From: Treponema sp.
Lineage (GTDB): Bacteria; Spirochaetota; Spirochaetia; Treponematales; Treponemataceae
NCBI GenBank assembly: GCA_017613485.1
Contig: JAGADS010000063.1
Span: 1 to 30,041, forward strand
Reading direction: 5' to 3'
Length of the DNA stretch: 30,041 bases
This document shows, piece after piece, positions 1 to 30,041 of the stretch; the stretch's first letter is position 1, and every line of letters begins with the position of its first letter. Under the pieces are notes generated by a model. That model saw only the letters and a program-made list of their open reading frames with translations, had not been told where the DNA came from and made no database searches. A program made the position numbers and the translations under genes.

Positions 1-937
1 AACAGGACGTATCAAGTCCATATCCTATGAATCTGGGCAAACCGTAACTAGGGGACAGCTGCTTCTTGAGATTGATCCTACACAGCTAGAGTCCGAGAGG
101 GACAGTCTGGTTTCAAAAATCACGGAGGAAAATGAGAAGCTGGCAGCTCTTTATGGGATTAAGGAAAGCATATCTCTGGGAAACAATATAATTAATAAGG
201 ATGAACATTATGAGGCATACCTTAGGTACGAGGTATGGCTGAACAACCTTGAGAAGCTTGCTAATATCCGTAAGTTGAGTAAGGAAAAATATACACAGGA
301 AAACAATCTTCCAAAATCAATGACTACAGTTGCAAAGATCCGGGAACTGGAGTCAGAATATCTTGTTGCGTGCAATAACTATGACGATTATGACATCACA
401 TTCAGACACAGTGTTGAATCAGAGATAATTGACCTTGAGACTTCATTAAAAATAAACAATGCAAAACTTACACAGGTTGAGGATTCACTTCTTTTTACAA
501 AGGTATGTGCACCGATTGATGGAATAATTCAGGAGATTTCGGTTTTCAATGAGGGCGACTGGATTCAGTCAGGACAACAACTCTTTAACCTCATACCTGA
601 TGATGAGCATTATACAACCGTCAAGCTCTCCATACCTGCAAAGCAGGCAGGAAAAATAGAAAACGGCATGAAAGTAAAGATGAGGTTTCCCAGCCTGCCG
701 TATCATGAATTCGGAGGAACAGAAGGAACGATAATCACCATTGATCCAGATATAACACATTCCCAGAACGGAGAGGCATTCTTCCTGATAAAAGCAACTC
801 TTGAGAATCAGTCCTTGACGGATAAAAAGGGGAAAAGATATCCGTTGAAAGTAGGTCTGCAGGTTGATGCAAGAATCATCATTTCCAAGAGAACAATTCT
901 AAGTTACATACTGGAGAAATTGAACCTATGGTATTAA
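1..937 (+). CDS. HlyD-family periplasmic adaptor subunit, 5' end missing
   Basis: This is the C-terminal part of a membrane-fusion (HlyD-type) adaptor, which bridges an inner-membrane exporter to an outer-membrane TolC-like channel. The reading frame is open from base 2, so the N-terminal anchor lies outside the window; the TTG at 275 is only an internal codon. The visible order is a first lipoyl/barrel half (SGQTVTRGQLLLEID), a charged helical hairpin over roughly bases 90-480, a second lipoyl half (CAPIDGIIQEISVFNEGDWI), then a beta-barrel region (GMKVKMRFPSLPY) and a short C-terminal hydrophobic helix. That order is typical of type I secretion or bacteriocin-export adaptors. The stop overlaps the next start by 10 bases, which suggests translational coupling with the TolC-like gene. 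The transported substrate cannot be told from the sequence. The ABC transporter would be expected just upstream of the window. Confidence 0.85.
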   Translation, partial: TGRIKSISYESGQTVTRGQLLLEIDPTQLESERDSLVSKITEENEKLAALYGIKESISLGNNIINKDEHYEAYLRYEVWLNNLEKLANIRKLSKEKYTQENNLPKSMTTVAKIRELESEYLVACNNYDDYDITFRHSVESEIIDLETSLKINNAKLTQVEDSLLFTKVCAPIDGIIQEISVFNEGDWIQSGQQLFNLIPDDEHYTTVKLSIPAKQAGKIENGMKVKMRFPSLPYHEFGGTEGTIITIDPDITHSQNGEAFFLIKATLENQSLTDKKGKRYPLKVGLQVDARIIISKRTILSYILEKLNLWY

Positions 938-2436
938 AAAAGTTCAGAAAAGGTATTATGCTTTTCCTTCTTTTACAAATCACATTCTTATGTTTTTCTC
1001 AAGAAGAGAACTATTGGAATTCCCTCATACAGACGGCTTTTCATAACAGTGCAAATACAAGCAGCATAAAAAAAGATTATATCTCAACTCTTATCAGTAA
1101 AAAGCAATACGATTACCAGTGGTTCCCGAATTTCCAGATAGGATTCCAGACATCGTTTAACGCATCCAGAGGCGATACTCTATATATCTTAAACCAAGCT
1201 TCTGACTCTGAAATAACATGGATAGCCAGTCCATCGACAGGAATTTCAATATATCAAAAATTACCTGGTAACGGTTATGTCAGCCTGGGCATGAGCTATG
1301 GATTCAATTACTCACTTGAAAGAAAAGTTTTTCTGCAATGGCCACAACTTCAGCTTAGTCTTAATCAGAAACTGTCAAGAGGAGCTTTCGGCATTACAAA
1401 GAATCCTGAGCATCTACTTATAACAGAACAAATGTCTTATTACAGCGATTTATACAAAAGAAACCTTGATTCAGAAGTACAAAACATTCTGGGATTAATA
1501 CAGCAGGCTGATATCTTATGTGCACAAGAAAACTATTACCAGGCACTTGCAAAAGAATATGAAAGCGAAATGTTAACATCAAAAGAAAAGAATCGTTCCG
1601 GTATGCAATCCAGTCTTGAAACCCATTATGCAAGCAGGCAGTATTCAGAAGCTTTAAACTACTTGAATGACATCACTTATGAAAAAGCTCTCCTGAATCA
1701 AGAATTATTAATTCTAATACCAGATTTTATTCAAGATGACTTACAGGAAGAACGTTTTGCCTTACAGAAAATAATTCAAAAAATCTACGATGAAATAAAA
1801 AAAGAGCCGGAGGACATAGACAAGAATTTTAATAACGGCCTTTATTCCAGTATCCAAAGGCAATACCTCTACCAATATCAGAATAACGAGATAAATTATG
1901 CCCCTGAATTATACATGACAACATCTATAAGCCCAGACAGCAGTTTTAATTCATATTATTCAGACTGGTTCAAATCATTTCGAGTTCTAAAAGAAACACC
2001 ATATCCTATAGATTTTTCTTTTACTATGGGAATACGGAAAACCTTCGAGCTGCCTCAAGCTAAAAAACTTCGCGAGGAAACTTTCCAATTAAGCAAAGAT
2101 GCACTTGAGAAAATTTTTCTAATTACACAAGAGACACAGAAAAAAGAACTCTCTATACTGAAACATCAAATAGAGGTTGACAGCAAATACTTGGATAATC
2201 TCAAAATTGAAATTGAAGCAGAGAATTCTTTCCGTGAAAAAAGAAAAGACATGTTTACTAAAAACTTAATAACTCAAGATGAATTCTTTCAAAGTGAAAC
2301 CGTTTTTTACAGAATTTACATAGACTATATAACCACCTTTTGGAAAATGCTGAACAACCAGATAACCGTAATTTCTATCTGTTCAGAAGATACACCAATT
2401 CTTAATACATTTATAGGAGATATTTATGATTTTTAA
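928..2436 (+). CDS. TolC-like outer-membrane efflux protein
   Basis: This is a 502-residue exported protein with a signal peptide (about residues 1-24, a hydrophobic LFLLL core ending near CFSQ). The mature protein is largely helical with short beta segments and two long coiled-coil-like stretches (about residues 160-290 and 380-480), as in outer-membrane efflux factors. Length and gene order (HlyD-type adaptor, then this) fit a TolC-family channel completing a type I-like exporter. Sequence similarity to textbook TolC is low by eye, so the family call rests on architecture and context. The start overlaps the adaptor stop, and the gene overlaps the next one by 11 bases, so all three are likely one transcript. 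The base composition is more AT-rich than the downstream housekeeping genes. Confidence 0.7.
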   Translation: MVLKKFRKGIMLFLLLQITFLCFSQEENYWNSLIQTAFHNSANTSSIKKDYISTLISKKQYDYQWFPNFQIGFQTSFNASRGDTLYILNQASDSEITWIASPSTGISIYQKLPGNGYVSLGMSYGFNYSLERKVFLQWPQLQLSLNQKLSRGAFGITKNPEHLLITEQMSYYSDLYKRNLDSEVQNILGLIQQADILCAQENYYQALAKEYESEMLTSKEKNRSGMQSSLETHYASRQYSEALNYLNDITYEKALLNQELLILIPDFIQDDLQEERFALQKIIQKIYDEIKKEPEDIDKNFNNGLYSSIQRQYLYQYQNNEINYAPELYMTTSISPDSSFNSYYSDWFKSFRVLKETPYPIDFSFTMGIRKTFELPQAKKLREETFQLSKDALEKIFLITQETQKKELSILKHQIEVDSKYLDNLKIEIEAENSFREKRKDMFTKNLITQDEFFQSETVFYRIYIDYITTFWKMLNNQITVISICSEDTPILNTFIGDIYDF

Positions 2437-2824
2437 AAATTCAACTGGTTCTATGCTTCTAAAACTTTGTTTTACAGCACTGTTCATTTTCTGTTTACCC
2501 ATGCAAAGTTGCGTCCTCTTTGAAGATCCAAATGGAGAATGCGAGCTTCTTTCGATTTACACAAAGGAAACAGGAACTACACATTACATTTATGGTACTC
2601 TAAAAATAACGAATACCTGTGACAGGGATATCTACAACGCAACTGTAAGTTTACAGGCTGAATCGTCCAAAAGAATGTATTATAAAACTGTATCTCTCGA
2701 CATAACGGTTTCCCCTGAAGAATCTGTTTTCATTCCGATTGAAATGAGCTTTACAACAACTGGGACAGAAACAGAAAAATGGAAGTCTGATACTTTCAAG
2801 ATAATATCTGCCTCATGGAAATAA
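2426..2824 (+). CDS. small predicted lipoprotein in the export operon
   Basis: This 132-residue protein has a hydrophobic leader and a relaxed spirochaetal lipobox (LPMQSC, Cys29), so it is probably lipid-anchored. The mature part looks all-beta: alternating polar and hydrophobic segments with a GTLKITNTCDRDIYNATV stretch resemble small Ig-like or FxLYD-like domains, but I do not recognise a named family. A good ribosome binding site (AGGAG, six bases before the ATG) and an 11-base overlap with the TolC-like gene place it in the same operon. It may be an accessory of the exporter or an immunity-type lipoprotein; neither is shown by the sequence. Confidence 0.7.
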   Translation: MIFKNSTGSMLLKLCFTALFIFCLPMQSCVLFEDPNGECELLSIYTKETGTTHYIYGTLKITNTCDRDIYNATVSLQAESSKRMYYKTVSLDITVSPEESVFIPIEMSFTTTGTETEKWKSDTFKIISASWK

Positions 2825-2831
2825 GATGATA

Positions 2832-2866
2832 TTCCCAAAAATCCATTCTTACGGTAAAATCAAACC
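2832..2866 (+). promoter_or_regulatory. possible promoter giving a leaderless COG2509 mRNA
   Basis: There is no Shine-Dalgarno before the ATG at 2867. A -10-like TAAAAT (2855-2860) lies six bases before the ATG, and a weak -35-like TTCCCA (2832-2837) lies 17 bases further up. Transcription would then start at the A of the ATG. The -10 is reasonable but the -35 matches only half of the consensus. Confidence 0.35.
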
Positions 2867-4483
2867 ATGATTTATGACCTGAGCATTTCTGTCACGGCTG
2901 AAAACGAGAAGAACACGGACTTGATTAAAAGGCATCTCATGGATGAGCTTAAGAAAAAGCTTTCTCCCCTTCCTCCCAAAAACGAGATTGAATTTGTTTT
3001 TGTAAAGCGCTCTGTGGATGCAAGGCATGGCAAGGTAAAGATTTTCCTAAGGTACAGTGCATATATCGGAGAAAAACCGGATTCAGAAAGCGGCAAGGTT
3101 CCTGAATGGAAACAGGCTGACGGGAAACGGACTGTCATAATAATCGGCTCAGGACCTGCAGGACTTTTTGCGGCACTAAAGCTTCTTGAGCATGGAATAA
3201 AACCTGTAATCGTGGAGAGAGGCTCTTCAACATCTCAAAGAAAACGTGACATTGCATCAATAAGCACACAGGGAAATGTCAGCGAGAACTCGAACTACTG
3301 CTTTGGAGAAGGAGGGGCCGGAACATTCAGCGACGGAAAGCTCTATACACGCAGCAACAAGAGGGGCAGCATTGATTCTGTGCTCAGGATTTTCGTTCAT
3401 TTTGGAGCGGACGAAAGAATACTCACCGATGCACACCCGCATATCGGAACGGACAGGCTTCCTTCAATAATAAACAATATCCGTGAGTTGATTATCGGGA
3501 AAGGCGGAGAAGTCCTTTTTGACACAAAATGCATTCAGCTTGTTACAGAGAACGACGGAGACAAAAAGATTGTCCGCGGAATAAAGGCTCAGAGCACAGT
3601 CACAGGCCAGGTCCAGGAACTGACAGGCGACAAGGTGATTCTTGCAACAGGACACTCGGCTTATGACATTTACACCATGATTGCAGAGGAAGCCCCGCAG
3701 GCACTTGAGGCAAAGACTTTTGCAGTAGGAGTCAGGGTGGAGCATCCAAGACAGGCAATCGATTTAATGCAGTACCACGACAAGAAAGCGGCGGAAAAGC
3801 TTGGTGCGGCTGAATACAGGATTACGACACAGCAGGATGGACGCGGAGTATACAGCTTCTGCATGTGCCCAGGAGGATTTGTAGTTCCAAGTGCATCTGC
3901 CCCTGATGAGATTGTAGTAAACGGAATGTCATGTGCAAGACGGAACAGCGCATGGAGCAATGCCGCAATTGTAGTGGAGACAAAACCAGAGGATATCCCG
4001 GCTGAATTTGAGGCTGAGGCCAAGGAGAAATATAATTGTCCTGTCATGGCAGGCCTTTTGTGGAGAAAGGCTCTTGAACAGCTTACGGCAAAAAACGGAG
4101 ACGGCCAGAAAGCCCCTGCCCAGAGAATCACGGATTTTATTGAAGGTAAAAAAAGCACGGATCTCCCAAAATCAAGCTACACCCCTGGCCTGGTTTCCTC
4201 CAACCTGAACGAATGGCTTCCCCCGCAGATTGCAACAAGGCTGAAAAAAGCATTCAGGGAAATCGACGGCAAGATGAAAGGCTACATCCAGAAGGACGCT
4301 CTTTTGATTGCAACAGAAACCCGCACCAGCACCCCGGTAAGGATCCTGCGCGACAAGGACACCCTGGAATGCCCCAAGCTCGCCAACCTCTACCCGGCAG
4401 GAGAAGGCTCCGGCTACTCAGGAGGCATAGTTAGCTCTGCCATGGACGGTATAAAAATAGCTGAAAAAATATGTAATGTTTAA
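2867..4483 (+). CDS. FAD-dependent dehydrogenase of the COG2509 family
   Basis: This 538-residue flavoprotein belongs to the uncharacterised NAD(FAD)-utilising dehydrogenase family COG2509. An N-terminal ~85-residue domain (possible substrate or nucleic-acid-binding ferredoxin-like fold) precedes a Rossmann FAD site, GSGPAG at residues 94-99, with the acidic end of the beta strand at VIVERG. The family signature around NYCFGEGGAGTFSDGKLYTR lies at about residues 143-162. The C-terminal FAD-closing motif YPAGEGSGYSGGI is near residue 512. Full length for the family. The physiological substrate is unknown. The ATG at 2867 fits the family N-terminus but has no Shine-Dalgarno, so its translation may be leaderless. 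A hairpin cluster follows the stop directly. Confidence 0.88.
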   Translation: MIYDLSISVTAENEKNTDLIKRHLMDELKKKLSPLPPKNEIEFVFVKRSVDARHGKVKIFLRYSAYIGEKPDSESGKVPEWKQADGKRTVIIIGSGPAGLFAALKLLEHGIKPVIVERGSSTSQRKRDIASISTQGNVSENSNYCFGEGGAGTFSDGKLYTRSNKRGSIDSVLRIFVHFGADERILTDAHPHIGTDRLPSIINNIRELIIGKGGEVLFDTKCIQLVTENDGDKKIVRGIKAQSTVTGQVQELTGDKVILATGHSAYDIYTMIAEEAPQALEAKTFAVGVRVEHPRQAIDLMQYHDKKAAEKLGAAEYRITTQQDGRGVYSFCMCPGGFVVPSASAPDEIVVNGMSCARRNSAWSNAAIVVETKPEDIPAEFEAEAKEKYNCPVMAGLLWRKALEQLTAKNGDGQKAPAQRITDFIEGKKSTDLPKSSYTPGLVSSNLNEWLPPQIATRLKKAFREIDGKMKGYIQKDALLIATETRTSTPVRILRDKDTLECPKLANLYPAGEGSGYSGGIVSSAMDGIKIAEKICNV

Positions 4484-4559
4484 GTTTTGATGTTTTTCCC
4501 GAAGGGAAAATGCGAGCCCTCGCGAGCAAATCAAAACTCATTAGCAAGCGGAAGCTTGC
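4483..4559. repeat. nested hairpin cluster between COG2509 gene and hprK
   Basis: Four inverted repeats are packed into 77 bases. Outer arms AGTTTTGAT (4483-4491) and ATCAAAACT (4530-4538) enclose TTTTCCC-gaa-GGGAAAA (4494-4510) and GCGAG-cc-CTCGC (4512-4523). A further hairpin GCAAGC-ggaa-GCTTGC (4544-4559) follows. The outer arms begin on the last base of the stop codon. It may end transcription of the upstream gene, but it lacks a clean single stem with a T-run, so a dispersed REP-like repeat is as likely. Confidence 0.6.
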
Positions 4560-4567
4560 GTCAAGCC

Positions 4568-4602
4568 TTGAATTTTATTCCATTTATGTGTATACTACAC
4601 AT
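4568..4602 (+). promoter_or_regulatory. hprK promoter with inverted-repeat operator candidate; leaderless start
   Basis: TTGAAT (4568-4573), a 17-base spacer and TATACT (4591-4596) form a near-consensus sigma-70 promoter. The usual start point, seven bases after the -10, is the A of the hprK ATG at 4603, so the mRNA would be leaderless; no Shine-Dalgarno is present. The -10 lies inside a perfect inverted repeat, ATGTGTA-tac-TACACAT (4586-4602), ending right before the ATG. A protein bound there would block both transcription and translation start. Confidence 0.6.
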
Positions 4603-5592
4603 ATGTCTGATAAAACCTTTACGGTACTTGATCTGCTGGATTTGAAACTAAAAGGACATGATTCTCTCAATTTAAGCTGTATTGCAGGAAGGCGTGGGCT
4701 TTCCCGTGCGCTTACGGTTCCAGACATAAACAGACCGGGGCTTGCACTGTCAGGCTTCTATGAATCCTTTGCCTACAGTCGTGTTCAGCTTTTCGGACGC
4801 GGAGAATATGCATACCTGCTTAAGCTCTGGGAGGAGAATCAGCAGGCAAACATCAAGCAGTTTTTTTCCTACGATCTTCCATGCTGTGTTTTTGCACGCA
4901 GCCTTACACCAAACGAGGCTTTTCTTGCAGTTGCGGAAGAGGCAGGCTGTCCAATCCTACAGTCAGACCTGGAGTCATCAGAGTTTTCATCACGACTTCT
5001 TCGAGTTCTTTCCAATATATTTGCCCCCAAAAAGACACTTCACGGAGTTCTAGTTGAGGTAAGCGGTATAGGCATCCTTCTTATCGGTGACTCTGGTGTC
5101 GGAAAAAGCGAGACAGCCCTTGAGCTGATCCAGAGGGGACACAGGCTTGTTGCTGACGACTCAGTTGAAATCAGATGCGTAAACGGAAACACTGTCATGG
5201 GTCAGGGTGCAAACAAGCTTATAAGCCACCACATGGAGATCAGGGGTCTAGGCATAATCAATGTGACACAGCTTTACGGTGTCGGTGCAATCCGCGAGCA
5301 AAAGGAAGTTCAGCTGGTCGTAAAACTGGAGACATGGGATCAAAATAAAGTGTATGACAGGATCGGGACGGAAACCCATACAACAGACTTGCTTGGGGTA
5401 AAGATTCCGTACATAGAGATTCCTGTAAAACCCGGGCGAAACCTTCCGATCATTCTGGAGGCCGCCGCAATGAACGAGCGTCTTAAGTCAATGGGATATT
5501 TCTCCGCAAGGGAATTCAATCAAAACGTGCTGAAGTGGATTGAATCCGGGGAAGCCCAGGCAGCATATTACGGAAGCGATGATTCTTACTAG
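4603..5592 (+). CDS. hprK: HPr kinase/phosphorylase
   Basis: This bifunctional enzyme phosphorylates HPr on Ser46 with ATP or PPi and removes the phosphate again. I start it at the ATG at 4603 (329 residues) because the family N-terminus (TFTVLDLL...GLSRALTVPDINRPGLAL) begins there and a promoter lies immediately upstream; the frame is open back to 4510, but that adds 31 non-family residues encoded by a hairpin repeat. Visible motifs are the catalytic His147 in LHGVLVEV, Walker A GDSGVGKS (162-169), ADDSVEI (185-190) and the family signature EIRGLGIINV (212-221). The substrate gene ptsH follows 42 bases later, fitting a regulatory pair. Spirochaetes often keep HprK and HPr without a full sugar-transporting PTS, so its role here is probably regulatory. 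Confidence 0.95.
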   Translation: MSDKTFTVLDLLDLKLKGHDSLNLSCIAGRRGLSRALTVPDINRPGLALSGFYESFAYSRVQLFGRGEYAYLLKLWEENQQANIKQFFSYDLPCCVFARSLTPNEAFLAVAEEAGCPILQSDLESSEFSSRLLRVLSNIFAPKKTLHGVLVEVSGIGILLIGDSGVGKSETALELIQRGHRLVADDSVEIRCVNGNTVMGQGANKLISHHMEIRGLGIINVTQLYGVGAIREQKEVQLVVKLETWDQNKVYDRIGTETHTTDLLGVKIPYIEIPVKPGRNLPIILEAAAMNERLKSMGYFSAREFNQNVLKWIESGEAQAAYYGSDDSY

Positions 5593-5634
5593 GATTTTTC
5601 GCAAAAATTTTATCGATAGCATGAGGAAAATAAA

Positions 5635-5901
5635 TTGGTAGAGAAAATTCTTACAGTCAGAAACAGGGCAGGAATCCATGCAAGACCGGCAGCACTTATT
5701 GCCCAGACAGCCAACACATTCGCATCAGAACTTATTCTTGAAAAAGATGCCATGACGGTTAATGCAAAGTCAATTATGGGTGTCATCACGATGGCAGCAG
5801 GCTACAACACCAATCTTACTCTCAAGGCAGACGGACCGGACGAAAAAGAGGCCGCAGACGCAATTTTCAATCTTTTTGAATCCAAGTTTGAAGAGGAATA
5901 A
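5635..5901 (+). CDS. ptsH: HPr phosphocarrier protein
   Basis: This is an 88-residue HPr of typical size. His15 sits in the canonical AGIHARPA loop (the PEP/EI-dependent site) and Ser46 in AKSIMGV (the HprK site), so both regulatory positions are intact. The start is a TTG at 5635, supported by GAGGA at 5623-5627 with a seven-base spacing; the ATG at 5621 is in another frame and soon stops. A short AT-rich hairpin (ATTTTT-cgc-AAAAAT, 5594-5608) separates it from hprK. The regulator gene downstream starts three bases after the stop, so ptsH, the LexA-like gene and holA very likely share a transcript. Confidence 0.95.
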   Translation: MVEKILTVRNRAGIHARPAALIAQTANTFASELILEKDAMTVNAKSIMGVITMAAGYNTNLTLKADGPDEKEAADAIFNLFESKFEEE

Positions 5902-5904
5902 TCC

Positions 5905-6525
5905 ATGAAGAATTTGACTGACCGACAGCGCGAAGTCTTGAATTATATCGCACAGTTCACGGATGACAATGTATTTCCGCCGACTGTCCGTGAAATCGGA
6001 GAGCATTTCGGCATTTCATTGAGGGCGGTTCAGGATCATGTGGCAGCCCTTCAGAAAAAAGGCTATCTTTCTCAGAGCCAGAAAAGATCCAGGTCAATAC
6101 GTGTCCTAAAGGATGTGCGTCCTAAGGTGGGAGCCGCCAGTGCAGTCCTCATTCCAGTAATCAATTCAATTACACCGGGAAAACCTGCCATCTCGGAGGA
6201 AAACTACAGTTCCATAGTAACATGCTCATATCCTTTTGTGGAGAACGGCAAAAAGTATTTTATATTCCAGATATCAGACAACAGCATGATTGACGTGAAC
6301 ATTCAGGCTGGGGATCAGGTTTTCGTGGAGATACAGGACAATGCGGAAAACGGGCAGATTGTAGCAGTTGCACTTGATGACGAGATTACTGTAAGACGCA
6401 TTTACAAGGAAGCAAACAGAATATGCCTTAAGACAGGAAACCCGCAGATTCCACCAAGCTATTATCAGGAAGTAAAAATCCTCGGTATAGTCAGCGGAAT
6501 TTACCGCAAGCTGGCAAATGACTGA
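5905..6525 (+). CDS. LexA-like repressor with altered self-cleavage residues
   Basis: This 206-residue protein has the full LexA layout: an N-terminal winged helix (LTDRQREVLNYIAQF...FPPTVREIGEHFGIS, residues 4-66) and an S24/LexA dimerisation-cleavage domain (about 80-200). Aligned by eye to E. coli LexA, the catalytic Ser119 is kept (Ser127 in SDNSM). The scissile Ala-Gly reads Pro91-Gly92 (SITPGKP), and the catalytic Lys156 in EVTVKR is Arg164 in EITVRR. Family knowledge says Lys156 is needed for autoproteolysis and that changes at Ala84 or Gly85 block cleavage, so I infer a non-cleavable LexA relative. Its target genes are unknown and it need not control an SOS response. It starts three bases after ptsH and overlaps holA by eight bases. 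I give no gene symbol because orthology to true lexA is uncertain. Confidence 0.9.
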   Translation: MKNLTDRQREVLNYIAQFTDDNVFPPTVREIGEHFGISLRAVQDHVAALQKKGYLSQSQKRSRSIRVLKDVRPKVGAASAVLIPVINSITPGKPAISEENYSSIVTCSYPFVENGKKYFIFQISDNSMIDVNIQAGDQVFVEIQDNAENGQIVAVALDDEITVRRIYKEANRICLKTGNPQIPPSYYQEVKILGIVSGIYRKLAND

Positions 6526-7543
6526 GGCAGAAGTCTACCTCTTTACAGGCCCCGAGCTTGGTGAAAAAAAAGAGGCAATCGAAAACATAAAGTCCGCCGC
6601 ACAGAAAAAGAACGGATCTCTTGACGAATACACATATTACGCAGGAGACGAGCGCATTCAGGATATTGTGTCGCAGCTGCAGAATGTCTCGCTTTTTGAC
6701 CAGGCATTATTCATCACCGTACGCAACGCAGAGCAGATCAAGCTAAAGGCAGACATAGACATGCTCTTGTCGTGGATTAACGGCGGGGCAAAGGAAAGCG
6801 CCAATACACTCATCCTTACATCAGATGAAAACGGCATAGAACGCAAGATTGAAAGTGCAGTTCCGCCAAGCCATAAGAAAATCTTCTGGGAAATGTTCGA
6901 GAACCGGAAGACTCAGTGGCTTCAGGATTTTTTCAGGAAAAACGGCTTTACCATAACAGGCGATGCAATAGACCAGATCCTTGACATGGTGGAGAACAAC
7001 ACCGAGGCACTTAAGGCTGAATGCGGACGCTTCTTCTACTGCTTTGAGAAAGGCCACATGATTACAGGCGAGGATGTGGACAAGATTCTCTCGCACAACA
7101 GGGAGGAAAACGCGTTTACTCTATTTGACGCTATGGCAGACGTATCAAAATCTCCTGTACAGAGGCTTGACTCCTCTCTCGGCATCCTGCAGAAAATAAA
7201 AATGGCATCAGGCGATGGAATTACACCAAACCTGATTGCAGGCCTGGGTTACTGCTTCCGTATGCTCAGGACATGGCACGCCCTGCATGAAAAGGGAGCA
7301 AATCCAAGTGACACAGAGCTTAAGGCCAGCGGATTCAACAAGAAAAGCCAGGAAAAATACAGGAATGCATCCCGGATATGGACTTCAGGCGCAACATCAT
7401 CTATTCTGGCTCTCCTTGCTGCAAGCGACATGGCTGTAAGGGAAAACGGGAATGGTCTTGAGGAAACACGTCTTGTCCTGATGCTCAATTCCATTATCCT
7501 TAAAAACGGCATTTTCCCCACAGAATACACACAGTCACTTTAA
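6518..7543 (+). CDS. holA: DNA polymerase III delta subunit
   Basis: This 341-residue clamp-loader subunit opens the beta sliding clamp during replication. Its layout matches HolA: an N-terminal AAA+-like domain without a functional Walker A (VYLFTGPELGEKKEAI at 6-21, LFDQALFITVRNAEQIK around 60-76), a helical middle (about 130-210 with the family-like AEVE/AECGR-type helix at residues 168-172) and a helical C-terminal collar domain ending LVLMLNSIIL. The ATG overlaps the LexA-like stop by eight bases and has no independent ribosome binding site, so translation is probably coupled. Its 3' end overlaps the convergent radC by nine bases. Confidence 0.9.
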   Translation: MTEAEVYLFTGPELGEKKEAIENIKSAAQKKNGSLDEYTYYAGDERIQDIVSQLQNVSLFDQALFITVRNAEQIKLKADIDMLLSWINGGAKESANTLILTSDENGIERKIESAVPPSHKKIFWEMFENRKTQWLQDFFRKNGFTITGDAIDQILDMVENNTEALKAECGRFFYCFEKGHMITGEDVDKILSHNREENAFTLFDAMADVSKSPVQRLDSSLGILQKIKMASGDGITPNLIAGLGYCFRMLRTWHALHEKGANPSDTELKASGFNKKSQEKYRNASRIWTSGATSSILALLAASDMAVRENGNGLEETRLVLMLNSIILKNGIFPTEYTQSL

Positions 7544-8206
7544 CAAACCGTGCTCCAGAAAACTGTAATATTCATTCTGTGTCAGGATTATGTGATCCAT
7601 GAAAGTCATCCCCAGAACCACTGCCGCCTCCTCCAGAACCACAGTGGTCGCCCTGTCTGCATCGCTTGGAAGACAAGGCCCGAACGGATGATTATGAAAG
7701 CATATAACCCCTGCCGCATGGTCTGTGATTGCCTCAGAGAACACTTCCCTGGGATGCACCAGCGTCCGGCTCACGGTTCCCATGCTCACAACGCGTATGT
7801 TCAGCAGTTCCCTTGCTCCATTTACAGTTGCAACGGCAAAATGCTCCTGTTTTTTGAGTGAATAATGCTTTACAAAAGGCACTATGTCCGAGGGCTTTTC
7901 TATCCTGCACCTTGAGAATGAATTCCTCCTCCGTCCCAGCTCAACTGCCGCCGCAAGAGCAAGTGCCTTGGCAATTCCCATCCCGGAGATTCTTGTAAGC
8001 CTGTCAACAAGCTGACCTAGAGGATACTCATTGATTACCTCAAATGATTTCTCCGCCAGCTTCTCGATCGGCATGGATTTTGTTCCTCCGTTCAGTATAA
8101 GCATCAGAAGCTCTTCATCCGAAAGAAATTCAATTCCGTTCCTGACTGCCATTTCCCTGACATTCGGCTTTCCTTTTTTCTGCTTGAATATTTGTATTTC
8201 GTTCAT
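7535..8206 (-). CDS. radC: RadC-family JAB/JAMM protein
   Basis: This 223-residue RadC protein has N-terminal helix-hairpin-helix-like features (LTRISGMGIAKALALAAAVELGRR, about residues 70-93) and a C-terminal MPN/JAMM metal site: HPREVFSEAI (151-160) with the catalytic Glu, then HNHP (171-174) and S-x-x-D (Ser181, Asp184). The usual HNHPSG reads HNHPFG, a change outside the metal ligands. RadC proteins are common but their role is still debated; the old DNA-repair assignment is not secure. The ATG at 8206 has no Shine-Dalgarno and overlaps an 18-bp perfect palindrome. It converges with holA, overlapping by nine bases. Confidence 0.92.
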   Translation of the reverse strand: MNEIQIFKQKKGKPNVREMAVRNGIEFLSDEELLMLILNGGTKSMPIEKLAEKSFEVINEYPLGQLVDRLTRISGMGIAKALALAAAVELGRRRNSFSRCRIEKPSDIVPFVKHYSLKKQEHFAVATVNGARELLNIRVVSMGTVSRTLVHPREVFSEAITDHAAGVICFHNHPFGPCLPSDADRATTVVLEEAAVVLGMTFMDHIILTQNEYYSFLEHGLLK

Positions 8207-8243
8207 ACTATATATATAGTATCAGAGTGAGCGTTTTTAACAA
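8205..8243 (-). promoter_or_regulatory. radC promoter/operator candidate: 18-bp palindrome on the start codon
   Basis: ATACTATATATATAGTAT (8205-8222) is a perfect palindrome that includes two bases of the radC ATG. Read on the minus strand it contains an extended -10-like TGATACTAT, with TTGTTA 16 bases before TACTAT as a possible -35. Transcription would then start within a few bases of the ATG, giving a near-leaderless mRNA. Its TACT-(AT)n-AGTA form recalls the E. coli LexA box (CTG-N10-CAG with a TA-rich centre) but lacks the CTG/CAG ends. Confidence 0.5.
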
Positions 8244-8254
8244 TTTTTTAAAGG

Positions 8255-8278
8255 AAAATTTGAAAAAAATCAAATTTT
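8255..8278. repeat. 9-bp inverted repeat in the radC/PEGA divergent region
   Basis: AAAATTTGA (8255-8263) and TCAAATTTT (8270-8278) are perfect arms around six A residues. The repeat lies between the two divergent starts and could be an operator. It could equally be a chance product of AT-rich sequence. Confidence 0.35.
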
Positions 8279-8303
8279 TGTAGCCAAAACGTGTTTTAAC
8301 GGT

Positions 8304-8321
8304 TATTATTTATAATAGGAG
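8304..8321 (+). promoter_or_regulatory. -10-like boxes and RBS before the PEGA-domain gene
   Basis: A perfect TATAAT (8311-8316) lies immediately before AGGAG (8317-8321), which is the ribosome binding site for the ATG at 8330. If TATAAT were the -10, the mRNA would lack the AGGAG. The overlapping TATTAT at 8304-8309 is therefore the better -10. No convincing -35 is visible. Confidence 0.35.
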
Positions 8322-8329
8322 TTGATTTT

Positions 8330-9973
8330 ATGAACCGGTTGAACAAATTTTCTCTGATTTTACTGTTTTCTCTTTTCAGCCTGAACGCTTTTTCTCAGGA
8401 CCTCAATATCGGTGGAATCAGCTATGGTCATGATACGCCTAAGCCTCCTGCCATAAAAGAAGAAAAAATGTCATCTCTCCGAGTCACATCAAATCCTTCC
8501 AATGCAAAAGTATATTTCGACGGCGTTTACAAGGGAAATACTCCCCTTACGATAGAAAACATAAGCCAGGGCTATCACCGCGTAAAAGTTGAAAAAGAGC
8601 ATTACAGGGAAGAAAACGAAAGAATATATTTTTCAGGGAAATCAAGGAGATCATGTCATGCCAGGCTTGTTCAGATAAGCGGCTACCTCAGGGCATATTC
8701 AGATCCTTCTGGTGCAAGCCTTAGTGTAAACGGAAGCTCATATAAACAAGGTTCTTTACTTGAGCTGGACGAGGGTTATTACACGATAAAAGCAAGAAAA
8801 TTCGGCTATGAGGAAACATCTCAGAGGGTATATATTTCAAGACTGCATACCACAACACATACCATAAGCATGAGCAAGGCTGCTTTCAGGCTTGAATCCG
8901 TCTCATCAAACCGCACAAGGTTCAATCCGCAAAATCCAGGCTCCCTTGCAAGCGTAAAAATCACAGCCAGAGTAAACGCACCGGAAATAGGACTCTTGAC
9001 AGTATCTGATTCAAACGGAACGGAAATTTTTTCAACTCCACTTTCATTTACGACATGGACGTATAATTATTACTGGAGAGGCACAGACAGTTACGGGACA
9101 CCAGTATCTGACGGACTCTATAAAATAGAAATCCAGGCGGCAGGTCAAAGTTCATCCTGCATTGTCACAGTGGATTCAAGCCTTGTCTATCCTGGGCTTT
9201 CCCTTACAAACGGAGGATCTGGAATCGGAAGCGTTGCAAGTGCGGAAAGTTTCCCCGAGGACACATCTTTCCTTGAGATTGATGCAGGCCTTATCCTGAA
9301 CAACAGCACAAAGAGTGTCTATCAGGTTCCGCTTTCTCTGGGATTTTTGTGGGTACCGTCTGAGCACTTTGAGCTTGGTCTTGCATTCAGGCCTTATCTT
9401 AATGGAGAGGATTCTGTCATCAATTTCAGTTCTTCAATTAAACTCACGTTCCAGGCCCCATTGACAGACTACACTTCCTTATGCTTTGGAGTTCTTGGAA
9501 GAGTCGGCTTTGCAACAGGCACGCTTTACCAGCCCTATGGAATCGATTCAGGAAACGGCTCTGGTTTTGGTGCTGTCCTTGGATTAAAGACAGGTGACCT
9601 CTATGTCGGAGCTGAGACAAGCCTTATCATAAACCCGACGTCTGGACTATTGACAGGAAGCGATGACCGTATATGGAAGACAGGTCTTGCCGTTAAAAAG
9701 CAGTTTGACAGCGGAAGCCTTGGTCTTTTTGCCGCCCTGAATGTTGCTGACGGAGATTACAACTATACTGTAACTCATGATGAGACAGATTATAATGTCT
9801 CTGGAAGCTATGACGGTGAGTGTGTCTGGGAGGCAGGATTTGAAGGCTCATGGTTTATTTTCTCTTCACCTTCTCAGTTTGTATTCAGGGGAGGAACTTA
9901 CATCATGCCGCAAAATACTGATACCAGGCTTATATATCCTCATGTCCAGATTGGCCTGAAGTTTTTATTCTAG
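8330..9973 (+). CDS. exported PEGA-domain protein with C-terminal beta-barrel
   Basis: This 547-residue protein has a signal peptide (residues 1-23, ending NAFSQ). Two PEGA-type surface-layer repeats follow: about 47-112 (SLRVTSNPSNAKVYFDGVYK, then GNTPLTI and GYHRVKVEKE) and 113-180 (GYLRAYSDPSGASLSVNG...GYYTIKARKFGY). Next is a FlgD-like Ig domain (about 181-283, with the YYWRGTDSYGTPVSDGLYKI signature). The C-terminal 230 residues show alternating hydrophobic strands ending in Phe (VQIGLKFLF), as expected of an outer-membrane barrel. I infer an outer-membrane protein that exposes PEGA/Ig domains, probably toward the periplasm or peptidoglycan. The function is unknown. The next gene starts nine bases after the stop, so they may be co-transcribed. 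Confidence 0.75.
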   Translation: MNRLNKFSLILLFSLFSLNAFSQDLNIGGISYGHDTPKPPAIKEEKMSSLRVTSNPSNAKVYFDGVYKGNTPLTIENISQGYHRVKVEKEHYREENERIYFSGKSRRSCHARLVQISGYLRAYSDPSGASLSVNGSSYKQGSLLELDEGYYTIKARKFGYEETSQRVYISRLHTTTHTISMSKAAFRLESVSSNRTRFNPQNPGSLASVKITARVNAPEIGLLTVSDSNGTEIFSTPLSFTTWTYNYYWRGTDSYGTPVSDGLYKIEIQAAGQSSSCIVTVDSSLVYPGLSLTNGGSGIGSVASAESFPEDTSFLEIDAGLILNNSTKSVYQVPLSLGFLWVPSEHFELGLAFRPYLNGEDSVINFSSSIKLTFQAPLTDYTSLCFGVLGRVGFATGTLYQPYGIDSGNGSGFGAVLGLKTGDLYVGAETSLIINPTSGLLTGSDDRIWKTGLAVKKQFDSGSLGLFAALNVADGDYNYTVTHDETDYNVSGSYDGECVWEAGFEGSWFIFSSPSQFVFRGGTYIMPQNTDTRLIYPHVQIGLKFLF

Positions 9974-9982
9974 GATTGACTT

Positions 9983-10873
9983 ATGCAGATGATAATAACC
10001 GGAAGCGGAACAAGCCACGGAGTTCCTGTAATAGACTGTAATTGTGCGGTCTGCACTTCCGACGATCCAAAGAACAAAAGGCTGCGTTCTGCCGCATGGG
10101 TAAAATCTCCTGCATCCATCATAATCGACACAGGTCCTGAATTCCGCATACAGGCATTAAAGTTCAAGATTCATGACCCGGACTGTGTCCTGCTTACCCA
10201 CAATCACGCTGACCACTTGAACGGACTTGATGACCTCAGGGTATTCAGCCATACAAAATCAGCAGATCCACTGAGTCCCACTCCAGAAACCGAGGGAGAC
10301 GGTCTTTCAATCTATGCGAGTAAGACGGAAATCAAGGCAATAAAAAAAAGATTTGACTATATCTTTACACCGGTTACCCAGGGAGGCGGAAAACCAAAGC
10401 TCAATTTAATCTGCACCTCAGGCATTGACGGAGGAAACCCGCTTAAAGTCAAAGGCGTATCGATAATACCCATACCGATAATGCACGGAAACCTTAAGGT
10501 AAACGGCTACCTTTTGACGGAAGAAAAAGACGGCCACAAAAAAAGCATTGCATACCTTACTGACTGCAACTCAATTCCAGAGGCTTCCTTTCAAATACTA
10601 AAGGACTATGGTGGAGAAATTGAACATCTTGTCATCGATGCACTTCGGGAAAAGACACATTCATCTCATTTTTCATTTTTAGAGGCAATGGCGGCATCAG
10701 ACAGAATCATGGCAAAGCACACATGGTTCATCCACATGACGCACAACATGGATCATTACGACATACAGAGATACATTGACCATAATCTTGATAAATTTCC
10801 CAACCTTAAATCGATTGTGGAAAACGGAGGCTCAGTCTGTCCATCCTGCGACGGTCTTGAAATTGAAACTTAA
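9983..10873 (+). CDS. PhnP-like MBL-fold metallo-hydrolase
   Basis: This 296-residue metallo-beta-lactamase-fold enzyme resembles the PhnP phosphodiesterase group. The N-terminus has the group's GSGTSHGVPVIDCNCAVC loop (residues 7-24, with the structural-zinc-type cysteines). The HxHxDH metal motif is THNHADHLNGLDDLR (His73, His75, Asp77, His78). Further ligands are likely at IMHG (about 168) and YLTD (about 195), and HMTHNMDHYD lies near residue 250. No other phosphonate (phn) gene is nearby, so the substrate is probably a cyclic nucleotide or another phosphodiester rather than a C-P lyase intermediate. Ribosome binding site AGGA lies seven bases before the ATG. It converges with copA across a hairpin. 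Confidence 0.85.
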   Translation: MQMIITGSGTSHGVPVIDCNCAVCTSDDPKNKRLRSAAWVKSPASIIIDTGPEFRIQALKFKIHDPDCVLLTHNHADHLNGLDDLRVFSHTKSADPLSPTPETEGDGLSIYASKTEIKAIKKRFDYIFTPVTQGGGKPKLNLICTSGIDGGNPLKVKGVSIIPIPIMHGNLKVNGYLLTEEKDGHKKSIAYLTDCNSIPEASFQILKDYGGEIEHLVIDALREKTHSSHFSFLEAMAASDRIMAKHTWFIHMTHNMDHYDIQRYIDHNLDKFPNLKSIVENGGSVCPSCDGLEIET

Positions 10874-10886
10874 GGAACCCATGATT

Positions 10887-10924
10887 ATGTCATTGCCAGA
10901 CCGGGTCTCGCCCGATAATGACAT
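10887..10924. repeat. REP-like hairpin between convergent phnP-like gene and copA
   Basis: Outer arms ATGTCATT (10887-10894) and AATGACAT (10917-10924) enclose an inner stem CGGG-tctcg-CCCG (10902-10914). The start of the outer arm, TGTCATTGCC, is shared with the reverse complement of the hairpin at 21588-21614. Placed between two convergent genes, it may act as a bidirectional terminator or be a dispersed palindromic repeat. Confidence 0.6.
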
Positions 10925-10936
10925 TAGTTATCATGC

Positions 10937-11152
10937 TTATATCATCTCATATCCGGCTTCTTTGATTGCGGCGGCAAAAACCTCATCGGGAATGTCCTTT
11001 GTAAGCTTTACGAGAACTTCTTTTTTCTCATGGTCAGCGTTTGCCTCTGTTACTCCGTCGATTGCCTCAAGTGCTTTCTTTACATGCATCTCACAGTGCT
11101 GGCACATCATGCCCTCTACCCTTAATGTTTTTTCTGCCATATTTTCCTCCTT
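10937..11152 (-). other. internal in-frame RBS and ATG: possible separate CopZ chaperone
   Basis: Within copA, AAGGAGG (minus strand, 11152-11146) lies five bases before an in-frame ATG at 11140-11138. The product would be 67 residues, [20 protein letters not shown] onward, which is the exact size and layout of a stand-alone CopZ copper chaperone with a CxxC metal site. No stop codon separates it from the ATPase. Either it is simply a fused domain, or one gene makes both the fusion and free CopZ by internal initiation. The Shine-Dalgarno is stronger than that of copA itself. Confidence 0.55.
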
Positions 11153-13480
11153 GGGTTCTGCGACAGTATCCTGCATTATTTTGGTCAGGTCTATACTTGA
11201 TTTAACTTTTTTATCATGCCGTGGATTTTGAATGTCGACCAGATTCAGCCTGAGTGCATTTGTAACCACGCAAAAACTTGAAAGGCTCATTGCGGCAGCG
11301 GAAAGCATGGGATTTATAACGATTCCCAAGCTGGAAAGTGCACCTGCGGCAACCGGTATCAAAATGACATTGTAGAAGAATGCCCAGAAAAGATTCTGAT
11401 GAATTATCCTTAATGTTGCACGGCTCAACCTTATGGCGGCACTTACATCAGTCAGGCGGCTTTTGCTCAAGACTAGCGAGGCTGCATCTATGGCAACATC
11501 GGTTCCTGCTCCAACTGCTATGCCTATGTCACTTGATGCAAGAGATGGTGCGTCGTTTATTCCGTCACCAACCATTGCAGTTTTTCCTATTGAACTCAGT
11601 TTTTTTATGATATCGGCTTTCCCGTCAGGCATGAGGGATGATGCGGTAAAATCAACTCCACTCTGTAATGCAACGGCAGATGCTGTCCTTTTGTTGTCGC
11701 CTGTGAGCATTACGGTTTTTATTCCCATTCCACCAAGCTCTTTTATTGCACGAGGACTTTCTTCCCTTATGGCATCAGAAACTGATATGATTCCAAGCAT
11801 TTTATCTTCCGTACAGAATAAAAGTGCTGTCTGTCCCAAATCAGAGTATTTTCTTACCTCATCTTTTATTTCTTCCTCAACATTGCAGACTGATGAAATA
11901 TAATCATAGCTTCCACCGTAGACTTTTTTTCCGTTCACGATGGCACTAATTCCTTTTCCTGTTTCCGCCTTAAAATGCTCTGCCTCCAGGGGAACAATGT
12001 TTTTTCCTGATGCATGATTCATGACGGCAAGGGCAAGGGGATGCTCGCTTTTTGATTCCAGGGATGCAGCTGAAACCAGCAGTTCCTCTTCGCTTACGGA
12101 CGGTGAAGTGTGGATTTTGCATACTGTCGGTTTTCCGCTTGTAATGGTTCCGGTTTTATCCATTGCAACAATCTTAATACGGGCACATTCCTCAAGTGAC
12201 TCAGCAGTTTTAAATAATATTCCGTTCCTTGCACCCTTACCTGTTCCGACCATTATGGCAACCGGTGTAGCAAGGCCCAGTGCACATGGACATGAAATTA
12301 CAAGAACAGAAATTGCCCTGGATAGAGAGAATCCTATTTCCTTTCCAAGAATCATCCAGATTACAAAGACTACGACAGCTGTCCCGATTACAAGGGGAAC
12401 AAATATTCCGCTGACTTTATCCGCTGTTTTTGCAATCGGGGCTTTTCCAGACGATGCATCTGAGACCATCTGTATTATTTTGGAAAACGATGTTTCTTCT
12501 CCCACGCTTGTTGCCCTGCACCTCAGGAAACCTGTTGTATTCATCGTGGCACAAAACACCCTGCTTCCCTGAGCCTTGTCAACCGGCATGCTTTCTCCTG
12601 TAAGGGCACTTTCGTCAACGGCACTTTCTCCGTCAATCACAATACCGTCCACAGGAATCTTTTCTCCAGGCCTGACTAGAAATACATCATCAACAGAGAC
12701 TTCCTCTACCATTACAGCCTGCTCTTTTCCGTCACGTTCAATTACCGCAGTCTTTGGGGAAAGCTTTAACAGGCCCTTTAGTGCATCCGTTGTCCTTTCT
12801 TTTGAAACTGACTCAAGAAGCTTACCGACGGTTATGAGGGTTACAATCATTGAGGCCCCCTCAAAATAAAGGTTATCCATGCACTTCATAACCTCTGCAT
12901 GATTTCCAAGTGCATCCTGATAAATCATTACAAAGACAATGCAGAGGCTGTAAAGATATGAAACACCTGAACCAAGGGCAACAAGAGTGTCCATGTTGGG
13001 AGAGCGGTGGATAAGAGCCTTAAATCCATTTGTAAAGAATTTTCTGTTTATGAGAAGTATTATCTGGCAAAGAAGAAGCTCCAGGAGTGCTGTTGAGACA
13101 TGACTTTTTGTAAAGAATTCAGGCAGCGGAAAAGACCACATCATGTGCCCCATGCTTACATACATCAAGGCAAGCAGAAATACAATCGAGGAAACAAGCC
13201 GCCTTGCCAAAACAGGAGTCATCACATCTTTTAAAAGGTCTTCTTTTTGTGTAATGGATGTTGTTTTTTTTGAATTATCATTCCCCAGGATTCTGGCACC
13301 GTAACCTGCTTTCTCAACTGCGGAAATAATCTCACCGCTTGAGGCACTTCCCTCTACCCTCATTGAATTTGTCAATAGATTCACCTGACATGAGGAAACA
13401 CCTTCTACAGAAGAAACTGCCTTTTCTACCCTTGTACTGCATGCGGCACAAGTCATTCCTGTGACGGCAAACTGTTCCAT
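10937..13480 (-). CDS. copA: Cu(I)-exporting P1B-type ATPase with fused C-terminal HMA domain
   Basis: This copper efflux pump has, counting from the ATG at 13480 (847 residues), an N-terminal heavy-metal domain GMTCAAC (Cys11, Cys14), the actuator TGES (294-297), the intramembrane [11 protein letters not shown] (Cys397, Cys399), the phosphorylated aspartate in DKTGT (Asp441), GDGIND, and the Cu(I)-type late-helix residues FFYN and MSLSS. After the last membrane helix and a charged linker there is a second HMA domain (about 781-847, MMCQHC), which most CopA proteins lack at this end. I chose the ATG over the TTG at 13489 because AGGAG at 13492-13496 is only two bases from the TTG. csoR lies just upstream, so copper-dependent expression is expected. 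Confidence 0.93.
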
Positions 13481-13494
13481 ATAAGACAAATCTC

Positions 13495-13797
13495 CTAGCG
13501 CATCATTTTCTGCAGTGTCCAGATGAGTTCCTCGATAATCTCCGTGTCTCCCTTTTTAAGTTTCTGAGTTACGCAAGTCCTCAAGTGCTCGTTCAAAAGT
13601 TCCCTGTTGAATGCCTGCAATGCTGATGTGGCTGCGGATACCTGCATCAGAATATCCGTGCAATATGCTCCTTTTTCCACCATACCGCGGATTCCCTTAA
13701 TCTGACCTTCCACACGATTCAGGCGTACTGTAAGGTCATGTATCATTTCCTCAGAGCGCTGAACTGTTCTATGCACATGTTCCTTTTCCTGCTGCAT
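13495..13797 (-). CDS. csoR: CsoR-family copper-sensing repressor
   Basis: This 100-residue all-helical repressor belongs to the CsoR/RcnR (DUF156) family. The Cu(I)-type ligand set is present: Cys in GAYCTDIL (about residue 46), then His and Cys in LLNEHLRTC (about 71 and 75). The family signature [12 protein letters not shown] is at about 25-36. Family knowledge says apo-CsoR represses and Cu(I) releases it. The stop codon TAG runs into the copA ribosome binding site, so the two genes form an operon. Ribosome binding site GGAGG lies a few bases before the ATG. A promoter and a matching operator candidate lie upstream. Confidence 0.92.
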
Positions 13798-13814
13798 AAT
13801 TGTCCTCCATCTAT

Positions 13815-13866
13815 TTCAATATAATAAAGTAATCAAAAAAAAGCAATATACCCTAGTCCCCTATTG
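13815..13866 (-). promoter_or_regulatory. csoR-copA promoter and CsoR operator candidate
   Basis: On the minus strand, TTGCTT (13847-13842), 17 bases and TATATT (13824-13819) form a plausible promoter. Overlapping the -35 is a 23-bp site (13866-13844) with CAATA and TATTG as inverted ends around a G-rich centre (GGGGACTAGGG). AT-rich inverted ends flanking G tracts are typical of CsoR/RcnR-family operators. Its position against the -35 fits repression of the operon. Confidence 0.5.
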
Positions 13867-13893
13867 TATTTTTTTATAATCCAGAGTCTTCAC

Positions 13894-13922
13894 TTTACAA
13901 ATTCAGAAACCTGCCGTATAAT
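13894..13922 (+). promoter_or_regulatory. sigma-70 promoter of the 7TM/HD-GYP operon
   Basis: TTTACA (13894-13899), a 17-base spacer and a perfect TATAAT (13917-13922) give a strong promoter. The predicted start point near 13929 leaves a leader of about 18 bases to the ATG at 13947, with AGGTTGGA as the ribosome binding site. This placement argues against the upstream TTG at 13935. Confidence 0.65.
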
Positions 13923-13946
13923 TAAAGTTACAGGTTGGACTATTAT

Positions 13947-15695
13947 ATGGATAAGCTTTTATATGTTTACACTTGTATTACTGGATTCTCGCTGGTTACC
14001 ATGCTTGTAACGCTGATAATTCTTTCTGCACGCCGCGCAACCGAGGCACAGAAATATGTATTCAGTGTCATAAGCGTAACTTTCCTTTTCTTTTTGGGAT
14101 ACATCATCTATCAGACATCAAATTCCCTGAACATGATGCTTCTCGGTATCAAGCTTGAGTTGTTTTCGGTTCTTACCATCTTCATAATCATTTTCATGAT
14201 TTTCCAGCAGGTCTACAACGTCCTTATTCCGCGTATTCCCATGATTTTAATCACGGTATGGTTTGTTTTCCTGTGCATCATTTCGGTGACAGCCAGAAAC
14301 GATCATGACGGAACCCTGTTCTCACTGCTTTTTTCCGATTACAGTCTGGAAACTCTGTCAAATGGAACAACAAAACTCGCATTTGTCACAAACTGGGGCT
14401 TTTACGCTATAACTTACACGCTGGTTGCTCTTGGATTAAGTACAATAGTAATATTTATCTGGGCACTGATTCTCTCGCACAACCACAAGTACCGCATCAG
14501 CTCTGCTTTTTTCCTGGTAACTTTGATTCCTCAGTTCTGTCTTCTTACTTTTCTGTTTACTGGAATCGACAAGCATAATTTCCCCTATGCACCGCTCATC
14601 TGTGCAATAGCTGCCATACTTGCCACCATAATGACATCCAGGGAGCAGTTTTCCAACCTTTACGATCTTGCATACAAGGAATTAATGAACTCCATGCAGA
14701 ATCCGCTTTTCATCATAGACAATACATTTTTTGTAAGGCGTGTGAACAAAGCTGCAAAATCCATATTCCCGGAATATCAGAATCTTGATGACTCAAGTTA
14801 TTACAAGATGAAGACTGTACCTGAAATTCAAAACATAATCACACCCCCGATGCACGAGGTTGAAAAGAACGACCGCTACAAGGCAATCGGCAAAAACATT
14901 TACGATCCGGAAATTCATAAGATTGGCAGAGGCAGGCACCTTTACGGCTATGTACTGATTCTGAACAACGTAACGGATCAGTATTCACACAGCTCAATGC
15001 TGCAGGAACTTACGCACAAGCTTTCAACCACACTGCGCACAAACAGAAACAGGGAAATAACAAGCCGTGAAAAAATCATGTCGGGGGCTCTTCAGTTCAT
15101 CAAGGACAAGGATCCTGATATGGCAGCACACATGCGCAGAGTCGGAAACTACACATTCATCCTTGCACGTCAGATGAGGAAAGACGGATCTTACACAGAT
15201 ATTCTTACAGATACTTACATTGAGACACTTAGTCAGATTGCACCACTTCATGATGTTGGAATATTCCTGCTGCCGGACGGACTCTTGCGGAAAAAGGACA
15301 AGACGGACGAAGAGGTAAAGGCATTCCAGTCACATACTGTTCTTGGAGCACAGATGATTGACCGCATGATTGTGAACAATTATGATGACCTGTATTACAG
15401 GCTTGCACGAGAGGTTGCACTCTATCATCATGAGTATTGGGACGGAAGCGGTTACATACAGGGTCTCAGGGGCGAGGAGATTCCTCTTTCTGCACGCATA
15501 GTAGGAGGTACTAATACCTTTGACAACATCGCAATGAAAGAAGAGTATCTGGCATCCGGTGATTTTGATGCAATCATAAAGGAACTGGAAGAGACAAAGA
15601 AAGATCAGCTGGATCCTCTTGTTCTTGAATCCATCATAAGCGGCAAGGAAGATTTCAAGGAAATGTATGAGAAAGTGAGGGCGGAGGGGCTATGA
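13947..15695 (+). CDS. 7TM sensor with PAS-like region and degenerate HD-GYP domain
   Basis: This 582-residue membrane protein has seven hydrophobic helices in about residues 1-230, resembling the N-terminal 7TM sensor region of some histidine kinases. A PAS-like segment follows (about 240-345, NPLFIIDNTFFVRRVNKAA), then a C-terminal HD-GYP-like domain (about 370-560). HD-GYP enzymes hydrolyse cyclic di-GMP. Metal-type histidines remain: His395, His435-Asp436, His463 and His494-His495. HDxGK reads HDVGI, the GYP signature reads GYI (502-504), and the usual DxFDA reads NTFDN with Asn523. Catalysis may be lost or changed. The ATG at 13947 fits the promoter; a TTG lies four codons upstream. The stop overlaps the next ATG (ATGA). 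Confidence 0.8.
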   Translation: MDKLLYVYTCITGFSLVTMLVTLIILSARRATEAQKYVFSVISVTFLFFLGYIIYQTSNSLNMMLLGIKLELFSVLTIFIIIFMIFQQVYNVLIPRIPMILITVWFVFLCIISVTARNDHDGTLFSLLFSDYSLETLSNGTTKLAFVTNWGFYAITYTLVALGLSTIVIFIWALILSHNHKYRISSAFFLVTLIPQFCLLTFLFTGIDKHNFPYAPLICAIAAILATIMTSREQFSNLYDLAYKELMNSMQNPLFIIDNTFFVRRVNKAAKSIFPEYQNLDDSSYYKMKTVPEIQNIITPPMHEVEKNDRYKAIGKNIYDPEIHKIGRGRHLYGYVLILNNVTDQYSHSSMLQELTHKLSTTLRTNRNREITSREKIMSGALQFIKDKDPDMAAHMRRVGNYTFILARQMRKDGSYTDILTDTYIETLSQIAPLHDVGIFLLPDGLLRKKDKTDEEVKAFQSHTVLGAQMIDRMIVNNYDDLYYRLAREVALYHHEYWDGSGYIQGLRGEEIPLSARIVGGTNTFDNIAMKEEYLASGDFDAIIKELEETKKDQLDPLVLESIISGKEDFKEMYEKVRAEGL

Positions 15696-16522
15696 CCGTC
15701 ACCGCAAGAAAAACTGACTGGGTACCGCTTGCACTTGCATTATTCAAGTTTACTCTTGCATTCTTTGTAATCGGCTATGTTGCCTTTCAAATTGCAACGG
15801 GAACTCAGACAGAGCTTACGGCGGAAAAGGACAGTGTTGCCACAAGGCTTCCCATACAGAAGAATTCCATTGTAGCAGAAACCATCAGCTTGATAGAAAA
15901 CAAACAGATGGACATGGCAATGGAAAAATGCGTCCAGATTCAGGACGAGGAGCTTCCTGATGAAGTGAAAAATTACTTCAATGAATTCATGCGTTATTAT
16001 CAGAAAAAATCCAAGGCAAAAAAAATTGAGGGTCAGATTAAGGACGAATCATTCTTTGTAAATTCCGCACCATACATTACTGAATATCTTTCTGAGAACA
16101 CAGAGCTTTCACCTGTGCAGGTACTACATGCAGGAGAAGTAATTCCGTATTTCTGCATAAGCAATTACTCAGAGAAATTCACCAACCGCCAGAACGTAAA
16201 CCAAAACATTTTTACTTTATGCGGACAGTACATTCAGCAGTTTGTGTATCCGCAGGACAGCCCCACCAGAATGTCTGCTGACATAATTTGCCTTGAGATA
16301 AAGACAAAATATTACAGTTATCCAAGAAAACCTGATTATTTAAAACAGGTTGTTTCTCTTATTGACGAATATCAGAAAACATACAGTGAAACACTCGGTT
16401 CAAACGGAACATTCCACAAGCAGAGGGATTACCTGGAAGCAGCACGTTCATTGTGTATCAAAAGAATAAATAAAAAATGGTATAATTTTACGATAGGAAA
16501 CATACCTGACTATTTCATGTAA
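15692..16522 (+). CDS. single-pass membrane protein of unknown function
   Basis: I do not recognise this 276-residue protein. It has one hydrophobic segment near the N-terminus (about residues 11-36, LALALFKFTLAFFVIGYVAF), with no lipobox or clear cleavage site, followed by about 240 polar, mostly helical residues. The likely topology is N-in with the rest in the periplasm. The ATG overlaps the stop of the 7TM/HD-GYP gene, so translation is coupled and the two products probably act together. The mature part might be an extracytoplasmic input or scaffold module; nothing in the sequence proves it. Confidence 0.75.
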   Translation: MTVTARKTDWVPLALALFKFTLAFFVIGYVAFQIATGTQTELTAEKDSVATRLPIQKNSIVAETISLIENKQMDMAMEKCVQIQDEELPDEVKNYFNEFMRYYQKKSKAKKIEGQIKDESFFVNSAPYITEYLSENTELSPVQVLHAGEVIPYFCISNYSEKFTNRQNVNQNIFTLCGQYIQQFVYPQDSPTRMSADIICLEIKTKYYSYPRKPDYLKQVVSLIDEYQKTYSETLGSNGTFHKQRDYLEAARSLCIKRINKKWYNFTIGNIPDYFM

Positions 16523-16530
16523 GCTGATTT

Positions 16531-17637
16531 ATGGGAGATATCAAATTGAAGGAAACGAATATCGATGTAAAGAGATTAAATACCATTGCAAACAAATTCC
16601 TGCTTCTTGCATTTGCATCAGTGATGTTTTATCTTTCCATTATTTTCCGGTCACGTGGCGGAGCAATCAGGCTTTCAATATTCAATTATTTCAACACAAT
16701 CGCATATTCAATTTTTGCAATTCTCCATGCACTTCATCTTTTTTTATTCATGCGGCAAAAGGGAAAAAATACAGGCATAATTGACTTCATAACCTACGTG
16801 ATTCTTTTCTTGGCATTTTATTCCGTGGTGCTTCTTCCTGCATCTGGCTTTGCACTTGCTGAATGGCTTGTTGTAACTCTATGCCTTTTTCCAGGCCTTA
16901 TTTCCTCTGTAACTCCAATTCGTGAAAACGGAAAGCTCTATCGTATGATGCCGCAAAACCCGGTGTGGTTCATGGCAATCGGAATCCTTTTAATGCTCTT
17001 CAAGGTGATTCTCTGGTGGGCTGCCCCGGACAATCTTTATCTTTCTGCTGTAACAGGAAACCAGACTCTTCGGATGGCACTTGTGGTTTTATGCGGTGCT
17101 GGAATTGCAGTTCTTGTAAACCAATGGATAAGCAGGCATAAAATATCACAGGAAAACAAAAGCAAAGTAAGCAAGGCAGTTCAAAAAGGTGTCGGTGCGG
17201 TATCAAGCATTCTCTCAACCGTGTGGAGTTTTGCACTTACGATTTTTACAGGACCTGTCCTTTTAATCATCATCTGCATCGCAATACTCGTTTTCATAAT
17301 TTGCTCAGTCATTTTTGCCCAGGGTGTCATCTCCGACATTCAGGATATCATCGAGCCGATTCTGGACAAGCTTCTTACGACAGGACAGGACAGCATAATA
17401 AAAAGCAAATTGTATACGATATGCCAGGTAAGTTCATTCGTTGGCTGCACTCTTTTTCAGATAATACTTTTCCTCACCGCAGGATCAGATCATCAGGAAA
17501 CAGATGAAGGAAACAAAACTCCAGTAGACGAAAAAAAGAAGACCTCGATAAAAGAAAAATCAAGAAAAAGAATAGAGGAAGTCAGGACCCCGGAAATAAT
17601 TCATTTGGGAGCAAGCGATAGAATGCGTAATTCGTAA
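16531..17637 (+). CDS. polytopic membrane protein of unknown function
   Basis: This 368-residue integral membrane protein has about eight hydrophobic helices spread over residues 15-325, with a charged, Lys/Glu-rich cytoplasmic-looking tail (about 330-368). No family signature is recognised. It lies eight bases after the single-pass protein gene and is the third member of the operon. The start is uncertain: the ATG at 16531 has only a weak upstream purine run, while a TTG five codons later (16546) has GGGAG eight bases before it. Context suggests a membrane partner of the 7TM/HD-GYP protein. Confidence 0.75.
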   Translation: MGDIKLKETNIDVKRLNTIANKFLLLAFASVMFYLSIIFRSRGGAIRLSIFNYFNTIAYSIFAILHALHLFLFMRQKGKNTGIIDFITYVILFLAFYSVVLLPASGFALAEWLVVTLCLFPGLISSVTPIRENGKLYRMMPQNPVWFMAIGILLMLFKVILWWAAPDNLYLSAVTGNQTLRMALVVLCGAGIAVLVNQWISRHKISQENKSKVSKAVQKGVGAVSSILSTVWSFALTIFTGPVLLIIICIAILVFIICSVIFAQGVISDIQDIIEPILDKLLTTGQDSIIKSKLYTICQVSSFVGCTLFQIILFLTAGSDHQETDEGNKTPVDEKKKTSIKEKSRKRIEEVRTPEIIHLGASDRMRNS

Positions 17638-17648
17638 TTGAAAAAAAA

Positions 17649-17789
17649 TCACACGGATTCGAAATACCTACGGCATTTCCACTTGTAAAAAAGGGTTAAA
17701 GTTTACTGACTTAAAAACAGCAAGACTTGAATAAAATAATAAACTTCAATCTTTTAAAGAGATTGCGTAGCAATCTCGAATCCGTGTGA
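17649..17789. repeat. 141-bp element with 14-bp inverted ends and paired subterminal hairpins
   Basis: TCACACGGATTCGA (17649-17662) and its exact reverse complement (17776-17789) bound the element. Just inside each end is a stem-loop with a CTACG/CGTAG core: GAAATACC-tac-GGCATTTC on the left (one mismatch) and GAGATTGC-gta-GCAATCTC on the right. The two ends therefore align over about 31 bases with changes that mostly preserve pairing. The AT-rich centre codes for nothing visible. It fills the gap between two convergent genes and looks like a MITE-like or REP-doublet repeat that could also stop transcription. Confidence 0.7.
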
Positions 17790-17798
17790 CAAAAAACT

Positions 17799-19133
17799 CT
17801 ACAACAAATTCTCTAGCTTTTTCAGATCTTCCATCAACAATGGCTCAAACAGATCCTTGTATTTGAGTGAAAGGCTTTTTATCTCATCCAGCAGATCCCT
17901 GTGGATCTTGAATCCTCCGACCACAACCTCACAGTAGCCCCTTTCCCTTTCCTGGCGTGCGGCGTTGTTTTTTATCTGATACATATACAGCACATTTTTC
18001 TCTGCCTTGATTTTTTCCATTGTATCATAATCCATAAGCGGCAGTTTGAAACTGCATGTGCATGTACATTCATCTGACACTGGAAGAATGCCTTTTGCCA
18101 TCATCGCAAGTTTCTGTATAACAGAATGCCCCGTACAGCATGAATATGTCTCGGACATTCCCGAAAGGCGCGGGTTAATCTCTATCACGTACCATTTTCC
18201 TTCCTTAAAAATCAAATCCACCTGGGCAAATCCATTAAGGTTCAGCTTTTGTGCAACCTGAACGAGCATCTTATTCAATTCTTCGATATTGTATCTTGAA
18301 TCTGTGACAGGACCCAGCTTGATTGAGCGTCTTGGACTTGTAAGGCCATATTTATTCACCGAAAGCAAGAACGGAGGCATTACAACTGTCTTTCCATTCA
18401 ATGAATAGATCTCGGTTCCAAAGGCAACTCCATCAATGAATGTCTCCACAAGACGGTCAGAGGAAGTTCTGCCAAGATTAAGATAATGCACGGCTTCCTT
18501 AAACGAAACCGCCACATCCATGCCATAGGAGCTTAATCCCACAGTGTCCTTTATCACGACAGGATACTTCATGTTCCGCATTTGATTCCACACGTATTCT
18601 TTGTATGCATTGACACTCACATAAGGCTTGGGTCTTTCCGCCCAGTAAAGCTCATGGTGGACATAGACTGCATCGGGAATGTTAAAGCCCATTTCCAAAA
18701 GAAGCTGGTGCGTCTGCCATTTGTCAAAGCATGTCAATTCAGATTTTGAGGAATGAAATATGGTTTTGATTCCACGATTGCAAAGCTCTTCTGCAATAAG
18801 GGAATCATTCAGGCACATCCAGTCAAAGGGGGCCGCCCAATACGATGCCTGAACCGCAGCATCAGGATTTAATGCGATTATGTCCTCTGCAAAATCATGT
18901 GGATTATGTGATTTACTGATTATACATTTAACGTTCGCCGGTAATTCCAGGACTTTATCCCCCTGTATGTCAATCAAAAAAGGAGAAGGAAGCTGTGTCA
19001 CGATATAAAAGCTGTCATCTGGAAAAAGCGTGCATAATTTCTGCCATTCATCTTTTCTTGAGGGAAGCGTCTTTATCTCATGATCCTCTGCCGGAAATTC
19101 CACCGTGCTTGATGCAAAAAATACAATTTTCAT
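17799..19133 (-). CDS. ATP-grasp ligase-like protein
   Basis: This 444-residue protein carries an ATP-grasp domain (about 135-345): YPVVIKDTVGLSSYGMDV with the nucleotide-binding Lys195, the hinge-region LVETFIDGVAFGTEIY, and the Mg-binding GFAQVDLIF...YVIEINPRLSG (Glu318, Asn320). An N-terminal Rossmann-like domain of about 125 residues and a ~100-residue C-terminal domain flank it. This layout is that of carboxylate-amine (or thiol) ligases such as amino-acid ligases and PylC-like enzymes. No biosynthetic partner lies beside it, so the substrate is unknown. Cys-rich patches (CCTGHS, CTCTCSF) lie after the ATP site. The ATG has no obvious Shine-Dalgarno. It faces a convergent operon across the 141-bp repeat and diverges from the FGGY kinase. 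Confidence 0.8.
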   Translation of the reverse strand: MKIVFFASSTVEFPAEDHEIKTLPSRKDEWQKLCTLFPDDSFYIVTQLPSPFLIDIQGDKVLELPANVKCIISKSHNPHDFAEDIIALNPDAAVQASYWAAPFDWMCLNDSLIAEELCNRGIKTIFHSSKSELTCFDKWQTHQLLLEMGFNIPDAVYVHHELYWAERPKPYVSVNAYKEYVWNQMRNMKYPVVIKDTVGLSSYGMDVAVSFKEAVHYLNLGRTSSDRLVETFIDGVAFGTEIYSLNGKTVVMPPFLLSVNKYGLTSPRRSIKLGPVTDSRYNIEELNKMLVQVAQKLNLNGFAQVDLIFKEGKWYVIEINPRLSGMSETYSCCTGHSVIQKLAMMAKGILPVSDECTCTCSFKLPLMDYDTMEKIKAEKNVLYMYQIKNNAARQERERGYCEVVVGGFKIHRDLLDEIKSLSLKYKDLFEPLLMEDLKKLENLL

Positions 19134-19181
19134 CAGCCATATCTTAATAAATTTTTAAACAAAAATCCATAAAAAATTGAC

Positions 19182-19246
19182 TTGAAATAAATCGCTTTAT
19201 GAATGATAATTGAATTTGAAATAAACTAAAAAACCATATATGGGGA
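19182..19246 (+). promoter_or_regulatory. promoter and leader of the FGGY kinase-araD operon
   Basis: TTGAAA (19182-19187), 17 bases and GATAAT (19205-19210) each match consensus at five of six positions. The leader, from about 19217, contains the palindrome CCATATATGG (19234-19243) overlapping the ribosome binding site GGGGA (19242-19246). A repressor or RNA structure at this palindrome could affect translation, but this is only a possibility. Confidence 0.5.
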
Positions 19247-19252
19247 ATAAAA

Positions 19253-20854
19253 ATGACTGACGAACAGATTGCAAAGGAAATTGAAGGCGGACAGGCTGTC
19301 CTTGGAATTGAATTTGGCTCAACAAGAATCAAGGCCGTTTTAATCAACAGTGCAAATGAGCCGATTGCAAATGGAGCATTCGACTGGGAGAACTCCCTTA
19401 TTGACGGGCTCTGGACATATTCACTGGACGAAATCCACAACGGCATACAGACCGCTTACGCCCGCATGAAGGCAGAGGTTAAGGAAAAATACAGTGTAAA
19501 GCTTACAAAACTCAAGGCAATGGGTATCAGCGCAATGATGCACGGATACCTTGCATTCGACAAGGACGCTAATCTTCTGGTTCCGTTCAGGACATGGAGG
19601 AATACTGTAACAGGTCAGGCTTCTGAGGAACTGTCAAAGCTTTTCGGCTACCCCATCCCCGAAAGATGGAGCATTGCACACCTTTATCAGGCAATACTGA
19701 ACAAGGAGGCACACGTCAGTTCTGTTGCATTCTTTACTACGCTGGCAGGATACGTTCACAGAATGCTTACCGGAGAAAAGGTCCTGGGCATTGGCGATGC
19801 ATCCGGAATGTTCCCTGTTGACTCAAGCACAAAGAATTACAATGCAAAGATGATCTCACAGTTTGACAATCTTATCGCTTCCTATGGATTTGGCTGGAAA
19901 CTGAATGATATTCTTCCAAAATGTGTTGAGGCAGGACAGGATGCAGGAAAACTTTTACCAGAGGGAGCAAAATGGCTTGATGCAGACGGAGACCTTGAGG
20001 CAGGCATTCCACTTGCACCGCCGGAAGGAGATGCGGGAACAGGTATGGTCGCGACAAACAGCGTTGCAGTAAGAACAGGAAATGTCTCTGCAGGAACATC
20101 TGTATTTGCGATGATCGTACTTGAGAAACCCCTATCAAAGGCATACAACGGAAAGATTGACATTGTATCAACACCGGATGGAAAGGATGCGGCTATGGCA
20201 CATGCAAACAACTGTACTGGTGAATACGACAAATGGATCTCTCTTTTCTCTGATGCCGCAAAACGCCTGGGTGCAGAATTCGACAAGGGCAAGGCCTATG
20301 ATGTTCTTCTTGGAGCCGCAATGAAGGGAGACAAAAACTGCGGTGGCCTTATTCCATTCAACTACATCTCTGGAGAAAGCATGACAGGTTTTGCATCCGG
20401 TCGTCCACTGTTTGTAAGAAAGCAGAACGCTTCATTCACACTGGACAATTTCATGCGTGCCCAGCTGTTTACCGCTCTTGGTGCACTCAGGACAGGCATG
20501 AACATTCTGTTTGATGATGAGCATGTAAGCCTGGACCGCCTTACAGGACACGGTGGATTCTTTAAGTCACAGGAAATTGGATTACCCGTCATGGCGGCGG
20601 CAATGCACACACCTGTCTCTGCAATGAGCACTGCAGGAGAAGGTGGTCCTTGGGGAATGGCTTTGCTTGCATCATATCTTGTTAACAAAAACGGAAAGTC
20701 ACTCCCAGACTGGCTTAACTCAGCAGTATTCTCCAGTGCCAAAATCCAGACAGTTGAACCGGACAAGGCTGATGTAGAGGGATTCAACCAGTTCTTTGCG
20801 GACTACACAAAGGCCCTTGCAGTTGAAAAAGCAGCTGTTGAAAACGTGGACTAA
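19253..20854 (+). CDS. FGGY-family carbohydrate kinase, probable ribulokinase
   Basis: This 533-residue sugar kinase has the FGGY actin-like fold: phosphate-1 region VLGIEFGSTRIKAVLI (about 16-31), sugar-site-like MGISAMMHGYLAF (about 91-103), phosphate-2 region GNVSAGTSVFAM (about 279-290) and adenosine-region GGFFKS plus GEGGPWGMALLASYL. It belongs to the subgroup often annotated only as 'ATPase' or xylulokinase-like, which differs from classical AraB. AraD is encoded 11 bases downstream, so phosphorylation of L-ribulose (or a related ketopentose) is the most likely reaction, replacing AraB. No isomerase (AraA) lies in the window. Ribosome binding site GGGGA and a good promoter lie upstream. 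Confidence 0.85.
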   Translation: MTDEQIAKEIEGGQAVLGIEFGSTRIKAVLINSANEPIANGAFDWENSLIDGLWTYSLDEIHNGIQTAYARMKAEVKEKYSVKLTKLKAMGISAMMHGYLAFDKDANLLVPFRTWRNTVTGQASEELSKLFGYPIPERWSIAHLYQAILNKEAHVSSVAFFTTLAGYVHRMLTGEKVLGIGDASGMFPVDSSTKNYNAKMISQFDNLIASYGFGWKLNDILPKCVEAGQDAGKLLPEGAKWLDADGDLEAGIPLAPPEGDAGTGMVATNSVAVRTGNVSAGTSVFAMIVLEKPLSKAYNGKIDIVSTPDGKDAAMAHANNCTGEYDKWISLFSDAAKRLGAEFDKGKAYDVLLGAAMKGDKNCGGLIPFNYISGESMTGFASGRPLFVRKQNASFTLDNFMRAQLFTALGALRTGMNILFDDEHVSLDRLTGHGGFFKSQEIGLPVMAAAMHTPVSAMSTAGEGGPWGMALLASYLVNKNGKSLPDWLNSAVFSSAKIQTVEPDKADVEGFNQFFADYTKALAVEKAAVENVD

Positions 20855-20865
20855 GGAGAAATCAA

Positions 20866-21582
20866 ATGGCAAACTACCAGGACATCAAGGAGCAGGCATA
20901 CAGTGCCAATATGGAAATCCCCGCACAGCATCTTGCGCTCTACACATGGGGAAACGTCAGTGCATTCGATAAAAACGCGGGAGTATTTGCAATTAAACCG
21001 AGCGGAGTACCCTACCCCGACCTTACACCGGACAGCATGGTTGTAGTTGATCTTGAGGGAAAAGTTGTTGAGGGAAAATTGAACCCATCAAGCGACACAC
21101 TGACTCATGCGGTCATCTACCGTGATTTTGCGGTAAAAGGTGGAGCCGACATCAACGGAATCATCCACACACATTCAACTTTTGCGGTAAGCTGGGCACA
21201 GGCATTGCGTTCTGTTCCTTTATTTGGTACCACACATGCCGACCATATCCAGACATCAGTTCCATGCACGCCATATCTTTCTGAGGAGGCAGTAAAGCAG
21301 AACTACGAGCTTGAGACAGGAAACCTTATTGTATCTTACTTTAAGGAAAAGGGCCTGAACCCTGATGAAGTGAACATGGTTCTTGTGGGAGGTCACGGTC
21401 CGTTCTGCTGGGGTAAAAATGCGGCTAAAGCAGTTTACAATGCGGCGGTACTAGAGGAAGTGTGCCACATGGCAATGAATACACTGATGCTGAAGCCCGA
21501 TGCAACACCCCTGCCTGATTACATAATCCAGAAGCACTACATGAGGAAGCACGGTCCAAACGCCTACTACGGTCAAAAGTAG
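20866..21582 (+). CDS. araD: L-ribulose-5-phosphate 4-epimerase
   Basis: This 238-residue class II aldolase-family epimerase converts L-ribulose 5-phosphate to D-xylulose 5-phosphate. Zinc ligands are His101 and His103 (IIHTHSTFAVSW) and His177 (GGHGPFCWG). Asp126 in GTTHADH matches the E. coli catalytic Asp120, and the C-terminal RKHGPNAYYGQK carries the catalytic tyrosine. The phosphate-binding GNVSA and SSDT motifs are present. The length is close to E. coli AraD (231). It starts 11 bases after the kinase with ribosome binding site AGGAG, so the two are co-expressed. A hairpin follows the stop. Confidence 0.95.
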   Translation: MANYQDIKEQAYSANMEIPAQHLALYTWGNVSAFDKNAGVFAIKPSGVPYPDLTPDSMVVVDLEGKVVEGKLNPSSDTLTHAVIYRDFAVKGGADINGIIHTHSTFAVSWAQALRSVPLFGTTHADHIQTSVPCTPYLSEEAVKQNYELETGNLIVSYFKEKGLNPDEVNMVLVGGHGPFCWGKNAAKAVYNAAVLEEVCHMAMNTLMLKPDATPLPDYIIQKHYMRKHGPNAYYGQK

Positions 21583-21587
21583 AAAAG

Positions 21588-21614
21588 ATTGCCGGATCGA
21601 GTCCGGCAATGACA
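21588..21614. terminator. hairpin between convergent araD and COG0523 GTPase genes
   Basis: ATTGCCGGA (21588-21596), loop TCGAG and TCCGGCAAT (21602-21610) form a perfect nine-pair stem, followed by GACA and a weak T-rich stretch. It sits between convergent genes and is probably a bidirectional terminator. The reverse complement (TGTCATTGCCGGAC...) shares its first ten bases with the hairpin at 10887, so it also looks like a dispersed repeat family. Confidence 0.65.
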
Positions 21615-21623
21615 ATTATATCT

Positions 21624-22856
21624 CTATTCTCCGAGACACTTATCAAGGTCTGCGGCTATTGCTTTCTTGTCAAGGTTACGTCCTATGATGCAGAGCTTAA
21701 TCATGCGGTCACCGACTTTCTCATCCCATTCATCCTTGATCTGGGGATTTTCCTTGAGGATCTGCTCCCTTTCGACTGCGGGGGCGGCTGCAATCCACTG
21801 TCCGCTGTAACCTGCCTGAATCTGCCTTCCTGATGTCTCAAACACCCATGCCATATCAGGCTCATCCTCAAACCACATGAGGCCCTTGCACCTGATTATG
21901 TTGCGAGGCCATTTGTCTGCATACTGGTCAAGCTTCTGGCGGTCAAAAGGCTTTCTCCTGTAATAGATGAATGTGCCTATTCCATACTCATCCTCTGACT
22001 CACCCTCGTGCCTGTGCTCATGATGGTGGTGATGATGCTCATGCTCATCGAGGTCATCATCGTCATGGTGGTGCTCATGGTCGTGGTCATCATCGTGATC
22101 GTGGTGATGCTCATGCTCATGTTCATGTTCATGCTCGTCGAGATCATCATCCTCGTCAACTTCGCCTTCCTCAAGCTTCTTGCACCAGCCTGCGCTTGCA
22201 TAGACTGTCTCAAAATCGAATGAGCCTGTTGAAAGTATCTGACCTACATCAACCTTTCCATGGTCTGTCTCAAAAATCTTTACGCCTGGGTGAAGGGCAT
22301 CGATTACCTTGCAGACTTTCTTGAACTGATCCTCTGTGACAAGGTCCTTTTTATTGATTACAAGAGTTGAGCAGAATTCAATCTGCTGAACAAGAAGGGA
22401 TTCAATATCCTCTTCTCCACGGTCTTCCTTTAAAAGTGAATCTCCGCCTGCAAATTCATCAACAAGGCGTGCGGCATCAACAACACCGACAACATTGTCC
22501 ACATAGGCATTCTTTATGAGCATGAGCTCCTGTGCAATGGGCATTGGCTCGCATACACCGGAAGCCTCAATCATGATATAGTCAAATTTCTTTGTCTTTA
22601 CCAGATTCTCGATATTCTGTGCCATCTCGGATTTAAGGGTGCAGCAGATACATCCGTTTGTAAGGGGAACGATGCTTGACGTGTCTGTGATTTTTGCACC
22701 GTCCGCAATCAATTTTGCGTCTACGTTTACCTCCCCGATATCATTAACAATGACGGCCACCTTATAGCCGCTCTGATTGTTCAAGACCTGATTCAAAAGA
22801 GTCGTCTTTCCGGCTCCCAGATAACCGCACAAAAGAGTAATTGGAACTTTGTTCAT
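21624..22856 (-). CDS. COG0523 (CobW-like) GTPase with His-rich metal-binding insert
   Basis: This 410-residue G3E-family GTPase is a putative metallochaperone. Visible motifs are Walker A GYLGAGKTT (11-19), the family metal site CICC (Cys69, Cys71, Cys72), IEASG (switch II region, 96-100) and the guanine-specificity NKKD (168-171). Residues 231-290 form a His/Asp/Glu-rich insert with about 22 histidines, then comes the C-terminal CobW_C domain (about 293-405). The insert suggests Zn (or Ni/Co) storage or transfer. No cobalamin genes are nearby, so a zinc or other metal role is more likely than CobW itself. Ribosome binding site AGAGG precedes the ATG. No Zur-type site was recognised upstream. 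Confidence 0.9.
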   Translation of the reverse strand: MNKVPITLLCGYLGAGKTTLLNQVLNNQSGYKVAVIVNDIGEVNVDAKLIADGAKITDTSSIVPLTNGCICCTLKSEMAQNIENLVKTKKFDYIMIEASGVCEPMPIAQELMLIKNAYVDNVVGVVDAARLVDEFAGGDSLLKEDRGEEDIESLLVQQIEFCSTLVINKKDLVTEDQFKKVCKVIDALHPGVKIFETDHGKVDVGQILSTGSFDFETVYASAGWCKKLEEGEVDEDDDLDEHEHEHEHEHHHDHDDDHDHEHHHDDDDLDEHEHHHHHHEHRHEGESEDEYGIGTFIYYRRKPFDRQKLDQYADKWPRNIIRCKGLMWFEDEPDMAWVFETSGRQIQAGYSGQWIAAAPAVEREQILKENPQIKDEWDEKVGDRMIKLCIIGRNLDKKAIAADLDKCLGE

Positions 22857-22951
22857 AATACTAAACCTCTATCCATAATATAATGAATTTTTGGATAAAA
22901 GGCTAGTTTTCTAATTCTTAATTACCCATTATTCCCTATATTTGCTTTTTA

Positions 22952-22960
22952 TGATACAAT
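22952..22960 (+). promoter_or_regulatory. extended -10 promoter for the barrel/OmpA operon
   Basis: TG-A-TACAAT (22952-22960) is an extended -10 element with no good -35. A start near 22967 gives a leader of about 43 bases with AGGGGAA before the ATG at 23010. Confidence 0.4.
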
Positions 22961-23009
22961 AAATAGAAACCTGAAGCAGTTTCGGGTGTTATATATTCAG
23001 GGGAATTAT

Positions 23010-24068
23010 ATGAAAAAAACAGCTTTATTGGCAGTGTTTTCTCTATTTACTGCGGCACTTTTTGCCTATAACCCGCCTTTTGGTGGAGAGAACCTATACA
23101 AACTCACAAATCCTACCCTTATAACCGGTGGGGATTCAGCAAGTGGAGGACCTTTGTTCAATGTCATTCCGGCATCTATAAGCTATAACCCTGCCATAAC
23201 GGCAACAGAACAGCGTACAGTCCTTAACTTAAGCGGAAACATCATGTTCAACACAAGTGATTTCGGCTCTTCTTTGGGCTGGGGTGCACAGGCTGGAATT
23301 ACAATACCGACAAAATGGATGGTCTTTTCCGGTACGCTAAACGGTGTATTCAGTGGTGACGTTGGCTTGTCCATAGGAAATTCTATAATCGTTCATGCGG
23401 GAATTGCAAAGGAATTCTTGGACAACATCTACATAGGATTGAACCTTTACGGAGGATCTTATTTTTCCCATGGCACTGACTGGAGCATAGGCTGTGACTT
23501 CGGTTTACTGTACAAGGGAGAAAAAAGCCTTGGATTTTTAAGGGATCCACGCATCGGCATTTCCGTACTGAACATAGGAAGATCGGCCGGAAGTGAATAT
23601 GAAGTAATCGGAATTGACGGTACCAGTGAGGGAACAGTCTATCCAAGCGTCCTTACTCCACGCATTTCCCTGGGTGCAACGTTTTTGCAGACATGGGGAT
23701 GGAAGGCAGGCATGTCTTTAGACGCATCTTTCCCGGCATGTCAGAATGCTGTGTTTGACGTGGCATTTGCGGTCTCTTACAACAATCTTCTTGAGTTCAA
23801 TGTCGGATGGCAGGCAAACGTAAGGGAACTTGCAGCTGGAGGAAAGGTAAACTGGCCTTCAATAGGGCTTTCATGCAAAATCATGCTTTCTTCAAGCAAA
23901 AAGAACGACACATGGCAGCAGAGCGAGCTTGTTCCTTCTGCGGCATGGCAGAACATGTATGGCGAGGTTCAGAATATAAGTGCAGGTGCTACACTGTATC
24001 TTGGACAGGAAGACAATGAGGCTCCAGAGATTTATCTGTGGGATGAAGATATTTTTGGAAACAACTAG
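23010..24068 (+). CDS. exported outer-membrane beta-barrel-like protein
   Basis: This 352-residue protein starts at the ATG at 23010, where a signal peptide begins (MKKTALLAVF, cleavage near ALFAYNP) and AGGGGAA lies a few bases before; the frame extends upstream only to a GTG at 22986. The mature part is rich in alternating Gly/hydrophobic strands (GWGAQAGITIPTKWMVFSG, NIYIGLNLYGGSYF) and has an early SISYNPA motif reminiscent of FadL/PorV-like or treponemal UPF0164-type barrels. I infer an outer-membrane channel or partner protein, but the exact family is not certain. The giant Ig/OmpA gene follows 26 bases later, so the two products probably work together. Confidence 0.7.
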   Translation: MKKTALLAVFSLFTAALFAYNPPFGGENLYKLTNPTLITGGDSASGGPLFNVIPASISYNPAITATEQRTVLNLSGNIMFNTSDFGSSLGWGAQAGITIPTKWMVFSGTLNGVFSGDVGLSIGNSIIVHAGIAKEFLDNIYIGLNLYGGSYFSHGTDWSIGCDFGLLYKGEKSLGFLRDPRIGISVLNIGRSAGSEYEVIGIDGTSEGTVYPSVLTPRISLGATFLQTWGWKAGMSLDASFPACQNAVFDVAFAVSYNNLLEFNVGWQANVRELAAGGKVNWPSIGLSCKIMLSSSKKNDTWQQSELVPSAAWQNMYGEVQNISAGATLYLGQEDNEAPEIYLWDEDIFGNN

Positions 24069-24094
24069 TTCAATCAATAGAAAGTGAGGGTAAT

Positions 24095-27000
24095 ATGAAA
24101 GGGAAGAAAATTGGAATCGCATTTATTTTATGTATGACAATGGGACTGCTTTTTGCTGAGAGGGCACCTGAATACATATCCCCCAACAACGACGGCATAA
24201 AGGACACACTGGACATTCCACTCAAGATAAAGGAAAAAAGATACATCAAGGAATGGGCGCTTTCGATTTACACGGAAAAAGGAAACGTAATCCGTACTGT
24301 GGGCAACAAGAGAAAAGATGAGGAGAAGCTGACGATTTCTTCATTTTTCAAGAATCTTTTCAAGCCCAAGACCGGAGTTGAAATTCCTGAAGTAGTCTCA
24401 TGGAACGGAATTCTTGGAGAAGAAGCGGCTGCAATCGGGCTTACACCTGGAACAGTGGCTCCAGACGGCCTTTACTATTATATTTTCACTGCAACCGATG
24501 ACAACGACAACCGCGGTACATCTGCAAAATACTATGTAATCGTGGACACTACCCCGCCCCAGATTTCACTTGACAAGTTGAACGAAGATGAAAAATCATT
24601 TGGTGTTGGAGAAAAAACTTCAATAAAGATAAAGCAGACTGGCTCAGAGGAACCTGAATGGAGTGCGGCAATCATCTACAATGCAGACGGCTCAAAGGTA
24701 CGCACATACAAATGGCTCAACACAACTCCATCTCCCATAGTTGAATGGGACGGAACCAATGACGATGGCATAATCGTGCCGGACGGAGTTTACACATATG
24801 AGATCTATGCAACGGACAAGGCAGGAAACAAATCAGAAAAGGCACAGATCCAGAACATCATATTCTCTGCAGAGAAACCTGTCACATCAATTGCAATCAG
24901 CGGACCAAAATATTTCTCACCAAACGGAGACGGAAAACTTGATACCATTAAATTTGACGTGAGCATCCCGGAGACAAAGTCAAAGGTAAACTCAATCAAG
25001 GAATGGTCAATCACAATAGAAAATGCAGACAAGAAAACAGTATTCGAGAAAAAAGGAAGCGGCAATGCAATCTCAGAGCTGAACTTTGACGGTAAAGGCT
25101 CTGACGGAAAAACTCTTCCAGAAGGTGAATACAGGGCAATGGTTTCTGCATCCTATAAAAACGGATATGTTCCTCCAAAAGCATATAGTCCTGTCTTTGT
25201 ACTTGATGTTTCAGCTCCATCAGCACAGGTCGCAGTTTCAGATTTGGTGTTCAACGCAAGCCGCAGCTTAAAGCTCACACAGCAGCAGACATCAAAGGAT
25301 CCTTCATATTCAAGTGAAAAAGAATGGAACGCAAGAATCATTGACGAGAACAAAAACACAATACGTTCATATTCATACGGCTCAATTCTTCCACCAGAAA
25401 TATCATGGAACGGCTCCGATGAAAATGGAGAGCTTGCAAAAGACGGAACCTACATCTATGAGCTTACAGGAAAAGACCTTGCAGGAAACAAGTCAACTGC
25501 AACATCACTTCCATTCACGCTGGACACAAGCAAGACTGAGCTTCTCCTGATACCAAGTCCTGAATACATTTCACCGAACAACGACGGCATCCAGGACAAG
25601 ACTACATTGAATCTCACTGCACGTGCCACAAGCGGAATCGACTCATACACAATCACAATCAGCGACAAGGACGGCAAGGAAGTAAGGGCCATCTCCGGAC
25701 AGAGCACTCTTCCACCATCCATCGCATGGGACGGAAAGAGCGACGATGGTTCAGTTTGCGCAGACGGAACATATTCAATCGTATTCAAGACAGTTGCAAA
25801 CAGCGGAACAGAAGCAGAATCCGAGCCAAAGACTGTCACAATCGATACAGTTGCACCAAAGGTAGAGATCTCCGTACCATATTACATCTTCTCACCGGAC
25901 GGACAGAGCACAACAGCAAGCACAAGACAGGGACTTCCAGTTTCAAGCAAGGAATGTTCAACAGAAGACAAGTGGACAATGGAAATCACCGACAGCAAGA
26001 ACACAGCTGTACGCACAATCGTATGGCAGAATGAGAACGGCATTAAGATAACACCTTTCATCTGGGACGGAACCGATGACTCAGGAAACCTTGTTCCAAA
26101 CGCAAAATATTCACTAAGGGTATTCTCAACAGACAAGGCAGGAAACAGCGGACAGGCAAAACTCCCGGAGAACATCACTGTTGATACACGCGAGACAAAG
26201 GCATACATCACTCTTGCATATGAGGCAATATGTCCAAACGGAGACGGCGTAAAGGATGCCCAGACATTCAACATCATCACGACTCTCAACGAGGGCATCA
26301 CAGAATGGAACCTTGACGTGCTTGATGAAAACGAAAAGAGCATCAAGAACTGGAACGGAAAGAATGGACAGACAATACCTACCTCAATCACCTGGGACGG
26401 AAAAACAGACGGTTCAACAAATCCAGCAGAAGGTGTATTTGCAGGCCGCCTGAAAGTTTCATACGACAAGGGAAACATTGTTGAGACATATTCACTTCCA
26501 TTTGTTTCCTCCATTACGGCACCGGTCCTCTCTGTTACCTCAAGTGCAAATCCTGCAAACGGAAAATACTTCAGCCCCGACAACGACGGTTATGAGGACG
26601 AGCTCAAGATGCAGCTGAATGCAAAGACAAATGCAAAGATAAAGTCATGGTCACTTGTTGTAAAGGACAGCCGCAATGGAACTGAGTTCTGGAAGGCAAG
26701 CGGAAAGTCAATGGCAGCCGGAAAAGAAGCAGGAACATACACCGCAAACATCACATGGGACGGAAGAGGCAACAACGGTCAGGTTGTAGTGTCCGCCGAA
26801 GATTATCCTTATGAATACACAGTTACAGACGAGCTTGGACTTAGCTCAACTTATACAGGAATCATTCCGGTTGACGTTCTTGTCCTTCTTGAAAACGGTG
26901 TGCTCAAGATGCAAGTACCTTCAATCGTATTCCGTGGTGATGCCGCAGACTTCATTCTTTCTGGAGAGACAGGTCCAGACGGAAAGATAATCGAAAAGAG

Positions 27001-27361
27001 TAGCCTTACCGCTGAGCAAAAGGCAAACAACATACGCATCCTTAACCGTGTTGCACAGATCCTCAACAAGTTCAGCTCATACAAGGTAACTGTTGTAGGT
27101 CACGCTAACCCGACAAATAAGTTCGCTGGAAAAGAAGAGGACAACCCGGAGGAAAATCAGGACGGATCATGGGGTCGCGGACTCAAGGCACTTTCTCTTG
27201 AACGCGCACAGTTCGTACGTCAGTGGCTCATCACAGAGGGACACATCTCAGCATCCAGACTTTCCGCAAAAGGCAAAGGTGGACTTGAGACAATCGTAGA
27301 CCCCTACTCACTCGAAAACCGCTGGAAAAACCGCCGCGTCGAGTTCATTCTGGAGAAGTAA
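24095..27361 (+). CDS. large exported protein: FlgD-like Ig repeats plus OmpA domain
   Basis: This 1088-residue protein has a signal peptide (1-21). About eight FlgD-like Ig modules follow (roughly 25-920), many opening with an acidic SPNNDG/SPNGDG-type loop that may bind Ca2+ and closing with WDGxxDxGxxVxDGxY and DKAGN motifs. A C-terminal OmpA-like peptidoglycan-binding domain spans about 945-1088 (VTVVGHAN, LSLERAQFVRQWL, NRRVEFIL). The usual GxTD of OmpA reads GHAN, while the conserved Arg of LSxxRA is kept. Treponemal peptidoglycan contains ornithine in place of diaminopimelate, which may explain the change. I infer a long periplasmic or outer-membrane-tethered spacer or adhesin partner of the upstream barrel. 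Ribosome binding site GAGGG. Confidence 0.85.
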   Translation: MKGKKIGIAFILCMTMGLLFAERAPEYISPNNDGIKDTLDIPLKIKEKRYIKEWALSIYTEKGNVIRTVGNKRKDEEKLTISSFFKNLFKPKTGVEIPEVVSWNGILGEEAAAIGLTPGTVAPDGLYYYIFTATDDNDNRGTSAKYYVIVDTTPPQISLDKLNEDEKSFGVGEKTSIKIKQTGSEEPEWSAAIIYNADGSKVRTYKWLNTTPSPIVEWDGTNDDGIIVPDGVYTYEIYATDKAGNKSEKAQIQNIIFSAEKPVTSIAISGPKYFSPNGDGKLDTIKFDVSIPETKSKVNSIKEWSITIENADKKTVFEKKGSGNAISELNFDGKGSDGKTLPEGEYRAMVSASYKNGYVPPKAYSPVFVLDVSAPSAQVAVSDLVFNASRSLKLTQQQTSKDPSYSSEKEWNARIIDENKNTIRSYSYGSILPPEISWNGSDENGELAKDGTYIYELTGKDLAGNKSTATSLPFTLDTSKTELLLIPSPEYISPNNDGIQDKTTLNLTARATSGIDSYTITISDKDGKEVRAISGQSTLPPSIAWDGKSDDGSVCADGTYSIVFKTVANSGTEAESEPKTVTIDTVAPKVEISVPYYIFSPDGQSTTASTRQGLPVSSKECSTEDKWTMEITDSKNTAVRTIVWQNENGIKITPFIWDGTDDSGNLVPNAKYSLRVFSTDKAGNSGQAKLPENITVDTRETKAYITLAYEAICPNGDGVKDAQTFNIITTLNEGITEWNLDVLDENEKSIKNWNGKNGQTIPTSITWDGKTDGSTNPAEGVFAGRLKVSYDKGNIVETYSLPFVSSITAPVLSVTSSANPANGKYFSPDNDGYEDELKMQLNAKTNAKIKSWSLVVKDSRNGTEFWKASGKSMAAGKEAGTYTANITWDGRGNNGQVVVSAEDYPYEYTVTDELGLSSTYTGIIPVDVLVLLENGVLKMQVPSIVFRGDAADFILSGETGPDGKIIEKSSLTAEQKANNIRILNRVAQILNKFSSYKVTVVGHANPTNKFAGKEEDNPEENQDGSWGRGLKALSLERAQFVRQWLITEGHISASRLSAKGKGGLETIVDPYSLENRWKNRRVEFILEK

Positions 27362-27377
27362 GTTACGACTGCTTAAT

Positions 27378-27410
27378 TATACTATGATAGATTAACTATC
27401 TTGTTGGAGG
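27378..27410 (+). promoter_or_regulatory. promoter and inverted repeat before the toxin-antitoxin-like pair
   Basis: A -10-like TATACT (27378-27383) is followed by GATAG-attaa-CTATC (27386-27400) and the ribosome binding site TTGGAGG (27404-27410). The inverted repeat sits at the expected transcript start and could be an autoregulatory operator. No clear -35 is visible. Confidence 0.4.
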
Positions 27411-27415
27411 ATATT

Positions 27416-27697
27416 GTGAATTTTTCTTTTTCTGGACATGTTTTTAAAAGAATGGCAGAACGAAGTTTTGCACCAGAAACTATAAAATCAGTCATAGAAA
27501 ATGGAATTGTTATCAAAGATTATCCTGAAGACACACCTTATCCAAGCAGACTTATTTTGGGATTTGATGGGAACCGTCCAGTTCACGTAGTTTCTGCATA
27601 CAACCCTGAAAATGATACTGAATATGTAATTACAGTCTATGAGCCGGATTCACAAAAATGGTCCGATAATTTTACGGAAAGGAGATATATGAAATGA
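27416..27697 (+). CDS. DUF4258 protein, probable toxin of a TA-like pair
   Basis: This 93-residue protein starts at GTG 27416, five bases after a strong TTGGAGG; the frame is open to a TTG at 27401, but that start would have no ribosome binding site. The DUF4258 pattern is clear: SGHVFKRMAERSF, IENGIVIKDYPEDTPYPSRL, GRPVHVV-like NRPVHVVSAY and YVITVYEPD. The fold is believed to be related to RelE/MqsR-type RNase toxins. The next gene, overlapping by four bases, encodes a YgiT-type zinc-finger protein, the usual partner. Codon use is more AT-rich than in the neighbours, in keeping with a mobile cassette. Toxic activity is inferred from family context only. Confidence 0.85.
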   Translation: MNFSFSGHVFKRMAERSFAPETIKSVIENGIVIKDYPEDTPYPSRLILGFDGNRPVHVVSAYNPENDTEYVITVYEPDSQKWSDNFTERRYMK

Positions 27698-27930
27698 ATT
27701 GTCCTATTTGTAGATTTGGAGAAATGAAAGATGGTTTTACCCAAGTCGTTTTGACTAGAGGCAATGCAACTGTAATATTCCGTAATGTCCCTGCGCAAAT
27801 TTGTGATGATTGCGGGGAATATTATTTAGCCGAAGAAATCGCAAAAGATATTTACAATAGAGCAGAATATTGTTTTACCTCAGGTCAAGAAGTTGCAATT
27901 ATCGAATATAAGCAACTTATTTCTGCATAG
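27694..27930 (+). CDS. YgiT-type zinc-finger protein, probable antitoxin
   Basis: This 78-residue protein has two CxxC pairs (CPIC at residues 3-6 and CDDC at about 37-40) forming the YgiT/MqsA N-terminal zinc finger, with TRGNATVIFRNVPAQICDDCGEYYL in between in family style. It lacks the C-terminal Xre-type helix-turn-helix of MqsA, ending instead in a short helix (about 44-78). That short form is common beside DUF4258 genes. It overlaps the toxin-like gene by four bases (ATGA). Whether it binds DNA at the upstream inverted repeat is open. Confidence 0.85.
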   Translation: MNCPICRFGEMKDGFTQVVLTRGNATVIFRNVPAQICDDCGEYYLAEEIAKDIYNRAEYCFTSGQEVAIIEYKQLISA

Positions 27931-28015
27931 AAAATATCACTGCATGTTGCAACTACAATGGGATATTGAGATATATTATTAGGTTTATGACCACATCGAT
28001 TCACAGGGGGATAGA

Positions 28016-29872
28016 ATGAAAAAATATGTTTTATTTCTGGTTCTGTTTTTAATCAGTGGAATCGCTTCTCTTTTTGCGGGTTCCATGACACAGATAACTC
28101 TTGGTGAGGAAGATGAGTCTGTTCTTTTCTTTAATGACAGTGAAATGTATTTCATGCTGCCTTATGAAAAGAAAATGATGAAAATGGACAGGAAACTTCT
28201 TGCCTATGATAACGACGGATTCTTGAAACTCACCTTTAAAGGACGCCAGGCTCTTATTATTGACGGGCAGGGTATGAAGCAGTTATTCAGAAATTTCCGT
28301 ACAGACGGAAAAAACAACTATGACCGTTATGCCAATTCCGAAGAATCAACAGGAGGATATTCTCCTTTCTATAGTTATAATGTAAAATCCATCTCTGCTT
28401 CATCATATTTAAAAGAAAAACAATACGGACAGGATATTGCTTACGCTCCGATGAATCTTTTCAGGGCATTTGAAGTTGGATGCAAATGTCATCCTTACTG
28501 GTGGAACTATTCTCATATTCCGTGGGTCGAAGGTGTTAAGGGCTACGGCATAAACGAAACAATTTCTATTGAATTCAAAGATCCTGTTTACGGTTTTTCA
28601 ATTCTCAACGGATATGCAGATGTTCAGAACATGAAGCTATTTAAGGAAAACAGCCGTGTAAAGAAACTGAAAGTGGAAGACCTGACAAACAAACTGGAAT
28701 ATGTCATGGATTTTGAGGACAAGGTTTACTTCAATTATATGGAACTGAAAAAGCCTTCAAAATCAATAAAGCTTACAATTCTTGATGTTTACAAAGGAAC
28801 AAAATACCAGGACACCTGCATCTCTGCAATGATTGACAATATAAGTGAAAGCTCAGACAGAGACTGGGAAATGGAAAACTTTAACTATTATAAGAATTTA
28901 TGCTCATATTCCAATGACACTTCTCTTTTTGAAAAATATTTTGAGTATATTTCTCAGCCTATCGGAAGCTCTTCAATTTACGAGAAGACAGAGACAGTAA
29001 ATAAAGCAAGCAATCTTTTCAATCAGGATTTTTATTGGATAGATGATTATAATACCATGGAAGTATCAGAAGATACCGACAGCCGCTATACAACTCTTAC
29101 TTTTAAACTTGGCTCAAACAAATATGATTCCCAAAATGCAGAAATGTATATTGACAAATATGGATACAAGCATCTTAAACTTTTTGATAAAAACATGAAG
29201 CTAGAGCATCACTTTACAATTATCGATACATATACAGTCAAAGTAAATGAAGATGATAAATGGGGATGGCTGAGTGAACCGAATGTACTTTGCTATTCAT
29301 TTTTAGAACATACTTCTGAATTCTTAAAGGATGATAAAAAAGCTGTCGAAAAATATTTTTCATCACCTTCATTTAGACAAAACAATGGCGGTAGTATTAA
29401 AGCTTACAAGGTTTCATCTTATCTGAAAGAAAGCAAAACCTCTTATGCACCTGAAAACACTGGCAAAGTCTATACTATACCAGTAAAACACCATCAAGTA
29501 AATTCATGGAGTAATCAGATAAAACCCTGGGTCGAAGGGAAAAAAGACGACGGAATTGGAGAGACTTTTGAGTTTGACATGATGTATTCTTCCAAACTGC
29601 CTTGGGATATCCGAATCCTTAACGGATATGTTGATCCTTTGAAACCCCATCTTTTCAAGGAAAATAACCGCATCAAAAAAGCACGCCTTGAAACTGATAC
29701 AGGCATAAAAAAAGAAATTAACTTCAGGGATGAAGTTGAGTTTACACAGATTATTCTTCCAGAAGAAGTGAAACATGTTAAGCTCACAATTCTTGAAGTT
29801 TACAAGGGAACAAAATATCAGGACACCTGTATAACATCTGTTGAAGTCAACAATAAAGAGAGTGAGAGATAA
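28016..29872 (+). CDS. secreted protein with two NADase-type glycan-binding domains
   Basis: This 618-residue exported protein has a signal peptide (about 1-22, LFLISGIASLFAG) and two copies of the NADase-type glycan-binding (discoidin-like) domain, at about 127-275 and 463-611. Shared motifs are SSYLKE, PWVEG...GI-x-E, ILNGY, LFKEN-x-R-x-KK and VYKGTKYQDTCI. The first 125 residues and the middle linker (about 285-460) are not recognised. In other bacteria this domain is fused to translocated NADase toxins and to various surface proteins; no toxin domain is visible here. Carbohydrate binding at the cell surface is inferred. Ribosome binding site AGGGGGAT precedes the ATG. The next gene starts 22 bases after the stop. 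Confidence 0.8.
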   Translation: MKKYVLFLVLFLISGIASLFAGSMTQITLGEEDESVLFFNDSEMYFMLPYEKKMMKMDRKLLAYDNDGFLKLTFKGRQALIIDGQGMKQLFRNFRTDGKNNYDRYANSEESTGGYSPFYSYNVKSISASSYLKEKQYGQDIAYAPMNLFRAFEVGCKCHPYWWNYSHIPWVEGVKGYGINETISIEFKDPVYGFSILNGYADVQNMKLFKENSRVKKLKVEDLTNKLEYVMDFEDKVYFNYMELKKPSKSIKLTILDVYKGTKYQDTCISAMIDNISESSDRDWEMENFNYYKNLCSYSNDTSLFEKYFEYISQPIGSSSIYEKTETVNKASNLFNQDFYWIDDYNTMEVSEDTDSRYTTLTFKLGSNKYDSQNAEMYIDKYGYKHLKLFDKNMKLEHHFTIIDTYTVKVNEDDKWGWLSEPNVLCYSFLEHTSEFLKDDKKAVEKYFSSPSFRQNNGGSIKAYKVSSYLKESKTSYAPENTGKVYTIPVKHHQVNSWSNQIKPWVEGKKDDGIGETFEFDMMYSSKLPWDIRILNGYVDPLKPHLFKENNRIKKARLETDTGIKKEINFRDEVEFTQIILPEEVKHVKLTILEVYKGTKYQDTCITSVEVNNKESER

Positions 29873-29894
29873 TGCGGCTCTCAGGAGAGAAAAA

Positions 29895-30041
29895 ATGAAA
29901 GGAAAATCATCGGTTCTTTTATTAACATTATTTGCGCTTTGTTTATGGTTGGTATGGATAATCGAAGTAAATCCGTTTTTCGCCAATACATGGGAATGGA
30001 CCAGTGAAAAAAGGATTTCATTTATTCTTGCCCCAATATTG
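29895..30041 (+). CDS. membrane protein start, truncated by window edge
   Basis: The ATG at 29895 follows AGGAGAG with a five-base gap, and the frame stays open to the window end (49 codons). The residues begin MKGKSSVLLLTLFALCLWLV, a membrane segment, and a second hydrophobic stretch starts near residue 42 (ISFILAPIL). It is probably a small polytopic membrane protein co-transcribed with the glycan-binding-domain gene. Its family cannot be told. Confidence 0.6.
   Translation, partial: MKGKSSVLLLTLFALCLWLVWIIEVNPFFANTWEWTSEKRISFILAPIL

Follow-up and report, generated by a model that had tools for sequence, protein, structure and literature searches.

The window, a stretch of 30,041 nucleotides from Treponema sp., encodes a Cu(I)-exporting ATPase, CopA, and a csoR-like repressor on the same strand (Table 1). 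The two genes probably belong to the same operon, and copA is likewise preceded by a metal-sensing repressor gene in Roseburia 831b, R. albus 7, and B. fibrisolvens D1. The ATG at 13480 is more likely to be the true start of copA than the TTG from which its length is counted in Table 1. Profile searches gave the domain order of the protein as an N-terminal HMA domain (GMTCAAC), a P1B ATPase core, and a C-terminal HMA domain (GMMCQHC). In Pfam, CopA matched PF00122 (E1-E2 ATPase) and PF00702 (HAD hydrolase), and the copper-type subfamily model TIGR01511 scored 566.3 bits against a cut-off of 397, which identifies the protein as a Cu(I)-exporting P1B-1 ATPase.

Table 1. Features of the copA locus (positions are those of the window)
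Feature	Position	Strand	Remarks
csoR-like metal-sensing repressor (Trns_repr_metal)	13495..13797	-	just 5' of copA
copA, Cu(I)-exporting P1B-type ATPase	10937..13489	-	850 aa counted from TTG
nested copZ frame	10937..11140	-	67 aa + stop, in the copA frame
nested ATG	11138..11140	-	at the domain boundary; conserved
internal Shine-Dalgarno (SD), AAGGAGG	11146..11152	-	5 nt 5' of the nested ATG; duplex -11.2 kcal/mol
charged linker, last membrane helix to C-terminal HMA domain (approximate)	11141..11220	-	carries the SD; length varies among relatives

The first-pass annotation had described the last 67 codons of copA as a domain the size of CopZ, preceded in frame by AAGGAGG-5-ATG, and the minus-strand coordinates bear this out. 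The spacer between the SD and the nested ATG is AAAAT (11145-11141, minus strand), and the nested frame runs open to the stop codon of copA itself, the TAA at 10939-10937. The anti-SD duplex energy was -11.2 kcal/mol for the nested ATG, compared to -7.3 kcal/mol for the likely ATG of copA at 13480 and -9.3 kcal/mol for that of csoR.

A search of the window for the string AAGGAGG-N4-8-ATG gave one match, exactly at the nested start. Shuffled windows contained a mean of 0.42 such strings, and 30 of 100 shuffles had one or more. The string in the window therefore proves nothing by itself, and its significance rests on comparison. In the 80 nt around the window's nested ATG, the RNA was as structured as in shuffled sequences (z = 0.03).

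Taken alone, the 67 residues of the nested frame aligned with positions 1-62 of the 62-position Pfam HMA profile (PF00403, 62.3 bits) and thus make up a complete domain. Their best match in NCBIfam was a CopZ model, NF047957, at 63.9 bits and under its curated cut-off of 85; chaper_CopZ_Bs gave 54.4 bits against a cut-off of 91, so no curated CopZ cut-off was reached. The fold was predicted with a pLDDT of 94.7, and the best PDB match of the model was CopZ (6ff2, TM 0.90 over 67 columns), although such a match cannot alone separate a chaperone from a pump domain because the HMA domains of ATPases share the fold. Among the best 80 of 584 loci and the window, CxHC was present in the C-terminal domain of all 81 proteins compared to the N-terminal domain of 0 of 80, and the nested products had predicted lengths of 65-74 aa in all 61 genes with an SD of -7 kcal/mol or stronger. 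The tail domain of CopA is chaperone-like, and the nested 67-aa polypeptide is predicted to be a free, soluble, Cu(I)-carrying protein. A C-terminal metal-binding domain is also shared with CopA of Archaeoglobus fulgidus, a P1B ATPase that is described in this way by a title in the reference list of PMC7558416.

We compared the boundary between pump and tail in two sets of genes. Set A was obtained by a CopA protein scan with one genome per species and consists of the best 80 of 584 confirmed loci plus the window (81 genes); a C-terminal HMA domain was present in 80 of these 80 loci. An ATG lying 8-16 codons ahead of the first cysteine was taken as a boundary ATG, and an anti-SD duplex of -8 kcal/mol or lower as a strong SD. 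In this set of the best 80 of 584 loci and the window, 69 of the 81 fused copA genes had a boundary ATG, and 58 of these 69 had a strong SD. Of the 2090 remaining ATGs that lie in frame inside these genes, which served as controls, 23 had one. Strong SDs were seen at 8 of the 164 control ATGs in which at least three of the five upstream residues were charged or polar (E, K, R, D, Q, N) and at 24 of 75 of copA's own starts. With a plain 5-mer SD string as the measure, 63 of the 69 boundary ATGs scored, compared to 62 of the 2090 controls. Counting against this reading, a boundary ATG was missing from 12 of the 81 genes and the SD was weaker than -7 kcal/mol at 7 of the 69. Thinning the same set to <70% identity left 10 genes, all 10 with the ATG and nine with a strong SD. 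The p-values of such comparisons are too small since the sequences are related and come mostly from draft metagenome assemblies.

Loss of the SD in close relatives, which the first-pass annotation named as an outcome that would speak against a nested start, is not what we found: the two closest relatives among the best 80 of 584 loci, L001 and L002, have SDs of -10.6 and -12.5 kcal/mol. The SDs of R. albus 7 and Subdoligranulum variabile are also strong (-11.1 and -10.9), and values of -10.7 and -8.0 were obtained for Pseudoflavonifractor phocaeensis An858 and Evtepia gabavorous, respectively. Weak SDs (-5.6 and -5.9) precede the nested ATG in the copies on plasmids of Roseburia 831b and B. 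fibrisolvens D1. When the internal start was mapped as a label onto a tree of the 81 rows (best 80 of 584 loci plus the window), it required 8 changes; losses or gains of the start have therefore recurred.

Set B was drawn from the treponeme family to which the genome of L001 belongs. Matches were found in 76 of the 118 genomes searched, giving 79 rows. The boundary was examined in 66 tail domains, and three were then removed: L196, which is a separate gene, and L141 and L158, which come from the same genomes as L001 and L015. The remaining 63 include L152 and L180, which sit in frames cut by contig ends, and the other 13 rows consist of short frames, fragments at contig edges, and HMA proteins of other kinds. 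A boundary ATG was present in 62 of the 63 and a strong SD in 57. For 48 of the genes a long stretch of upstream sequence was available, and 7 of the 635 control ATGs in these were strong.

One possible explanation for these observations is chance: the charged linker, of the form KEE-x-M, would be kept as a peptide and its codons would happen to resemble an SD. Conservation of the peptide alone should leave it with the synonymous codon usage of the rest of the gene, and the codons in the SD slot differ. Lys-Glu was spelled AAG-GAG in 41 of 42 cases in the slot compared to 50 of 238 elsewhere in those genes, and for set B the counts were 28 of 30 in the slot and 4 of 136 elsewhere (48 genes with long upstream sequence). 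Synonymous draws in the slot led us to expect 22.7 strong SDs at the 69 boundary ATGs of the best 80 of 584 loci and the window, while 58 were observed. Other dipeptides in the slot (E-E, T-E, M-E, and Q-E) mostly spell the same SD, and K-G or E-R do so in other phases. On the other hand, the SD lies in a single codon phase in 112 of 119 genes and in other phases in 7 (L196, L141, and L158 left out), from which we conclude that the peptide or common descent also contributes; this, and a match in the window that is itself within chance, is what speaks for coincidence. In view of how sharply Lys-Glu codon use departs from that of the gene body, we find coincidence barely credible.

Another possibility is that the SD-like run slows the ribosome while the last membrane helix is inserted or the tail folds, and that the ATG next to it is incidental. 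Such a role for intragenic SD-like runs has been proposed, although it is contested. However, the distance between the SD and the ATG had a standard deviation of only 1.6 nt (62 genes from the best 80 of 584 loci plus the window) whereas that between the TM8 motif and the SD ranged from 35 to 182 nt with a standard deviation of 28 nt (61 genes from the same loci). Since the first spacing is nearly fixed and the second is variable, the SD goes with the start codon rather than with the helix. The ATG is kept, moreover, and the RNA near it folds more weakly than expected. In 62 genes of set A (best 80 of 584 loci), the mean folding energy at the nested ATG was -2.39 kcal/mol per 50 nt compared to -11.92 in the gene body, and it was weaker than the synonymous expectation in 52 of the 62; copA's own starts, with a mean of -4.42 kcal/mol (n = 75), were on average more structured than the nested ATG. 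Pausing is thus highly improbable as the reason for the conserved SD. Judged by these sequence comparisons, the internal start is in frame, is equipped with an SD, and is conserved under selection, and these are the sequence features expected of an in-frame nested gene.

The first-pass annotation had offered, next to internal initiation, a recent copA-copZ fusion that retained old start signals. As a relic, the fused gene would have arisen by loss of the copA stop codon, the start signals of the former copZ would not yet have decayed, and only the fused pump would be made. Unfused neighbouring copA and copZ genes, the latter preceded by an SD, do occur in the same family. The existence of such separate genes in related treponemes, a point that the earlier annotation had raised, is documented by five treponeme-family loci (L219, L221, L225, L227, and L229), in which copA and copZ are adjacent and an SD lies 5' of copZ. 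These loci encode the same two proteins in the same order, copZ having its own SD, but they do so in two frames separated by a stop or joined by an ATGA overlap (the latter in 2 of the 5), whereas the window has one fused frame. The pairs were drawn from 12 larger regions, the other seven of which showed a small HMA frame with no visible ATPase, an HMA protein of a different type, or the edge of a contig. On a 133-row tree with an arbitrary root, the five pairs grouped together with a support of 90.

However, the fused form with its internal start is found in the Treponemataceae, the Sphaerochaetaceae, and several families of Bacillota, which are two phyla, and this distribution does not support a recent origin of the fusion. 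Over such a span unselected signals would have decayed, yet the synonymous sites remain pinned to AAG-GAG. In addition, in L035 and L055, the two genes that are followed immediately by a separate copZ with an SD of its own, the fused tail lacks an internal start. These data make a fusion relic very unlikely.

The genomes of set A were also searched for separate small HMA proteins. We scored 16 of the 80 genomes as lacking a usable nested start, 12 of them for want of a boundary ATG and four for a poor SD (L046, L066, L070, and L077); L005, L041, and L061, whose SDs range from -5.6 to -5.9, were kept among the 64 counted as having one. Among these best 80 of 584 loci, 12 of the 16 genomes without a usable start encoded a separate small HMA protein of the CopZ or CGMC type compared to 19 of the 64 with one (Fisher p = 0.0014), the two classes having been joined after the data were seen. 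Separate CopZ-type proteins alone were found in 3 of 16 compared to 2 of 64 (p = 0.05), with HMA search thresholds that were unequal (E 1e-4 for the 16; mostly 1e-6 for the others, with nine at 1e-3), and the CGMC type alone in 9 of 16 compared to 18 of 64 (p = 0.04), with a single threshold across all 80 genomes. The 60 short HMA frames inspected were sorted by eye, 'DCANC' and membrane-anchored types were set aside, and the genomes are mostly related drafts. These counts are no more than suggestive of separate small HMA proteins being commoner where the nested start is unusable. A free nested product would fit the observation that a separate CopZ-type gene was present in just 2 of the 64 sampled nested-start genomes.

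Individual genomes differed in what accompanied a missing or poor nested start. Those of L066 and L070, whose nested SDs are poor, each carry another fused copA, in which the nested SD is strong (-9.0 and -11.8, respectively), and that of L050 has a second fused copA with a weak nested SD (-5.9). A separate CopZ is encoded elsewhere in the genome of L077. For L011, L014, L017, L027, L029, L042, L064, and L068, only a small HMA protein of the CGMC type was found, and for L046 and L048 the genome search for small HMA proteins found neither a separate CopZ nor the CGMC type.

The CGMC type (for example, L103:220-474) is a small HMA protein, an 84-aa type with the motif GMMCGMCEAH and a basic tail. 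It was found in 27 of the 80 genomes at 56 bits or above, in frames of up to 169 aa, and was commoner where copA lacks a good nested start. It is possibly another type of free chaperone.

A free CopZ could also be made from a separate short transcript begun inside copA, with the SD and ATG serving that transcript. For E. coli, differential transcript formation is named in the title of Drees et al. 2017, as given in the reference list of PMC7558416. In the window, a scan for one promoter type revealed no minus-strand sigma-70-like site between 13290 and 11140, and hence none in the 3' part of copA; the nearest upstream is at 13317-13290. Translation from the copA mRNA is therefore the simplest source of free CopZ, and we consider a separate transcript unlikely.

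It is very probable, from the comparative evidence, that copA is a dual-product gene that yields both the pump and, through internal initiation, a free chaperone, the latter as a predicted product. Internal initiation, which the first-pass annotation had put forward as giving pump and chaperone from one gene, is supported by the retention of the start through divergence, by the synonymous bias toward spelling the SD, and by the way the SD tracks the ATG as the linker varies in length. Initiation at the 5' start of copA would produce the full pump, with the chaperone-like domain tethered to it as a C-terminus in the cytosol. A second, independent initiation event at the internal SD and ATG would produce a free CopZ of about 67 aa, and this protein may take up Cu(I) and pass it on either to the pump or to the repressor CsoR. 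The sequences show the anatomy of the gene and, among relatives, selection on the internal start in its SD, ATG, codon choice, and weak local RNA structure; that the free protein is made, how much of it there is, and that it acts as a chaperone are inferred.

Separate copA and copZ genes are usual in bacteria, according to PMC10187127. In PMC9548414, PMC5009743, and PMC10187127, the copA gene of E. coli is described as yielding the pump together with a small copper chaperone by -1 frameshifting. There, as stated in PMC5009743, the chaperone derives from the 5' segment of the gene, whereas in the copA of the window the chaperone-type domain is C-terminal and the proposed mechanism is internal initiation. 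Second in-frame products of a single gene are described for Cas11b inside cas8b (PMC11899642) and for two-polypeptide endolysins and the short form of SpaO (PMC9430671 and PMC13059759). These belong to other protein families, and their short forms act in a complex; unlike them, the nested product of the window would diffuse as a metal carrier and serve the pump from whose gene it comes. We found no published account of a nested start in copA in the literature searched, from which most subscription journals are missing.

These comparisons point, with good though not full confidence, to self-supplying copper pumps that are widespread in gut and rumen Treponemataceae and Clostridia, in which one gene would provide the pump with its chaperone in tethered form and also, through an internal start under selection, the same chaperone in free form. 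The arrangement seems to have been exchanged with separate copZ genes, and it would be a second solution to obtaining pump and chaperone from one copA gene, mechanistically unrelated to that of E. coli. If this is true, unrelated phyla have reached the same outcome as E. coli by a different mechanism that acts at the other end of copA, which would suggest selection for joint production. It would also add a small protein to many genomes. In the annotation of Roseburia 831b, R. albus 7, and B. fibrisolvens D1, only the ATPase is listed at this place, although the plasmid gene table is incomplete and two of the three have a weak SD. The tethered and free forms of one chaperone would make a clean system for asking what free CopZ does, and the comparison of codon choice within a dipeptide to that in the rest of the gene is a test that can be reused to find further nested starts.

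Several other HMA proteins were noted during the searches. L116 (G027:C62:68690-68863) is a 'DCAN' HMA frame with an in-frame TGA at the position of its relatives' second cysteine and might be a selenoprotein or a decayed gene. An in-frame TGA also occurs in the fused tail HMA domain of L068, from a Ruminococcus draft genome, as a result of assembly error or decay. L088 and L089, from two treponeme drafts, are HMA-like proteins of 69 aa that lack the CxxC cysteines. Directly 5' of copA, L077:3986-5284 and L174 (in the genome of L066) are 433-aa frames with an N-terminal GMHCPHC HMA domain.

Two further loci in the window drew our attention. At 21624-22856 on the minus strand lies a gene for a CobW-type GTPase that contains a long run rich in His, Asp, and Glu and is perhaps a GTPase of the metal chaperone kind. 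At 27401-27930, a DUF4258 protein is followed, with a 4-base overlap, by a short MqsA-like protein whose MqsA match is under the cut-off, and the two resemble a toxin-antitoxin pair.
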